A stretch of DNA of 64,000 bases. Source: Flavobacteriales bacterium (GTDB lineage: Bacteria; Bacteroidota; Bacteroidia; Flavobacteriales_F; PHOS-HE28). How positions within the stretch are numbered: the first letter of the stretch is position 1; each line of letters opens with the position of its first letter. Positions 1 to 64,000 of this stretch are shown piece after piece. A model generated the notes under the pieces. That model did not search any database and was not told the origin of the DNA. It worked only from the letters and a program-made list of their open reading frames with translations. Both the position numbers and the translations under genes were made by a program. The stretch is taken from assembly GCA_030584065.1 (NCBI GenBank), contig CP129489.1, positions 3,636,235 to 3,700,234 on the forward strand, given 5' to 3'.

Positions 1-1113
1 GCGCTCCTGGAAGCTCCTGCTCACCTCCAGCCGGGTCACCTCCTTGCTGTTGTTGATGCGCTGGAGCGAATCATGCACCGTGGTGTATTCCGCGTGCGCC
101 GCGTAGGCTTTCCGGTAGTCCCCCAGGCGCTCATAGGCTTGATGCAGGCAGGAAAGGCATTCGCGGCGCTGCTGCAGCAGATTGCCCTCCAGCGCGATGC
201 GCTCACCTGCCCTGCAAGCCGCCACCGCATCGCGGGCGCGGCCGGCTTTCAGCAGGAGGGTGCCGCGGTTCACATGGGTCCGTGCCAGCGGTTTGGCGGT
301 GCCGATGGCACCGAGGATGCGCTCCGCCGAATCGAGGCTCGCGAAGGCCTCAGGCAGTCGCCCCAATTGCCCGTACGCCCGTCCAAGGTTGTTGAGCACC
401 ATGCCCTGCTCAGGCTTCCGGCCCAGCTTGCGGTAGCGCTCCAGGCTTTGGCGGAAGAGGATGATCGCCGTGTCGGGCCTTCCGAGGTCGAGGAGCGTGC
501 TGCCCAGGTTCATCGCCGCCTGGGCCCGGCCTTTGTCGCTGTTCAGCGCGTCGGCCAGTTCGGCGCTGCGCCGGTAGTTCTCCAAGGCCTTGGCGGGTTC
601 CCCGAGCTCCGTGTAGAGGTTGCCGATGTTGTTGTAGGTGCCTTCGAGCCCTTCGCTGTTGCCCAGCTCCGTGTCGATGCGCAGGCTCTTCTGGAGCTGC
701 TCAAGGGCGAGCGGCAGGTCGCCGATGCTCCGGTACACGTTGCTCTGGTTGCGGTAGGTGCTCGATTGCCGCTTGAGGTCGCCCATGGACTTGGCCAGCG
801 CCATGCACTGCGAGAGGTGCTCCAATGCGGCCGCATGGTCGCCGCGCATGCTGCTCCCTACGGCGATGGTGGTATGCGCCTCGTAGATGGAACGGGCGGA
901 GCGGGCACGCGTGGCCAGTTCGAGCTGCTTCCAGGCCAGGGCCACGCCGCTGTCGGGCTGCTCGAAGACGGCTTTCCAGGCCAGCTGCTGGATCGCCTGC
1001 AGCCTGGCGCTGTCAGGCCTTCCGGTATCGCTCCACACGCGCCAGAGCGAATCGGCCTGCGCCCGCGCCGAGAGCGCAACCAGGATGAGCAGCAAGGAAA
1101 GCGGGCCCCGCAT
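1..1113 (-). CDS. exported TPR-repeat protein, 5' part only (cut by left edge)
   Basis: The frame opens at ATG 1113 and reads through the left edge without a stop, so 371 residues are visible. Residues 1-20 form a signal peptide ending SARAQA. From about residue 80 the sequence is a chain of TPR-type helix pairs, for example NNIGNLYTELGEPAKALENY and NNLGRAYGQLGRLPEAFASL, indicating an exported protein-interaction domain. Arrays of this kind in Bacteroidota often continue into a membrane helix and a histidine kinase, LuxR-type or cyclase domain; that part lies outside the window, so the output is unknown. The gene starts 26 bases after the pcrB stop on the same strand without an obvious promoter box of its own, so cotranscription with pcrB is likely. 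Confidence 0.85.
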   Translation of the reverse strand, partial: MRGPLSLLLILVALSARAQADSLWRVWSDTGRPDSARLQAIQQLAWKAVFEQPDSGVALAWKQLELATRARSARSIYEAHTTIAVGSSMRGDHAAALEHLSQCMALAKSMGDLKRQSSTYRNQSNVYRSIGDLPLALEQLQKSLRIDTELGNSEGLEGTYNNIGNLYTELGEPAKALENYRRSAELADALNSDKGRAQAAMNLGSTLLDLGRPDTAIILFRQSLERYRKLGRKPEQGMVLNNLGRAYGQLGRLPEAFASLDSAERILGAIGTAKPLARTHVNRGTLLLKAGRARDAVAACRAGERIALEGNLLQQRRECLSCLHQAYERLGDYRKAYAAHAEYTTVHDSLQRINNSKEVTRLEVSRSFQER

Positions 1114-1139
1114 GATGCGTGTATGGTCGGCGTACGGCT

Positions 1140-1892
1140 TCACCCGTGAACCGCATCGCTCATGGCGAAGATCAGTTCAGGGTCCTGCTCGAAGGCGGTG
1201 CCCACCACCAGCAGGTCCGCTCCGGCTTTGCAGAGCGCTCGCGCCGTGGCCGCATCGCGGATGCCGCCGCCCACGATGATGGGCAGCCCGACCGTGGCCC
1301 GCACCGCCGCGACCATGGCCGGGGACACGCTCCGGGGCGCGCCGCTGCCGGTGTCGAGGTAGAGGGCCCGGAGCCCCAGAAGCTCTCCGGCCATGGCGGT
1401 GGCGGCGGCAATGCCGGCCTTGTCATGGGGGATGGGGGCCGATTGGCTCACATAATGGGCGGTCGTGGTGCGGCCTCCGTCCACCAGCAGGTAGCCCGTT
1501 GGAATCGCTTCGATCCCCAGCGCCCGCACCGTGGGGGCCGCCGTGACATGGTGGCCGATGAGCAGCTCCGGGTTCCGGCCGCTGATCAGGCTCAGGAAGA
1601 GTACGGCATCGGCATGCGCGCTCAATTGGGAGGGACTGCCGGGGAAGAGCACCACCGGACGGTCGCTCCACTCCTTCACCCGCCGCACGCAGCGGTCGAA
1701 GGAGGACGAGGTGAGCAGGCTACCGCCCACCAGGAGCAGGTCGGCGCGCGCCATGCAGGCGTTGTGCACGGTGCGCTCCAGGGCCGCCTCATCCTGCCCG
1801 AAATCGGGATCGATGAGCACGGCCAGCAGCTTCCGTCCCGAACCCTTGGCCTCCTCGATGTGTTCCAGCACGCGGCCCATGCCCGCGAACAT
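1140..1892 (-). CDS. pcrB: geranylgeranylglyceryl/heptaprenylglyceryl phosphate synthase
   Basis: A TIM-barrel prenyltransferase that transfers a polyprenyl chain from its diphosphate to sn-glycerol 1-phosphate, the first step of an archaeal-type ether lipid route also found in Bacteroidota and Firmicutes. Visible signatures are AVLIDPD (residues 24-30), the [15 protein letters not shown] loop, the [11 protein letters not shown] segment and the glycine-rich phosphate site [11 protein letters not shown] near the C terminus. Length (250 aa) is normal for the family. ATG 1892 gives the longest frame, but a promoter-like TATGTTCG box overlaps it at 1886-1893, so ATG 1880 (246 aa, beginning [10 protein letters not shown]) is a serious alternative. 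It is divergent from ahcY and precedes the TPR gene. Confidence 0.9.
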
Positions 1893-1893
1893 A
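1886..1893 (-). promoter_or_regulatory. candidate -7 promoter box of pcrB
   Basis: TATGTTCG read on the minus strand. It overlaps the first possible start (ATG 1892) and lies 5 bases before ATG 1880, which favours the shorter protein. Confidence 0.35.
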
Positions 1894-1922
1894 GGGAAAG
1901 GCCTTGTTCGTCAGGAAGGCCG

Positions 1923-1930
1923 TAATTTCG
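1923..1930 (+). promoter_or_regulatory. candidate -7 promoter box of ahcY
   Basis: TAATTTCG, 8 bases before ATG 1939. A TTG at 1904-1906 lies 16 bases upstream, close to where a Bacteroidota -33 element would be. Confidence 0.5.
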
Positions 1931-1938
1931 CCGACCCT

Positions 1939-3264
<1,326 letters not shown>

Positions 3265-3285
3265 TCGGTGCTTCCATCCTGGCGC

Positions 3286-3311
3286 GAAGCCCGGCCCCAA
3301 GGCCGGGCTTC
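3286..3311. terminator. hairpin terminator between ahcY and the Rieske-like gene
   Basis: A perfect 11-bp inverted repeat (arms 3286-3296 and 3301-3311, loop CCAA) between convergent genes. The plus strand continues CCGTATTTGG; there is no long U tract. Confidence 0.65.
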
Positions 3312-3412
3312 CGTATTTGGCGCTCCCTGCCGCCTGGAGCGTGACATGGCATCCTTCGGGCCGGGCCGCCGTGCGGCATCACCGGACCGCAGAGGCGTGC
3401 GCAACGGCCTGC

Positions 3413-3850
3413 TCAGTTGTAGATGCGCAGCACCGTCCCGTTGAAGGAGGTGTTGTAGGGCTTCAGGGGCAGCGCGGATGGACCCTGCACCACAGCGCCG
3501 CTGCTGATGAGGAAGGCTGACCCGCAGCACATGGTGTCGCGGGCGATGACCTCGCTGCTGTCCACCACCACGCGGCAGAGGTCAGATGTCCGGTAGGGGC
3601 AATGCCGGTCGAGCGCCATGAACTCCGACTGCCCCACCCGGAAGACGATGATCCCCTGGGATCCCCCGCTCAGGTAAAGCCAGCCGCCCGGGACGGCCAG
3701 GTCGGCGTAGGCGGGGTTGTTCACATTGATGGAGATGTCGACCGTAACGGGTGGCACGCCGCCTGAAGAGGGCTTGCGGCAGGAAACGGCCAGGCAGAAC
3801 GAACCGGCCACGGCCGCAAGGGTCAGCTTCAGCGCGGATGAGCGGGTCAT
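3413..3850 (-). CDS. Rieske-like lipoprotein with altered cluster ligands
   Basis: A 145-residue exported lipoprotein: signal sequence followed by a lipobox-like AVSC with the lipidated Cys at residue 24. The rest has the layout of the small Rieske lipoproteins of Bacteroidota: a GGSQGIIVFRVGQSEFMALD strand region, a first ligand loop (RHCPYR), a second loop (MCCGSAF) and the GPSALPLKPY ending. The usual Cys-x-His and Cys-x-x-His pairs are not intact: the first loop has Tyr where His is expected and the second has a Cys pair with no His. Cluster binding is therefore uncertain. ATG 3850 is chosen over an upstream TTG because it directly precedes the hydrophobic signal. It is divergent from the gene at 3925. 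Confidence 0.75.
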   Translation of the reverse strand: MTRSSALKLTLAAVAGSFCLAVSCRKPSSGGVPPVTVDISINVNNPAYADLAVPGGWLYLSGGSQGIIVFRVGQSEFMALDRHCPYRTSDLCRVVVDSSEVIARDTMCCGSAFLISSGAVVQGPSALPLKPYNTSFNGTVLRIYN

Positions 3851-3876
3851 GGTCCGTTGCGTGTCCAATGAAGGAA

Positions 3877-3884
3877 CGAAGGTA
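3877..3884 (-). promoter_or_regulatory. candidate -7 promoter box of the Rieske-like gene
   Basis: TACCTTCG on the minus strand, 26 bases before ATG 3850. Confidence 0.5.
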
Positions 3885-3912
3885 GGCAGGAACGCGAGCG
3901 GGGCCGAGGCCT

Positions 3913-3920
3913 TAACCTTG
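3913..3920 (+). promoter_or_regulatory. candidate -7 promoter box of the small basic protein
   Basis: TAACCTTG, only 4 bases before ATG 3925, implying a leaderless or nearly leaderless transcript. Confidence 0.4.
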
Positions 3921-3924
3921 CGCC

Positions 3925-4224
3925 ATGCGCCTCCGACCGCCGTTCTGGGCCCTCGCCGCGATGCTGGCCCTTGCGCCGCACGCGGCCATGGCCCAGGACG
4001 AGGGCATCAGCCAGCGCAAGCAGGAGCGCAACCTCGCCAAGAAGGAGCGGGAGGAGAAGAAGGCCAAGGCGAAGGAGGAGAAGGCCGACCGCAAGCATCA
4101 CCTCTCGCTGCAGGACAAGGCCACGCGCAAGCGCATCAAGCAGCACACGCGCCGTGCGGACCGGCATGGCAGCGGCAGGCACCGCGATGGCTTCCCGGCC
4201 CGGCTGTTCCGCCGCAAGCGCTGA
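3925..4224 (+). CDS. small secreted highly charged protein, function unknown
   Basis: A 99-residue protein with a clear signal peptide (MRLRPPFWALAAMLALAPHA, cleaved near AMAQ). The mature part is almost entirely Lys, Arg, Glu and His, including NLAKKEREEKKAKAKEEKAD, and ends in a basic tail (FPARLFRRKR). It is probably an exported helical or disordered polycation. I recognise no family. The gene is monocistronic, divergent from the Rieske-like lipoprotein, and followed by about 250 bases leading to the TonB receptor operon. A real gene is supported by the signal peptide and the promoter box directly upstream. Confidence 0.6.
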   Translation: MRLRPPFWALAAMLALAPHAAMAQDEGISQRKQERNLAKKEREEKKAKAKEEKADRKHHLSLQDKATRKRIKQHTRRADRHGSGRHRDGFPARLFRRKR

Positions 4225-4420
4225 TCCCTGGATCGTAAACAACGCCCCGTGAATGGCAGCGCTCCTAGCAATTGGTCCAAGGCGGCAAGGGTATCTTTCC
4301 CCCATGTTGCCCGAAGCGCTCCCCAAGGCCGTTGCGAAGGATGGCCGTGCACCCGGCAAGACCTCCGGAAACGGCCGTCCGGCGCGGAAAAGCGAAAATT
4401 CCGCCGAATCGTTTCCTTTC

Positions 4421-4428
4421 TATATTAG
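4421..4428 (+). promoter_or_regulatory. candidate promoter of the TonB receptor operon
   Basis: TATATTAG in an unusually AT-rich pocket (4385-4430), 46 bases before ATG 4475. A second box, TATCTTTC at 4292-4299, lies further upstream. Confidence 0.4.
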
Positions 4429-4474
4429 CGCCCCCTCGTTGCGCAGTTCAGCAGAACGTTAAACCTGACCGTTG

Positions 4475-7400
4475 ATGGTGAGAAGGCTATCCACCGCAGT
4501 CGCCCTTTGTTTCATCGCAGCGTTCCCGGCGCTCGCCCAAGTGGGCACCGGCAGCCTCAAGGGCAAGATCTCCGATAAGAAGACCGGCGAACCGCTGCCG
4601 TTCGTGAACATCATCGTGGAAGCCCGGGGCAGCCAGGTCACCGGCGGCGCCACCGACTTCGACGGCAACTACTTCATCAAGCCCATCGATCCGGGCACCT
4701 ACGATGTGGTGGTGAGCTATGTGGGGTACCAGCCCTACAAGCAGACCGGGGTGGTGGTCAACAGCAACATCATCACCTTCCTCAACATCCAGCTCAATGC
4801 GGGCATCGAGCTCAAGGAGTTCGAGGTGGTGCAGTATTCCGTGCCCCTCATCAACAAGGACGGTGGCGCTTCCGGCGGCACCGTGACGCGCGAGGACATC
4901 GCCCGCATGCCGGGCCGCAGCGCGGCGTCCATCGCCACCACGGTGGCCGGCGCCAGTGATGCGGGCACGGGGGGCGGCATCAGCATCCGGGGCGCGCGCA
5001 CCGAGGCCACCTATTACTACATCGATGGCGTGAAGGTGCCGGCCGGTGCAGGTACCGGATTGCCCAAAGGGGCCATCGAGGAGGTGCAGGTGATCACCGG
5101 CGGTGTGCCCGCCAACTACGGCGATGTGACCGGTGGCTTGATCAACATCACCACTCGTGGTCCGAGCCGGCAGTTCTTCGGCGGCGCGGAATACCTTACT
5201 TCCGGCTACAAGGTGGGAAAGGATATCACGGATATCGTCGGTCTGGACAAGTTCGCCTTCAATCAGGTGGAGGCGAGCTTGAGCGGCCCGCTGCTGTTCC
5301 GCAAGGACAGCCTGGGCAACAAGTCCAAGCCCCTCATCGGCTTCTTCATCAGCGGCCAGTACACGAACGCGGTGGATCCCAGCCCGAGCTATATCGGTGA
5401 TGTGCGCCTGCGCGCGGATGTGCGCGACCGGCTGGATGCCAACCCCGGCGTGATCCTGAACACCGGGACCGATGTGGCGCTCGTGCCCGCCAGCGAATTC
5501 CTGCGCGCCGGTGATGTGGAGACCATCCGCACGCGCCAGAATGCCGGCCAGACCAGCTTCACAGCCTCCGGTAAGATCGACATCGCCACCACCCAGACGG
5601 TGAACCTCACCCTCGGCGGCTCGCTGGACTATTCCAACCGCCAATCCTACAACCGCCGCAATGCGCTGCTCAACGCCGACCGCAACATCAGGACCAAGGA
5701 GACGAGCTGGCGCGCGTTCATCAAGTACACCCAGCGTTTCGCCAACCGCACCGCCGAGGAGGAGAAGCGGAGCACCATCAAGAACGCCTTCTACAGCCTG
5801 CAGCTCGATTACAGCAGCTACCTGAACAACGTGGAGGATTTCGTGCATGGTGACCGCCTCTTCGACTACGGGTACGTGGGCCGGTTCACCACCTACCGTG
5901 CGCCGCAATTCGAACTGCGCGGGGCCCGCTGGGTGCAGACCGGCGCGCGCGACACCTTGGTCACCTTCACCCCAGGCACCCAGAATCCGGCCCTCGCGGA
6001 CTTCAACAGCTACTACTTCAACGCCCTTCCCCGCGAGCAGTACCCCGTGGCCAATCTCTTCGGGGCTGAAGTGGATGTCCCCGGATACCTCGGCTACTTC
6101 CAGGACCGGATCGAGACCCAGCGCCGCGGTGTGCTTTGGAACGGCGACCGCCCCATCGCGCTCTACCAGATGTGGAACAACCCGGGCTTCATCGATGATC
6201 CCAACGGAGCCGAGTTCCGCAAGCGCCAGAACGACCAGATCCGCTTCACCGCAATCGGCAGCGCCGATATCGGCCAGCACGCGGTGAGCGTGGGCGTGGA
6301 GTACGAGCAGCTCACCCAGCGCCGCTACGACCTGGTGCCCACCGGCCTCTGGACCCGCGCACGCGGCCTCACCAACTTCCACATCGAGAACTTCGTTCCC
6401 GATTCGCTGCCGCCCAGCGATATCGTTGAGCTGCCCAACAGCCCCTTCCCATTCCACTTCTACGACCGGCTGGTGGGCGATGACCAGCGCTTCTTCGACC
6501 GCAGCCTGCGCCAGCGCCTCGGCCTCGATCCCAACGGCACGGACTACATCGATGTGGATGCCCTCGACCCCAGCGCGCTCGCGCTCGACATGTTCGATGC
6601 GGACGAGCTCATCAATGCGGGCAACAACCTGGTCTCCTTCGTGGGCTACGACTACCTGGGCAACCGCCTCACCCGCAAGCCCAGCTTCGATGACTTCTTC
6701 ACGGAGCTGGATGAGCGCGGCCGTTACACCCGTGCCCAAGCGCCCTTCCAGCCCATCTACATGGCGGGCTATATCATGGACAAGTTCGCCTTCGACGACA
6801 TCATCTTCAACGTGGGCGTGCGCGTTGACCGCTACGATGCCAACCAGAACGTGCTGAAGGACAAGTACCTGTGGCGTGAGGCCTACAAGGCCGGCGATGC
6901 GGTGCCGGTGTCCGCCATCCAGCAGCAGCTCAGCAACCGCCCGAGCAACATCGGGGATGATTTCGTGGTGTACGTGGACGACTACGAGGACCCGAACGCG
7001 GTGCGCGGCTACCGCGACGGCGATACGTGGTACAGCGCCACTGGCGTGGAACTCGCGGACGGCAACTCCATCCAGCAGGGCGGTCGCATCCGTCCATACC
7101 TCATCGGCGGCGACGACCGCAGCGAGCTGCAGGGCACTTCGCCCATGACCCGCTCGGCCTTCAGGGACTATACGCCGGTGGTGAACATCATGCCCCGCAT
7201 CGCGTTCTCCTTCCCGATCAGCGATGAGGCCGTGTTCTTCGCGCACTACGACGTGCTGACGCAGCGCCCGAACGCCATCCAGTCGCGCGGCGACCTGGTG
7301 AGCTACGCCTACATCGAGCAGAACAACGATGTGCTGAACAACCCCAACCTGAAGCCCACCAAGACCATCGACTACGAACTGGGCTTCCAGCAGGTGCTCG

Positions 7401-8233
7401 GCAAGGCCTCCTCGCTGAAGATCGCGGCCTTCTACCGCGAGCTGCGCGACCAGATCACGGTGCGCAACGTGGTGAACGCCTGGCCGCGCGACTACCGCAC
7501 CTATGACAACTTCGACTTCGGCACGGTGAAGGGCTTCACCGCCACCTTCGACCTGCGCAGGACCGGCAACGTATGGATGCGCGCCAGCTATACCCTGCAG
7601 TTCGCCGATGGCACCGGCTCCGGGCCCACCACGGGCATCAACCTGATCAACAGCGGCCAGCCGAACCTGCGGACCATTTCGCCGCTCGACTTCGACCAGC
7701 GCCACCGCTTCCAGACCACCTTCGACTTCCGCTATGGCCGCGGCAAGGACTATAACGGTCCCATGCTCTTCGGCAAGCCCATCCTGCAGGGCACCGGCGT
7801 CAACATGGTGAACATCCTGGGCAGCGGCACGCCGTACAGCCGCAGCTCGCAGGTGGTGAGCGAGGCCACGGGCGCAAGCAACTATCGCCTCGACGGCACC
7901 CTGAACGGTGCCCGCCTCCCGTGGCAGTTCACCACGGACATGCAGATCGACCGTGACATCCCGCTGACCTTCGGCGGCAAGGATGGCGACAAGGCGAAGA
8001 GCGCCGACCTCAACGTATACCTGCTGATCACCAACGTGTTCAATACCGAGAACATCACCGGTGTGTACCGCTTCACCGGTTCGCCCGTGAACGACGGCTA
8101 TCTGGCGCAGCTCACGGACCGCTCGCAGACCGATCCCGACGCCTACCGCGACCTCTACACGATCAAGAACAACGAGCCCAACAACTTCGGCGCGCCGCGC
8201 ACCATCCGGTTGGGCGTTCGCCTGAGCTTCTGA
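4475..8233 (+). CDS. TonB-dependent outer-membrane receptor with carboxypeptidase-like N-terminal domain
   Basis: A 1252-residue outer-membrane protein. Signal peptide residues 1-21 (ending FPALAQ), then a carboxypeptidase regulatory-like fold (GSLKGKISDKKTGEPLPFVN through VSYVGYQPYKQTGVVV, about residues 25-105), then a plug domain (SIRGARTEATYYYIDGVKVP; GAIEEVQVITGGVPANYGDV), and a long beta-barrel ending in an aromatic residue (IRLGVRLSF). No SusD partner is nearby, so this is not a standard polysaccharide utilisation locus; the substrate is unknown. ATG 4475 is chosen over the adjacent TTG. The stop overlaps the start of the next gene by one base (TGATG), so the two are translationally coupled. 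Confidence 0.93.
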   Translation: MVRRLSTAVALCFIAAFPALAQVGTGSLKGKISDKKTGEPLPFVNIIVEARGSQVTGGATDFDGNYFIKPIDPGTYDVVVSYVGYQPYKQTGVVVNSNIITFLNIQLNAGIELKEFEVVQYSVPLINKDGGASGGTVTREDIARMPGRSAASIATTVAGASDAGTGGGISIRGARTEATYYYIDGVKVPAGAGTGLPKGAIEEVQVITGGVPANYGDVTGGLINITTRGPSRQFFGGAEYLTSGYKVGKDITDIVGLDKFAFNQVEASLSGPLLFRKDSLGNKSKPLIGFFISGQYTNAVDPSPSYIGDVRLRADVRDRLDANPGVILNTGTDVALVPASEFLRAGDVETIRTRQNAGQTSFTASGKIDIATTQTVNLTLGGSLDYSNRQSYNRRNALLNADRNIRTKETSWRAFIKYTQRFANRTAEEEKRSTIKNAFYSLQLDYSSYLNNVEDFVHGDRLFDYGYVGRFTTYRAPQFELRGARWVQTGARDTLVTFTPGTQNPALADFNSYYFNALPREQYPVANLFGAEVDVPGYLGYFQDRIETQRRGVLWNGDRPIALYQMWNNPGFIDDPNGAEFRKRQNDQIRFTAIGSADIGQHAVSVGVEYEQLTQRRYDLVPTGLWTRARGLTNFHIENFVPDSLPPSDIVELPNSPFPFHFYDRLVGDDQRFFDRSLRQRLGLDPNGTDYIDVDALDPSALALDMFDADELINAGNNLVSFVGYDYLGNRLTRKPSFDDFFTELDERGRYTRAQAPFQPIYMAGYIMDKFAFDDIIFNVGVRVDRYDANQNVLKDKYLWREAYKAGDAVPVSAIQQQLSNRPSNIGDDFVVYVDDYEDPNAVRGYRDGDTWYSATGVELADGNSIQQGGRIRPYLIGGDDRSELQGTSPMTRSAFRDYTPVVNIMPRIAFSFPISDEAVFFAHYDVLTQRPNAIQSRGDLVSYAYIEQNNDVLNNPNLKPTKTIDYELGFQQVLGKASSLKIAAFYRELRDQITVRNVVNAWPRDYRTYDNFDFGTVKGFTATFDLRRTGNVWMRASYTLQFADGTGSGPTTGINLINSGQPNLRTISPLDFDQRHRFQTTFDFRYGRGKDYNGPMLFGKPILQGTGVNMVNILGSGTPYSRSSQVVSEATGASNYRLDGTLNGARLPWQFTTDMQIDRDIPLTFGGKDGDKAKSADLNVYLLITNVFNTENITGVYRFTGSPVNDGYLAQLTDRSQTDPDAYRDLYTIKNNEPNNFGAPRTIRLGVRLSF

Positions 8234-11200
8234 TGAACCGATACCGCACGAACATGAAAGGCCTACACAGCGCAACCACCAGAACCTTCGCTCTGAGCAT
8301 GGCCTTGCCCCTCGCCCTCGTGGCGGCGGCATGGAATCCGCCTTCCACCAGTGGCATGCAGCAGCGTGGCGGCGGGGCCCCGAAGGCGGGGGCCTGCTCA
8401 CCGGCCACGCAGGTGACGCAGCTCGACTACAACAACGTGCGCGCCGTGATCGAGAACGGCGGCAACGTGTGGACCCGCCGGAGCGGCACGGGCCGTTCGG
8501 GGTACGAGGTGCCGAAGACGGATGACTTCAGCGGGGCCAATGCGATCTACGCCGGCGGTCTCTGGATGGGCGGCGAGTCCTCGGCCGGCCAGCTCAAGCT
8601 CGCAGCGGTGCTGTACCGTGCCTCGGGCAACGACTTCTGGCCCGGTCCGCTGAACCGCTCCGATGCCAGCGTGACCCCCGATGTCTGCCAGGCCTATGAT
8701 AAATTCTGGACGACCAGGCGTGCCGAGGCCGAGGCGCACCTGGCCTGGATCAACTGCGTGAACACCCCGGGCTGCGATGTGGCCGAGCTCTTCCCCGAGG
8801 GGTACTCGGTCCCGCCCACCTTCCTGCAATGGCCGGCCTTGGGCGATCCGGAGGTGAACCAGGACCTCTACCTCGCGCCCTTCCTCGACTACAATGAGGA
8901 CGGCAGCTACAACCCCTATGACGGCGACTATCCGGATTACGGGTTCGACCAGACCGTGGAGGCCTGCAAGAACAAGCGCCGTGACGACCCCGTGCCCCTG
9001 TTCGGCGATTACAACATCTACTGGATCTTCAACGACAAGGGCGATGCCCATACGGAGACCCAGGGCCAGCCCATCGGCCTCGAAGTGCGCGCACAGGCCT
9101 TCGCCTTCAGCGCGAACAACGAGATCAACAACATGACCTTCTACAACTACACGGTCATCAACTGGGCCTCGCAGACCCTGGTGAACACCTACTTCGGCCA
9201 CTTCGTGGATCCCGATCTGGGCTGCTCGAACGATGACTTCACCGGTTGCGACGTGCGTCGCGGGCTGGGATACGTGTACAACTGGCAGGACGTGGATCAG
9301 GCCTGCCTCGGAGCCGTGGGCTACGGCGGGCCGGCACCGCCGCCGCCCGCGATCGGGGTGGACTTCTTCGAAGGCCCGTTCCAGGATTCCGATGGAACCG
9401 ACAATCCTGGCCCCCAGACCTATCTGGAGAACTTCGACTGCGTGCAGGCGCAACTGCAGGGCGGTATCCCCTACAAGGGCATCGGTATCGGCTATGGCGA
9501 TGGAATCGTGGACAACGAGCGTTTCGGCATGCGCGCATTCCTCTACTTCAACCGCGAGGCGCCCAACGCCAACATGACCGACCCGAGCATTGCGGGCCAC
9601 TACTACAACTATCTGCGGAGCATCTGGCGCAACGGTGTGGAGATGACGCACGGCGGCAATGGCTACGATGCTTCGGGCAACGGCATCCGCACGTTCTACA
9701 TGTTCCCGGGCACCACCGACCCCGTGGGCTGGGGAACCAACTGCGCGCCCCAAGGGGATTGGCACGATGAGGACCGCACGCTGGTGGACCGCCGCTTCGT
9801 GCAGAGTGCGGGGCCCTTCACCCTCGAGGCCGGTGCATTCAACAACATCACGGTGGGGGTTGTGTATGCCCGCTCACCCGTCGGCAGTGCCGCATCCAGT
9901 CTCGGTCCCCTGCGCGTGGCCGATGACAAGGCGCAGGCCCTCTTCGACAACTGCTTCAAGATCCTCGATGGCCCGGATGCACCTGACCTCACCATCCGCG
10001 AACTGGACCGCGAGCTGATCCTCTACATCACCAACCCGGCGGGCAGCAACAACGAGAACGAGGCCTACCAGGAGCTCGACCCCATCATCCCGTTGGACAA
10101 CGGCCTGGGTGGACCGCCCTACGACCGCTTCTACCGGTTCCAGGGCTACAAGATCTACCAGATGAAGAACGCCGAGGCCAGCGTGGCGGATCTCGACAAC
10201 GTGGAGCTCGCCCGACTGGTCTACCAGGGCGATGTGCAGGACGGCATCGGCCAGATCATCAACTACCCCTACGACGAGACCATCCAGCAGGTGGTGCCCA
10301 CCGAGCAGGTGAACGGCGCGGATCAGGGCATCCGCCATGCCATCCGCATCACCACGGACAGGTTCGCCCAAGGCGATCCGACGCTGGTGAACTTCAAGTC
10401 GTACTACTACATCGCCATTGCCTACGGCTACAACAACTACGAGGACTACAATGTGAACGAGGGCACCGGCCAGGCCTTCCCTTACGTGGCCGGCCGTAAA
10501 GCCGCCTTCGGTTCCATCCGCACCTACGTGGGAATCCCGCACAAGCCCGGTGCCGAGTCCTTCGGAACCCGGCAGAATGCGAACTACGGCGATGCCCTTC
10601 AGATCACCCGTCTCGAGGGCCAGGGCAATGGCAATCTCGAGATCGAGCTCGATCAGGCTACGGAGAACGCCATCGTCGCTTCCAGCCCGTGGCGGAAGGA
10701 TGAGTTGACCTATAAGCGCGGGCTCGCCCCTATCGAAGTGAAGGTGGTGGATCCGCTGAAGGTGCCCAACGCCCAGTTCGAGGTGTGGTTCCAGGATTCG
10801 ATCACCCCGGGCAACCTGGATGACGCCTATTGGTACCTGAAGAATGCGACCACGGGCGAGACCGCCTTCGCCCAGCGGGCCATCGACATGCCCTATGAGC
10901 GCCTCTTCCCGGAGTACGGCATCTCGGTCACCATCGGCCAGGCATACTTCCGCAATACCTACACCAAGCCCCTGGGCCTGGGCTCCATCGAGTTCGCCGA
11001 CCCCTCCAAGGCCTGGTTGACGGGCATCCCCGATGCCGACGGCCTCTCCGTGTTCAACTGGATCCGCAGCGGCAACTTCGTGGACGGTGAGAACACCCCC
11101 GCACAGTATTCCGACCGAACGGGTATTGATGATGAGCAGACCTACGAGAAGCTGCTCGGCGGGACGTGGGCGCCCTGGCCGCTCGTGGGCGGCGCTGACT

Positions 11201-12324
11201 TCCAGCCTGGACTGAACCCCGATGGGCAGCAGGCCAACACCTTGGCGCAGGTGCGGGAGACGCCCAGCGTACAGGTGGTGATCACCAAGGACAAGAGCAA
11301 GTGGACGCGCTCCGCGGTGCTGGAGCAGGAGTCGAATACCACGCTCAGCCAGGGCGGTGCCATCAAGCTGGCCCTGCGTGCCTCCCCGAGCATCGACAAG
11401 GACGGCCGCAAGTCGGGCACCCCCGGGTGCAATGAGGATGAGGCCACGCTCGGCGGCACGCAGCCGACCGGCATGGGCTGGTTCCCCGGCTATGCCATCG
11501 ACCTGGAGACCGGTGAGCGCCTGAATATGGCCTATGGTGAGAACAGCTTCTGGGGCGGGGAGATCGGCCGCGACATGATCTGGAACCCGAACGAGGTGTT
11601 CACGCTGCCTGCCCCGCAGGGCGAGATTCCATCCCCCTACTTCGGCGGATGCCACTGGATCTACGTCTTCAAGAACGACCGTCGCCAGTCGGGAGTACAG
11701 AACAGGGTGGGCCAGTACGACCAGGGCCAGTACATCTATCAGAACCTGCCCTCGGGCGGTGCGGCGCGCGCCACGGTGCTGCGTGGCATCGGCTGGGTGG
11801 GTAGCGCCATCAGCGTGTCCGGTCGTGAGTTCCTTGGCACGGACGTGCGCATCCGCCTCAATGTGGCCAAGCCCTACCGGTCCTACACGGACTACGCAGG
11901 CAGCCCGGCGCCGATCACCCCTGCGCTGAACGGCGGACTTCCCCTGTACCGCTTCGGGACGGGCGAGTTCGCCACGGAGACCGGAGTGGCCGATGTGGCC
12001 AATGAGTTCCTCGACCGCATCAACGTGGTGCCGAACCCCTACTACGCCTTCAGCGGATACGAGACATCGCGCCTGGACAACCGGGTGAAGTTCATCAACC
12101 TCCCGCAGGTCTGCACCATCTCCATCTACACGGTGAACGGCACCTTGGTGCGCCGTTTCCGCAAGGACAACAGCCTCACCTACCTGGACTGGGACCTGAA
12201 GAACACGAACAACATCCCCATCGCTGGCGGCGTGTACATCTGTCATGTGGATGTGCCGAACGTCGGCGAGAAGGTGCTCAAGTGGTTCGGTGTGATGCGC
12301 CCGCTCGACCTCCAGAACTTCTAG
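8233..12324 (+). CDS. very large secreted protein with T9SS-type C-terminal domain
   Basis: A 1363-residue exported protein. The N terminus carries a signal-like hydrophobic stretch (about residues 20-35) and the body is rich in Asn, Tyr and Gly with many paired aromatic segments (NPYDGDYPDYGFDQTVEACK, NNMTFYNYTVINW). The last 100 residues look like a T9SS sorting domain: VVPNPYYAFSGYE from about residue 1265, then VKFINLPQVCTISIYTVNGT, a WDLKN strand and IAGGVYICHVDVP, ending VLKWFGVMRPLDLQNF. I recognise no enzymatic domain. Lying between a TonB receptor and a PorV-like protein, it may be surface-exposed cargo of the same module. ATG 8233 overlaps the preceding stop; a second ATG at 8254 is possible. 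Confidence 0.85.
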   Translation: MNRYRTNMKGLHSATTRTFALSMALPLALVAAAWNPPSTSGMQQRGGGAPKAGACSPATQVTQLDYNNVRAVIENGGNVWTRRSGTGRSGYEVPKTDDFSGANAIYAGGLWMGGESSAGQLKLAAVLYRASGNDFWPGPLNRSDASVTPDVCQAYDKFWTTRRAEAEAHLAWINCVNTPGCDVAELFPEGYSVPPTFLQWPALGDPEVNQDLYLAPFLDYNEDGSYNPYDGDYPDYGFDQTVEACKNKRRDDPVPLFGDYNIYWIFNDKGDAHTETQGQPIGLEVRAQAFAFSANNEINNMTFYNYTVINWASQTLVNTYFGHFVDPDLGCSNDDFTGCDVRRGLGYVYNWQDVDQACLGAVGYGGPAPPPPAIGVDFFEGPFQDSDGTDNPGPQTYLENFDCVQAQLQGGIPYKGIGIGYGDGIVDNERFGMRAFLYFNREAPNANMTDPSIAGHYYNYLRSIWRNGVEMTHGGNGYDASGNGIRTFYMFPGTTDPVGWGTNCAPQGDWHDEDRTLVDRRFVQSAGPFTLEAGAFNNITVGVVYARSPVGSAASSLGPLRVADDKAQALFDNCFKILDGPDAPDLTIRELDRELILYITNPAGSNNENEAYQELDPIIPLDNGLGGPPYDRFYRFQGYKIYQMKNAEASVADLDNVELARLVYQGDVQDGIGQIINYPYDETIQQVVPTEQVNGADQGIRHAIRITTDRFAQGDPTLVNFKSYYYIAIAYGYNNYEDYNVNEGTGQAFPYVAGRKAAFGSIRTYVGIPHKPGAESFGTRQNANYGDALQITRLEGQGNGNLEIELDQATENAIVASSPWRKDELTYKRGLAPIEVKVVDPLKVPNAQFEVWFQDSITPGNLDDAYWYLKNATTGETAFAQRAIDMPYERLFPEYGISVTIGQAYFRNTYTKPLGLGSIEFADPSKAWLTGIPDADGLSVFNWIRSGNFVDGENTPAQYSDRTGIDDEQTYEKLLGGTWAPWPLVGGADFQPGLNPDGQQANTLAQVRETPSVQVVITKDKSKWTRSAVLEQESNTTLSQGGAIKLALRASPSIDKDGRKSGTPGCNEDEATLGGTQPTGMGWFPGYAIDLETGERLNMAYGENSFWGGEIGRDMIWNPNEVFTLPAPQGEIPSPYFGGCHWIYVFKNDRRQSGVQNRVGQYDQGQYIYQNLPSGGAARATVLRGIGWVGSAISVSGREFLGTDVRIRLNVAKPYRSYTDYAGSPAPITPALNGGLPLYRFGTGEFATETGVADVANEFLDRINVVPNPYYAFSGYETSRLDNRVKFINLPQVCTISIYTVNGTLVRRFRKDNSLTYLDWDLKNTNNIPIAGGVYICHVDVPNVGEKVLKWFGVMRPLDLQNF

Positions 12325-12352
12325 ACCCGACCTGACGAACCGAATCACGGAC

Positions 12353-13402
12353 ATGAAGCGATCGATATACCACGGACCGGTGCTCGCGTGCGCACTGGTG
12401 GCTGCAGCGGCAGGCCCAGCCATGGCAGGCAATCCTGACCGGGCCGGCTCGGCCGGTGCCACGCAGTTGCTGCTCAATCCCTGGGCGCGTTCCTCGGGCT
12501 GGAGTATGGCGAATACGGCCAGGGTGAAGGGTGCCGAGGCCATGTTCGGCAACGTGGCGGGCCTATCCGCGGTGAACAAGACCGAGGTGCTCTTCACCAA
12601 CATGCAGCTGCCCGGCGCCGGCATGTCGCTCAACAGCGTGGGCCTTGGCCAGAAGCTGGGCGCGAGCGGAGTGCTCGGCGTAACGGCTTCCGTGCTCTCC
12701 TTCGGCGAGCTGGAAGTGACCACCGTGGACAACCCCGAGGGCGGGCGCGGCGCTTTCCGGCCGAGCCTATCCAACATCGGCGTCGCCTACTCGAAGGGCT
12801 TCTCCAACAGCATCTTCGGCGGCCTGCTGCTGCGGGTGGTCTCAGAGTCCACCTCCAACGTGCGGGCCACCGGCGTGTGCTTCGATGCGGGCATCCATTA
12901 CGTGACCGGTGAGCAGGACAACATCCACTTCGGAATCGCCCTGAAGAACGTGGGACCGGCCATGCAATTCAGCGGCGACGGGCTCGCGGTGCAGGGCCTG
13001 CTCACCTCCGGCAGCGATCAGCTCACCCTGCAGCAGCGGTCGGGCAATTTCGAGATTCCCTCGCTCCTGAACATCGGCGCGGCCTACGACTGGCATATCA
13101 ACGAGATGCACCGCGTGACATTCGCGGGCACCTTCGTGTCCAACTCGTTCACCAGGGACCAGGGCATCATCGGCGTGGAGTACGCCTTCCGCAAGATGCT
13201 CCACCTCCGCGGCGGCTACCAGTATGAGACGAAGGATGACGCCGAGGAGCGCACCTCCTGGTTCACCGGGCCGTCCGCAGGCCTCAGCGTCGATTTCCCC
13301 TTCGGCGAGGAGAAGAAATCAGCCGTTGCCCTGGACTATGCCTACCGGGCCACGAACCCCTTCGGAGGCTTCCACAGCCTGGGCATCCGCATCAGCCTCT
13401 GA
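12353..13402 (+). CDS. PorV/PorQ-family outer-membrane protein
   Basis: A 349-residue protein with a signal peptide (ending AAAAGPAMAG) and the FadL-like barrel pattern of the PorV/PorQ family: the early motif GATQLLLNPWARSSGWSMAN, then EAMFGNVAGLSAV, repeated beta strands, and an aromatic/hydrophobic terminus (GFHSLGIRISL). In T9SS, PorV is the outer-membrane shuttle that collects cargo from the translocon and delivers it to the attachment complex. This copy sits 28 bases after a gene for a protein with a T9SS-like tail, so a dedicated role for that cargo is a reasonable inference. It ends just before a strong hairpin. Confidence 0.85.
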   Translation: MKRSIYHGPVLACALVAAAAGPAMAGNPDRAGSAGATQLLLNPWARSSGWSMANTARVKGAEAMFGNVAGLSAVNKTEVLFTNMQLPGAGMSLNSVGLGQKLGASGVLGVTASVLSFGELEVTTVDNPEGGRGAFRPSLSNIGVAYSKGFSNSIFGGLLLRVVSESTSNVRATGVCFDAGIHYVTGEQDNIHFGIALKNVGPAMQFSGDGLAVQGLLTSGSDQLTLQQRSGNFEIPSLLNIGAAYDWHINEMHRVTFAGTFVSNSFTRDQGIIGVEYAFRKMLHLRGGYQYETKDDAEERTSWFTGPSAGLSVDFPFGEEKKSAVALDYAYRATNPFGGFHSLGIRISL

Positions 13403-13419
13403 ACAACCCCGACTGCGAT

Positions 13420-13447
13420 GGAAGAGGACCTCTCGGGGTCCTCTTCC
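13420..13447 (+). terminator. terminator of the TonB receptor operon
   Basis: A perfect 11-bp stem (arms 13420-13430 and 13437-13447, 6-base loop) 17 bases after the PorV-like stop, followed by GTTCTTTG. The trailing TTCTTTG may also belong to the greA promoter. Confidence 0.75.
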
Positions 13448-13475
13448 GTTCTTTGCATCACCAGACGCAACGGCC

Positions 13476-13949
13476 ATGAGCAATCCCGCCTATTACACCG
13501 AAGAGGGCTTGAAGAAGCTGCTCGACGAGCTGAACCACATGAAGACGGTGGAGCGCCCGCACATCAGCCAGCAGATCGCCGATGCACGCGACAAGGGCGA
13601 CCTGAGCGAGAACGCCGAGTACCATGCCGCCAAGGAGGAGCAGGGCCTGCTGGAGGCGCGCATCGCCAAGCTCGAAGAGGTCGTGGCGAATGCCCGCGTG
13701 ATCGACACGAGCCTGGTGGACACCAGCCGGGTTTACATCCACAGCCGCGTGATGGTGCGCCATGTGGACAACCAGAGCCAGCGGGAGTTCATCATCGTGG
13801 CGGAGAGCGAGGCTGATGTGCGCGTGGGCAAGATCAGCGTGACCTCGCCGATCGGGAAGGGTTTGCTGGGCAAGGCCAAGGGCGAAGTGGCCGAGGTGGT
13901 GACCCCGGCCGGCACCACCCGCTTCGAGATCATCGAGATCAGCCGCTGA
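13476..13949 (+). CDS. greA: transcription elongation factor GreA
   Basis: Rescues backtracked RNA polymerase by stimulating cleavage of the nascent RNA 3' end. The 157-residue protein has the N-terminal coiled coil with the signature ADARDKGDLSENAEYHAAKE, whose acidic tip residues act in the polymerase secondary channel, and the C-terminal FKBP-like domain (KISVTSPIGKGLLGKAKGEV). ATG 13476 gives the standard start (MSNPAYYTEEGLKKL); the frame is open upstream only because of the high GC content. It is followed after 2 bases by the HIT gene, as an operon. Confidence 0.97.
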   Translation: MSNPAYYTEEGLKKLLDELNHMKTVERPHISQQIADARDKGDLSENAEYHAAKEEQGLLEARIAKLEEVVANARVIDTSLVDTSRVYIHSRVMVRHVDNQSQREFIIVAESEADVRVGKISVTSPIGKGLLGKAKGEVAEVVTPAGTTRFEIIEISR

Positions 13950-13951
13950 CC

Positions 13952-14341
13952 ATGGCGAGCATCTTCACGCGCATCATTACCGGTGAGATCCCGTGCCACA
14001 AGGTGGGGGAGGATGAACGCTTCCTCGCCTTCCTCGACATCAGCCCGCTGCGCGAGGGGCACACGCTGGTGGTGCCCAAGGTGGAAGTGGACCGGTTCTT
14101 CGACCTCCCCGCCGATGCCCTGGCCGGCATCATGCCCTTTGCCCAGGAGGTGGCGGCGCGCATCCAGCGCGCCATACCCTGCGACCGCGTGGGTGTGGCC
14201 GTGATCGGGCTGGAAGTGCCCCACGCACACGTGCACCTGATCCCCATCGACCGCATGAGCGACATGGACTTCACGCGTGAGAAGCTGAAGCTGTCGCCTG
14301 CGGAGCTGGCCGCCACGGCCGAGCGCATCCGGAACGCCTGA
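13952..14341 (+). CDS. HIT family nucleotide hydrolase/transferase
   Basis: A 129-residue histidine-triad protein. It opens with SIFTRIITGEIPCHKVGEDE and carries the triad HAHVHL with His at residues 91, 93 and 95. The family hydrolyses or transfers nucleoside phosphates such as AMP-amidates; the physiological substrate is not evident. It follows greA by 2 bases, and its stop lies 3 bases from the stop of the convergent ruvC, with no terminator between them. Confidence 0.95.
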   Translation: MASIFTRIITGEIPCHKVGEDERFLAFLDISPLREGHTLVVPKVEVDRFFDLPADALAGIMPFAQEVAARIQRAIPCDRVGVAVIGLEVPHAHVHLIPIDRMSDMDFTREKLKLSPAELAATAERIRNA

Positions 14342-14344
14342 CCG

Positions 14345-14941
14345 CTACTTCACGCGGTCGGGGTTGCTGCGGATGAAGCTGCTCCAATCAGCTTTACCCC
14401 GCCTGCCGCCTCCCCGAACGGGCCTGGGCACCATGCCTTGCGCGAAATGATGGCAGAGCGCCACGGCCACGGCATCGGTGGCATCGGTGCTGGGCGGCAG
14501 CTCCGCAAGCCCCAGGATGCTGAGCAGCATGGCGGCCACCTGTTCCTTGCTGGCATTGCCGTTGCCGGTGATGCTCTGCTTGATGCGCTTGGGCGCGTAT
14601 TCCACCACCGCCAGCTCACGCTGCAGCGCAGCAGCGATGGCCACGCCCTGCGCCCGGCCCAGCTTGAGCATGCTCTGCACGTTCTTCCCGAAGAACTGCG
14701 CCTCGATGGCCAGCTCATCGGGCCGGTGCCGCTCGATGATGGCCATCGTCTCATTGAAGATGGCGCGGAGCTTCAGCGTATGGTCGTCCGCGGCGGGAAA
14801 GCGGATGGCGCCCGCATCAAGCAGCTTGGCCTTACCCTGCTCGATGATCAGCACGCCGAATCCCATCACCGCCGTCCCTGGGTCGATGCCGAGGATGATG
14901 CGCTCGGCCGGTGCGGCCGCCGGGGTACCTTTGATCATCAT
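14345..14941 (-). CDS. ruvC: crossover junction endodeoxyribonuclease RuvC
   Basis: Resolves Holliday junctions together with RuvAB. The 198-residue protein shows the RNase H-like catalytic acids in order: Asp20 in LGIDPGTAVMGFG, Glu in ELAIEAQFFGKNVQSMLKLG, and the C-terminal Asp pair region in PSTDATDAVAVALCHH. The basic tail (VRGGGRRGKADW) is longer than in E. coli. The frame is open far upstream, but ATG 14941 (or 14938) gives the standard start and is preceded by a promoter box. It is divergent from the flippase-like gene. Confidence 0.96.
   Translation of the reverse strand: MMIKGTPAAAPAERIILGIDPGTAVMGFGVLIIEQGKAKLLDAGAIRFPAADDHTLKLRAIFNETMAIIERHRPDELAIEAQFFGKNVQSMLKLGRAQGVAIAAALQRELAVVEYAPKRIKQSITGNGNASKEQVAAMLLSILGLAELPPSTDATDAVAVALCHHFAQGMVPRPVRGGGRRGKADWSSFIRSNPDRVK
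14926..14933 (+). promoter_or_regulatory. candidate -7 promoter box of the flippase-like gene, inside ruvC
   Basis: TACCTTTG, a full match to TAnnTTTG, 32 bases before GTG 14966. It lies within the first codons of the divergent ruvC gene. Confidence 0.45.
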
Positions 14942-14955
14942 CGCGCCTATGCCGA

Positions 14956-14963
14956 CGAAGGTA
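14956..14963 (-). promoter_or_regulatory. candidate -7 promoter box of ruvC
   Basis: TACCTTCG on the minus strand, 14 bases before ATG 14941, abutting the GTG start of the divergent gene. Confidence 0.5.
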
Positions 14964-14965
14964 CC

Positions 14966-15925
14966 GTGAGCCGACGCACCATCCAGCTGATACGGTGGGG
15001 CGTCTTCCTCCTGGCCGGCACGTTCCTCTACCTGCGCCTGGCGGGCGGCACGGGCGGGGCGGACCTGGCCTCCGCGTGGGCCCTGCTCGGTGAGAATGAG
15101 GGCGCCTTGGTGATCGGCGGGGTCATGCTCCTCATGCTGGTGAACTGGGGGCTGGAGTCCCGCAAATGGAGGATCCTGGTGCGCCAGGTGGAGGCGCTCT
15201 CCGTGGGGCGGGCCTTCGCTGCGACCATCGCGGGCACGAGCATCGGCCTCATCACGCCCAATCGGGTAGGGGAGTTCGTCGGGCGCGTGCTCTTCCTGGC
15301 TCCTGAGCACCGGGTCGCCGCCAGCTTCGCGACAGCGGTGGGCAGCATCGCCCAGTTCGTGACCACCGTGGTGCTGGGCCTGGCGGGCCTTATGGCCATG
15401 GCGCTGCGGAGCGGCGGTGAGGAGGCTGTGCCGTATGCCTTCGGATGGATCGGATTGTGCGGCCTGGTGGCGGCGGGCACGCTGCTCCTGTATTTCAACC
15501 CGGATCTCCTGCGCGCTGTGCTGGCCCGGGTGCCGGTCGTGCGGCGGTGGGAGCGCCATGCCGGGGTACTTGAGCGATTCGGCCCCGTTCTGCTGCTGCG
15601 GGTACTGGGCCTGAGCGCGGCGCGCTATGCGGTGTTCACCCTGCAGTTCGCGCTGCTCCTCGGCCTTCTGGCCGGGATCGGCCCGGGCCAGAGCCTGCCT
15701 GTGATCCCCGCCGTATTCCTCCTTTCCACGCTCATCCCCACGGTGATGCTGACCGAGTTGGGCGTGCGCGGTTCCGTGGCGGTGGCATTGCTGGCAGCCG
15801 GTCCGGCGAGCGACCAAGGCGTCTTCATCGCCAGCCTGGTGCTCTGGGTGGTGAACCTGGCGATCCCTGCCGTGGCCGGCAGCCTGCTGCTGCTCGTGGC
15901 GAAGATCCGAACGACCGCGTCATGA
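14966..15925 (+). CDS. lysylphosphatidylglycerol synthase TM-region/UPF0104-like flippase-type membrane protein
   Basis: A 319-residue integral membrane protein with about eight hydrophobic helices. The conserved family segments are visible: NWGLESRKWRILVRQVEALS, the TSIGLITPNRVGEFVGRVLF block and the late PTVMLTELGVRGSVAVALL helix. Relatives are the membrane domain of MprF and the YbhN group, thought to move lipids or glycolipids. No ATG fits; GTG 14966 is the best start. It overlaps the next glycosyltransferase gene by 4 bases (ATGA), suggesting that the two act on the same envelope lipid. Confidence 0.88.
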   Translation: MSRRTIQLIRWGVFLLAGTFLYLRLAGGTGGADLASAWALLGENEGALVIGGVMLLMLVNWGLESRKWRILVRQVEALSVGRAFAATIAGTSIGLITPNRVGEFVGRVLFLAPEHRVAASFATAVGSIAQFVTTVVLGLAGLMAMALRSGGEEAVPYAFGWIGLCGLVAAGTLLLYFNPDLLRAVLARVPVVRRWERHAGVLERFGPVLLLRVLGLSAARYAVFTLQFALLLGLLAGIGPGQSLPVIPAVFLLSTLIPTVMLTELGVRGSVAVALLAAGPASDQGVFIASLVLWVVNLAIPAVAGSLLLLVAKIRTTAS

Positions 15926-17055
15926 CCGCATCGATCCTGCTGGCTATCGGCCTGTTCCTCCTTGCTGCGGCCCAAGCGGCCGTCATCGGCAGGTGGCGAT
16001 CGGCCTTGGCGGAGCGCACGGAGCCCGCGCACGGCGCTGCCGCAACCCTTCCGCGTATCGCCGTGGTAGTGCCCGCACGCGATGAGGAGGCCCGCATTGC
16101 CGCCGTGCTTCAGGATCTCCACGCCCAGCGCTACCCGCGGGAGCTCGTTGAGGTGCTGGTGGTGGATGACGCCAGCACGGACCGCACCGCCGCCATCGCC
16201 AAGGGCATGCAGCGCACCTGGCCGGCGCTGCAAGTGCTGCCCAGCCACGGGACCGGCAAGAAGGCCGCGATCGCCACCGGCGTGCGTGCGGCGGGCGCCG
16301 ACCTCATCCTCCTCACCGATGCGGATGTGCGGTTCGGGCCTGACCGCTTGCGGCGGATCGCAGAGGCCATGTCCGCCACGGGCAGTGACATGCTCATCCT
16401 GCCGGTCTGGACGGAGGGTGAAGGCCTCATCGGCAGGCTGCAGCAGGAGGAGCAGGCGGCCCTGCTCGGCATGGCCATGGGCAGCGCATGCGCAGGTGCG
16501 CCCACACTGGCCTATGGCGCCAACCTCGCCTTCCGGAAAGGGGCTTTCGATGCCGTTGGCGGCTACGCGGGCGACCGCTTCGCGAGCGGTGATGACCTCT
16601 TCCTGCTCCGCCGACTCCAACAGCAGGGACGGCCCATCGGTGCGCTGTTCCATCCCGATGCCCTCGTCACCACCCCTGCAGTGTCCGGCCTACGCGCATT
16701 CGTCGCGCAGCGGCTCCGGTGGGCCGGCAAGATGAGCGGTGCACCGGCCCCGATGGCGGTGCTCGGCGCACTGGCCCTGCTCTGGCCTTGGGCCCTTGCC
16801 GCGCGCACCGCCACGTTCAGCCTGTCGGCCGCCATGGGCCAGCACGGATTGCTGCAGGTGCTGCTCATCGCCGCGTCCTGGCTGCTCTGGCTGATGCCAG
16901 TGGTGGGCCTGGTGGGCGAAGCAAGGGCCGCAGCAGGAAGGCCGGGCCATCCGTTCGCAACGGTGCTGGCCTGCGCGGCCTTCGCCATCTACGCTCCGCT
17001 GTTGGCCGTGGCCTCTATGTTCGTCCGGCCGGCATGGAAGGGGCGCCGGGTATGA
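15922..17055 (+). CDS. membrane-bound family 2 glycosyltransferase
   Basis: A 377-residue protein: N-terminal hydrophobic helix, GT-A catalytic domain, then three or four C-terminal membrane helices. Catalytic landmarks are IAVVVPARDEEARI, LVVDDAST, the metal-binding LLTDADVRF, the acceptor motif GDDLFLLRRL and a Q-x-x-R-W signature (AQRLRWAGK). This arrangement is typical of inner-membrane enzymes adding sugars to lipid or a growing polysaccharide on the cytosolic face. Donor and acceptor cannot be read from the sequence. Translational coupling to the flippase-like gene suggests a lipid-linked product. Confidence 0.9.
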   Translation: MTASILLAIGLFLLAAAQAAVIGRWRSALAERTEPAHGAAATLPRIAVVVPARDEEARIAAVLQDLHAQRYPRELVEVLVVDDASTDRTAAIAKGMQRTWPALQVLPSHGTGKKAAIATGVRAAGADLILLTDADVRFGPDRLRRIAEAMSATGSDMLILPVWTEGEGLIGRLQQEEQAALLGMAMGSACAGAPTLAYGANLAFRKGAFDAVGGYAGDRFASGDDLFLLRRLQQQGRPIGALFHPDALVTTPAVSGLRAFVAQRLRWAGKMSGAPAPMAVLGALALLWPWALAARTATFSLSAAMGQHGLLQVLLIAASWLLWLMPVVGLVGEARAAAGRPGHPFATVLACAAFAIYAPLLAVASMFVRPAWKGRRV

Positions 17056-17061
17056 GCCCGC

Positions 17062-17460
17062 TCAGAACGGCAGGTCGTCCTCGTCGCCACCGGTGATGGG
17101 AGGCATATCGGCTGCGGTGGGCGGAGGAGCGGCCTGCCGGGTGCCGCTGCCATACCCGCCAGCTGCGGGCGCTGCGCCGCTTCGGTCGATGCGGTTGCCG
17201 CTGAGGCTCAGGAAGTACTTGGTGACGCCGTCGCGCCCGGTCCACTCGCGGCCGTTCACGTAGCAGGTCACCGTCACCTCATCGCCGGGGTTGAACCCGT
17301 CGAGGAGGTTCGTGCGGTCCTGGGTGAACTCTACCGGGATGTGCTGCGGGCGCTGGCCGCTGGGCTCGGTGATCACGAGCTCGCGCTTGCTGAATTTGTC
17401 GCTGACCTGTTGGGTCTTGCCGACCACCTTCACGGTGCCGGTGATGGTGACTTGTGCCAT
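17062..17460 (-). CDS. DUF3127 protein, SSB-like, with acidic DDLPF tail
   Basis: A 132-residue protein of the Bacteroidota family DUF3127. The first 90 residues (VTITGTVKVVGKTQQVSDKF through KYFLSLSGNRID) are a predicted all-beta OB-like domain. A Gly/Ala/Pro-rich linker follows and the protein ends GDEDDLPF. That ending matches the C-terminal tip with which true single-stranded DNA-binding proteins recruit repair and replication partners, so a DNA-related role is likely although the family is formally uncharacterised. It starts 4 bases after the flavin reductase stop and ends 6 bases from the convergent glycosyltransferase gene. Confidence 0.85.
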   Translation of the reverse strand: MAQVTITGTVKVVGKTQQVSDKFSKRELVITEPSGQRPQHIPVEFTQDRTNLLDGFNPGDEVTVTCYVNGREWTGRDGVTKYFLSLSGNRIDRSGAAPAAGGYGSGTRQAAPPPTAADMPPITGGDEDDLPF

Positions 17461-17464
17461 GGTA

Positions 17465-18367
17465 TTATCGGGAGTTGAATGCCAGTAAGGTCTTCCACGC
17501 CTCCTCCACGCGGCCCTGGGCCAGCAGCTGCTGGGCGTGGCTGTGCAAGGCGGCCAAGAGGTCCTGCGGGTGGTCCTGCAGGGCGATGAAGGTATCGCTC
17601 AGCTCGGTGAGCTTGTACTCGTTCACGCTGGTCTCGTCGGGGATGCTGCGGGCGGCCCCGAGCATGCCCAGCTCATGGCCGGTGAGGATCGTGCTGAGCC
17701 GCGCTTCGGGCGGCAAAGCATCCACGCCCACGCCATAGTTGGTGTTGGGCTGCTCCAGCTCGAAGAGTGCATCGCCGTGCGCGCGGCAGTAGTAGTGCCC
17801 GCCCATGCGACCCACCAGGTCGATGCGGCGCTGGTCGATGCGGCCGTCGGCGCCGAGCACCGCGTCGCTGATGTGGATCATGACCACCTCGCAGATTACC
17901 AGGTTGCCGGCGCCCCCGCCGGTACCGGTCTCGATCACCTGCTGCACGCGGCACTCGAACTGCACGGGGCTCTCCTTCACCCGGAAGGGCTTGACCAGCT
18001 CCGATGCGACCGGCGTGAGCCCGCTCTTCTCGAACTCGTTCACGCCATCGGGGTATTCGCCGCTGGCCACGCTGATCTGCTGCACCATGGCATAGGTCAC
18101 CACGTTGATCACCACCTCGGGCACGGCCTTCACGTTATGGAAGCTGTGCTTGGTGGTGTTGTCGCGGCCGCGGCGGGCCGGGCTGAAGATCATCAGCGGC
18201 GGATTGGCGCCGAAGACGTTGAAGAAGCTGAAGGGGCTCAGGTTGGGCCGGCCCTGCGCATCGATGGTGCTGGCGAGCGCGATGGGCCGTGGGCCGATGG
18301 CGCCCACCAGATGCCCATGCAGGGCGCCGATGGAGAGCGCTTTGGGGTCGAAGCGGTGCATGCCCAT
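17465..18367 (-). CDS. flavin reductase family protein (FMN-binding split barrel)
   Basis: A 300-residue protein with the flavin reductase-like split-barrel fold: HLVGAIGPRPIALASTIDA, the NLSPFSFFNVFGANPPLM loop and the DNTTKHSFHNVKAVPEVVIN segment near the FMN site. Family members reduce flavin or use bound FMN with NAD(P)H; the electron acceptor here is unknown. The C-terminal 90 residues (after YCRAHGDALFELEQPN) are an extension found in Bacteroidota relatives. The start is ATG 18367 (MGMHRFDP), 8 bases after a promoter box; ATG 18361 is also possible. It is upstream of, and probably cotranscribed with, the DUF3127 gene. Confidence 0.88.
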   Translation of the reverse strand: MGMHRFDPKALSIGALHGHLVGAIGPRPIALASTIDAQGRPNLSPFSFFNVFGANPPLMIFSPARRGRDNTTKHSFHNVKAVPEVVINVVTYAMVQQISVASGEYPDGVNEFEKSGLTPVASELVKPFRVKESPVQFECRVQQVIETGTGGGAGNLVICEVVMIHISDAVLGADGRIDQRRIDLVGRMGGHYYCRAHGDALFELEQPNTNYGVGVDALPPEARLSTILTGHELGMLGAARSIPDETSVNEYKLTELSDTFIALQDHPQDLLAALHSHAQQLLAQGRVEEAWKTLLAFNSR

Positions 18368-18375
18368 GGGACGGG

Positions 18376-18383
18376 CGAAGGTA
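18376..18383 (-). promoter_or_regulatory. candidate -7 promoter box of the flavin reductase gene
   Basis: TACCTTCG on the minus strand, 8 bases before ATG 18367. It is back to back with the tRNA-Leu promoter box at 18425. Confidence 0.5.
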
Positions 18384-18424
18384 ACCGGGGTGGGGCGATG
18401 GGTCGCCGGGAAAGGGCCATTGGC

Positions 18425-18432
18425 TACCTTCG
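18425..18432 (+). promoter_or_regulatory. candidate -7 promoter box of tRNA-Leu(UAG)
   Basis: TACCTTCG, 19 bases before the mature tRNA 5' end at 18452. A stable RNA with the same box supports its role as a promoter rather than a translation signal. Confidence 0.55.
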
Positions 18433-18451
18433 CGCTCCCTTTCCACAACCC

Positions 18452-18533
18452 ACGGACGTGGCGGAATTGGTAGACGCGCCAGACTTAGGATCTGGTACCG
18501 CAAGGTGTGGGGGTTCGAGTCCCCCCGTCCGTA
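18452..18533 (+). tRNA. tRNA-Leu (anticodon UAG)
   Basis: An 82-base cloverleaf: acceptor arms ACGGACG (18452-18458) and CGTCCGT (18526-18532), discriminator A, anticodon stem CCAGA/TCTGG around loop CTTAGGA (anticodon TAG), a long variable arm as expected for leucine, and T arm GGGGG-TTCGAGT-CCCCC. CCA is not encoded. Confidence 0.97.
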
Positions 18534-18567
18534 CCCGATAACCGCCACGCGAACCGCACACGATCCC

Positions 18568-19920
18568 ATGGATATCCTCAAGGAAGACACTGGAGCGCTC
18601 ACCGCCACCTTGAAGGTGAAGCTCACCCCCGACGATTACACCCCGGGCCTGGAGAAGGCCCTCAAGGAGCAGCGCAAGCAGGCCGTGCTACCCGGCTTCC
18701 GGCCGGGCCAGGTCCCGATGAGCCTGATCCGCAAGCGGGTGGGCAAGGCACTCCTGGTGAACGAGGTGGAGCGCCTCATCGACGAGAGCCTGCGGGGCTA
18801 CCTCCAGCAGCACGCCATCCGCGTGCTGGGCCAGCCGTTGCCCAAGAACGAGAGCGTTGAGGGCAACGACTGGGACAACCCGGGCACCTTCGAGTTCGCC
18901 TACGAGATGGGCCTGGCGCCCTCCTTCGAGGTGGAGCTCGACCGGGTGAAGGTGGAGTTCCCCGTGGTGGACGTGACCGACGAGCTCGTGCAGCGCGAGA
19001 TCGACGACATGAAGCGCCGGTTCGGGAGGCTGGAGGACGCCCCGGCGAGCGGCGAGGCCGACATGCTCCTGGGCGACATGATCGAGCTGAAGCCCGATGG
19101 CACCATCCAGGAGGGCGGCATCATGCATCGCGCCACCATCAGCCTCGAGTTCCTGGAGGACGCCACGGCCAAGGCAGCCCTCACGGGCAGGGCGGTGGGC
19201 GATGAGGTGGTGGTGGACCCCCACAAGGTGAGCCGTGATCACGAGGACCTTGCCCGCATGCTGGGGGTCGACCACGAGCGCGTCCACCAGTTGAATGGCA
19301 ACTTCCTGTTCCGCATCGTGGAGATCAAGCGGATGGTGCCCGCCGAGGTCAACCAGGAGCTCTTCGACCGCGTGTACGGCAAGGATGCGTTGAGCGATGA
19401 GGCCGGGTTCCGCGCGCGGGTGAAGGAGGGGCTGGAGGGCATGTTCCGCCGCGACAGCGACCGCATCTACAAGCGCTTGGTGATGAAGGCGCTGCACGAG
19501 CAGGCACGCATCGACCTGCCCGATGCCTTCCTCAAGCGCTGGATCAAGGAGACCAGCGAGCAGCCGATGACCCCCGAGCAGGTGGAGGAGGGCTACGCGG
19601 GCTATGCCGAAGGCCTGAGGCGCAAGCTCGTGGAGGACCGCGTGATCGAGAAGTACGGCCTGGAGGCGAAGGGCGAGGAGATGGACGCCTTCGCCAAGCG
19701 CTACATCGCCGACCAGTTCATGCAGTACGGCATGCCCGCACCCGAGGACGAGCGGCTGCAGCAGATGGCGGCCCGCATGCTCGGCGACCGCGAGCAGCTC
19801 CAGCGCATGCGCGATGCCATCGTGCAGCAGAAGCTCACAATCCACTTCAGCACCCTGCTGGAGCCCAAGGAGCATCGGGTGAGCTACGATGAGTTCATAA
19901 ACTTGGCCCGGACCGCATAA
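18568..19920 (+). CDS. tig: trigger factor (ribosome-associated chaperone)
   Basis: A 450-residue peptidyl-prolyl isomerase/chaperone that binds nascent chains at the ribosome exit. Residues 1-120 form the ribosome-binding domain with the signature PGFRPGQVPMSLIRKRVGK; a PPIase-like middle domain and a helical C-terminal chaperone domain rich in Lys/Glu follow. The start ATG 18568 (MDILKEDTGALTATLKV) begins 34 bases after tRNA-Leu, so the two may share a transcript. The order tig-clpP-clpX is the classic proteostasis cluster. Confidence 0.95.
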   Translation: MDILKEDTGALTATLKVKLTPDDYTPGLEKALKEQRKQAVLPGFRPGQVPMSLIRKRVGKALLVNEVERLIDESLRGYLQQHAIRVLGQPLPKNESVEGNDWDNPGTFEFAYEMGLAPSFEVELDRVKVEFPVVDVTDELVQREIDDMKRRFGRLEDAPASGEADMLLGDMIELKPDGTIQEGGIMHRATISLEFLEDATAKAALTGRAVGDEVVVDPHKVSRDHEDLARMLGVDHERVHQLNGNFLFRIVEIKRMVPAEVNQELFDRVYGKDALSDEAGFRARVKEGLEGMFRRDSDRIYKRLVMKALHEQARIDLPDAFLKRWIKETSEQPMTPEQVEEGYAGYAEGLRRKLVEDRVIEKYGLEAKGEEMDAFAKRYIADQFMQYGMPAPEDERLQQMAARMLGDREQLQRMRDAIVQQKLTIHFSTLLEPKEHRVSYDEFINLARTA

Positions 19921-19966
19921 GGCCGGCCCTGCCCCGGTCTTACTTCATCCCCCAAACTCCAAACGG

Positions 19967-20632
19967 ATGTTCCCCAAGGACGAATTCCTCAAGTACGCGG
20001 TGAAGCACCGCGGTATCAGCAGCACCGCGCTGGGCGGCTACATCACCAGCTCGATGACCCCTTACATCATCGAAGAGCGCCAGCTGAATGTGGCGCAGAT
20101 GGACGTCTTCAGCCGCCTGATGATGGACCGCATCATCTTCCTCGGCACCGCCATCAACGACCAGGTGGCCAACATCATCCAGGCGCAGCTGCTCTTCCTG
20201 GAGAGCGTGGATGCCAAGAAGGACATCCAGATTTACCTGAACAGCCCGGGCGGCGGGGTGTATGCCGGACTGGGCATCTACGACACCATGCAGTACATCA
20301 ACCCTGACGTGGCCACGATCTGCACCGGCATGGCCGCCAGCATGGGCGCCGTGCTGCTCTGCGCCGGGGCCAAGGGCAAGCGCAGCGCGTTGAAGCATGC
20401 GCGCGTGATGATCCACCAGCCCATGGGCGGCGCCGAGGGCCAGGCCAGCGACATGGAGATTACGGTGAACGAGATCAAGAAGCTGAAGAAGGAGCTGTAC
20501 GAGATCATCAGCAGCCACAGTGGGCAGCCCTTCGACCGGGTGGAGAAGGACGGCGATCGCGACTATTGGATGATCGCCGAGGAGGCCAAAGCCTACGGCA
20601 TGATCGATGAGCTCTTGGTCAAGCACAAGTAA
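19967..20632 (+). CDS. clpP: ATP-dependent Clp protease proteolytic subunit
   Basis: Serine peptidase forming the tetradecameric chamber that degrades substrates delivered by ClpX or ClpA-type ATPases. The 221-residue protein has Ser125 in GMAASMGA, His150 in MIHQP, and the catalytic Asp region in EKDGDRD. Typical flanks [20 protein letters not shown] and [10 protein letters not shown] are intact. It lies 46 bases after tig. Confidence 0.97.
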
Positions 20633-20683
20633 GGCCCCCGTGCAGCGCGCCGCCAAGGGCGGCGCTGCCTGCTGAACCTGGAC

Positions 20684-20708
20684 GGCCCCGGCGCAACCCG
20701 CCGGGGCC
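20684..20708 (+). terminator. hairpin between clpP and clpX
   Basis: A perfect 10-bp stem (arms 20684-20693 and 20699-20708, loop CAACC), 51 bases after the clpP stop and just before a promoter box. A second, bulged hairpin lies at 20642-20668. It probably ends most tig-clpP transcripts. Confidence 0.5.
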
Positions 20709-20714
20709 GCGCCG

Positions 20715-20722
20715 TATCTTGG
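20715..20722 (+). promoter_or_regulatory. candidate -7 promoter box of clpX
   Basis: TATCTTGG immediately after the clpP-clpX hairpin and 65 bases before ATG 20788, so clpX can be transcribed separately from clpP. Confidence 0.4.
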
Positions 20723-20787
20723 CGGGCCGTTCCCCCCGTATAAGGGCCTTCCAACCATTGCTCAACCCGGCCTTACGGCACCCATCC

Positions 20788-22026
20788 ATGGAGAAGAAAG
20801 AGATCAAGTGCTCGTTCTGCGGCCGCGACAAGCAGGACACCAACGTCCTCATCGCGGGCATCACCGGGCACATCTGCGACGGGTGCATCACCCAGGCGCA
20901 GAACATCATCAGCGAGGAGCTGAGCCAGCGGTCGCGCACCGAGATGGAGGGGAGCCTCATCCTGCAGCGGCCAGCGGACATCAAGCGGTTCCTCGATGAG
21001 TATGTGATCGGCCAGGACGATGCCAAGAAGGTGCTGAGCGTGGCGGTGTACAACCATTACAAGCGCCTCCTGCAGAAGCCCGCTGCAGGCACCGATGAGG
21101 TGGAGATCGAGAAGAGCAATATCATCCTGGTGGGCGAAACGGGCAGTGGCAAGACCCTGCTCGCCAAGACCATCGCCCGCATGCTCAACGTCCCGTTCGC
21201 CATCGCCGACGCCACGGTGCTCACCGAGGCCGGCTACGTGGGGGAGGATGTGGAGAGCATCCTCAGCCGGCTGCTCCAGGCCGCCGACTACGACGTGAGC
21301 AAGGCCGAGCGGGGCATCGTCTTCATCGACGAGATCGACAAGATCAGCCGAAAGAGCGACACCCCGAGCATCACGCGCGACGTGAGCGGCGAGGGCGTGC
21401 AGCAGGCGCTGCTGAAGCTGCTCGAGGGCAGCACCGTGAGCGTGCCCCCGCAGGGCGGCCGCAAGCACCCCGAGCAGAAGCTGATCCAGGTGGACACGCG
21501 CAACATCCTGTTCATCTGCGGCGGGGCCTTCGACGGCATCGCCAAGATCATTGCGCGCCGCGTGAAGAGCAGCGCTGTGGGCTACAGCGTGAGCAAGGAG
21601 GGCCGCATCAACGATGAGAACCTGCTGCAGTACGTGAGCCCCACCGACCTGCGGACCTACGGGCTCATCCCCGAGCTCATCGGGCGCTTCCCGGTGCTCA
21701 CCTACCTCGATCCGCTCGACCGGGAGAGCCTGCGCCGCATCCTCACCGAGCCGAAGAACGCGCTGATCAAGCAGTACGTGAAGCTCTTCGACATGGACAA
21801 GGTGAAGCTAACCTTCGACAAGAAGGTGCTCGATTTCATCGTGGACAAGGCATTCGAGTACAAGCTCGGCGCCCGGGGCCTGCGCTCCATCTGCGAGGCG
21901 ATCATGACCGATGCCATGTTCGAGATCCCCGGCGCCGCGGACCGGCCTTCGGAGCTGCGCGTCACCCTCAGCTACGCACGGGAGAAGTTCGAGCGTTCGC
22001 GACTGAGCAACCTCAAGGTGGCCTAG
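20788..22026 (+). CDS. clpX: ATP-dependent Clp protease ATP-binding subunit ClpX
   Basis: AAA+ unfoldase that feeds substrates into ClpP. The 412-residue protein starts with the zinc-binding domain (CSFCGRDKQ and HICDGCI), followed by Walker A GETGSGKT, Walker [11 protein letters not shown], the pore-loop region [12 protein letters not shown], and the ClpP-contacting LIGRFP loop. The start ATG 20788 ([12 protein letters not shown]) matches the family start. Confidence 0.97.
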
Positions 22027-22042
22027 TCGCCCTCCGGTCCGC

Positions 22043-22050
22043 TAACTTCG
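22043..22050 (+). promoter_or_regulatory. candidate -7 promoter box of the DUF2911 gene
   Basis: TAACTTCG, 48 bases before ATG 22099 and 16 bases after the clpX stop. Confidence 0.45.
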
Positions 22051-22098
22051 GGGCCCCTCGCCCGGCACGTCGCCGGGGAGCTTAAACCTCCTGCCCTG

Positions 22099-22977
22099 AT
22101 GATGAAGCATGCCATCCTTGCGGCGCTCGTTGCAGCGCCTTTGCTCACCACCGCTCAGAAACTGCCTCAGCCCAGCCCCAAGGGATCCGTGGAGCAGGTC
22201 ATCGGCCTCACCACAGTCAAGGTCGAGTACAACCGGCCCAGCATGAAGGGCCGCGTCATCTTCGGCGATCTTGTCCCCTACGGAAAGGTGTGGCGGACCG
22301 GCGCCAACCTGTGCACCACCATCGAGTTCGATGGGCCGGTGACCCTGCAAGGTGAGCCGGTGAAACCCGGCAAGTATTCGCTCTTCACCATCCCCTCCGA
22401 GGACACTTGGGTGGTCATCCTCAACCGCAACACCGAGCTGTGGGGCGCGGAGGACCGCAAGGAGGAGGAGGACGTGCTCCGGGTGAAGGCGCAGCGCCGC
22501 AAGAACGGCACCCCCGTGGAGACGCTGACCTTCAGCTTCGATGCCATCGGTCAGGACAAGGCGGAGCTGGGGCTTCGCTGGGAGGCCATGCACATCCCCC
22601 TCCTCATCGAGGCCGATGCCACCGAACAGTCCCTGCAGAACATCAAGGAGGCGCTGAGCAAGCCGGATGCGGACTACCGTGCCTATCACGGGAGCGCCCG
22701 CTTCTGCCTGGATCGCGGCATCCGCCAGGAGGATGCGCTGGCCTGGGCGCAGCGCAGCGTGACCATGGAGCGGAAGTACTGGAACACCTACACCTTGGCG
22801 CTCGCCTATGCCTCCAACGGCAAGATGAAGGAGGCCGTGGAGTCGGCCAACGAGGGCATGAAGCTGGCACAGGAAGCGAAGGATGACACCTACGTGAAGA
22901 TGTGCAAGGCGCGCATCGACGAGTGGCGCCCGCGGGTGGGCACGGCAGCACCCGCCACCACCAAGCCGACGAAATAG
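22099..22977 (+). CDS. secreted DUF2911 protein with TPR-like C terminus
   Basis: A 292-residue exported protein (signal peptide ending LLTTAQ). The DUF2911 domain follows: LPQPSPKGSVEQVIGLTTV, VEYNRPSMKGRVIFGDLVPY, GKVWRTGANLCTTIEF and KPGKYSLFTIP. From about residue 200 helical repeats with TPR character appear (ALAYASNGKMKEAVESANEG). The family is common in Bacteroidota and its biochemical role is unknown. ATG 22099 and the next codon are both ATG. It ends before a bulged hairpin. Confidence 0.88.
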   Translation: MMKHAILAALVAAPLLTTAQKLPQPSPKGSVEQVIGLTTVKVEYNRPSMKGRVIFGDLVPYGKVWRTGANLCTTIEFDGPVTLQGEPVKPGKYSLFTIPSEDTWVVILNRNTELWGAEDRKEEEDVLRVKAQRRKNGTPVETLTFSFDAIGQDKAELGLRWEAMHIPLLIEADATEQSLQNIKEALSKPDADYRAYHGSARFCLDRGIRQEDALAWAQRSVTMERKYWNTYTLALAYASNGKMKEAVESANEGMKLAQEAKDDTYVKMCKARIDEWRPRVGTAAPATTKPTK

Positions 22978-22996
22978 ACCGGGTTGCGGATCCGAT

Positions 22997-23026
22997 GGAG
23001 CGGGCCCCCGAGCGGGGCCCGCTTCC
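22997..23026. terminator. hairpin terminator between DUF2911 and SDR genes
   Basis: The GCGGGCCCC/GGGGCCCGC core (23000-23008, 23014-23022) extends outward with one bulge to CTTCC, followed by GTTTC. It sits between convergent genes. Confidence 0.65.
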
Positions 23027-23029
23027 GTT

Positions 23030-23755
23030 TCACATCCCCAGGCTCAGCAAGCCGCCGTCCACCACCAGGCAGTGGCCCGTGACGAAGGAGGACTTGTCCA
23101 TGCAGAGGAAGGCGATGGCCGCCGCGACCTCACCGGGTTCGCCGACGCGCCGCATCGGGGTCCGGGCCAGGATCTTCGCCATGCGCTCGGGCTGCGAGAG
23201 CACCGGCTCCGTGAGCGGGGTGCGGATATACCACGGCGCCACAGCGTTGATCCGGATGCCATCTTCGGCCCATTCCACGGCGAGGCTGCGCGTGAGCTGC
23301 ACGAGCGCGGCTTTGCTAAGCGCATAAGCGGCCCCGCTGCCCACATCCACGTAGGCCGCCACGCTGGCAACATTCACCACCGCGGGCCGTTCGCCATGCT
23401 GGAGCAGCGGATGCAGGGTGCGCAAGAGCGCTGCGGGCCCCAACAGGTTGGTGCCGATCACCGCTGCCTGCTCCTCCGGGGCCAGCTGAACCCATGGCTT
23501 CCGGATGTTCATGCCGGCGTTGTTCACCAGGATATCCAAGGCGTCCCAGCGTTCGCGAACGGCATCGACGATTCGTGCCCGGCCTTGTGCGTCGGTCACG
23601 TCCGCTTCCACACAGTCCGCGTGCCCATCGCTCCTGCGGGCTGCATAAACCACCTCCGCTCCCAGGTCACGCAGTTCCTGCACGGTGGCCGCGCCGATGC
23701 CGCGCGTGCCGCCCGTGACCAGCGCGCGCTTGCCTTTCAGGTTCCAGTTTCTCAT
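23030..23755 (-). CDS. short-chain dehydrogenase/reductase (tropinone reductase-like)
   Basis: A 241-residue NAD(P)-dependent oxidoreductase of the classical SDR type: cofactor site [13 protein letters not shown] near the N terminus, NNAG, the catalytic Ser in [11 protein letters not shown], the Tyr-x-x-x-Lys pair in [10 protein letters not shown], and the C-terminal GHCLVVDGG. The closest recognisable pattern is the tropinone reductase-like SDR group, but the substrate is not deducible. ATG 23755 overlaps the symporter stop by 4 bases (ATGA), so it is translationally coupled to the transporter and may act on the imported compound. Confidence 0.93.
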
Positions 23756-25515
23756 GGTTGCGAAGATCGCCGACCGAGCAGCGCCTCCAGAACCACCGCC
23801 AGCACCACCACGATCGCCGGCGCGATCAGGTTGTACCACAGGAAGGCGATCTGGATCTCGGAGAAGTGGATGGTCAGGATCACCGCCTGCGCCACCAGCG
23901 CCGCGATGAACACCGCCGTACCGCCCACCCGCTTCAGGAAGAAGGCCACCAGGAAGATGCCCAGGATGGTGCCGTAGAACAGGGAACCGATGATGTTCAC
24001 CGCCTGGATGAGGTTCTCGAAGAGCGAGAACAGCGCCGCGAAGGCCAGCGCCAGCAAGCCGAATAGCACCGTGGCCCATTTGGTGGCGCGCACCTGCTCG
24101 CCATCCGTGCGTTCCTTCTTCACCACGTCCACCACGCTCGTCGTGGCCAGCGCGCTCAGCTCCGCGCTGGTGCTGCTCATGCCCGCACTGAAGATCATGG
24201 CCAGCAGCAGCCCGATGATCCCGATGGGCATGTGGTCCATGATGAAGGTGATGAAGATGTAGTCCTTGTCGTTGGCCTCGGCAGTGGGGAGCGTGGCCTT
24301 CACCTCGGCGCGGTAGGCTTCGCGCAGGCGCTTGTCCTCAGCCAGGGCGGTTGACAGTTGTTCGTTGTCCGTGGGCTCGCCGGCGCGGTGGGCGGTCACC
24401 CATTCATTGGCGGCAATGCTGATCTCGGCGGCATTGGTGGCATGTTGTGCTTGCACCTCGGTAGGTCGACCCATTGGGTCGACGCTACGGGTGTTTCGAT
24501 CGGGCGTCGCATTTCCATCATCTGATCGTCTGATCATCTGATCGCCCGCATTGAGCGAAGTCGAAATGTCTGATCGCATCGCCTCCACGTTCGCGCTGTT
24601 CCAATGCACGGGCGCCGCATTGAACAGGTAGAACACGAACACCAGCACGCCCGTGAGCAGGATGAAGAACTGCATGGGGACCTTCAGCAGCGCGTTCATC
24701 CACAACCCGCGTTGCGCTTGCTGCACGTTCTGTCCGCTGAGGTAGCGCTGCACCTGGCTCTGGTCGGTGCCGAAATAGGCCAGCTGCAGGAAGAAGCCGC
24801 CGATGAGGCCGCTCCACAGCGTGTACTTGTTGCTCGGGTCGAAGCTGGTGTCGATCACATCCGTCTTGCCGAGCGCGCTGGCCAGCTGCAGGCTCTCCAC
24901 GAAGCCGATGTGCTCGCGCAAGTACCACACCACCAGCCCGAAGGCCACGAAGAGCCCACCGAAGATCACGGCCATCTGCTGCTTGTGCGTCACGCCCACG
25001 GCCTTGGCGCCGCCGGTGGTGGTGTAGAGGATCACCAGCGTGCCGATGAAGACGCAGGTCCAGCTGAGCGGCCAGTGCAGCACCTTGCTGAGGATGATGC
25101 TGGGCGCGTAGATGGTGATGCCGGCCGCCAGTCCGCGCTGGATGAGGAAGAGCCCCGCCGTGAGCAGCCGCGTACGCGCATCGAAGCGCTTGCCGATGAA
25201 CTCGTAGGCGGTGTACACCTTCCACTTGTAATACAGCGGGATGAACACGCGGTTGATCACCAGCATGGCCAGCGGCAGCCCGAAGTAGAACTGCACGAAG
25301 CCGAGCCCGTCGAGGTAGCCCTGACCCGGTGTGCTCAGGAAGGTGATCGCGCTGGCTTGCGTGGCCATGACACTGAGCCCGACTGCCCACCAGCGCTCAT
25401 CGCCGCCGCCGCGCAGGTAGCTCTCGCTGCCGGTCTCCCGCCGCGTGCGCCACACGCCATAGCCCACGATGAAGCCGAGGGTGCCGAGGAGGATGGTCCA
25501 GTCGAGCCAGTGCAT
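23752..25515 (-). CDS. sodium:solute symporter (SSS family)
   Basis: A 587-residue inner-membrane transporter with about 13 helices. Family signatures are [20 protein letters not shown], the [16 protein letters not shown] loop, and [15 protein letters not shown]. Between a helix ending near residue 305 and the next helix ([20 protein letters not shown]) lies a long hydrophilic loop. Residues about 312-352 of that loop are encoded by short palindromic and tandem repeats (24461-24580) that read in frame without a stop, a clear oddity. Many SSS relatives in Bacteroidota sit next to sugar or amino-sugar genes; here the upstream gene is a PIG-L deacetylase. ATG 25515 follows a heptamer repeat array. 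Confidence 0.92.
24461..24488. repeat. palindromic element inside the symporter gene
   Basis: GTCGACCC (24465-24472), ATT, GGGTCGAC (24476-24483) form an 8-bp stem, extended outward by GTAG/CTAC with one unpaired base. It reads in frame within the symporter loop. Confidence 0.7.
24520..24575. repeat. octamer tandem repeat plus REP-like word inside the symporter gene
   Basis: Three consecutive RTCTGATC units occupy 24520-24543 and a fourth lies at 24568-24575. Between them is CATTGAGCGAAGTCGAAATG (24549-24568), a word resembling short interspersed repeats of Bacteroidota spacers. The block encodes a run including [10 protein letters not shown] on the minus strand. Confidence 0.7.
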
Positions 25516-25524
25516 GGGTCACGA

Positions 25525-25601
25525 GGTGAATGGGAGTTGGTGAATGGCGAATGGTGAATGCCAGCTCTGCCGCCATTCACCATTGACCATTCGCCATTCA
25601 C
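25525..25601. repeat. inverted heptamer array between PIG-L and symporter genes
   Basis: Five consecutive heptamers (GGTGAAT, GGGAGTT, GGTGAAT, GGCGAAT, GGTGAAT; 25525-25559) face four reverse-complement-type heptamers (GCCATTC, ACCATTG, ACCATTC, GCCATTC; 25572-25599). Positions 25540-25554 and 25587-25601 are a perfect 15-bp inverted repeat. The PIG-L stop codon (25598-25600) lies inside the second arm. As RNA it would form a long hairpin that could end or stabilise the PIG-L message. Confidence 0.8.
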
Positions 25602-28165
25602 TTTGCATTTGTACTCCGCGGCGATATCAGATTCGCAAAAAACCGATACGCTCCCGGCACCCCCGCGGGCAACTGCCGGAAGAAGCTGATGCCCGTGTAG
25701 ATGAAGCGTCCTTTGCCGTGATCGCAGGTGATGAGGCCGCCGGTGAGCGGTTGTTCGCCGGGATCGTTCCACGCGATGAGCGGGGTGTAGTTGGTTCCGA
25801 ACTCGCCGGCGAAGTAGAGGCCGCGTTCCTGCACCCAGCCCTCAAAGTCGGCAGCGGTGATGGCGTTCGGTGTGGTAAGCAGCGGGTGCTTGGGATCGAG
25901 GAAGGTGGGCGGCGCCTCCTCCACGGTCACGCGGTCTCGGGTGATCTTGAAGGGGTGGGGGCCGAGCGTACTGGGATCGATCTGGAAATCCTCCACACCG
26001 GAGACGGCGAAGCGCGGTGTGGTGTTGTACTGCACCACCAGCGTACCGCCTTGCTCCACGTATTGGAGCAGCAGCGGGTGCAGCTCCTTCATGCCCTTGG
26101 TGGCGTTGTAGGCGCGGATGCCGGTGACGATGGCGTCGTACTTCTTGAGTTCTTCCAGCTTCGCGGTGGAAGGCTCTATGTACTCGACAACCACACCGAG
26201 CTGCTCCAGGGCCTGCGGCACCTCATCGCCGGCGCCCTTCACGTAGCCCACGCGTTTGGCGGTGGTAGATGCGTCCTGACGTAAGACCTTGACCTCTGCG
26301 GGGGTGTAGTATACTTGGGGCATGATGTGCGGGTAGTCTATTTCGTGCAAGGTGCGATCGGCCCTGCCCTTGGGGCCTACGAATTCGAACCTCGCAATAC
26401 TCACTTCTTCTTCGTTAGTCCAGTGGTCTTCGTGAAACAGCTTGAATGAGAAGCTCTGCCGATCTCCTCGCTTGGGAATGTTGACAACCTTCAAGTCTTT
26501 TGTTGTTGTCCAACTTCCTGGCAAGGCAATGTTCAACTGTCCGAAAAGACTGTCAGTCAGTGCTTCAACCTCTACAACTATCTCGGCTGCAGCGGTTGTC
26601 TCTCCACTTCCCCGCGCCATGATGACGTTCGTCTTCGGGATCACCGAGGCCACGGGCGTGACGTACACCGGGCGGATGCGTTCACCGGCCACGCGGTCGA
26701 CCCATTTGTAGGTGACCATCGGGGCAGAATTGAGAGGGACGCCTTCATAGGATAGACTCAACCGAGGAAAGCGTTGAGCATTCCATGTGGGGTTGCCGAT
26801 TCGGGCATTATCATTGACCACGTGCAGCCCTCCGTGGGTGTTGTCAAGCCAATACGGGGATGTCACACTGCCTAATCGACAAGTGAGCGACTCCGACCAT
26901 TGTTGATCGAAAAACGAGGGCACCTCATTCTTCCAACCATCACAATCGAAGCCTACTTCATACACGGCTGCTTTTCCTGGGCTGCGATTGATGACGCTCA
27001 GAGTGGTGGCGACGGAGTCACTGACAGAAACGTAAGGGCTAGCCGATAACGCTTCCGTTACGATACCGGTACAGGCTAAAGCAAGCGTGTTCAAGTCATT
27101 CAGCTTGTACCCGAATGGGCTATCGTGCACGACGCAATTGTGCATCGATTCATTGATCTTTTCGAGCTTCTGAATCGATCCGTATGGTCGAGCCGGTTGA
27201 AATGAACTAATGGTTTCTTGGATCGCATTAGTGATCGCACTCCCTCCTTTCACCCGTCCCCACGTCATGTCGATTCCCTCGAAGATGTCCGTCGTCTTGG
27301 GCCGGTCGCCTTTCACGAGCTTCAGGTACTCCAGCATCTCCCCCCGCGTTTCCGCCGCACCGAAGCCCTGGCTCTTGTGCATGCTGCGGCTGCGTCCGGC
27401 GATCTCGGTGTAGCTCAGGCCCAGCAGCGGGTCGTAGCCGCCCACGTCCACGGTGAACCAGTCGGGGTCGTTCTTCGCGATCTCGGCCAGGTCCTTCTTC
27501 CACCACGTGCTGCCGTTGAAGAAGAGGCGGCGCGGTTGCCACACCTCCAGCCCTTGCTCCAACTGCTCCGGAAAGGCCTTGGGGTCGCCGGCCAGGTCGA
27601 AGGCCTCCTCGGCGAGGATGGCGCTGGCCTCGTGGTGGCCGTGCCCCGCACTGCGGTCGGGCGCGAAACGGGTGATGATGATGTCCGGCCGGAACATCCG
27701 GATCACGCGGACCACATCGCTCAGCACTTCCTGCTTGCCCCACTTCTCGAAGCTCTCGGCGGCGTTCTTGGAAAAGCCGAAGTCCACCGCGCGGGTGAAG
27801 AACTGCTCACCGCCATCGATGCGCCGCGCCTCTAGCAGCTCCTGCGTGCGGATGATGCCCAGCGCATCGCCCAGCTCGGGACCGATGAGGTTCTGTCCGC
27901 CATCGCCGCGTGTGAGGCTGAGGTTGCCGGTGCGCACCTTCTTGCCGTTGGCGAGCCAGGCGATCAGGCGGGTGTTCTCGTCATCGGGATGCGCCACGAT
28001 GTAGAGCACGCTGCCCAGCACGTTGAGCTTCTGCATGCGATGCAGGATCTCGGCGGCATGGGGTTGTGCGGGGGGGCGTTGTGCTGAAAGCTGAAAGTTG
28101 AAAGCTGAAACTTGAAAGAGGGCGACCGCGATCAGGCGCAGTGCCCGTGACGAGCTGAGGTGCAT
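25598..28165 (-). CDS. exported PIG-L/LmbE family deacetylase with C-terminal GATase1-like domain
   Basis: An 855-residue exported protein. The signal peptide is about residues 1-28; its end (FQVSAFNFQLSA) is encoded by a heptamer repeat. The PIG-L domain carries the metal-binding AHPDDE (residues 58-63) and HGHHEA (175-180), as in zinc-dependent N-acetyl-sugar deacetylases. The last 200 residues resemble a class I glutamine amidotransferase-like fold (KKYDAIVTGIRAYNA, LLQYVEQGGTLVVQYNT). The segment encoded by about 26290-27240 (residues about 310-625) has markedly lower GC than both ends. It is likely a periplasmic amino-sugar deacetylase feeding the adjacent symporter, though the substrate is unknown. 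Confidence 0.9.
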   Translation of the reverse strand: MHLSSSRALRLIAVALFQVSAFNFQLSAQRPPAQPHAAEILHRMQKLNVLGSVLYIVAHPDDENTRLIAWLANGKKVRTGNLSLTRGDGGQNLIGPELGDALGIIRTQELLEARRIDGGEQFFTRAVDFGFSKNAAESFEKWGKQEVLSDVVRVIRMFRPDIIITRFAPDRSAGHGHHEASAILAEEAFDLAGDPKAFPEQLEQGLEVWQPRRLFFNGSTWWKKDLAEIAKNDPDWFTVDVGGYDPLLGLSYTEIAGRSRSMHKSQGFGAAETRGEMLEYLKLVKGDRPKTTDIFEGIDMTWGRVKGGSAITNAIQETISSFQPARPYGSIQKLEKINESMHNCVVHDSPFGYKLNDLNTLALACTGIVTEALSASPYVSVSDSVATTLSVINRSPGKAAVYEVGFDCDGWKNEVPSFFDQQWSESLTCRLGSVTSPYWLDNTHGGLHVVNDNARIGNPTWNAQRFPRLSLSYEGVPLNSAPMVTYKWVDRVAGERIRPVYVTPVASVIPKTNVIMARGSGETTAAAEIVVEVEALTDSLFGQLNIALPGSWTTTKDLKVVNIPKRGDRQSFSFKLFHEDHWTNEEEVSIARFEFVGPKGRADRTLHEIDYPHIMPQVYYTPAEVKVLRQDASTTAKRVGYVKGAGDEVPQALEQLGVVVEYIEPSTAKLEELKKYDAIVTGIRAYNATKGMKELHPLLLQYVEQGGTLVVQYNTTPRFAVSGVEDFQIDPSTLGPHPFKITRDRVTVEEAPPTFLDPKHPLLTTPNAITAADFEGWVQERGLYFAGEFGTNYTPLIAWNDPGEQPLTGGLITCDHGKGRFIYTGISFFRQLPAGVPGAYRFFANLISPRSTNAK
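28083..28117. repeat. heptamer tandem array encoding the end of the PIG-L signal peptide
   Basis: Five consecutive units GCTGAAA, GCTGAAA, GTTGAAA, GCTGAAA, CTTGAAA. On the minus strand they encode residues 17-28 of the PIG-L protein (FQVSAFNFQLSA), at the end of the hydrophobic core and the presumed cleavage region. Confidence 0.85.
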
Positions 28166-28170
28166 GGCCC

Positions 28171-28178
28171 CGAAGGTA
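28171..28178 (-). promoter_or_regulatory. candidate -7 promoter box of the PIG-L gene
   Basis: TACCTTCG on the minus strand, 5 bases before ATG 28165 and just before the stop of the upstream glycosyltransferase gene at 28182. Confidence 0.5.
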
Positions 28179-28181
28179 TCC

Positions 28182-29798
28182 CTAGCGCTCGCGCGGCGTG
28201 TAGATCACCGGGTCGGCCGCCGGGTCCACAGGCGCGTAGTGCGCCTCCAGCCATTGCACCACGGGCCCTAAGTAGGTGGCCGTGCTATCGCGGTGGAAGA
28301 CCACCGCCAGCGCAGGCGGGTCCTGCTGCAGCTGGCTGACCATCTGTGCCAGCTCAGCATTCGTGCGGTCCCCGGGCCAGTGGTAGCCCCACTGGGTGGG
28401 GTTGCGCCGTTGGCTGAGCACGTAATAGGCGGGCTGGTAGGGGAGCACGAGGACGGCCTCGGTGGGCCCGGTGCGCTCTTGGATGGTCCGTACCGTGGCG
28501 TCGATGACATCGGCTTCCGAAGCCCGTTCCAGCAGCCCGGCGCGCTCCGCCCGGAGGGGTTGCAGGTCCCGCTCCAAGGGCGGCAGCAGCATGTGCCACG
28601 CCACGATCGCCAGGGCGGCGAAGCAGGCAGCCGACCCCGCGGCGATCAGCGATCGGCCCTTCGCATGGCGCTCGCCCTCTAGCCCCAGGGCGCGCATCGC
28701 ATAGCCCGGCAACCAGGCCAGGAGCACCAGTGTCGGATGGAGGGTGATCACGAGGTGGGGGAGGTCGGACCGCACCAGCACCTGCGCATACATGAGCATG
28801 GACCATGCCGCGAGGAACAGGCCAAGGGCCTCGCCCTCGCCATACCCTTTGCGGCGTGCGCGCCAGACCACGAGACCCAGCGTGGCGGATACCGCCAGCG
28901 GCGTGATGCGGAAGACCACGAAGGCCAGCAGGCTCCCGGCGGGCCCTTCCTGGCCGAGGGAGGGCATGGGGATGGCGCTGGTGGCGCTGTAGCGGGTGAG
29001 GGGGAAGAGCACCAGCTGGTCCCACATGGCGGGCAGCGCCCCCTGCGTCCAGAAGAAGAGCAGCGCGGGAAGGGCGACCGCTGTAGTGCCGAGAAGCCAG
29101 TTGCCCAGCCGGAACCTCGGCCCGGGCGCCAGCTTTGAGGCGGGGACGAAGCGGAGGGCGATGGCGAGCGCGGCGATGGAGAGGGCCATGTAGAAGCCTT
29201 GGTCATGGCGCACCAGCATGCTCAGCGCGGCTACGGCGCCGGAGGCGAAGGCCAGGACGCCATGCACGGCGCGCAGGCTGCGGACGGCCAGCCACACGCT
29301 CAGCAGGCTCAGCATCAGCCCCTGCCAGATCGCCAGCGGTGCGAAATGCATGTGCGGCAGGCCCACGAGCACGGCTACCGCCGCGGCCCCGAACGCCCAT
29401 GGCGCCCCAGCGAAGCGGCGCGCGATGGCATAGGTGAGCAGCACCATGGCCGCGTGGATGAGCACCCCGGCGACCCTGAGCTTGAGGAAAGAGAGCCCCG
29501 CGACGGCGCTCCAGCCCGCCATGAGCATCGCGGAGAGCGGCCCCTGCAGGGAGTAGAAGTCGCGGTGGGGCAGCTGGCCGTGCAGCACACGCTCGGCGCA
29601 ATGCGCCATGAAGCCTTCATCACCCAGGTCGAGGGTCTGGCGCACGATCGGAAGGGCCACGACCGCCACGAGCGCCAGGAGAACGAGCGGCGCCCAGCGG
29701 GCCAGGCGCGGTGGCTGCGATCCGCCGGTCGGACGGGCTCCGCCCAGCCCTTCTGCGGGGAGCGATGCTGTACGGGACTTCGGGCGTGCGGTTTCCAC
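28182..29798 (-). CDS. GT-C fold (ArnT/PMT-like) membrane glycosyltransferase
   Basis: A 538-residue protein with roughly ten membrane helices and a C-terminal soluble part. After the first helix comes DLGDEGFMAHCAERVLHGQL, with the acidic pair Asp60-Glu61, as in lipid-phosphate-sugar-dependent GT-C enzymes, then PHRDFYSLQGPLSAML. The C-terminal segment (VLVLPYQPAYYVLSQRRNP) resembles the periplasmic domain of this class. It probably transfers a sugar from a polyprenyl carrier on the periplasmic side. The only plausible start is GTG 29798, 14 bases after a TAGTTTCA box. It sits between the two-component pair and the PIG-L gene. Confidence 0.82.
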   Translation of the reverse strand: METARPKSRTASLPAEGLGGARPTGGSQPPRLARWAPLVLLALVAVVALPIVRQTLDLGDEGFMAHCAERVLHGQLPHRDFYSLQGPLSAMLMAGWSAVAGLSFLKLRVAGVLIHAAMVLLTYAIARRFAGAPWAFGAAAVAVLVGLPHMHFAPLAIWQGLMLSLLSVWLAVRSLRAVHGVLAFASGAVAALSMLVRHDQGFYMALSIAALAIALRFVPASKLAPGPRFRLGNWLLGTTAVALPALLFFWTQGALPAMWDQLVLFPLTRYSATSAIPMPSLGQEGPAGSLLAFVVFRITPLAVSATLGLVVWRARRKGYGEGEALGLFLAAWSMLMYAQVLVRSDLPHLVITLHPTLVLLAWLPGYAMRALGLEGERHAKGRSLIAAGSAACFAALAIVAWHMLLPPLERDLQPLRAERAGLLERASEADVIDATVRTIQERTGPTEAVLVLPYQPAYYVLSQRRNPTQWGYHWPGDRTNAELAQMVSQLQQDPPALAVVFHRDSTATYLGPVVQWLEAHYAPVDPAADPVIYTPRER

Positions 29799-29812
29799 GG
29801 CGAAAAGGACCG

Positions 29813-29820
29813 TGAAACTA
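29813..29820 (-). promoter_or_regulatory. candidate -7 promoter box of the GT-C gene
   Basis: TAGTTTCA on the minus strand, 14 bases before GTG 29798. Confidence 0.35.
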
Positions 29821-29853
29821 GGGAAACGAGCCGTACGGCGGAAGCCCCCCAGG

Positions 29854-30630
29854 TCAGACCGCCTGGTCCTGCAGGGCCCGGGCGATCGGTTCCTTGTAGC
29901 TGCGGCCGCTCACGATGCGGTCGCCCGTCTCCATGGAGAAGATGAACTCGTTGTTCCCGCTGTACCGGGCGGCGCGGACGTGGGCCCGGTTCACGATGTA
30001 GCTGCGGTGGATCCGCAGGAAGCGCTGCGGGTCGAGCTCGGTCTCCACCGCGTTCATGGTCATCCGGTACAGGTAGTGCCGGTCCTTCAGCTGCAGGTTG
30101 ATGTAGTTGCCCTCGGCCCGCAGGAAATGGATGTCGGCCACGCTCACCTTGTGCTCCCGCCCCTTGTCGCGGATGGTGAAGACCTCGGTGAACTCGCTGC
30201 GCGCGTGCATGTGCTCGCGCACCAGGTCCATGAGCTTGCCGGTCAGCTTGTCGCTCATGCGCATGTCGATGTGCCGCTTGGCCTTCTCCAGGGAGGCGAA
30301 GAAGCGGTCGTCGTCATAGGGCTTCAGCAGGTAGTCCACGGCGTTCACGTCGAAGGCCTTGAGTGCGTAGCGGTCGTGGGCGGTGACGAAGACCACGAAG
30401 GGCATGCGGTCGCCGGCGATGCGGTCCACGGTCTCCAGCCCGTTGAGCGAGGGCATCTGCACGTCGAGGAAGAGCAGGTCGGGCCGGTGCTTCTGCACGG
30501 CTTCCACGGCCTCCTGGCCGTTGCGGCATTCGCCGATCAGCTCCACCTCGGTGTCCTGCGCCAGGAGCTTGGCCAGGCGGGCGCGGGCGGCGGGCTCGTC
30601 ATCGACGATGAGGGTGCGGATGTGCTTCAT
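29854..30630 (-). CDS. LytTR-family response regulator
   Basis: A 258-residue two-domain regulator. The receiver has the acidic pair Asp10-Asp11, the phospho-acceptor Asp56 (LLFLDVQMPSLNG), the switch Thr in VFVTAHD and the conserved Lys in YLLKPYD. A linker leads to a LytTR DNA-binding domain (FLRAEGNYINLQL, FLRIHRSYIVN, NEFIFSMETGDRIVSGRSY). It starts 11 bases after the sensor kinase stop, so it is the cognate partner of that kinase. Targets are unknown; the adjacent surface glycan genes are candidates. Confidence 0.95.
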   Translation of the reverse strand: MKHIRTLIVDDEPAARARLAKLLAQDTEVELIGECRNGQEAVEAVQKHRPDLLFLDVQMPSLNGLETVDRIAGDRMPFVVFVTAHDRYALKAFDVNAVDYLLKPYDDDRFFASLEKAKRHIDMRMSDKLTGKLMDLVREHMHARSEFTEVFTIRDKGREHKVSVADIHFLRAEGNYINLQLKDRHYLYRMTMNAVETELDPQRFLRIHRSYIVNRAHVRAARYSGNNEFIFSMETGDRIVSGRSYKEPIARALQDQAV

Positions 30631-30641
30631 GGGAGTTACGC

Positions 30642-31766
30642 TTAGGTTGACGTGTCGTGTTCGTAGGGGATCAGGACAGTGGCCGAGAACCCCCGGCCGT
30701 TGGGGGAGGTGATGGTGAGCGAACCGCCGTCGCCGTAGAGGAGCTTGATGCGCTCGCTCACGTTGCGCAGGCCGATGCCGCCGTTGGCCATCGCGTTATG
30801 GACATCCTTGCAGCCCTTTCCGTTGTCTCGCACCTCCAGGGCCAGCCGCCCGTCCAACCGTTCAGCCCTGATCCGCACCTCCACGCGCTCTTCCGTCGCA
30901 TCGGGGCCGTGCTTGATGGCATTCTCCACCAGCGGCTGCAGCACCAGGCTGGGCACCTGCGCGCCCAGCAGCGGCTGCGGCACATCGTAGGTCACGCGCA
31001 GGCGGTCGCGGAAGCGGATGCTCTCGATGTCGAGGTAGTTGCGTATGTAATCGACCTCCTGCTCCAGGGGAACCCGGTCACGCCGTGACTGGTCGAGCGT
31101 CACGCGCAGCAGCTGCCCCAGCCGGCTCAGCACCTTGCGCGCATCGCCCACGTGCTCGTCCATCAGTGCGCTCACCGTGTTCAGCGTGTTGAAGAGGAAA
31201 TGCGGCTGCAGCTGCTTCTTCAGCGCGTTGAGCTGCGTCACCTGCAGTTCATTGCGCAGGCGCAGCAGCTGCTCGTGCTCCTCGCGGCGCAGGCGGGCTC
31301 CGTCAAGCGCCACCAGCACGCCCATCAGCACCCAGTACTCCATGGTGCGCGTGAAGGTGGCCGGCAGCAGGGCGTGGTAGGCCCAGTCGCGGTACTTGGG
31401 GTCGGTGAAGTCGAATTCGCCGCGCGTCTGCAGGATGGCGTAGTAGATGGAGGAGGTGACCACCTCGTGGAAGCCCGCGATCAGCAGGCCCAGGCCGAGG
31501 TGGATGAGCAGCACCCGCCAGAGCGGGCGCTCCGTGAAGGGCCACCGCTGGAAGATGGAGTAGACCAGCGGGCAGAGCAGCGCCCAGAAGAAGAAGTTGA
31601 GGTAGGGCACGGGGGCCTCGCGCCACCAGCGGAACTCGCCCATGTCCTTCAGGTCCCGGTACACGTAATGGTGCATGTAGGCCTGGAAGAGGAAGAGCGT
31701 GGCCAGCACCACGGCGGTGAGGAGCACCGTGCGGTAGCGGATGGGCACGCGGCGGAAGTAGGACAT
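30642..31766 (-). CDS. LytS/YehU-type membrane sensor histidine kinase
   Basis: A 374-residue sensor with four or so N-terminal helices (VLLTAVVLATLFLFQAYMHH and others), then a His_kinase domain with His189 in LQPHFLFNTLNTVSALM and an HATPase domain (LVENAIKHG, DNGKG, NGGIGLRNVSERI). There is no recognisable extracellular ligand domain, so the signal is probably sensed in or near the membrane. ATG 31766 (MSYFRRVPIRY) is preferred over an upstream start because it follows a TAGCTTCG box by 15 bases. It is the first gene of the kinase-regulator operon. Confidence 0.94.
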   Translation of the reverse strand: MSYFRRVPIRYRTVLLTAVVLATLFLFQAYMHHYVYRDLKDMGEFRWWREAPVPYLNFFFWALLCPLVYSIFQRWPFTERPLWRVLLIHLGLGLLIAGFHEVVTSSIYYAILQTRGEFDFTDPKYRDWAYHALLPATFTRTMEYWVLMGVLVALDGARLRREEHEQLLRLRNELQVTQLNALKKQLQPHFLFNTLNTVSALMDEHVGDARKVLSRLGQLLRVTLDQSRRDRVPLEQEVDYIRNYLDIESIRFRDRLRVTYDVPQPLLGAQVPSLVLQPLVENAIKHGPDATEERVEVRIRAERLDGRLALEVRDNGKGCKDVHNAMANGGIGLRNVSERIKLLYGDGGSLTITSPNGRGFSATVLIPYEHDTST

Positions 31767-31781
31767 GGCGGAGCTGTCGCA

Positions 31782-31789
31782 CGAAGCTA
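31782..31789 (-). promoter_or_regulatory. candidate -7 promoter box of the sensor kinase operon
   Basis: TAGCTTCG on the minus strand, 15 bases before ATG 31766; it decides the start choice. Confidence 0.5.
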
Positions 31790-31880
31790 GACCCGCCACC
31801 AAGGGCATTGGGATGAACAGTGATGAGCGGCAAGGGGCGGGATGAGCGGTTCGGCACGCTGACGCCGCCCGGAATGACGA

Positions 31881-31906
31881 AGGGCCACCGGTTGCCCGAT
31901 GGCCCT
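31881..31906 (-). terminator. possible terminator after the lipoprotein gene
   Basis: A 7-bp inverted repeat AGGGCCA/TGGCCCT with a 12-base loop, 18 bases past the stop at 31925 on the minus strand. It is weak and has no U tract. Confidence 0.3.
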
Positions 31907-31924
31907 CTGCGGAAAGCGCCTCGT

Positions 31925-32719
31925 TCAGCCGATGGTGACCGTGAAGGTCTGGCCGTTCACCGTCACGGTGAAGGTGCCGTCGCAGCTGCCATTGCCGTAA
32001 TCCACCACGCGCACGGGCCGGTTGGCGGGCGTGATGGATACGGTGCCCGCCGTGATGAAGGGGCAGTTGAGGGCCACGCGCAGCGCCTGCGTGATGGCGG
32101 TGGCGTAGGCCACGCCGTTGCGGTTCACGCCGCTGCCTCCACCGGTGATCAGGTACACATCATCCGCCAGGGCCGGAGTGTCGGAGCCCTGGATCCAGGT
32201 GCGGGTGCGTTGCGCCTGGTGGGTGGAGGTCCAGCTGCCGTCGCCGGCGGTGAGCGCGCCGTTCACCGTCACGCTGAAGTGCAGGTGGTCGTTGGCGTCC
32301 AGCCCGAGGTTGGTCACCGTCTTGGTGCCGGTGACCAGGTTGTTGTTCACGTAGTAGTCCTGCGGGGTGATGGTGATCACCGTGCCCGCATCGCGGTAGC
32401 GGCCGGTGTAGCTCACCAGGATCCGGCCGCGGCGCAGGCGCCCGTTGGCGGCGGTGCAGTTCACATCCCCGAAATCCAGCGTGATGGTGCGCGGCGTGGC
32501 GGTGGTATCGAAGGTCACCACGGGGTCGCATTGGTCGCGCAGGCCGTTGTCCTCCACGGCCTTGTCCACCTGGGCCAGCATGTCGCTGAATGCGTCCTCG
32601 GCGCGCGCGTTGTCGCTGGCCGAGGTGAAGTCGATGTCGGGGGCGTCCTCCTTGTCCTTGCGGCAGGCGGTGGCGAGGAGGGCGAGGGCGGGGATGAGGT
32701 AGAGGATGCGGGTGCTCAT
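31925..32719 (-). CDS. lipoprotein of unknown function
   Basis: A 264-residue exported lipoprotein with lipobox LLATAC (Cys19) after a short signal. The mature part is predominantly beta: alternating Thr/Val strands, TPRTITLDFGDVNCTAANGR, RGRILVSYTGRY and a terminal TFTVTVNGQTFTVTIG. Similar proteins in Bacteroidota are unannotated lipoproteins. ATG 32719 directly precedes the hydrophobic signal. It lies 84 bases after folA on the same strand, with no clear promoter box of its own. Confidence 0.75.
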   Translation of the reverse strand: MSTRILYLIPALALLATACRKDKEDAPDIDFTSASDNARAEDAFSDMLAQVDKAVEDNGLRDQCDPVVTFDTTATPRTITLDFGDVNCTAANGRLRRGRILVSYTGRYRDAGTVITITPQDYYVNNNLVTGTKTVTNLGLDANDHLHFSVTVNGALTAGDGSWTSTHQAQRTRTWIQGSDTPALADDVYLITGGGSGVNRNGVAYATAITQALRVALNCPFITAGTVSITPANRPVRVVDYGNGSCDGTFTVTVNGQTFTVTIG

Positions 32720-32803
32720 GGGGTGGCGCCGTGGCCGGGCGCGGGCATCGGGGTCGTGGCGTTGGGGGTGACGGCCTTTGGACGCAAGCACCGTGCCCGG
32801 GGT

Positions 32804-33310
32804 TTAGATCCGGTCCATCACAACGAAGGTGAAGGCATGCGCATGGCGGGCGTCCGCCGGGTGGTGCGCGCGGCTGCGCTCCACCCAGTGGCGCGGGTCC
32901 ACCTCGGGGAAGTGCGTATCGCCCGGCACCTGGGCATGCACCTGCGTGAGGTAGAGCCGCTGCACCAGGCCCTGCGCGAAGGCCGCGCGGTAGATCTCGC
33001 CGCCGCCGATCAGGAAGGCCTCCGTTTCGCCGGCCGCGCGCGCCCGCTCCAGCGCCGCCGCGATGCTGGGCACCACCACGGCGCCGGGCGCATCGTAGGC
33101 GGCGTTGCGGCTCACCACCAGGTTCACGCGGCCCTTCAGCGGGCGGTACTTCACGGGAATGCTCTCGTAGTTCTTGCGGCCCGTGATCACGTGGTGGCCC
33201 TTGGTCACGCGCTGGAACCAGGCCATGTCGTCCGGCAGGCTCCACGGCAGGTCGCCCTGGTGGCCGATGATGCCGTTCTCCGCAACGGCGGCGATGGCGC
33301 TGACGATCAT
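32804..33310 (-). CDS. folA: dihydrofolate reductase
   Basis: Reduces dihydrofolate to tetrahydrofolate with NADPH, regenerating the folate oxidised by thymidylate synthase. The 168-residue protein has the typical N terminus ([20 protein letters not shown] with the catalytic acidic residue in LPDDMAWF), the NADPH segment [12 protein letters not shown], and [16 protein letters not shown] 33310 overlaps the thyA stop by 4 bases (ATGA), the classical thyA-folA coupling. Confidence 0.96.
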
Positions 33311-34101
33311 ACCGCCACTTCGGCCTTGATGTGCGGATGCGGGTCGTAGCCCTTCAGCGCGAAGTGCTCGTAGCGGAAGGCGAAGAGGTCGGTCACCGTG
33401 GGGTCGATCTCCATCCTCGGCAGCGGGCGCGGCTCGCGGGTGAGCTGCAGGCGGGCCTGCTCCAGGTGGTTGTTGTAGAGGTGCACGTCGCCGAAGGTGT
33501 GCACGAACTCGCCCGGCTGCAGGCCGCAGACCTGGGCCATCATCATCGTGAGCAAGGCGTAGCTGGCGATGTTGAAGGGCACGCCCAGGAAGGTGTCGGC
33601 GCTGCGCTGGTAGAGCTGGCAGCTGAGCTTGCCTTCCGCGACGTAGAACTGGAACATGGTGTGGCAGGGCGGCAGGGCCATGCGGTCCACATCGGCGGGG
33701 TTCCACGCGGTCACGATCAGGCGGCGGCTGTCCGGGTTCTTCTTGATCATCTCCACCACGTTGGCGATCTGGTCGATCACGCGGCCATCGGGAGTGTGCC
33801 AGCTGCGCCATTGGTAGCCGTACACCGGACCGAGGTCGCCGTTGGCATCGGCCCACTCGTCCCAGATGCGCACGCCGTTGTCCTGGAGGTACTTGATGTT
33901 GGTGTCGCCCGCCAGGAACCAGAGCAGCTCGTGGATGATGCTCTTCACGTGCAGCTTCTTGGTGGTCACCAAGGGGAAGCCTTCGCTGAGGTCGAAGCGC
34001 ATCTGGTGGCCGAAGCAACTGATGGTGCCCGTGCCGGTGCGGTCGTGCTTCTGCACGCCTTCGTCCAGGATGCGGCGGAGGAGGTCGTGGTACTGGCGCA
34101 T
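33307..34101 (-). CDS. thyA: thymidylate synthase
   Basis: Methylates dUMP to dTMP using methylene-tetrahydrofolate. At 264 residues it has the same length as the E. coli enzyme, with the nucleophile Cys146 in [11 protein letters not shown], the [19 protein letters not shown] block and the ending in [13 protein letters not shown] 34101 (MRQYHDLL) follows a promoter box by 8 bases; the frame is open further upstream but that part is not conserved protein. Confidence 0.97.
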
Positions 34102-34109
34102 GGGTGCGG

Positions 34110-34117
34110 CGAAGGTA
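34110..34117 (-). promoter_or_regulatory. candidate -7 promoter box of thyA-folA
   Basis: TACCTTCG on the minus strand, 8 bases before ATG 34101. Confidence 0.5.
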
Positions 34118-34243
34118 CCGCAGCCCCATGGCCATGGGCCGCAGGACTTGCTAACGGCTGTGGATAGCGAGGCGCTGTTCTCCCTCACTCCACCAACATC
34201 CGCTCGTTTGGCAAAGGAATGCTATTGAAAGACCATGAAACTG

Positions 34244-34465
34244 CTATTGAATGACGACCCTCACAACGAAGCAGCCTGCAGCTGATTCCAACACGATACT
34301 GTAGAAACCTTGCAATGCGGAGACATCGAGTTGCTTGATCGGTCCATCCGTTTTAGAACTACTCAGGGTCTCCGACTCGGGCCCCTGCACGACCTAGCCG
34401 AACATGCCAGAAGTTCTGGTCGGAACCATCATTTGCACATCGATGTAAACAATCAGACGAACGGA
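34244..34465 (-). pseudogene. frameshifted remnant of a T9SS C-terminal sorting domain
   Basis: The roughly 400 bases between thyA and the gene at 34501 have no intact gene but hold a broken one. One minus-strand frame (about 34465 to the stop at 34359-34361) reads FWHVRLGRAGARVGDPE, the start of a type A sorting-domain core. Another frame, ending at TAG 34244-34246, continues with KQLDVSALQGFYSIVLESAA and CFVVRVVIQ, the usual last strands. Joining them needs a single frame change near 34362. No upstream cargo domain survives. GC content is about half (30 of 60 in 34261-34320), well below the neighbours. Confidence 0.65.
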
Positions 34466-34500
34466 GTTAACCACCCAGACCCTTGTCAGCGGCACGCCGT

Positions 34501-35118
34501 CTATTTACCCCCCTCTTGTGGTAAGGAAAGGAAGATGCCAATCCGCAACGACCACTCAAAAACGCTCTGGAGATCTATAGGGCCGCTGACCAGATCGGCT
34601 TGGTCCTCTCTCAAGGGTATACAGTAAGATTCTGCCAAAGAAAGGAATGGTTCAACGCCATTGAGGATGCGATACCGCAGATTGACCATAGGCCCGAGTG
34701 AGAGTCCGCGCAGATCGAACACTTGGAAGGACGACAAGTAGTGCTCGGTGTTCTGACGGTCATAGTAGCCCATTTCCACCCCCAGGTCCACATGCAGCCT
34801 AGGTCGAAGGTCCAAGGGCTTCAGGATCGCCAAGGATAGACTCCTTTCCAACACTTGGTGCCTGGTCGAGGAGAGTTCATCATCCTCAGCCCAGAGATAG
34901 GATGCTCGCAGATCAAGGTAGAGAACCTGCTCTGACATTCCGAAGCGGAAGCCTCCGCCCACACCATCGAGTGCCTTGTCCACGAAGGGCACCGGTCCTT
35001 TCAGTTCATACGCGGCGAACAGCTGCACGTCTTGGGCGGAACTCTGAGAGGTCAGTATAGCAACGCACAGGACCTGTATCACGCGCCGTATCAGCGAGCT
35101 TTTCCATCTCTGCATCAT
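34501..35118 (-). CDS. secreted beta-rich protein of unknown function in a low-GC patch
   Basis: A 205-residue protein from ATG 35118 with a signal peptide (RVIQVLCVAILTSQSSAQ). The mature part alternates hydrophobic residues as in a small outer-membrane barrel (VGGGFRFGMSEQVLYLDLRA, RPRLHVDLGVEMGYYD). The frame also opens at ATG 35190, which would put 24 unconvincing residues before the signal. Base composition and codon choice are clearly less GC-rich than in neighbouring genes, and no promoter box of the common type is obvious, pointing to acquisition. The function is unknown. Confidence 0.6.
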   Translation of the reverse strand: MMQRWKSSLIRRVIQVLCVAILTSQSSAQDVQLFAAYELKGPVPFVDKALDGVGGGFRFGMSEQVLYLDLRASYLWAEDDELSSTRHQVLERSLSLAILKPLDLRPRLHVDLGVEMGYYDRQNTEHYLSSFQVFDLRGLSLGPMVNLRYRILNGVEPFLSLAESYCIPLREDQADLVSGPIDLQSVFEWSLRIGIFLSLPQEGGK

Positions 35119-35283
35119 CTCCGGATCACAACTGAGCAACACAGCAGGCGGACGTGCCACCTGTACATTGGTTCGGTCCTCCAAGTGCATCTGGGCTAGG
35201 CATGCATCGGCTAACAGAACGGAACACCTCGGTGTGAAGTACTTCCGCGTTCGTTCACCTTCAGCCTACCATGCCACACTTCT

Positions 35284-36753
35284 TCAGAATCCCGCCCCCG
35301 CCTCCGGCGCACTACTGTTCGGGTCGGCCGCACCACGCACCCCGTTCCGCTGTGGTTTCTCGGGCGGTGGCGGCCAGTCGGGCAGGGCCTTCAGCAGCCG
35401 CTCCTTCATGCGCTCGTAGTAGCTCTTGCGGTCCACCACATAGGCGATCATGTAGCCCACCACGCTGGCGTACATGAGCTGGAAGATGGCGCTGTGGCGG
35501 TCGGTCATCTCCAGCACGAGGATGGCGCTGGTGAAGGGCGAGCGGGTGACGCCGCTGAGGAAGGCGGTCATGCCCGCGAGCACCAGCAGGTTGAATTGGC
35601 CGCGGTTGTCGGCGAGTCCGAGGGCCTCGGTGAGCCATCCGCCGATGGCGGCGCCGCTGGCCAGCGAGGGCGCGAAGATGCCGCCGGCGCCCCCCGCGGT
35701 GAAGCTGAAGAGGGAGCCGAGCACGCGTGCGCCCACATGCCGGGCGCCGGTCTGCGGGTCGTCGGCGAAGAGGTGGTCCTCCAGCAGGTGATGCCCGCTG
35801 CCGATGGCCGATGCGCCCAGCGCGTGCACCACGGTGGCGAACAGCAGGGCGCAAACCAGTGCGAAGAGGCCATTGGCCAGGGCGCCGTGCAGCCCGCGCC
35901 GGAACTTGTCGAAGGCGAGCACCGCGCGGCAGAAGAGCGCACCGGTGATGCCCGCGATGGCGGAGAGCAGCAGGATCTTGTACATGAAGCTCACGGTGGC
36001 GGGCGCCAGCTTGGGGTAGCCCAGCATGAGGTAGGGCCCCAGCAGCCATTGGGCGGTCATGCCGCTGAGTATCACCGCGGTGAGCACGGCGGTGCGGAAC
36101 TGCGCCATGTGCGTCTTGGTGAGCTCCTCCACGGCGAAGACGATGCCGCCCAGGGGGGTGTTGAAGGCGGCGCTGAGGCCCGCAGCGCCCCCGGTGATCA
36201 TCATGATGCGGCGGCTCACCTTGGGCCAGAAGGGCGGCAGCAGCCGGTGCACGGTGCGGTAGATGCTGCCGGCGATCTGCAGCGTTGGCCCTTCGCGCCC
36301 CACGGCGCCGCCGCCCGCCACCATGGCCAGGCTGCTGGCCACCTTCACCAGCAGGATGCGCAGGTTGAGGAAGCGCCCGCTGCGGTCGCGCTTCTTGTCG
36401 GTGGCCACCTCCACGGCGGCCATCAGCTGGGGGATTCCGCTGCCGCCCGCCAGCGGCGCGAAGCGGTACACCAGCCACCAGGCCAGCAGGAAGGTGACCG
36501 GGGCGGAGAGGAAGATGAGCCGGCGGTCGATGGCGAGCAGGTCGGCATTGAGTTCGCCCATGGCGTTGAAGAGCCAGGCGTAGCCCACGGCGATGAGGGC
36601 GGTGAGCACGGCCGAGATCTGGTAGGGCAGGGCCAGCAGGATGAACTCCTTGGCCCGGGTCTTCACGAGCCACTGCCGCACGCGCTCCAGCAGGGCAGAG
36701 GCGGCGGCCAGGGTGCGCTCGGAGAAGGGGCGTGGGCGCTCGCGCTGGGCCAT
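35284..36753 (-). CDS. ClC-family chloride channel/antiporter
   Basis: A 489-residue membrane protein with the three ClC selectivity motifs: GGSGIPQ, GREGPT containing the gating glutamate Glu154, and GGIFAPSLASGAAIG. The PLGGIVFAVEEL segment keeps the second glutamate pair associated with proton coupling, so Cl-/H+ exchange is more likely than a passive channel. There is no CBS domain; the C terminus is a Pro-rich tail (PDWPPPPEKPQRNG). It is monocistronic, with a TAGCTTCG box 5 bases before ATG 36753. Confidence 0.94.
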   Translation of the reverse strand: MAQRERPRPFSERTLAAASALLERVRQWLVKTRAKEFILLALPYQISAVLTALIAVGYAWLFNAMGELNADLLAIDRRLIFLSAPVTFLLAWWLVYRFAPLAGGSGIPQLMAAVEVATDKKRDRSGRFLNLRILLVKVASSLAMVAGGGAVGREGPTLQIAGSIYRTVHRLLPPFWPKVSRRIMMITGGAAGLSAAFNTPLGGIVFAVEELTKTHMAQFRTAVLTAVILSGMTAQWLLGPYLMLGYPKLAPATVSFMYKILLLSAIAGITGALFCRAVLAFDKFRRGLHGALANGLFALVCALLFATVVHALGASAIGSGHHLLEDHLFADDPQTGARHVGARVLGSLFSFTAGGAGGIFAPSLASGAAIGGWLTEALGLADNRGQFNLLVLAGMTAFLSGVTRSPFTSAILVLEMTDRHSAIFQLMYASVVGYMIAYVVDRKSYYERMKERLLKALPDWPPPPEKPQRNGVRGAADPNSSAPEAGAGF

Positions 36754-36758
36754 GGCGG

Positions 36759-36766
36759 CGAAGCTA
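36759..36766 (-). promoter_or_regulatory. candidate -7 promoter box of the ClC gene
   Basis: TAGCTTCG on the minus strand, 5 bases before ATG 36753. Confidence 0.5.
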
Positions 36767-36894
36767 GCCGGTGCTGCGCCGCGGAGGGCCGGGGCGTGGG
36801 CGGGTTGCCAACAGCGCGGCGCGGAAAGGGGGCCGGCCAGGAATGCAAGTCGGCCCGCTGCAATCGGCCGGGGCCCGGCTGAAGGCCGGCCGCG

Positions 36895-38532
36895 TTAACG
36901 TTCCTCGCCGAGCCGGGCCAGGTCGATGACGGTGAAGCGGTACTGCGTGCCCCGGTCGTAGCTCTTCACAAGCGCGCGCGAACCGCCCCATTCCAGGAGC
37001 GTGCCTTGCGGGCAGGGCACGAATCCGTCTTCCATCATCAGGGCCGTGCCTTCGCGCTCCACGGCACCGGTGCGCGCATCGAGGAAGGCGGCCTTGAGCA
37101 CCTGGGGCTCGGCGGGCCGCAGGTCCTTCTGCCCGGCCGCTTCGCCACCGGCGCGCAGGATGGCCTCATAGCCCTTGGGCGTGTGCCCGTGCAGCAGCAG
37201 CAGGCGCCCTTCCATGGGCACGGCCACGCAGCCGTCGTAGGCCTGGCCGGCGGTGGTCATCAGGGCACGGTCAATGGTGCGCTGCCAGCCGATGCTGTCG
37301 TTGGGCTGGACCTGGCTCACGCGCACGGCTCCCCCGAGGCGGCGCATGGCCACCGCATCGCCCATGGGCAGCATGAAGTCGTGCTGCAGGAAGGTCTCCA
37401 CCACCAGCAGCCCGCCATCGGGCCCGGGCAGCAGGTCCACCACTTCGTCGGCCACCTTGGCGGTGCGCGCCGGCGGCTTGCGCGGGTCGGCCGTGGGGTC
37501 GCCGAAGGCCATGAGGCGCGCCTTGCGGATGCTCGGGAGGCGCTGCGCGGTGATGGGGGCGGGCTTCAGCTTGGGGTCGGCGGGGTCGAAGGTGATCGCC
37601 AGGCCGGGTTGGCCGGTGAGCGCACCATAGCGCAGCGCCAGCGCGAGCCGCCCATCGCTGCGGGGCAGCAGGCGCGCACTGGCTACGAAGTCCTTTTCCA
37701 GCAGGATGTCGCTCACGGCCTTGCCGTCCTCGGTGAGGGTGGTGAGGTGAAGCTCGTGGCAGTTCTTGTCGCCGAGCTGCTCCTCGCTCTTGCACTGGTA
37801 CACGTAGGTGAGCAGGCGCACGGTGCCGTCGTCCTCCACGGCGATCTGGTGGATGCTGCTCTTGGCGTCCTCGTAGGGCAGCTCGGCGGCCGCCTGCCAG
37901 AGCACGGTGAGCTCGCGGTCGAGCCAGGCCAGCGCGATGCGCTTGCCGCCCTTGGTGCTGTGCGTGAAGTGGTTGAGCAGGTAGTGCTGCCCGTCGGGGG
38001 CGGGAATGAGGCGCTCGCGCTGGGCATAGGCCAGGCCGCGGGTGAAGAGGATGGGGTCGGGGAGCGGCCGCGCCGCCATGGTATTCGCCGGGTCGTTGGC
38101 GTAGGGGATGTCGCATGCAGCCAGCCGCCGGAATCCGGTGAGCGACAGCGCGCTTCCGGCGCTGACCTCGGCGATGCCGAATTCGCTGCCCTTCTTGGTG
38201 GCGCTCACCAGCAGCACGCGCATGCGCGCACCGTCCATCACGGGCGTGACGGCGGTCCATTTGAGGCCATCGAGCAGCACGTCCTTCAGGGTGAGCTCCT
38301 CGGCGGGCTGCAGCAGCGCATCCAGGCGAATGGCCTTCGGGGTGATGCCCTCCTCCACGTAGAGCAGGTGGCGCCCATCGGCCGCGAAGGCGCCATCCAC
38401 CACGGTGAGCAGGTCGCCCGTGGCGCCCTTCATGCTGCGTGCGAAGGGCTTGCCGTGCTGCACCACCGTGGGCTGGGCGCTAAGGGCGATGGAGCAGAGG
38501 ACCAGCGCGGCAGTGTGCGGGAGGCGTCGCAT
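36895..38532 (-). CDS. large secreted protein of unknown function, possibly propeller-like
   Basis: A 545-residue exported protein with signal peptide MRRLPHTAALVLCSIALSAQ. The body is a succession of beta strands with repeated (D)G-(R/K)-hydrophobic turns, such as GAFAADGRHLLYVEEG and VEDDGTVRLLTYVY, suggesting a beta-propeller. There is no T9SS tail and no catalytic motif that I recognise. The start ATG 38532 is the only one in front of the signal and is preceded by a TACTTTCA box. It is divergent from the MBOAT gene with about 150 bases between starts. Confidence 0.7.
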   Translation of the reverse strand: MRRLPHTAALVLCSIALSAQPTVVQHGKPFARSMKGATGDLLTVVDGAFAADGRHLLYVEEGITPKAIRLDALLQPAEELTLKDVLLDGLKWTAVTPVMDGARMRVLLVSATKKGSEFGIAEVSAGSALSLTGFRRLAACDIPYANDPANTMAARPLPDPILFTRGLAYAQRERLIPAPDGQHYLLNHFTHSTKGGKRIALAWLDRELTVLWQAAAELPYEDAKSSIHQIAVEDDGTVRLLTYVYQCKSEEQLGDKNCHELHLTTLTEDGKAVSDILLEKDFVASARLLPRSDGRLALALRYGALTGQPGLAITFDPADPKLKPAPITAQRLPSIRKARLMAFGDPTADPRKPPARTAKVADEVVDLLPGPDGGLLVVETFLQHDFMLPMGDAVAMRRLGGAVRVSQVQPNDSIGWQRTIDRALMTTAGQAYDGCVAVPMEGRLLLLHGHTPKGYEAILRAGGEAAGQKDLRPAEPQVLKAAFLDARTGAVEREGTALMMEDGFVPCPQGTLLEWGGSRALVKSYDRGTQYRFTVIDLARLGEER

Positions 38533-38551
38533 GCGGAGGGTGTTGGCGGGC

Positions 38552-38559
38552 TGAAAGTA
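38552..38559 (-). promoter_or_regulatory. candidate -7 promoter box of the 545-residue secreted protein
   Basis: TACTTTCA on the minus strand, 19 bases before ATG 38532. Confidence 0.4.
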
Positions 38560-38650
38560 GCGCCCATGGCGATCCTCGCGCCGTTGCCTGTGAACACCGG
38601 CCTGTGCACCATCGCGCCGGTCGCAAGGGGCGGCGCCCCCGGTGCCCCGG

Positions 38651-38658
38651 TAGCTTCG
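38651..38658 (+). promoter_or_regulatory. candidate -7 promoter box of the MBOAT operon
   Basis: TAGCTTCG, 22 bases before ATG 38681. Confidence 0.5.
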
Positions 38659-38680
38659 CCGCACCCCGCACGCAGGAAGC

Positions 38681-40150
38681 ATGCTCTTCAACTCGCTCGA
38701 CTTCCTGGTCTTCTTCCCGGTCGTCACGGGGCTGTTCTTCCTGCTGCCGCCCAATCGCCGGTGGGTCCTGCTGCTGATCGCCAGCTACTGGTTCTACATG
38801 AGCTGGCGGCCCGAGTATGCGCTGCTCATCGCCTTCAGCACGCTGGTCGACTACTTCTGCTCCTACCGCATGTCGGAGCTGCCGGACAAGCGGGCACGGC
38901 GCCCCTACCTCTGGCTGAGCATGACCACCAACCTGGGCCTGCTCATCTTCTACAAGTACCTGGGCTTCTTCGTGGCCTCGGCGGGGTCCGTGGCGCAGGC
39001 GGTGGGCATCGACTGGCAGGCCCCGGTGCTCGACATCCTGCTCCCCGTGGGCATCAGCTTCTACACCTTCCAGACCATGAGCTACACGATCGACGTGTAC
39101 CAGGGGGTGGTGAAGCCGGAGCGCCATGCGGGGATCTTCGCGGTGTTCGTGGCCTTCTTCCCGCAGCTCGTGGCGGGCCCCATCGAGCGCGCGGGCTCGC
39201 TGCTGCCGCAGTTCCGCCAGGTGCAGGTGTTCGATGCGGCGCGGGTGGCCACCGGGCTGCGCCTGATGGCCTGGGGCATGTTCAAGAAGGTGGTGATCGC
39301 AGACCGCGTGGCCGTGGCCGTCAACCATGTGTACGGCTCGCCGCACGATTTCCCCGGTCCCGTCCTGGCCCTCGCCACGGTGCTGTTCGCGATCCAGATC
39401 TACTGCGACTTCAGCGGCTACAGCGACATCGCCATCGGCACGGCGCGGGTGCTCGGCTTCTCGCTCATGCTCAACTTCCGGCAGCCCTACCATGCAGCCA
39501 GCATCAGCGAGTTCTGGAAGCGCTGGCACATCAGCCTCAGCACCTGGTTCCGCGATTACCTCTACATCCCATTGGGCGGCAACCGCACGGTGAAGTGGCG
39601 CTGGTACTACAACCTCTTCATCACCTTCCTGGTGAGCGGCCTCTGGCACGGCGCCAACTGGACCTTCGTGGCCTGGGGTGCGCTGCATGGCGCCTACCTG
39701 GTGCTGGCCATCGTCTTCGCCCCGCTGCGCGACCGGTTGGCTGCGGCGTCTGGCCTGGCCCGGCTGCCCCGCCTGTCGCATGGGCTCAATGTGGCGTGGA
39801 CCATCCTGCTCGTGCTCGTGGGCTGGGTCTTCTTCCGCGCCGCGGACATCGGCGATGCGATGCACATCGTGCAGGCGTCCTTCACCGGGCATGCGGCCTG
39901 GCTCGATCCCGCGCAGGCCAAGGCCATGGTGCAGGCGCTCGGGCTCGGTGCCACGGAGCTCGGCATCGCGTTCGCGGCCATCGTGTTCATGGAGGCCGTC
40001 CACCTGGTGCAGGCGCGCTGGGGCGCCGCGGCCTTCCTGGCCCGCATGCCGGCCCCTGCGCGGTGGGCGGTGTACGTGGGGCTCGTGGGGGCCATCATCT
40101 ACTACGGCGCCTACCACGGCGGCGGCCAGTTCATCTACTTCCAGTTCTGA
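38681..40150 (+). CDS. MBOAT family membrane O-acyltransferase (AlgI-like)
   Basis: A 489-residue multi-helix protein of the AlgI/DltB type. The signatures are FFPQLVAGPIERAGSLLPQF, the IQIYCDFSGYSDIAIGTARV block, WKRWHISLSTWFRDYLYIPLG (family core, here split as WKRWHISLSTW and FRDYLYIPLG), and the catalytic His323 in SGLWHGANWTF. AlgI-like proteins pass acyl groups across the inner membrane to a periplasmic transferase that modifies a surface polysaccharide or glycolipid. The next gene, 3 bases downstream, encodes a membrane-anchored SGNH-like protein that would be that partner. No polysaccharide synthesis genes are adjacent, so the substrate is unknown. Confidence 0.92.
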   Translation: MLFNSLDFLVFFPVVTGLFFLLPPNRRWVLLLIASYWFYMSWRPEYALLIAFSTLVDYFCSYRMSELPDKRARRPYLWLSMTTNLGLLIFYKYLGFFVASAGSVAQAVGIDWQAPVLDILLPVGISFYTFQTMSYTIDVYQGVVKPERHAGIFAVFVAFFPQLVAGPIERAGSLLPQFRQVQVFDAARVATGLRLMAWGMFKKVVIADRVAVAVNHVYGSPHDFPGPVLALATVLFAIQIYCDFSGYSDIAIGTARVLGFSLMLNFRQPYHAASISEFWKRWHISLSTWFRDYLYIPLGGNRTVKWRWYYNLFITFLVSGLWHGANWTFVAWGALHGAYLVLAIVFAPLRDRLAAASGLARLPRLSHGLNVAWTILLVLVGWVFFRAADIGDAMHIVQASFTGHAAWLDPAQAKAMVQALGLGATELGIAFAAIVFMEAVHLVQARWGAAAFLARMPAPARWAVYVGLVGAIIYYGAYHGGGQFIYFQF

Positions 40151-40153
40151 GCC

Positions 40154-41098
40154 ATGCACCGCCTCCTCCGCTGGATCCTGCTTGTGGCGCTGCCCTTCGT
40201 GCTGCTGATGGGCGGCGTGGCGTGGATCGACCCGTTCAACTACTTCGACGGCCCGGGCCCCGTGCCGCTGGAGACGCGCCGCGCCAACCTGCGGCACAGC
40301 GGTGCCACCATGCCGCACTACACGCTCACGTGGAAGCTCATCGAGTACCGCCGCGCGCCGGTGGCCGACATCATCATCGGCGATTCGCGCCTCACGCGGT
40401 TCGATGCCGGGCTGGTATCGTCCATCACCGGCCGGCCGCTCTACAACTTCGGCGTGCCCGGCGGCAACACCCCCAGCATGCTCCGGACCTTCTGGTACGC
40501 GGACAGCCTGGCGAAGCTGGAGACGGTGTACCTGCAGACCGGCTTCCGCAACTGGAGCGCCGCGCAGGACTATGACATCTGGGAGGGCCCGGCATGGGCC
40601 GCGTCGAGCGCCGTGCGCTACCTCACGGACCGGGACGTGCTGGGGAAGGCCTGGCTGGACGCGCGGGCGCATTGGGGCGGCGTGCAGGCCGAGGGGATCG
40701 CCGATGACCAATGGGCCAAGGTGATCAGTAACGAACGGGCCGTGCTGGAGCAGTATGCCCCGGCGCCGCATTTCGCAACGGAGCTGCGCCGCGTGGCCGA
40801 ACGGTGCAGGGAGCGCGGCATACGCCTGGTGATCATCGACCTGCCGGTGCACGACGAGGTGCATCGGATGGAGGAGGCGTTGGGCCTCGGCGCTGGGATA
40901 GCCGCGTACAAGGAGCTCATGCGCTCCACCGCGGCCTATTGCGACTTCGCCGGGCCAAGCGCGATCACCGCCGACCGCGCCCAGTACATCGATGCGCTGC
41001 ACACCAGCAAGGCGCTGCTCGATGGCGTGATCCGCGAGATCTGGCAGGGGCCGGCGGTGAACGGCACGGTGAGCGATGGGCCCGTGGCCGGCCGCTGA
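40154..41098 (+). CDS. membrane-anchored SGNH-like protein, probable partner of the MBOAT
   Basis: A 314-residue protein with one N-terminal membrane helix (LLRWILLVALPFVLLMGGVA) and a periplasmic domain. It contains an SGNH block I-like GDSR (residues 76-79, Ser78) and a C-terminal D-x-x-H (Asp280, His283, in YIDALHTSKAL), the arrangement of AlgX/AlgJ- and DltD-type acyl-transfer partners. The functional link to the MBOAT rests on adjacency and family precedent. Its stop abuts the stop of the convergent nupC with no bases between. Confidence 0.78.
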   Translation: MHRLLRWILLVALPFVLLMGGVAWIDPFNYFDGPGPVPLETRRANLRHSGATMPHYTLTWKLIEYRRAPVADIIIGDSRLTRFDAGLVSSITGRPLYNFGVPGGNTPSMLRTFWYADSLAKLETVYLQTGFRNWSAAQDYDIWEGPAWAASSAVRYLTDRDVLGKAWLDARAHWGGVQAEGIADDQWAKVISNERAVLEQYAPAPHFATELRRVAERCRERGIRLVIIDLPVHDEVHRMEEALGLGAGIAAYKELMRSTAAYCDFAGPSAITADRAQYIDALHTSKALLDGVIREIWQGPAVNGTVSDGPVAGR

Positions 41099-42481
41099 TC
41101 ACACCAGCATGCCCACGATCGTGGCGCTCAGCAGCGAGGCGAGCGTCCCGCCCAGCAGCGCGCGCAGCCCGAACTCGCTGAGCCATTGCCGGCGGCTGGG
41201 AGCCAATGAGCCGATGCCGCCGATCTGGATGCCGATGCTGGCGAAGTTGGCGAAGCCGCACAGCATGTAGGTGGCCATGACGATGCTGCGCTGATGGGCG
41301 AAGGCGCCGCTCGCTTTCAGTGAGGCCAGGCTCTCGTAGCCCACGAATTCGCTGGCGATGATCTTCTCGCCCACGAGCCGGCCGGTGAGGGTGATGTCCT
41401 CCCCCGCCACGCCGATCAGCCACATGATGGGCGCGAAGAGGTAGCCCAGGATGAACTCCAGCGAGAGCTGGGAGAAATTGCCGCCGGAGACCTGCGCCAC
41501 CCATGGGTTCAGCCCCGTCACCTGGCCGAGCTTCTGGAAGCCGTAGTTGGCCATGGCGATGAAGGCGAAGAAGACCAGGAGCATGGCGCCCACGTTGGCG
41601 GCGAGCTTCAGCCCTTCGGTGGTGCCGTTGCTCATGGCATCGAGCAGGTTGGTGCCCACGCGCTCCATGCTCACCTCCATGCGGCTCTCGATGGGCTCGG
41701 TCTGCGGGAAGAGCACCTTGGCCACCACCACCGCGCCCGGCGCGGCCATCACGCTGGCGGTGAGCAGGTGCTTGGCGAAGAAGAGCCGCTGCACGGGGTC
41801 ATCGCCGCCCAGGAATCCCACATAGGCCGCCAGCACGCCGCCCGCCACGGTGGCCATGCCGGCCGTCATCACCAGGAAGATCTCCGAGCGGTTCATCTTG
41901 TCCAGGTAGGCTTTCACCATCAGCGGGGCCTCCGTCTGGCCCAGGAAGATGTTGCCGGCGGTGCTCAGGCTCTCGGCGCCGCTCAGGCGCATGGTGCGGT
42001 TCAGGGCCCAGGCCAGGGCATACACCACCTTCTGGATGATGCCGAGGTAGAAGAGCACGCTGGTGAGCGCGCTGAAGAAGATGATGGTGGGGAGGATCTG
42101 AAGGGCGAAGATGAAGCCGAAGCTCTTCACATCGAGGAGGCTGCGGAACAGGAACTCGCTGCCCGACTTGGTGAAGTCGAGCACCTTCACGAACATCTTG
42201 CCCACCACCTCGAACAGCCACTGCGCCGGCGGCACATAGAGGATGAGCAGTGCCATGGCCAGTTGGAAAGCGAGGCCGATGCCCACCACCCTCCAATCGA
42301 CCTGCCTGCGCTTGGCGCTGAACAGCCAGGCGATGGCGGTGATCACCGCCATGCCCAGCAGCCCCCGCACGATGGAGAGCCCCGACGGACCGGTGAGCGG
42401 CGCCGGAGCGCCCTGCGCCATGGCCGGTGCGGCGATGTGGATGAGCGCGAGGAGCGCGAGCAAGCGGAGCGGCTTGGCCAT
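41099..42481 (-). CDS. nupC: concentrative nucleoside transporter (NupC/CNT family)
   Basis: A 460-residue ion-coupled nucleoside importer. An N-terminal signal-like helix (LLALLALIHIAAPAMA) precedes the CNT core: LQILPTIIFFSALTSVLFYL, LGQTEAPLMVKAYLDKM and the C-terminal NFASIGIQIGGIGSLAPSR. These correspond to the nucleoside-binding HP1/TM4 and TM7 regions. It supplies nucleosides for salvage, consistent with the deoxynucleoside kinases in this window. A CATCTTCG box (42501-42508) precedes ATG 42481 by 19 bases. Confidence 0.93.
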   Translation of the reverse strand: MAKPLRLLALLALIHIAAPAMAQGAPAPLTGPSGLSIVRGLLGMAVITAIAWLFSAKRRQVDWRVVGIGLAFQLAMALLILYVPPAQWLFEVVGKMFVKVLDFTKSGSEFLFRSLLDVKSFGFIFALQILPTIIFFSALTSVLFYLGIIQKVVYALAWALNRTMRLSGAESLSTAGNIFLGQTEAPLMVKAYLDKMNRSEIFLVMTAGMATVAGGVLAAYVGFLGGDDPVQRLFFAKHLLTASVMAAPGAVVVAKVLFPQTEPIESRMEVSMERVGTNLLDAMSNGTTEGLKLAANVGAMLLVFFAFIAMANYGFQKLGQVTGLNPWVAQVSGGNFSQLSLEFILGYLFAPIMWLIGVAGEDITLTGRLVGEKIIASEFVGYESLASLKASGAFAHQRSIVMATYMLCGFANFASIGIQIGGIGSLAPSRRQWLSEFGLRALLGGTLASLLSATIVGMLV

Positions 42482-42500
42482 GCGGTGGGGGTGTGGGTAG

Positions 42501-42508
42501 CGAAGATG
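42501..42508 (-). promoter_or_regulatory. candidate -7 promoter box of nupC
   Basis: CATCTTCG on the minus strand, one mismatch at the first base of TAnnTTYG, 19 bases before ATG 42481. Confidence 0.3.
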
Positions 42509-42557
42509 CGGTTTCTCGCCGTTGCGGCGCGGCCCGCCGCCGCAGGCACCGTCGGCG

Positions 42558-43148
42558 CTAATTCGTCTGCTCGCGCCGCTTGATCTCGTCGCGCAGCTTG
42601 CTGGCGCGCTCATAATCCTCGTTCTCGAGGGCCTCCTCCAGCATGCCGCGGAGCTCATCGATGCTCGCGCTGGTCACCGTCTTCTTCTCGCGGCCCTTGC
42701 GCTCCTGGCCGCCCTCGCCCTCCTTCTCTTCCTCGCCTTCCTCCACCTTCAGGCCGGCAGCGCTGAGGATGGGCTCGAAGGTGTAGATGGGGCAGTCGAA
42801 GCGCAGGGCCAGAGCGATGGCATCGCTGCTGCGCGCGTCGATCTCCACCTCGCGCGCGTCCTGCTCCACCACCAGCTTGGCGTGGAAGATGCCCTCCACC
42901 AGGTCGCTGATGATCACCTCCTTCAGGTTGAAGCCGAGGGTGTCGGCCACGTTCTTGAACAGGTCGTGCGTGAGCGGCCGGGCCGGCTTGATGTTCTCCA
43001 CCTGGATGGCGATGGCCTGGGCTTCCACGCCCCCGATGATGATGGGAAGGCGGCGCTCGCCGAGCACCTCGGAGAGGATGAGGGCATAGGCCCCCGCGTG
43101 CGTGTGGCTGTACGTGATGCGGAGGAACCGCAGCTCGACCTTGTCCAT
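42558..43148 (-). CDS. bifunctional nuclease (BFN/DUF151) domain protein with C-terminal UVR motif
   Basis: A 196-residue protein. Residues 1-130 are the BFN domain (ALILSEVLGERRLPIIIGGV, EAQAIAI and DARSSDAIALALRF). A charged linker rich in Glu and Lys follows and the C terminus is a UVR motif (LRGMLEEALENEDYERASKL, RDEIKRRE), the helical hairpin by which UvrB and Clp proteins interact. The fusion is common in Bacteroidota; the nuclease activity assigned to the family comes from plant homologues and is not certain in bacteria. The start ATG 43148 follows a TACCTTCA box. Confidence 0.9.
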   Translation of the reverse strand: MDKVELRFLRITYSHTHAGAYALILSEVLGERRLPIIIGGVEAQAIAIQVENIKPARPLTHDLFKNVADTLGFNLKEVIISDLVEGIFHAKLVVEQDAREVEIDARSSDAIALALRFDCPIYTFEPILSAAGLKVEEGEEEKEGEGGQERKGREKKTVTSASIDELRGMLEEALENEDYERASKLRDEIKRREQTN

Positions 43149-43166
43149 CCTCTTCCGTGCGGGCCG

Positions 43167-43174
43167 TGAAGGTA
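43167..43174 (-). promoter_or_regulatory. candidate -7 promoter box of the BFN gene
   Basis: TACCTTCA on the minus strand, 18 bases before ATG 43148. Confidence 0.4.
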
Positions 43175-43249
43175 GCTGTTCGCGCCGTTGGTAGGGCCGG
43201 TCGGTCGCCGGTTGCCCGTCGCCGGCCGATCGCCCGGGGCGGCCTATCG

Positions 43250-44188
43250 TCAGCGTTCCGCGTTGAGCTTCTTCGCTGCCGCGATGAGCTTGGGCAGCAC
43301 CTCGAAGGCATCGCCGACGATGCCGTAGTCCGCGGCCTTGAAGAAGGGGGCCTCGGGATCCTTGTTGACCACGCAGATCACCTTGCTCTGGTTCACGCCT
43401 GCCAGGTGCTGGATGGCGCCACTGATGCCGATGGCGATGTAGAGGTTGGGGCGGATGGCCACGCCGGTCTGCCCCACGTGCTCGTGGTGCGGGCGCCAGT
43501 GCATGTCGGCTACCGGGCGGCTGCACGCCGTGGCGGCGCCGAGCTCCCGGGCCAGCTCCTCCACGGGGGCCCAGTGCTCAGGGCCCTTCATGCCGCGGCC
43601 GGCGCTCACCACCAGCTCCGCTTCGGGCAGGGGGATGCCACTGCCGGCCTTGCGCAATTCCTTCACGGTGATGCGCGCCGGACCGAGGTCGCCGCTGTAC
43701 TCCTCCACACTGGCGCTGCCGCCGTTGTTGGCGATGGCGATGCTGTTGGGCGACAGGCTCACCACCTTCATCGGGGTGCTCACCTCCACCTCGGCGCGGG
43801 CCTTGCCGCTGAACACGTTGCGCTTGAAGCGGCCGCCCTCGGGAAGCCCGGTGGCGCCGGCCACATGGCCAGCCTTCAGCCGCGCGGCCAGGCGCGGCGC
43901 CACCGCCTTGCCGGTGGCATCGTGCACGCATACGATGGTGGTGGCGCCTTCCTTGGCGGCCGCATCGGCCACCAGGCGGGTCAGCTGCTGGCTGTCCAGC
44001 GCGGTGATGCTCCGGGCCACGATCACCTTGCTCGCGCCGTTGGCGCCCAAGGCCTCCAGGCCGGTAGCGCCGCCGAAGGTGACGGCGGTGACGGGGCCCT
44101 CGGCGAGCCGGCTCGCATAGGTCACGGCCTCTTGGGCCGCCTTGGGCAGCTTGTCGCCGCGGGTATCGATGAATACGATGGTGCTCAT
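43250..44188 (-). CDS. etfA: electron transfer flavoprotein alpha subunit
   Basis: A 312-residue FAD-binding subunit of ETF, which carries electrons from acyl-CoA and other dehydrogenases to the respiratory chain. The C-terminal FAD domain is intact: LVVSAGRGMKGPEHWAPVEE, ACSRPVADMHWRPHHEHVGQ, TGVAIRPNLYIAIGISGAIQH and VNKDPEAPFFKAADYGIVGD. It follows etfB by 51 bases, with a small hairpin in the gap. Confidence 0.96.
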   Translation of the reverse strand: MSTIVFIDTRGDKLPKAAQEAVTYASRLAEGPVTAVTFGGATGLEALGANGASKVIVARSITALDSQQLTRLVADAAAKEGATTIVCVHDATGKAVAPRLAARLKAGHVAGATGLPEGGRFKRNVFSGKARAEVEVSTPMKVVSLSPNSIAIANNGGSASVEEYSGDLGPARITVKELRKAGSGIPLPEAELVVSAGRGMKGPEHWAPVEELARELGAATACSRPVADMHWRPHHEHVGQTGVAIRPNLYIAIGISGAIQHLAGVNQSKVICVVNKDPEAPFFKAADYGIVGDAFEVLPKLIAAAKKLNAER

Positions 44189-44203
44189 GGAAAGGGAATT
44201 GGG

Positions 44204-44223
44204 GGGCGGGAAATCTCCCGCCC
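44204..44223 (-). other. hairpin in the etfB-etfA spacer
   Basis: An 8-bp perfect stem (GGGCGGGA/TCCCGCCC, loop AATC) between the two ETF genes. It could be a partial terminator or an RNA-stability element balancing the subunits; nothing more can be read. Confidence 0.4.
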
Positions 44224-44239
44224 GTACGATGGGTTCGGT

Positions 44240-44983
44240 TCAGATCACCTTCGCTTCGGTGTGCAGCAGCTCGATCAGCTTCCCGGCCTCCTCGGCAGGG
44301 ATCATCTTCACCGAGCCCTTGGCGGGGGGCAGCTCGAACCGCACGGTGCGGGCCGTCTCGCCCTCGGCCGCAGCAGGTACCACGGTGAGCGGCTTGGTGC
44401 GGGCGGCCATGATGCCGCGCATGTTGGGGATGCGCTGCTCGGCCATGCCTTTGGCGGCGCTCAGGGCCAGGGGCAGCTTCACCTCCAGCACCTCCACGCC
44501 CCCGGGGACATCGCGCTCCACTGTGGCCGTGTCGCCGTTCACCTCCAGCTTGCTGGCAAGCGGCACATAGGGCAGGTCAAGGAGCTCGGCCACCATGGCG
44601 CCTACCTGGCCGCCGTTATGGTCGATCGTCTCCTTGCCGGCAAGCACCAGGTCGAAGCCCTTGTCCTTGGCATAGCCCGCGATGAGCCCGGCCACCTGCA
44701 GGGCCTCGGTGGGCTGCGCATCGATGCGCACGGCCTCATCGGCCCCGATGGCGAGCCCCTTCCGGATCGTGGCCTCGGTATCGGCGCCGCCCACCGTCAC
44801 GGTGGTGACGGTACCGCTGCCCTTGGCCTCCTTGATCTCGAGAGCGCGGACCAGGGCGTACCACTCGTCATAGGGATTCATGATGAAGGTGACGCCATTG
44901 GCATCGTATTGCGTGTCGCCGTTGGTGAAGGCGATGCGGGCGGTGGTGTCGGGGACGTGGCTGACGAGGACAAGGATCTTCAT
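44240..44983 (-). CDS. etfB: electron transfer flavoprotein beta subunit
   Basis: A 247-residue AMP-binding subunit of the ETF heterodimer. Landmarks are MKILVLVSHVPDTTARIAF, FIMNPYDEWYALVRALEIKE, the DLVLAGKETIDHNGGQVGAM loop that contacts the nucleotide and dehydrogenases, and the recognition-loop region LPLALSAAKGMAEQRIPNMR. It is first in the etfB-etfA operon, with a TACCTTCG box 71 bases upstream. Confidence 0.96.
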   Translation of the reverse strand: MKILVLVSHVPDTTARIAFTNGDTQYDANGVTFIMNPYDEWYALVRALEIKEAKGSGTVTTVTVGGADTEATIRKGLAIGADEAVRIDAQPTEALQVAGLIAGYAKDKGFDLVLAGKETIDHNGGQVGAMVAELLDLPYVPLASKLEVNGDTATVERDVPGGVEVLEVKLPLALSAAKGMAEQRIPNMRGIMAARTKPLTVVPAAAEGETARTVRFELPPAKGSVKMIPAEEAGKLIELLHTEAKVI

Positions 44984-45054
44984 CGGCGGATGGCGTTGGA
45001 CGGTTCGCTGTTGGGCTCAGCGCTCTTGAGCAGAGGGTGCTTGCGAGCGGGCCG

Positions 45055-45062
45055 CGAAGGTA
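45055..45062 (-). promoter_or_regulatory. candidate -7 promoter box of etfB-etfA
   Basis: TACCTTCG on the minus strand, 71 bases before ATG 44983. Confidence 0.4.
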
Positions 45063-45135
45063 ACCACCGTAGGCCAGCCGGTGTTCTGCCGGCCGCCCCT
45101 TCCCATGCCCCGATGCCCGCTGGCCGAAACCGGCT

Positions 45136-45143
45136 CATCTTCG
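45136..45143 (+). promoter_or_regulatory. candidate -7 promoter box of the YihY gene
   Basis: CATCTTCG, 4 bases before GTG 45148. Confidence 0.3.
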
Positions 45144-45147
45144 CGTC

Positions 45148-46116
45148 GTGCTTGACCGGTTGGCGGCCAAGGGCCGGAGAGGGTGGCGGTTCACGCGCAT
45201 GCTCGTGAAGGCCTACATGGAGGACGACACCCTCGACCTGGGGGCGGCCCTGGCCTTCTACACCATCTTCTCCATCATGCCCATGCTGGTGGTGGTGATC
45301 GCCGTGGCGGGCCTGCTGGCGGGCCCGGCAGCGGCGGAGGGCCAGCTGTTCACGCACCTCACGCAGTTCGTCGGCGCTGATACCGCTATGGCGTTGCAAG
45401 GCCTGCTGGGCAACGCCTACGAAAGCGGCAGCGGGATCGTGGCCACGGTGGTGGGGCTGGGCACCCTCATCGTGGGCGCCACGGGCGTGTTCAATGCCCT
45501 CAAGGCCTCGCTCAACCGCATCTGGGAGATCCAGCCCAGGCCGCGGAACACGGTGCTCGGCCTGCTCATCAGCCGGCTGCTGTCGTTCTCCTTCGTGCTG
45601 GGCATGGGTTTCCTCATGGTGGTGAGCTTCCTCCTCAGCGCGCTGGTCACGGCCTTTGCCGCAAGGATCGCCGAACTCTTGCCAGGGGGTGCCGGAGTGG
45701 TGGTGATCGCCCTGTCCAATGGCGTCTCACTGGCTATGACGGTGGCCGTTTTCGCCGCCCTGTTCAAGTACCTCCCTGATGCCCGCGTGGCCTGGCGCGA
45801 TGTGGTGCCCGGAGCGGTCCTCACCACGGCGCTCTTCATCGTGGGCAAGTATGCCCTCACCTTCTACTTCCAGTTCTCCAACCCCGCCTCGGCCTTCGGT
45901 GCCGCAGCCAGCCTCATGTCGCTGCTGCTCTGGGTCTACTACAGCTCGCAGATCTTCTTCCTGGGCGCTGAGTTCATCTACGTCTGGGCCCGGGAGCACG
46001 GCCGGCCCATCCGCCCCGGTACCGATGCCGTGCGGGTGGTGAAGCAGGAGGTGGTGATGGATGCGGGCCGGGTGGTGTCTACGCATACCAAGCACGATCG
46101 GCTGGACGAGGCCTGA
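45148..46116 (+). CDS. YihY/virulence factor BrkB-family membrane protein
   Basis: A 322-residue protein with six or so membrane helices and the family signatures DLGAALAFYTIFSIMPMLVV, FNALKASLNRIWEIQPRPRN and WRDVVPGAVLTTALFIVGKY, ending in a cytosolic tail. The family was once called RNase BN; that activity belongs to another protein, and the real function is unknown. The start is GTG 45148 (MLDRLAAKGRRGWRF); the first in-frame ATG is 17 codons in and would remove a conserved basic segment. Confidence 0.9.
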   Translation: MLDRLAAKGRRGWRFTRMLVKAYMEDDTLDLGAALAFYTIFSIMPMLVVVIAVAGLLAGPAAAEGQLFTHLTQFVGADTAMALQGLLGNAYESGSGIVATVVGLGTLIVGATGVFNALKASLNRIWEIQPRPRNTVLGLLISRLLSFSFVLGMGFLMVVSFLLSALVTAFAARIAELLPGGAGVVVIALSNGVSLAMTVAVFAALFKYLPDARVAWRDVVPGAVLTTALFIVGKYALTFYFQFSNPASAFGAAASLMSLLLWVYYSSQIFFLGAEFIYVWAREHGRPIRPGTDAVRVVKQEVVMDAGRVVSTHTKHDRLDEA

Positions 46117-46141
46117 GCCCGGTGCTACCGGACGTCGGCCC

Positions 46142-46149
46142 TACATTTG
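46142..46149 (+). promoter_or_regulatory. candidate -7 promoter box of pdhB
   Basis: TACATTTG, a full match to TAnnTTTG, 20 bases before ATG 46170. Confidence 0.6.
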
Positions 46150-46169
46150 GCGCCCCGAACAGCAGCACC

Positions 46170-47153
46170 ATGCGCACCGTCCAGTTCCGCGAGGCCCTCA
46201 ACGAGGCGATGTCCGAAGAGATGCGCCGCGATCCCAGCGTATTCCTCATGGGCGAGGAGGTGGCCGAGTACGACGGCGCCTACAAGGTGAGCAAGGGCAT
46301 GCTGGCGGAGTTCGGGCCGCAGCGCGTGATCGACACGCCCATCGCCGAGCTGGGCTTCACCGCCATCGGGGTGGGCGCAGCCATGAACGGCCTGCGCCCC
46401 ATCGTGGAGTTCATGACCTGGAACTTCGCCATCCTGGCGGCCGATCAGATCATCAACCATGCGGCCAAGATGCTGCAGATGAGCGGCGGGCAGTTCCACG
46501 TGCCCATCGTGTTCCGCGGCGGCAACGGCAGTGCCGGCCAATTGGCCGCCACGCACAGCCAGAGCTTCGAGGCCATGTACGCCAACATCCCGGGCCTCAA
46601 GGTCATCAGCCCCAGCAACCCCTACGACGCCAAGGGCCTGCTGAAGGCCGCCATCCGCGACAACGACCCCGTGCTCTTCATGGAGAGCGAACGCATGTAC
46701 GGCGACAAGGGCGAGATTCCCGAGGGCGAGTACCTGCTGCCCATCGGCGTGGCCGATGTGAAGCGCACGGGCAAGGACGTCACCATCGTCTCCTTCAACA
46801 AGATGATGAAGGTGGCCTTGGGCGCGGCCGAGGAACTCGCCAGTGAGGGCATCGAGGCCGAGGTGATCGACCTGCGCACGATCCGCCCGCTCGACCATGC
46901 CACGATCATCCGCAGCGTGCAGAAGACCAATCGCCTTGTGGTGGTCGATGAGAACTGGCCCTTCGCCAGCATCGCCAGTGAAGTGGCCTACCGCGTGCAG
47001 AAGGACGCCTTCGACCACCTGGATGCCCCGGTGCTGCGCGTGAACCAGGCGGACACGCCGCTGCCTTTCGCACCCAACCTTATCGATGCCTCCCTCCCCA
47101 GCGTGCCGAAGGTGGTGCGCGCTGTGAAGGAGGCGATGTACCTGGTGAAGTAA
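46170..47153 (+). CDS. pdhB: pyruvate dehydrogenase E1 component beta subunit
   Basis: A 327-residue transketolase-type subunit that, with E1 alpha, decarboxylates pyruvate via thiamine diphosphate. The markers are FLMGEEVAEYDGAYKVSKGM, the RVIDTPIAELGFTAIGVGAA region, EFMTWNFAILAADQIINHAA and GAGQ-like GSAGQLAATHSQSFEAMYAN; the C-terminal half has RLVVVDENWPFASIASEVAY. A branched-chain 2-oxoacid E1 beta is the main alternative, but the sequence pattern fits PDH of Bacteroidota. The alpha, E2 and E3 genes are not in the window. Confidence 0.92.
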   Translation: MRTVQFREALNEAMSEEMRRDPSVFLMGEEVAEYDGAYKVSKGMLAEFGPQRVIDTPIAELGFTAIGVGAAMNGLRPIVEFMTWNFAILAADQIINHAAKMLQMSGGQFHVPIVFRGGNGSAGQLAATHSQSFEAMYANIPGLKVISPSNPYDAKGLLKAAIRDNDPVLFMESERMYGDKGEIPEGEYLLPIGVADVKRTGKDVTIVSFNKMMKVALGAAEELASEGIEAEVIDLRTIRPLDHATIIRSVQKTNRLVVVDENWPFASIASEVAYRVQKDAFDHLDAPVLRVNQADTPLPFAPNLIDASLPSVPKVVRAVKEAMYLVK

Positions 47154-47170
47154 GGGGCGTTCTGCGCCCC
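47154..47170 (+). terminator. small hairpin after pdhB
   Basis: A GGGGCG/CGCCCC stem (47154-47159, 47165-47170) directly after the pdhB stop, followed by GTTC. Short but well placed. Confidence 0.4.
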
Positions 47171-47241
47171 GTTCAGCCCCGGTCGATCATACGGCCAGCT
47201 AGTTCCCAGCAACCTGAGGTGCTTGGGTTGAGCCTTATCGG

Positions 47242-48999
47242 TCAGTGCTTTACCAAGGAAAGCCTCCGCGCCCCCCGCTCATCCTCCATGTGAGCGATGT
47301 AGGCCCCCGGACGGAGCTCCCCGAGATCGATGGCCATCGGAAGGGAGCCTTGCCGTTCCGCCACCAAGCGACCGGATGCATCCAAGATGCGTCCATGTCC
47401 GACACCGGTTCCGGTGAATGTGATGCGGTCCATGAAGGGGTTCGGGTAGGCTGACATGGACGTACCTGTACGGATCGTAACAGCCGTATTGATGTCCGAC
47501 CAGGAAAAGCGGGCCACGAAGCCGTCCGAACTGCCCGCGTTGCTCAGGTTCACCGCACTGCTGCTGGGGTTCACGTTGAAGGTGGTGGAGCGGTATTCAC
47601 CACCGAGGAGGAACTGCCCCGCTCCGTTGGCGGCGATGGAGCGGCAGTTGTCGCTGCCGGTGGTTCCGCCGACGCGCACCGCACCCGCAAGGGCAAGGTC
47701 ATCCCAGGCGTAACGTGCCAGACCGATGTCGAACACGCCCGAATTGGGCTGCAGGTTGGTCACGCCCGGTCCGATCTGCATGTCCAGGACACCGAAGGCG
47801 AGTTCCACTGCGATCACGAAGTGGCCATCGCCGGTGAGCGCCATGGAGCGCCGGTGGGTGTTGGCCGCTGCACCGCCCGCCGGTTGGATGAGCTGGTCGA
47901 ACTGAGCGGCCGATGCGAGCTCCCCGCTGCTGGCCGAGAGCTTCACGAAGTAGGTGCCGGCCTGGTTGCTGATGGGGTTGAGCGTCTGCGTGTCCGGACC
48001 AGGGTCCGCATCCACGGACGTTTCATAGGCGCCCATCAGGAGCACCTGCCCATCGGCCACTTCCAGGCCGAACACACCATCGCTTGATCCCGGTGACAGC
48101 ATGCGGGCGTGCCAGAGGTAGCTGCCATCGGCGCCGTACTTGGCCACGCAGGCATCGCGGCCACTGCTGGCCGGCGGAATGACGGCCTGGCCCGCTCCCG
48201 GGTCGAAGTCGGTGCCGCTGTTGAAGAATCCGCCCGCATACAATGCCCCGTCCGCATCGAAGCGGATATCGCTCGTCTGGTCGGTGAAGTTGCCGTTGCC
48301 TCCAAGGCCCAGGCCCCATGCGAAGCTCATGTCGGCGGCGTACCGCGCAATGAATGCATCGGCGCCGCCATTGGAGTTCACCACGGCCGTGCCGGTGCCG
48401 GGGTCCAGGTCGAGGTTGTCCCCGAACGAGCCGTGGATGGCGAAGCCGCCGTCAGGGGCGGCCTCCAGGCCCAGCGTGGAATGCACCGAGGAGAAGAACT
48501 GGCCCACCGGGCTTGTGATCACCAAGTGGCTGATGAGCGCGCCACTTGCCGCATCGAGCCGCTGCACGGCCGTGTGGTTCCCCTGGTTCGGGGTCAGCTG
48601 CTGACCCGGTCCGGGATCGACGTCGGCCGCACCATTGAACGACCACGCTACAAGCGCATCGCCGGCCGTATCGAATGCCACGCCTGCCGGAATGCCGGAC
48701 TTGGCCAGGGCGAAGCCCCATGCAAAGCTGCCATCCGCCCCGAGCTTCACGGCGAAACAGTTGGCGGTTCCGGCCGGCGTCGCCGTGACGTTGACCTGGC
48801 CGGGTCCGGGGTCAAGGTCGATCGTGCCGTTGAAGGTGCCGCTCACCAGCATGGCGCCGTCCGGAGCCAGGGCGACGGCGGCCCCTTGGTCGATGCCGCT
48901 GCCACCCCAGCGGGCAGAGCGCTCGTGGATGAGCTGGCCTTGGGCGGTGCTGGCCAACAGCGCGAGGAGCGGCAGGAAGGGAACCAGGACGTGCTTCAT
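47242..48999 (-). CDS. T9SS-exported repeat protein (SBBP-like beta repeats)
   Basis: A 585-residue secreted protein: signal peptide (LLALLASTAQGQ), then about seven repeats of 50-70 residues, each with a turn of the form (D/N)xDPGPG, e.g. TIDLDPGPGQVN, AADVDPGPGQQL, NLDLDPGTGTAV, TDFDPGAGQAV. These are beta-propeller-type SBBP repeats. The last 80 residues are a type A T9SS sorting domain: SAYPNPFMDRITFTG, GRILDASGRLVAERQGS, and IDLGELRPGAYIAHMEDE. It is probably a surface-attached protein; the ligand is unknown. The start ATG 48999 precedes the signal peptide. A GACTTTTG box lies at 49025-49032 on the minus strand. Confidence 0.88.
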   Translation of the reverse strand: MKHVLVPFLPLLALLASTAQGQLIHERSARWGGSGIDQGAAVALAPDGAMLVSGTFNGTIDLDPGPGQVNVTATPAGTANCFAVKLGADGSFAWGFALAKSGIPAGVAFDTAGDALVAWSFNGAADVDPGPGQQLTPNQGNHTAVQRLDAASGALISHLVITSPVGQFFSSVHSTLGLEAAPDGGFAIHGSFGDNLDLDPGTGTAVVNSNGGADAFIARYAADMSFAWGLGLGGNGNFTDQTSDIRFDADGALYAGGFFNSGTDFDPGAGQAVIPPASSGRDACVAKYGADGSYLWHARMLSPGSSDGVFGLEVADGQVLLMGAYETSVDADPGPDTQTLNPISNQAGTYFVKLSASSGELASAAQFDQLIQPAGGAAANTHRRSMALTGDGHFVIAVELAFGVLDMQIGPGVTNLQPNSGVFDIGLARYAWDDLALAGAVRVGGTTGSDNCRSIAANGAGQFLLGGEYRSTTFNVNPSSSAVNLSNAGSSDGFVARFSWSDINTAVTIRTGTSMSAYPNPFMDRITFTGTGVGHGRILDASGRLVAERQGSLPMAIDLGELRPGAYIAHMEDERGARRLSLVKH

Positions 49000-49145
49000 G
49001 ACAGGCGGCAGGTTTGTGCCGGGCCAAAAGTCACGGCCGGCGCGGGAAGGGTCAATAGAACCTTTGTTACCCCCCTTACCGGCAAGAAGCACCGGGCTGC
49101 TGCGCATAGAGCGCTCCTGACGAGCGGATGTTCGGCATGCGCCGG

Positions 49146-49230
49146 TGCCCGGGGCGGGACTCGAACCCGCACGGCCCTTGCGGACCAAGGGATTTTAAGT
49201 CCCTCGTGGCTGCCATTTCACCACCCGGGC
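49146..49230 (-). tRNA. tRNA-Leu (anticodon UAA)
   Basis: An 85-base tRNA: acceptor arms GCCCGGG and CCCGGGC with discriminator A, anticodon stem AGGGA/TCCCT around CTTAAAA (anticodon TAA), long variable arm, and T arm GCGGG-TTCGAGT-CCCGC. CCA is not encoded. Confidence 0.97.
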
Positions 49231-49255
49231 GCGGATGGCCAGGCCGCAAAGCAAC

Positions 49256-49279
49256 GATGCCTCCCGTGAAGGAGGCATC
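49256..49279 (-). terminator. hairpin between tRNA-Gly and tRNA-Leu
   Basis: A perfect 9-bp stem GATGCCTCC/GGAGGCATC with a 6-base loop, downstream of tRNA-Gly on the minus strand and followed by GTTGCTTT. It probably terminates or helps process the tRNA-Gly transcript. Confidence 0.55.
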
Positions 49280-49285
49280 GGCTTG

Positions 49286-49358
<73 letters not shown>

Positions 49359-49419
49359 GTAGGGGCCGCAAATATAGGCGACGGAACAATCACTGCAAAT
49401 CCATGGTCCGCCGATCGAA

Positions 49420-52065
<2,646 letters not shown>

Positions 52066-52095
52066 GGTTTCGGCGGCTTCGCTTGAAGCCGGCCT

Positions 52096-52103
52096 CCAAA
52101 GTA
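52096..52103 (-). promoter_or_regulatory. candidate -7 promoter box of mutS
   Basis: TACTTTGG on the minus strand, 30 bases before ATG 52065. Confidence 0.45.
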
Positions 52104-52149
52104 CGGCCCTGCTCCCGGCGCCTGTCCACAACTTGCTGACAACACCGCC

Positions 52150-52725
52150 ATGCCTGCCACGGACCGCAAGCTGACCATCGAAGAGCTCGGCCGCATCCCT
52201 GCGGAGGACTACCGGCACGGACCGCGCCAGCGCCTGGTCGTCGTGCTCGACGATGTGCGCAGCCGCCACAACGTCGGTTCCATCTTCCGGTCGGCCGATG
52301 CGTTCGGGGTGGAGCGCATCGTGCTCTGCGGCTTCACGCCATGCCCGCCGCACCGCGAGATCGAGAAGACGGCCTTGGGGGCCACGCAATCCGTGCCATG
52401 GGAGCATTGCGCCGATCCCAGGGTCGCCGTGGAGCGCCTGCAGGCGGAGGGCTACCGCGTGGTGGCCGTGGAGCAGACCTTGATGGCCGTGCCCCTCGAG
52501 CGGGCCAAGGGCATGGCCTCCGGGCCTTTGGCCCTGGTGCTCGGCAATGAGCTCCATGGGGTCTCCGACGAGGTGGTGCGGGCCTGTGATGCCTGCCTGG
52601 TCGTGCCCCAGCGCGGCAGCAAGCATTCCTTGAACGTCTCGGTCTGCGCGGGCGTGGTGCTCCATGCCCTCACCGCGGAGGGCCAGGACGGAGAGGCAAC
52701 CATGGCGGGTTCAACCGGTCTATGA
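52150..52725 (+). CDS. SpoU/TrmH-family RNA ribose methyltransferase
   Basis: A 191-residue SPOUT-class enzyme that 2'-O-methylates tRNA or rRNA with SAM. The three family motifs are present in order: LDDVRSRHNVGSIFRSADAF, PLALVLGNELHGVSDEVV, and VVPQRGSKHSLNVSVCAGVV. Its size is that of TrmH/TrmL-like proteins; which nucleotide it modifies is not apparent. It is divergent from mutS. Confidence 0.95.
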   Translation: MPATDRKLTIEELGRIPAEDYRHGPRQRLVVVLDDVRSRHNVGSIFRSADAFGVERIVLCGFTPCPPHREIEKTALGATQSVPWEHCADPRVAVERLQAEGYRVVAVEQTLMAVPLERAKGMASGPLALVLGNELHGVSDEVVRACDACLVVPQRGSKHSLNVSVCAGVVLHALTAEGQDGEATMAGSTGL

Positions 52726-52769
52726 GGACGGAACCCTGAGGCGAACTGGCCCGTAAGGGCGCATCCCTC

Positions 52770-52777
52770 TATATTTG
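52770..52777 (+). promoter_or_regulatory. candidate -7 promoter box of the PorG-like gene
   Basis: TATATTTG, a full consensus match, 20 bases before ATG 52798. Confidence 0.6.
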
Positions 52778-52797
52778 GCCGACTGCCGACCCGCCGC

Positions 52798-53772
52798 ATG
52801 CAGCGAACCCTACTCCGTTACGTCCTCAGTTCCGTCACGGCCATCCTGTTGGCCGGTGCGGCGAGCGGGCAGTATTTCCGCCAATCCACCTATTGGAAGA
52901 CGCATCGCCAGGAGGTCGAGTTCGGCTTCGGCATCGCCAATTTCCTCGGTGAGCTGGGCGGCCGCAACCAGATCGGGTCCCCCTTCGTGTGGGACCTGGA
53001 GATCTCCCAGACCCGCCCGGCGGCCAGCCTGGCCTATCGTTATTACCTGGCACGCCAGCAGGCGCTGCGCATGCGGTTCACCTATGGCGTGCTGGCGGGG
53101 AACGACAACCTCACCACGGAGCCGTTCCGCCAGAACCGGAACCTCAGCTTCAAGTCGGATGTATTCGAGCTCTCGCTCGTCTATGAGTTGCACCTCTACC
53201 GGGAGGAGCTGGGCCACATCTACGACCTCCGGGGGGTGAAGGGCACCAAGAGCAGCCGGGTGGGCCTCTACTTCTTCGCAGGGGTGGGCGGCTTCTACTT
53301 CGATCCGCGCGCCCAGTTCAACAATGCCTGGGTGCGCCTGAAGCCCTTGGGGACTGAAGGCCAGGGGCTGCCCAACGGTGCTGAGGAGTACAACAACTAC
53401 CAGATCTGCATCCCCATGGGCGTCGGCATCCGCAGGGCCTTCACCAAGCAGTGGAGCGCCGGGCTTGAGCTGCAGTACACCAAGACGTTCACCGACTACA
53501 TCGACGACGTCAGCACCAACTACTACGATAATGCGGCCATCCGCGAAGCACGCGGGGATGTGGCGGCGTACCTGGCGAATCCGGGGCTGAACACACCGTA
53601 CATGCAGGAGCAGGGGATCAACCCCACGGCAACCGGTCAGCAGCGGGGCGATGAGAAGGACCTCGATGCCTACCTCTTCCTCAAGTTCACGGCCGACTGG
53701 AAGATGTACAAGTACAAGAGCGGCAGCAAGAAGTACCGGGCACGCATCCGCCGCGCCAAGATCGTCTTCTGA
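52798..53772 (+). CDS. DUF6089/PorG-like outer-membrane beta-barrel protein
   Basis: A 324-residue exported protein (signal peptide ending LLAGAASGQ). The mature sequence shows the small-barrel pattern: EVEFGFGIANFLGELGGRNQ, YRYYLARQQALRMRFTYGVL, VGLYFFAGVGGFYFDP and a basic C-terminal tail (KKYRARIRRAKIVF). This fits DUF6089, related to PorG, an outer-membrane component that anchors the T9SS PorKN ring. Whether this copy is the machinery component or a paralogue cannot be decided here. It is followed after 24 bases by a pspC gene. Confidence 0.78.
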   Translation: MQRTLLRYVLSSVTAILLAGAASGQYFRQSTYWKTHRQEVEFGFGIANFLGELGGRNQIGSPFVWDLEISQTRPAASLAYRYYLARQQALRMRFTYGVLAGNDNLTTEPFRQNRNLSFKSDVFELSLVYELHLYREELGHIYDLRGVKGTKSSRVGLYFFAGVGGFYFDPRAQFNNAWVRLKPLGTEGQGLPNGAEEYNNYQICIPMGVGIRRAFTKQWSAGLELQYTKTFTDYIDDVSTNYYDNAAIREARGDVAAYLANPGLNTPYMQEQGINPTATGQQRGDEKDLDAYLFLKFTADWKMYKYKSGSKKYRARIRRAKIVF

Positions 53773-53796
53773 CCGGAGCCGTTCCGACACGGTCCA

Positions 53797-54045
53797 ATGC
53801 GCATCGCCATGGTCACGCCCATCCGTTCCTGGTTCGAGCAGCAAGCCTTCGGCGTATGCGCCTGGTGGGCCGGCAAGCTCAACGTGAAGACCGAGCAGGT
53901 GCGCCTGAGCTTCATCTACCTCAGCTTCATCACGGCGGGTGCTCACCTGGTGGTCTATCTCGTGATGGCGTTCGTGCTGCAGCACAAGGAGCGCATCAAG
54001 CAGCCGTTCCGTCGCCGCAGCACCGTGTGGGAGTTGGAGCCCTAG
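53797..54045 (+). CDS. PspC domain membrane protein
   Basis: An 82-residue protein with the PspC layout: WFEQQAFGVCAWWAGKLNVK, then one membrane hairpin (LSFIYLSFITAGAHLVVYLV), and a basic cytosolic tail. PspC proteins sense or stabilise the inner membrane under envelope stress; no other psp gene is present. A second possible start (ATG 53809) would remove four residues. Confidence 0.88.
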   Translation: MRIAMVTPIRSWFEQQAFGVCAWWAGKLNVKTEQVRLSFIYLSFITAGAHLVVYLVMAFVLQHKERIKQPFRRRSTVWELEP

Positions 54046-54260
54046 AGCGGGATCGCCCGCGACCTGGCCCCTTCCATCCGCATCCGGGGTGCGATGCATC
54101 GTGGATGCTTCCGGATGCCCGAGGGCCAATCCTGCGCGATGGCCGAATCGACTGAAAGTTGGACTCGGTCGGCGGTCCGATCATGGCCCGTTCCGGGTCC
54201 ACCGTGATCCGGTTCAGGGTGGAGCCGGTGAGGCGAGCACCGGCAAAGCGTTGAAAAGCA

Positions 54261-54288
54261 GAAGCCCCCGTCGCAGGACGGGGGCTTC
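54261..54288. terminator. bidirectional hairpin terminator
   Basis: A perfect 12-bp stem (arms 54261-54272 and 54277-54288, loop GCAG) followed by CGTGT. It lies between the convergent pspC and TPR-lipoprotein genes; the rest of the 54046-54260 spacer shows nothing recognisable. Confidence 0.75.
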
Positions 54289-54308
54289 CGTGTCCGAGAG
54301 CTGCTGGA

Positions 54309-56021
54309 TCAGAGGCCCAGCTGCCCTTTGAAATTGCGGAACTCGAGGTCCTTCATCGCCTTCTCGCGCATGCTGGCATCCTTCTGAACAGCCATGCCCA
54401 AATGGTTGCGTACCATGTCGCCATTGTTCTGGCGGGCGCCGATGATGGCCATGAGGTAGTGCCCGGTGGCGGTGTCCTTGTCCGGGGCGGCCTCCAGGAT
54501 GCGCTGGGCGCCGGCGGCATCTCCGCCCAGCACCTTGGCCAGCGCGGCGTTCACGCTGTTGACGCCGCTCATGTTGCTGCTGGCGCTGCCGTAGTCGCCG
54601 TTCTGGATGTGGATGATGCCCATGTTGTACTTCACCTCGGGGCCGGCGGCCGTGGCCTTCTGGTAGAGGCTCATGGCCTTCTTGCGGTCACCCTTCAACC
54701 GGGCGCATACGCCGAGGTTGTTCGTGCTCACAGGGTTCTCCTGGATGCTGTTGGCCTTCTGGAACTCCGCTTCGGCCTCGGCCAGCTTGTTCTGCTGGAA
54801 GAGGACGTAGCCGGCATTATTCGGGCCGCGGTAGTCATTGGGATGGATGCGGCTCGCTTCGCGGTAGATGCGGAGCTGCTCATTGAGATCGCTGGTCAGG
54901 GTTGCGCTGAAGAGCAGCTCCTCCACGGTCAGCGAATCGGGCATGCTCTTGCTCATCGCGGTGAGCTGCTCGTCGGTCTTGCCGACACGGTCGAAGTTGA
55001 GGCGCATCTCGCTGCGGCGGAGCTGCGGCAGGATCTGCTCGGCGATCTCCTTGTAGGTGGCGGCCATGTTGCGGATCTCCTCTTCGCGCTTGGCCAGGTC
55101 GGGGTACATCTCCAGCACGCGAAGCACCAGTTCCTTATCGGGCACGGTGGTGCTGGCCTGCATGGCTCGCTTGAAGCCTTCCCAGTCCTCGCCGCGGGGG
55201 TTGAGCGCGAAGAAGCCCTCCGCCTTTGCGGCCTCCACCTTGCTGCGCAGCAACTCGCCCTTCGCCCAGGCCATGGCGCTGGTGGCACGGTCGGTGGCCA
55301 GGTTCTCATTCTTGCTCAGCTCGCCCTCGGGGCTGGCCCAGGCATCGATGGACATGCCCTTGATCTGGACGCTGGGGTCCTTCAGGCTCGCCTTGATGAA
55401 CGCGGCCAGCGCCTTCACATCGGCATCGCTCACCTCGCCAGGGCGTACCACGCTGCTGTTCACGAGGTACTGGATGGTCGCGTCCTGGCTGTGGCTGGTG
55501 ACGCGCTGGAAGGCGTCCTTGGCGTGCAGCACCTTGTCATCGCTGAGCATGAGATAGGGCGTCGTGATGACCCCGTCGGCCAGCTTGAACGGATCGAAGG
55601 GCATCTCTTTGCTGCCCTGCTTGCCCAGGATCTTCACCACCAGCTCGCTGGTGCTCATGGCCGGCGTGTAGGCCACCTTGCCGGTGTAGCTGAAGCTCTT
55701 GCCCGCCTCATAGGGGATGACCGTGTAGTTGCCCACGGCCTTGTCGCCCTGGAAGCCCACCATCTTATAGGGCGTCTCACCACCGGCGTAGGTGAGGGTG
55801 GGGGTCAGTTCCACCTGCGCCTTGCGGTAGAAGTACTTCCCCGGGAAGCTGCCGTTCACGCTGATGGCCACGGAATCGCCTTGTACGATGAGGGGATTCG
55901 GTTCAACCGTGTACTTGATGTTCTCGGCGTACTTCTTCATTTTTCCGAGTCCTCCGCAGCCGGTAATCACGAGCGTGCCGGCGGCGAGGATCGAAAGGCC
56001 TTTCAGGTGGCGCTTTTCCAT
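54309..56021 (-). CDS. TPR lipoprotein with an internal OmpA-like segment
   Basis: A 570-residue lipoprotein with lipobox VITGC (Cys22). Residues 35-150 are a beta-rich domain (YTVEPNPLIVQGDSVAISVN, GSFPGKYFYRKAQVELTP). Around residues 200-290 there is a segment patterned like an OmpA C-terminal domain (IKGMSIDAWASPEGELSKN, NLATDRATSAMAWAKGEL). The C-terminal part is a TPR solenoid (NDYRGPNNAGYVLFQQNKLA, NNLGVCARLKGDRKKAMSLY). It may tether the outer membrane to peptidoglycan while binding partners. The order differs from PorE, whose OmpA domain is C-terminal. ATG 56021 precedes the lipoprotein signal. Confidence 0.8.
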   Translation of the reverse strand: MEKRHLKGLSILAAGTLVITGCGGLGKMKKYAENIKYTVEPNPLIVQGDSVAISVNGSFPGKYFYRKAQVELTPTLTYAGGETPYKMVGFQGDKAVGNYTVIPYEAGKSFSYTGKVAYTPAMSTSELVVKILGKQGSKEMPFDPFKLADGVITTPYLMLSDDKVLHAKDAFQRVTSHSQDATIQYLVNSSVVRPGEVSDADVKALAAFIKASLKDPSVQIKGMSIDAWASPEGELSKNENLATDRATSAMAWAKGELLRSKVEAAKAEGFFALNPRGEDWEGFKRAMQASTTVPDKELVLRVLEMYPDLAKREEEIRNMAATYKEIAEQILPQLRRSEMRLNFDRVGKTDEQLTAMSKSMPDSLTVEELLFSATLTSDLNEQLRIYREASRIHPNDYRGPNNAGYVLFQQNKLAEAEAEFQKANSIQENPVSTNNLGVCARLKGDRKKAMSLYQKATAAGPEVKYNMGIIHIQNGDYGSASSNMSGVNSVNAALAKVLGGDAAGAQRILEAAPDKDTATGHYLMAIIGARQNNGDMVRNHLGMAVQKDASMREKAMKDLEFRNFKGQLGL

Positions 56022-56050
56022 AAGGAGGGCGTGTTGGGTGAATTCGGCGG

Positions 56051-56058
56051 CAAGTATA
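56051..56058 (-). promoter_or_regulatory. candidate -7 promoter box of the TPR lipoprotein gene
   Basis: TATACTTG on the minus strand, 29 bases before ATG 56021. Confidence 0.5.
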
Positions 56059-56121
56059 AACACCGTTATCCGGGGATTCCCGCTGGCACCCGATTGATTT
56101 CTTCACATAGCGCCGTGCGCT

Positions 56122-56751
56122 TCAGAGGGTTGCGATGCGGTAGCCGTACGGCGCCTCTTCCTCGATCAGGCCAAGGAGCCGGTCGAAGGCGGCCGCGTCG
56201 TGCAGCAGGTCCGACTGCCCGAGGTCCACGATGAGCGCTCGGGTGGAGGCCGCCTTCATCAGGTGGTCCATGTACCGCTCCTGCAGCCGCATGAGGTAGT
56301 CGGCGCCGATCGCTTGCTCGTAGCCGCGGCCCCGCTGCCGGATCCGCTCGCGCACGCGCTCGATGCCCAGGTGCAGGTATACGATGAGCTCCGGCTGCGG
56401 GAGGTCCGCGTACATGATCTGGTAGAGGTCGCGGAACAGCGCATGCTCGTCCGGGGGTAGGGTGGCGCTGGCGAAGACGAGCGATTTCCCGATGGAGTAG
56501 TCGGCGATGGTGACCGGACTGAACAGGTCCTGCTCTGTGACCCGTTTGAGCTGGTGGTAGCGCTGGGCCAGAAAGGAGAGCTCCACGCTGAACGCATAGC
56601 GTTCAGGTTCAGCGTAGAAGCGCGGCAGGAAGGGGTTGTCATCGAACTCCTCCAGCACCAGGCGCCCGCCCCTGAGGTCGGCGAGCCGCCGGGCCAGCGT
56701 GGTCTTGCCGGCCCCGATGAGCCCTTCGATGGCGATGTAGCCGTAGCGCAT
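56122..56751 (-). CDS. deoxynucleoside kinase family protein (short form)
   Basis: A 209-residue kinase that phosphorylates deoxynucleosides for salvage. P-loop EGLIGAGKTTLARRL, the DRY-type region replaced by ADYSIGKSLVFA, and the lid-like arginine cluster IERVRERIRQRGRGYEQ. The specificity (dA/dG or pyrimidines) is not clear. The gene starts 6 bases after folK and is part of the folK operon, an arrangement repeated in Bacteroidota. A second, longer kinase lies at 62564. Confidence 0.93.
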   Translation of the reverse strand: MRYGYIAIEGLIGAGKTTLARRLADLRGGRLVLEEFDDNPFLPRFYAEPERYAFSVELSFLAQRYHQLKRVTEQDLFSPVTIADYSIGKSLVFASATLPPDEHALFRDLYQIMYADLPQPELIVYLHLGIERVRERIRQRGRGYEQAIGADYLMRLQERYMDHLMKAASTRALIVDLGQSDLLHDAAAFDRLLGLIEEEAPYGYRIATL

Positions 56752-56757
56752 GGTGCG

Positions 56758-57237
56758 TCAACCGTGCCGCCGAATGTCGATCAGGAGCTGGAGCACCGTG
56801 CGGCCGAGTGCGGGATGCACCCAATCCGGTGCGATGTCCGCGGCGGGTGCCAAGGCGAAGGGCCGCTCGTGCAGGCGGGGGTGCGGCACGGTGAGCCCCG
56901 GTGCGTCGATCGTACGGCTGCCGATCAGCAGGATGTCGATGTCGATGGTGCGTGCCGCATAGCGCGTATCCGGCAGGCGGGTCCTGCCCAATTCGGCCTC
57001 AACGCCCAGCAGCTCCTTCATCAGTGCGGTAGGCGCGAGGGCGGTCTCTACCAACAGAGCCCGGTTCAGGAACAGGCGGTCGTCGTCGAATCCCCAGGGC
57101 AGGGTCCAGTGATCGCGGCTGCGGGCCAGGATGGAGCCCGTGCGCGCCGCGATGCCCGCCTCGGCGCGCTCCAGGTTCGCCATGGGGTCCCCAGCATTCC
57201 CCCCCAGCAGCAGCAAGGCCTCGGCCACTCCGCTCAT
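56758..57237 (-). CDS. folK: 2-amino-4-hydroxy-6-hydroxymethyldihydropteridine diphosphokinase
   Basis: Pyrophosphorylates 6-hydroxymethyl-dihydropterin in folate synthesis. The 159-residue protein has the N-terminal LLLGGNAGDPMANLERAEAG, the WGFDDDRLFLNRALLVET segment (F-x-N pterin-binding region), LGRTRLPDTRYAARTIDIDI with the metal-binding Asp residues, and VPHPRLHERPFALAPAADIA. It is the first gene of the folK-kinase operon. Confidence 0.96.
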   Translation of the reverse strand: MSGVAEALLLLGGNAGDPMANLERAEAGIAARTGSILARSRDHWTLPWGFDDDRLFLNRALLVETALAPTALMKELLGVEAELGRTRLPDTRYAARTIDIDILLIGSRTIDAPGLTVPHPRLHERPFALAPAADIAPDWVHPALGRTVLQLLIDIRRHG

Positions 57238-57242
57238 GGCCC

Positions 57243-57250
57243 CAAAGCTA
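57243..57250 (-). promoter_or_regulatory. candidate -7 promoter box of folK
   Basis: TAGCTTTG on the minus strand, a full consensus match, 5 bases before ATG 57237. Divergent from the sppA box at 57325. Confidence 0.6.
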
Positions 57251-57324
57251 TCCGGTCACCGCCCTCCCATCCATCCCGCGCCCCGTTCGTGTATCGGCCG
57301 GGGCCGGGCGATGTGCGCTCAGCC

Positions 57325-57332
57325 TAGTTTCG
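57325..57332 (+). promoter_or_regulatory. candidate -7 promoter box of sppA
   Basis: TAGTTTCG, 24 bases before ATG 57357. Confidence 0.5.
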
Positions 57333-57356
57333 GGGCCGCAAATCCCCCCTGACCCC

Positions 57357-59150
57357 ATGAGAGAGTTCTTCAAGTTCATGTTCGCATCCATGCTCGGCAC
57401 CCTGGTGATCGGCGTGGTGCTGATGGTCCTCTTCTTCGGCATGATCGCCGCCATCGGCGCCGGCCTTGGCTCGAAGGGCAAGCCCGCCAAGGTGAAGGAC
57501 GGCTCGGTGCTGCACCTAACGCTGGATCAGCGGCTGGTGGACCGTGGCGACGAGGAGCAGTTGGACATCGACCTCGGGCCCTTCTCGGCTGAGTCGAAGG
57601 TCGGCCTGAACCAGGTGCTCGCGGCATTGGAGCACGCCAAGAAGGACGACCACATCGAGGGCATCTTCCTCGACCTCACCCAGGTGAACGGCGGCTTCGC
57701 CACGCTGCGCGAGGTCCGCGAGAAGCTGGTCGAGTTCAAGAAGGAGAGCGGCAAGCCGGTGGTGGCCTGGGCGGAGTTCTACACCCAGGGCAGCTACTAC
57801 ATCGCCTCGGCGGCGGACCAGGTCTACCTGCAGCCCAAGGGCATGCTCGACTACCGCGGGCTGCAGAGCGAGTACATGTTCCTGAAGGGACTCTTCGAGA
57901 AGCTCGATGTGGAGATGCAATTCATCCGCGGAAGCAATAACCGCTTCAAGAGCTTCGGAGAGGTCTATACGGAGGACAGCATGAGTGCGGCCAATGAAGC
58001 GCAGGTGCGCGCCCTGCTCGATGGGCTGTGGACGGAGCATCGGGCCGCCGTGGCGGAGAAGACCGGAATCGCAGCAGGTGACCTGGACCGCATCGCCGAC
58101 GGGCTGGAGGCCCGCAACGACACCACGGCGCGCGACCTCGGCCTGGTGGATGGCCTCAAGTACCGCGATGAGGTGCTGGCCGACATGAAGGAGCGGATGG
58201 CGCTCGACAGCAAGAAGGAGATCGCCTTCGTAGGCCTTGGCAAGTACCTGCGCTCATTCGATGCCGATGCCGACAAGGGCAAGGGGGATGCGAAGCTGGC
58301 GGTGATCTACGCGGAAGGCGGCATCTCCAGCGGGGAGAGCGGCGACGATGTCATCGGCAGCACCTCGCTCTCGGCCACCCTCCGCAAGGCTCGGGAGGAC
58401 AGCGCCGTGAAGGCGATCGTGCTCCGCGTGAACTCCCCAGGCGGCAGCGGCCTGGCCAGCGAGGTGATCTGGCGCGAGGTGAAGCTGGCCGCGGAGGCCA
58501 AGCCGGTGGTGGTGAGCATGGGCGATGTGGCGGCGAGCGGCGGCTACTACATCAGCGCCCCGGCCGCCCGCATCTACGCGGAGCCCACCACCATCACGGG
58601 CTCCATCGGCGTCTTCGGCCTGGTGCCCAATACCGAGGGCTTCTTCAACAACAAGCTGGGCATCACCTTCGATGGGGTGAAGACCCACCAGCACGCCGAC
58701 ATGTACAACCTCAACCGCCCACTCACCGACCACGAGAAGCGCATGATGCAGCAATGGGTGGATGAGTTCTACGCAGGATTCGTGGAGCGCGTGGCAGAAG
58801 GGCGCAAGCTCACCCCCGCGCAGGTGGACAGCATCGGGCAAGGGCGCGTGTGGACGGGCACCGATGCCAAGGCGCGCGGCCTCGTGGATGAGCTGGGAGG
58901 TCTCGAGGACGCCATCGCGGCCGCTGCCGGGCTAGCCAGCCTTTCGGAGTACCGCCGCGTGGAGATGCCCGAGCAGGAGGATCTCCTGCACAAGCTGCTG
59001 AAGGACCTCAATGCGGACGCCCGGGCCTGGGTGGCCCGCCAGTACCTCGGCGACGATGCCCAGCTGCTGGAGCAGTTCCGCCTGGTGCGGGAGGCCCGCA
59101 GCCGGAGCGGCATCCAGGCCCGCATGCCCTTCGACCTCGTGGTGCGCTGA
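57357..59150 (+). CDS. sppA: signal peptide peptidase SppA, 67K type
   Basis: A membrane-anchored serine protease that degrades cleaved signal peptides. The 597-residue, two-domain (67K) form has one N-terminal helix ([20 protein letters not shown]). The catalytic Lys198 ([17 protein letters not shown]) is in the first half and Ser394 ([17 protein letters not shown]) in the second, matching the Ser/Lys dyad of the E. coli enzyme. The start ATG 57357 sits 24 bases after a promoter box. A strong hairpin follows the stop. Confidence 0.96.
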
Positions 59151-59176
59151 GCGCGCCCCGACCGACCGGAAAGCAC

Positions 59177-59202
59177 GAACGGCCGCCATCCGGCGGCCGT
59201 TC
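59177..59202. terminator. hairpin terminator between sppA and DUF2797 genes
   Basis: A perfect 11-bp stem (59177-59187, 59192-59202; loop ATCC) followed by GCTTGCCCTT, between convergent genes. Confidence 0.75.
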
Positions 59203-59284
59203 GCTTGCCCTTGTGATCAGTTGCCTGATCCTAACCAAAACCCTGCCCTTGCAACGCGGGTTGCGCCCCGGGGGTTACACTCCC

Positions 59285-60085
59285 TCAGTTCAGCACCTCC
59301 ACGTGGTGGCCTGATTGATTGCGGATGTTCAGCACCCGGCCATCCTCCCACATGAGGTACTGGCCCTTGATGCCGACCAGCACGCCGCCGATTTCGGGCT
59401 GCTTCTCGAAGGATACGCTGGCCACCTTCGGAGGGTAAGCGAGGACGGGGTACCGTATCGCCTGGGGCGCCTCGTCGTGCAGGAGGTGCTCCTGCAGGTC
59501 GTCGCGCAAGGCGCCGATGGCCTGCGCCCGTGCCGCAAGGAGCGCTTCGGCGGCGGGCTCCGCCTCCTTCAGCATCGCGCGCCAATTCGTCTTGTCCTTG
59601 AAGAGGCGCTTCAGGTCCACCTCGATGAGCCCGGCGAGCTGCCGGTAGGGGACGCGTGCGATGACCAGTGCCGCCGTCGCGCCTTGGTCGATCCAGCGCG
59701 TGGGCACCTGCGTGGCGCGCGTGACCCCCACCTTCACGTCGCCGGTGAAGCTCAGGTACACCGTGTGCTCGGTGGCGTGGTGCGTGCGCTCCCATTCCGG
59801 GTCACGGCCCTCGCCGAGGTGCGCCCGGCACAGCTCGGGATGCACGATGCACTCAGCGGCCTCCGGCGCGGACTGCAGGCAGGGGTAGCAGAAGCCCTGC
59901 TGGAACAGCTTCTTCACCCGCCGACCGCAGTTGACGCAGCTCAGCTTGCCCGTGAATGCCAGCGTGAAGGGCTTCCCGATGCGGTCGTTGAGCGGGAGCG
60001 GGGGGGAGAGGGGCAGCTCGTACCGCACGGCGCCGTCATCCCCCAGCGCGGCACGCATCTTCAACAGGGGCTGTCCGTCGTTCAT
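59285..60085 (-). CDS. DUF2797 protein with zinc-binding cysteines
   Basis: A 266-residue protein of DUF2797. It carries a probable zinc site: Cys50 and Cys53 (LSCVNCGRRVKK), Cys66 and Cys69 (GFCYPCLQ), with further Cys79 and Cys86. The body continues with the conserved YLSFTGDVKVGVTRATQVPT, WIDQGATAALVIARVPYRQL and KDKTNWRAMLK. The family function is unknown. It is divergent from, and 45 bases apart at the starts from, the GH3-family gene. Confidence 0.9.
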   Translation of the reverse strand: MNDGQPLLKMRAALGDDGAVRYELPLSPPLPLNDRIGKPFTLAFTGKLSCVNCGRRVKKLFQQGFCYPCLQSAPEAAECIVHPELCRAHLGEGRDPEWERTHHATEHTVYLSFTGDVKVGVTRATQVPTRWIDQGATAALVIARVPYRQLAGLIEVDLKRLFKDKTNWRAMLKEAEPAAEALLAARAQAIGALRDDLQEHLLHDEAPQAIRYPVLAYPPKVASVSFEKQPEIGGVLVGIKGQYLMWEDGRVLNIRNQSGHHVEVLN

Positions 60086-60095
60086 CGCACACGAT

Positions 60096-60103
60096 TACTT
60101 TCG
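60096..60103 (+). promoter_or_regulatory. candidate -7 promoter box of the GH3 gene
   Basis: TACTTTCG, 27 bases before ATG 60131. Confidence 0.45.
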
Positions 60104-60105
60104 GC

Positions 60106-60113
60106 GGAAGATA
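60106..60113 (-). promoter_or_regulatory. candidate -7 promoter box of the DUF2797 gene
   Basis: TATCTTCC on the minus strand, 20 bases before ATG 60085; it lies just beyond the oppositely facing GH3 box, so the two divergent promoters overlap. Confidence 0.35.
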
Positions 60114-60130
60114 GGCGCACCGCCGCACCC

Positions 60131-61642
60131 ATGCCCCTGAACGCCCTCTTCGGCTTCCTCATCAAGAAGCGCCTCCAGCAGATCGAGCTGTTCCGGGACA
60201 ACCCCATCATGGCCCAGCTGGAGGTCTTCCACTCCTTGTTGCGCACCGCCCGCTACACCGAGTGGGGCAGGCAGCACGACTATGGCGCCATCACCACCCC
60301 GGATGAGTTCCGCCAGCGCGTACCGGTGCAGGACTACGCGGGCGTGAAGCCCTATGTGGCGCGCCTGCGCAAGGGCGAGCAGAACCTGCTCTGGCCCACG
60401 GATGTGAAGTGGTTCGCCAAGAGCAGCGGCACCACCAGCGACCGGAGCAAGTTCATCCCGGTCAGCCGCGAGGCGCTGGAGGACTGCCATTACAAAGGCG
60501 GGAAGGACCTCATCGCGCTGCACTACCAGCAGCGGCCCGACAGCAAGCTGTACCAGGGCATGAGCCTGGTGGTGGGCGGCAGCAGCAGCATCGAGCAGCT
60601 GCGCAGCGATGCCTACAGCGGCGACCTGAGCGCCATCATCATCCGCAACCTGCCGGTTTGGGTGGAGGTGAGGCGCACCCCGGTGATCGAGACCGCGCTC
60701 ATGGAGAACTGGGAGGAGAAGATCGAGCGCATGGCGCGCGAGACCATGCGCGAGGATGTGCGGTGCATCGCCGGCGTGCCTAGCTGGACCTTGGTGCTCC
60801 TGCGCCGCATCCTCGAGCTCACCGGCAAGCGCGACATCGGCCAGGTGTGGCCTAATCTCGAGCTATTCATGCACGGTGGCGTCAGCTTCAGGCCCTATCG
60901 GGAGCAGTTCCGCGACCTGATCCCCTCGCCCCAGATGAACTACCTGGAGAGCTACAACGCCAGCGAGGGCTTCTTCGCCGTGCAGGACCGGCGGGGCGCG
61001 GATGACATGCTCCTCATGCTGGACTACGGGATCTTCTACGAGTTCATGCCGCTCTCGGAGCTCGGCACGGAGCGCCCCCGCACGCTGCTCCTCGACGAGG
61101 TGGAGCCCGGCACGGACTACGCCCTGGTCATCAGCACGAACGGCGGCCTTTGGCGCTACATGCCCGGTGATACGGTGCGCTTCACCAGCGTGAAGCCCTT
61201 CCGGGTGCAGGTGAGCGGCCGTACGCGGAGCTTCATCAACGCCTTCGGCGAGGAGCTGATCGTGGACAATGCCGATCGCGGCATCGAGGCCGCCTGCCGC
61301 GCCACAGGGGCCGTGGTGGCCGAGTACACCGCTGCGCCCATCTACATGCAGGGCGAGGCGCGCGGCGGCCATGAGTGGGCCATCGAGTTCGAGCGGCCGC
61401 CCGATGACATGGAACGCTTCGTGGACGAGCTCGATGCCGCCATGCGGGCGTTGAACTCGGATTACGATGCCAAGCGCCGGGGCGACATGGCGCTGCGGCG
61501 GCCGGTGGCCCATCGGCTCGAGCGCGGCACGTTCCATGCATGGATGCGGCGGCGCGGCAGGCTGGGCGGGCAGAACAAGGTGCCCCGGCTCTGCAACGAC
61601 CGCGCGCTCATCGAGTCCATCCTCTCGCCTGCGCACGCCTGA
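60131..61642 (+). CDS. GH3-family acyl-adenylate-forming enzyme
   Basis: A 503-residue protein of the GH3 (auxin-responsive) family, which in plants conjugates amino acids to small carboxylic acids through acyl-adenylates. Markers are KWFAKSSGTTSDRSKFIPVS (nucleotide-binding loop), GGSSSIEQLRSDAYSGDLSA, YLESYNASEGFFAVQD, and WRYMPGDTVRFTSVKPFRVQ with SGRTRSFINAFGEELIVDNA. The bacterial substrates are unknown. The start ATG 60131 (MPLNALFGFLIKKRL) matches the family start. Its stop overlaps the next start by one base. Confidence 0.93.
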   Translation: MPLNALFGFLIKKRLQQIELFRDNPIMAQLEVFHSLLRTARYTEWGRQHDYGAITTPDEFRQRVPVQDYAGVKPYVARLRKGEQNLLWPTDVKWFAKSSGTTSDRSKFIPVSREALEDCHYKGGKDLIALHYQQRPDSKLYQGMSLVVGGSSSIEQLRSDAYSGDLSAIIIRNLPVWVEVRRTPVIETALMENWEEKIERMARETMREDVRCIAGVPSWTLVLLRRILELTGKRDIGQVWPNLELFMHGGVSFRPYREQFRDLIPSPQMNYLESYNASEGFFAVQDRRGADDMLLMLDYGIFYEFMPLSELGTERPRTLLLDEVEPGTDYALVISTNGGLWRYMPGDTVRFTSVKPFRVQVSGRTRSFINAFGEELIVDNADRGIEAACRATGAVVAEYTAAPIYMQGEARGGHEWAIEFERPPDDMERFVDELDAAMRALNSDYDAKRRGDMALRRPVAHRLERGTFHAWMRRRGRLGGQNKVPRLCNDRALIESILSPAHA

Positions 61643-62448
61643 TGCACCGGTTCCTGGCCCTGTTACTGCCGCTGCTTCCCGCCCTGCTTCCAGCGCAGGA
61701 CGGGCCCGAAGGGTTCGTGATAGAGGGCCGTTTCGACGCCTTCACCACGGACGAGCTGGGCTATGTGTACGCACTGGCCGGCGACGAGCTGCGGCTCTTC
61801 GACCCCAAGGGCCGCTCGTGGCTGCGCAACAGCGTGAAGACGCTCGGGCGGATCGCATGCATCGATGCCTTCTACTCCCTGAAGCCGATGGTCTTCGCTC
61901 CGGAGCAGGGCCAGCTGGCCGTGCTGGACAATACGCTCGCGGTGCAGGGGAGCGTCATCAACCTGCCGCGCAGCGGATTCCCGCAGGTGGTGCTGGCGTG
62001 CATGAGCGTGCAGAACGGCTTCTGGTTCTTCGACCAGCGCGAGATGGCGCTGGTCCGCGTGGATGCCCAGCTGAGGCCCCTGGCCAATACAGGCCGCCTC
62101 GACCAACTGCTGGGGCGGACCCTGGCGCCCACGCGGATGCTCGAGCACGAGAGCCGGCTCTACGTCCTCGATCCGCAGGCGGGCATCCATGTGTTCGATC
62201 TGTTCGGCACCTTCATGCGCACCATTCCGGTGATGGGCGCCGAGAGCTTCTCCGTGCGCGGCTTCCATCTCCATTGGTTCGCCGACGGCATGCTGCACGA
62301 GTACGACATGCGGTCGTTCGCCGTGCGCGACATCCCCGTGCAAGGCGGCCTCGAGGGCCCGGTGCGCGATGCGCGGAGCGAGCGCGGGCTGCTGTACCTG
62401 CTCACGGATGCGGGCATCACGGTGCGCACGGTGCCCGATCAGCGTTGA
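61642..62448 (+). CDS. secreted protein of unknown function coupled to the GH3 gene
   Basis: A 268-residue exported protein with signal peptide MHRFLALLLPLLPALLPAQ. The body is built from strand-turn-strand units with aromatic and Gly-Asp turns (FTTDELGYVYALAGDELRLF, GFWFFDQREMALVRVD, LHWFADGMLHEYDMRSFAV), consistent with a small beta-propeller. I recognise no catalytic motif or sorting tail. ATG 61642 overlaps the GH3 stop (TGATG). Confidence 0.75.
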   Translation: MHRFLALLLPLLPALLPAQDGPEGFVIEGRFDAFTTDELGYVYALAGDELRLFDPKGRSWLRNSVKTLGRIACIDAFYSLKPMVFAPEQGQLAVLDNTLAVQGSVINLPRSGFPQVVLACMSVQNGFWFFDQREMALVRVDAQLRPLANTGRLDQLLGRTLAPTRMLEHESRLYVLDPQAGIHVFDLFGTFMRTIPVMGAESFSVRGFHLHWFADGMLHEYDMRSFAVRDIPVQGGLEGPVRDARSERGLLYLLTDAGITVRTVPDQR

Positions 62449-62494
62449 TGCGGAGCGAGTTTTCCACAACACCGCCCGCCACGCGCGGTGCGGG

Positions 62495-62502
62495 TATCTT
62501 CG
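62495..62502 (+). promoter_or_regulatory. candidate -7 promoter box of the long deoxynucleoside kinase gene
   Basis: TATCTTCG, 61 bases before ATG 62564. The leader also contains heptamer-like words GCTCAAC, CCTCAAC (62537-62550). Confidence 0.45.
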
Positions 62503-62563
62503 CCATCGCTCGTTCTCAGCGCAGCGATCCACAAGCGCTCAACCCTCAACATCAACCAGCGAG

Positions 62564-63292
62564 ATGCACATCGCCATCGCGGGCAACATCGGCTCAGGCA
62601 AGACCACCCTCACCCAGCTCCTCGCCAAGCACTACAAATGGGAGCAGCTGCAGGAGGCGGTGGACAACAACCCGTACCTCTTCGACTTCTACAAGGACAT
62701 GCAGCGCTGGAGCTTCAACCTCCAGATCTTCTTCCTCAACAGCCGCTTCGAGCAGTTGCTGGAGATCCGCCGCACTGGCCGCAACGTCATCCAGGACCGC
62801 ACCATCTACGAGGACGCCTACATCTTCGCCCCCAACCTGCACGCGATGGGGCTGATGACCACGCGCGATTTCGAGAACTACCACCGCCTCTTCCTGAACA
62901 TGGAGAGCGCCATTCAGCCGCCTGACCTGCTCATCTACCTGCAGGCCCCGGTGGAGAAGCTGGTGAGGCAGATCGCAGAACGCGGCCGCGACTACGAGGC
63001 CTCCATCAGCATCGACTACCTCAAGCGGCTGAATGAGCGCTACGACGCCTGGATCGAGAAGTACGACAAGGGCAAGCTGCTGGTGGTCGATGTGGAGGAC
63101 AATGCCTTCCATGCCGACCCGGAGCACTTGGGCCAGATCATCTCGCGGATCGATGCGGAGATCCATGGCCTCTTCCCGATGGAGAAGCCCGTGCGCAAGG
63201 ACGAGGCGAAGCCCGCCAAAGCCGCAGTGAAGGTGGCTGCCAAGGGAGCGCCCGGCAAGAATGGGGCAAAGGCCCTCGCGAAGAAGCGCTGA
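62564..63292 (+). CDS. deoxynucleoside kinase (long form, Lys/Ala-rich tail)
   Basis: A 242-residue kinase: P-loop AGNIGSGKTTLTQLLAKHY, the conserved QDRTIYEDAYIF (Asp-Arg with the ERS-type lid function), and YLQAPVEKLVRQIAERGRDY. About 35 extra C-terminal residues, rich in Lys, Ala and Pro (KPAKAAVKVAAKGAPGKNGA), follow the kinase fold and have no obvious role other than charge. The start ATG 62564 (MHIAIAGNIGSGK) is standard. It is convergent with the pyrophosphatase gene across a long palindrome. Confidence 0.94.
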   Translation: MHIAIAGNIGSGKTTLTQLLAKHYKWEQLQEAVDNNPYLFDFYKDMQRWSFNLQIFFLNSRFEQLLEIRRTGRNVIQDRTIYEDAYIFAPNLHAMGLMTTRDFENYHRLFLNMESAIQPPDLLIYLQAPVEKLVRQIAERGRDYEASISIDYLKRLNERYDAWIEKYDKGKLLVVDVEDNAFHADPEHLGQIISRIDAEIHGLFPMEKPVRKDEAKPAKAAVKVAAKGAPGKNGAKALAKKR

Positions 63293-63306
63293 TCCCATCC
63301 GTCCGA

Positions 63307-63344
63307 AACGGGAGCGCCCCGGCCATGGCCGGGGCGCTCCCGTT
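63307..63344. terminator. long palindromic bidirectional terminator
   Basis: A 38-base perfect palindrome (arms 63307-63325 and 63326-63344, centre CCATGG) between convergent genes, 14 bases after one stop and 16 before the other. It would fold into a very stable hairpin in either transcript. Confidence 0.8.
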
Positions 63345-63360
63345 GAATACTGTTCCGCGC

Positions 63361-64000
63361 CTAGCGCTCGCTCACGCGAAGGGCAGGGCCCTGGGTGGAG
63401 GGCTTGTCGAGGTAGAGCGGCTTGCTGGCGAATGGAGCATCGGCTCCATAGCCATTGGCCACCAGGCGATCCGATGCGATGCCTTTGGCGATGATGGCAT
63501 TACGGAGCGCTTCGGCCTTGGTTTGCGCATCGGCGCCACCGGCTCCCAACTCGAGCTTCAGGGTGGGGTAGGCCTTGAGGATCTCGGCCGTATTGGTCAC
63601 CTGGGCATCGGAAGCGGGGGTGAGCGCGGTGCCGGCATAACCCACCTCGTTGAAGGCGATCCAGGTGGTCTTGTCGGCGGGGATGGCGCGCATGATGAAG
63701 GTCATCAGGTCGTTCTCCATTCCGCCACTGGCGCCCTTCACCTCGAAGCCGGTGATCAGCTTGGTGCTGTAATCGGTGGCCCGGGCCTCCATGTGCCCGA
63801 GGGCCTCCCGGTCGGCGTCGGCGGCCTCCTGGGTCGCGCCCTCGGCATGGGCTGCAGCATGGCCGGCGGCAGGCGCGGCCTCCATCGCGGGCACCGCAGC
63901 GCCAGCCGCGTGATGGCCGGCCTCATTGATGTGCGGGGCGATGATAAGCGCTACGATCGAGGTGAGCTTGATGAGGATGTTCATCGAAGGACCGCTGGTG
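63361..64000 (-). CDS. hppA: membrane-bound pyrophosphatase (HppA), C-terminal end fused to an OmpA-like tail
   Basis: Only the 3' end is in the window; the frame enters from the right edge. The first visible residues, TSGPSMNILIKLTSIVALII, are the last helix of H+/Na+-translocating membrane pyrophosphatases, normally the end of the protein. Here the chain goes on for about 190 residues: a His/Ala-rich linker (GHHAAGAAVPAMEAAPAAGH) and then an OmpA-like fold (NEVGYAGTALTPASDAQVTN, AEILKAYPTLKLELGAGGAD, GIASDRLVANGYGADAPFA). The Asp/Arg residues that bind peptidoglycan in OmpA are not conserved. An internal ATG at 63984 is not the real start. Confidence 0.82.
   Translation of the reverse strand, partial: TSGPSMNILIKLTSIVALIIAPHINEAGHHAAGAAVPAMEAAPAAGHAAAHAEGATQEAADADREALGHMEARATDYSTKLITGFEVKGASGGMENDLMTFIMRAIPADKTTWIAFNEVGYAGTALTPASDAQVTNTAEILKAYPTLKLELGAGGADAQTKAEALRNAIIAKGIASDRLVANGYGADAPFASKPLYLDKPSTQGPALRVSER

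Follow-up and report, generated by a model that had tools for sequence, protein, structure and literature searches.

A trio of genes in fixed order, encoding a TonB-dependent receptor (T), a giant secreted surface protein (G), and an outer-membrane barrel of the PorV/PorQ family (P), runs across most of the phylum Bacteroidota and is core in the genus from which our DNA derives. The literature that we searched, largely titles and abstract openings, yielded neither a description of this trio nor a function for it. We propose, with a confidence that stops a little short of even, that the operon encodes a single outer-membrane uptake complex in which G would be exported by the T9SS, anchored on a barrel, and employed as the capture subunit of T. 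If this is true, the rule that one common PorV serves all type A tails, as given in the available portion of PMC12618676, is broken; the T9SS is directly involved in taking up nutrients; and we have an account of how Bacteroidota that lack SusD might feed large molecules to TonB receptors.

All three genes lie on the forward strand of the 64,000-nucleotide stretch of DNA that we analyzed (the window). T (4475..8233; 1,252 aa) starts with the ATG at 4475, and its stop codon, ending at 8233, shares one base with the start of G (TGATG). G (8233..12324; 1,363 aa), recognized from its open reading frame and family matches, is followed after a gap of 28 bases by P (12353..13402; 349 aa). A preliminary description of this DNA had called the packing tight and the terminator at the unit's end strong, and both claims agree with our coordinates and folding data: 3' of P stands an intrinsic terminator hairpin (13418..13448, forward strand) of 14 to 15 bp, with a folding energy of −27.8 kcal/mol (z −4.2) that was equalled by 0 of 200 shuffles and of which a simple terminator scan caught five inner pairs only. 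The AT-rich promoter region that it had placed at the other end is upheld in its base composition, judged by eye, and not in its promoter score, for no sigma-70-like promoter was scored 5' of T. It had also denied the presence of a SusD and of a standard utilization locus, and rightly so: neither PF14322 nor PF07980 has a match anywhere in the window's genome, no neighboring gene encodes an enzyme, and greA and a HIT gene follow downstream, which together rule such a locus out. The window also encodes, on the reverse strand at 3413-3868, a small secreted protein that to the eye looks like a degenerate Rieske domain with changed ligand residues.

Recurrence throughout the phylum puts the arrangement far beyond chance; the operon is ancient and widespread. 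Within the genus of the window, 38 of 45 genomes carry an intact T-G-P on one contig, T being found in 44, G in 44 (short paralogues counted), and P in 43. Of the other seven genomes, five have fragments of the trio at the ends of contigs, one (69% complete) shows T only, and G008 (94% complete) has none of the three. Across the phylum, with up to two candidate giants scored per genome, the G family is present in 196 of 392 genomes. A scan of public genomes confirmed 560 relatives, of which the best 80 are the named loci. Eleven of these lie at contig ends and were dropped; the 69 assessable loci comprise 50 with T-G-P, 15 whose giant is an orphan lacking both partners, 3 that lack P alone, and 1 that lacks T alone. 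Forty loci, covering 28 families and in 34 cases lying outside the window's class, were hand-picked among the 196 genomes with a giant; priority went to the best or to one per family, so that the frequency of T-G-P among them (36/40) leans to strong matches. The exceptions are two loci at contig ends (L161 and L180), one with copies of G for which neither T nor P was found (L169), and one with two copies of G and with T and P on the opposite strand (L177). L169, L177, and L180 were dropped from alignment A7, and L150 from alignment A9 (37/38 rows). On one Crocinitomicaceae contig, T-G and G-P stand at separate sites (L079 and L078).

The preliminary description had asked for conservation of the triad order across Bacteroidota, which these counts provide, and had named independent occurrence of the three families as evidence against a coupled module. 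On the latter point its claim stands in part: the order is mostly kept, and the orphan giants and the loci short of P or T go against it. Because orphan giants exist, the coupling of the triad can be lost. In Bacteroidia the triad precedes greA at 44 of 49 loci and at 6 of 6 further ones, with HIT following as well; outside the class neither gene gave a match (0/34 loci). Such a fixed site before greA and HIT looks more like the mark of a core function than of an optional nutrient system. Two Bacteroidales MAGs carry a second giant directly after P, in the order T-G-P-G (L117, 15384-17561; L121, 15533-19645).

Residues 1255-1363 of G (11995..12321, forward strand) resemble a T9SS C-terminal domain (CTD) of the PorZ/PorU type by Foldseek, by VIA, and by a profile search of the PDB. 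The predicted model, with pLDDT mostly ~90 and two low stretches, has the Ig-like CTD fold of PorZ, PorU, and RemZ. Foldseek, run among 350,542 chains, ranked PorZ (5m11) first and the RemZ CTD from the SprA-PorV complex (8gl8_D) second; the top two of the VIA aligner were PorZ (Z 10.2 over 90 residues) and PorU (Z 9.1); the tail profile recovered PorZ (E 0.0003) and then PorU (E 0.006) from the PDB; and a sequence search for solved relatives of G returned mainly the tails of PorZ and PorU, weakly. Alignment with hhalign to 30 CTDs of the same genome gave a probability of 76.6 (P 2e-5), and the best NCBIfam match of the window's G is the PorZ tail (E 0.001). With the sorting-domain profile TIGR04183, the window's G scores 11.6 bits, under the cut-off of 23, and its tail is not among the sorting domains that pass the cut-off in its genome, of which there are at least 148, scoring having been capped at 150. 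At E <= 0.01, 37 of 38 giants (the window's and 37 relatives) match the PorZ model and 25 of 38 match TIGR04183. The T9SS-like tail of the preliminary description is therefore sustained by the fold and not by the TIGR04183 cut-off in the window, and the profile match on which it had made that tail depend is split in the same way, being under cut-off for the window's giant and found in those 25.

Type A cargos end within a few residues of their domain, and all 30 ordinary cargos of the window's genome end 0 to 3 residues past the TIGR04183 model. G fails this trait, for it ends in Lys1350 and a fixed 13-residue C-terminal extension (KWFGVMRPLDLQNF; 12280..12321, forward strand). The lysine is kept in 37 of 37 relatives, two rows of alignment A6 with missing ends being left out of the count, and it is followed by 13 residues in 35 of 37 and by 12 and 5 in the rest. 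Orphan giants retain the tail, so they may use P or PorV in trans; the aromatic residue after Lys1350 is, by eye, missing in 5 of 15 orphans, mostly of one clade. The available part of PMC10202324 describes PorU and PorZ as T9SS proteins whose CTDs stay uncut and remain on PorV and PorQ, and it proposes a protective role toward CTDs for cognate PorV-like barrels. In RemZ, according to the accessible text of PMC10994853, one conserved surface lysine contacts PorV.

The other domains of the system were assigned from Pfam and from predicted structure. T has an N-terminal CarboxypepD_reg domain, a plug, and a barrel, all over the Pfam cut-off; the SusC/RagA model has no match in the window's T and a weak one in 27 of 37 scanned T proteins (E <= 0.001). 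A Pfam scan of the window's G gave no match. Residues 46-600 (8368..10032, forward strand) are predicted to form a beta-supersandwich like the N-terminal domains of GH94, GH116, and GH15, with the catalytic barrel absent: the AlphaFold model has a pLDDT of 91.8 and a pTM of 0.90, and VIA aligned it to those front domains with Z up to 18.8 (rmsd 3.1, 255 aligned), plain Foldseek giving low TM-scores of 0.2 to 0.3. In the sugar enzymes so matched, the catalytic barrel lies C-terminal to the supersandwich domain. In G a fibronectin-III-like domain (residues 578-776; 9964..10560, forward strand; VIA Z up to 8.9 over ~100 residues) stands in that place, which argues against G as an enzyme; the Pfam fn3 model matches 1 of 38 scanned giants. 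The predicted supersandwich fold is no proof of sugar binding. Asp-rich stretches are visible by eye. Cys55, invariant in Bacteroidia giants, comes after charged residues in several aligned sequences and is missing in L049, a context that by eye argues against a lipobox and so against G as a lipoprotein. The front module alone with a sorting tail also occurs in the window's own genome (L002 and L003), and two contigs of another genome (G298, C96 and C200) bear long tandem runs of ~560-aa proteins made of the G front domain, roughly 20 copies in that one genome.

The preliminary description was correct in calling P PorV-like: P scores 127.4 bits with NF033709, the model of the PorV/PorQ family (cut-off 90), and all 38 P proteins scanned across the phylum match that model at E <= 0.01. 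The window's P falls under the equivalog cut-offs of PorV (38.7/250), PorQ (58/220), and PorV2 (19.9/325). In our tree, 45 of the 46 P proteins from triads group in one clade, separate from the PorV, PorQ, and PorV2 of the window's genome, a grouping to be taken with caution given single, long outgroup rows. The window's genome has five PorV-family proteins, four of them over cut-off, and the habit of pairing recurs there, with labels assigned by eye: PorV has a PorU-like neighbor, and a PorV2-like barrel adjoins a large PorU2-like CTD protein. The latter barrel type was seen at ~3.88 Mb of the same genome (L224, 8880-15157; G000 C1), where it overlaps the start of a 1,725-aa protein with a PorU-like tail, and a weak fifth PorV-family barrel adjoins a 724-aa outer-membrane-like protein (L225, 6832-10145). 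By analogy, "shuttle," the term of the preliminary description, is probably too narrow for P, which may be an anchor because the solved structures nearest to the tail are of proteins that remain docked on their barrel. In the window, P does not match the TIGR03519 barrel and G does not match the CHU_C tail; weak type B matches occur elsewhere, TIGR03519 in 6 of 38 P proteins and CHU_C in 1 of 38 giants.

Set against known systems, the trio shares features with several and coincides with none of the four that we compared. Like SusC-SusD it joins a TonB-dependent receptor to a dedicated surface partner encoded alongside, but G is not a SusD, has no lipobox by eye, and brings a T9SS tail with its own PorV-family barrel. 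Like PorU-PorV and PorZ-PorQ it joins a PorV-family barrel to a large surface protein with a CTD of the retained kind; it differs from them in the supersandwich and FN3 body of G, in the fixed extension, in the TonB receptor of the operon, and in the separate clade of P. SprB-SprF, a type B CTD with PorP/SprF, likewise has a private barrel gene directly after the cargo gene, although P belongs to the PorV rather than the PorP/SprF family and the G tail is type A-like rather than CHU_C. The type A cargos RemZ and NucA (8gl8 and 8glk) share the tail fold of G, whereas they are bound by the common PorV in the translocon, no private barrel being described for them in the available part of PMC10994853. 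According to the portion of PMC12618676 at hand, PorV serves every type A tail and cognate PorP/SprF shuttles serve those of type B; the trio would add a third arrangement, in which the tail is type A-like and its cognate barrel belongs to the PorV family.

The distribution of the giant is tied to the T9SS translocon. We found sprA in 320 of 392 genomes, and all 196 giant genomes are sprA-positive (196/196), the giant occurring in none of the 72 SprA-negative genomes; occurrence with the translocon only is a trait of type A cargo. Our reading of the giant as SusD-like rests mainly on its inverse relation to SusD. When the 320 sprA genomes are sorted by PF14322 count alone (up to eight candidates scored per genome, kinship ignored), the giant is present in 110 of 110 genomes without SusD, in 71 of 83 with one to four, and in 15 of 127 with at least five. 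Counting PF07980 matches too leaves 96 genomes of the 110 free of SusD, and all 96 have the giant. SusD and giant occur together in 86 of the 196 giant genomes, 15 of which are SusD-rich. Within one family (f25; n = 47) the median SusD count is 2 in giant genomes versus 8 in giant-less ones, and the inverse pattern holds inside its two mixed genera (p = 0.019), a comparison that rests on f25 giants, of which the single locus examined (L174) is divergent. Eleven genomes of other classes, chosen for their many first-look candidates, have 18 to 36 G-family matches each, many of the N-domain only, and 0 to 2 PF14322 matches.

Our proposal builds on the gene order and its conservation, on the predicted folds of tail and front, on occurrence with SprA only, and on the inverse SusD distribution. 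A signal peptide would take G across the inner membrane, and SprA would pass it through the outer one. P would take the T9SS tail of G from the translocon and retain it without cleavage, the 13-residue extension contributing to the docking site, and G would thereby be anchored beside T. We infer this docking and retention, as well as a contact between G and T and the capture of a ligand, for which a glycan is our first guess: the front domain, of carbohydrate-enzyme fold, would catch the ligand, and T would import it. G would thus act as SusD does beside SusC, but as a T9SS-secreted, barrel-anchored protein and not as a lipoprotein. The retained CTDs of PorU and PorZ, the analogous pairing of barrel and CTD protein elsewhere in the genome, the SprA and SusD patterns, and the supersandwich speak for uptake; the orphan giants without partners (15/69), the giant genomes that also have SusD (86/196), and the fixed greA site speak against it.

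P might instead be a private secretion shuttle only, as SprF is for SprB, with G an adhesin or coat and T co-transcribed for a separate purpose. A barrel gene directly 3' of its cargo is indeed the layout of type B CTDs with PorP/SprF (available text of PMC12618676), orphan giants occur as orphan type B cargos do, and the FN3-like domain and the Asp-rich stretches would fit an adhesin. We nevertheless consider this unlikely, as T stands beside G as regularly as P does (three loci with T and without P, one with P and without T) and as the giant is distributed inversely to SusD. It appears quite improbable that the complex serves envelope building, for instance the handling of surface lipopolysaccharide (LPS) in the manner of PorZ, T being a partner for import or signalling: PorZ is the nearest relative of the G tail, the front has a sugar-enzyme fold, and the locus is single and fixed in Bacteroidia, but the 18 to 36 family matches per genome in other classes suggest diversification, and we know of no place for a TonB receptor in LPS delivery. 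The inverse pattern itself could reflect phylogeny only, SusD-rich clades having lost the triad for other reasons, which bears on the SusD argument only and is compatible with any of the other readings; both traits are clade-bound, and genomes of family f6 retain both. That the inverse holds inside f25 and its two mixed genera makes us lean against this explanation, but the divergence of L174, the one f25 locus examined, leaves it a real possibility.

The uptake complex, if it exists, raises a broader conjecture, to which we give clearly less than even confidence: the trio may represent another class of Bacteroidota TonB uptake systems, older than the SusD kind and still widespread, built on a T9SS giant and a private PorV-family barrel, and supplanted by SusD lipoproteins in the lineages most familiar from gut and laboratory. 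On the giant tree (a quick method with midpoint root, long branches flagged), the orphan giants are nested among triad giants, at least 10 changes being needed, and two orphan/triad sister pairs each share one genome (L105/L093 and L086/L082). The triad therefore looks ancestral and the orphans look like later copies; the same nesting and same-genome sisters argue against orphan giants as an ancient separate family. L174 (genome G341, family f25) keeps the T-G-P order with a P that groups with PorV2 and with five residues after the lysine. It may represent an older, parallel form of the trio, and f25 giants may be of a divergent kind. Five loci from MAGs titled Chryseobacterium gleum (L074, L090, L104, L107, and L110) have giants that group with those of Crocinitomicaceae or other Flavobacteriales MAGs, and their names look wrong.
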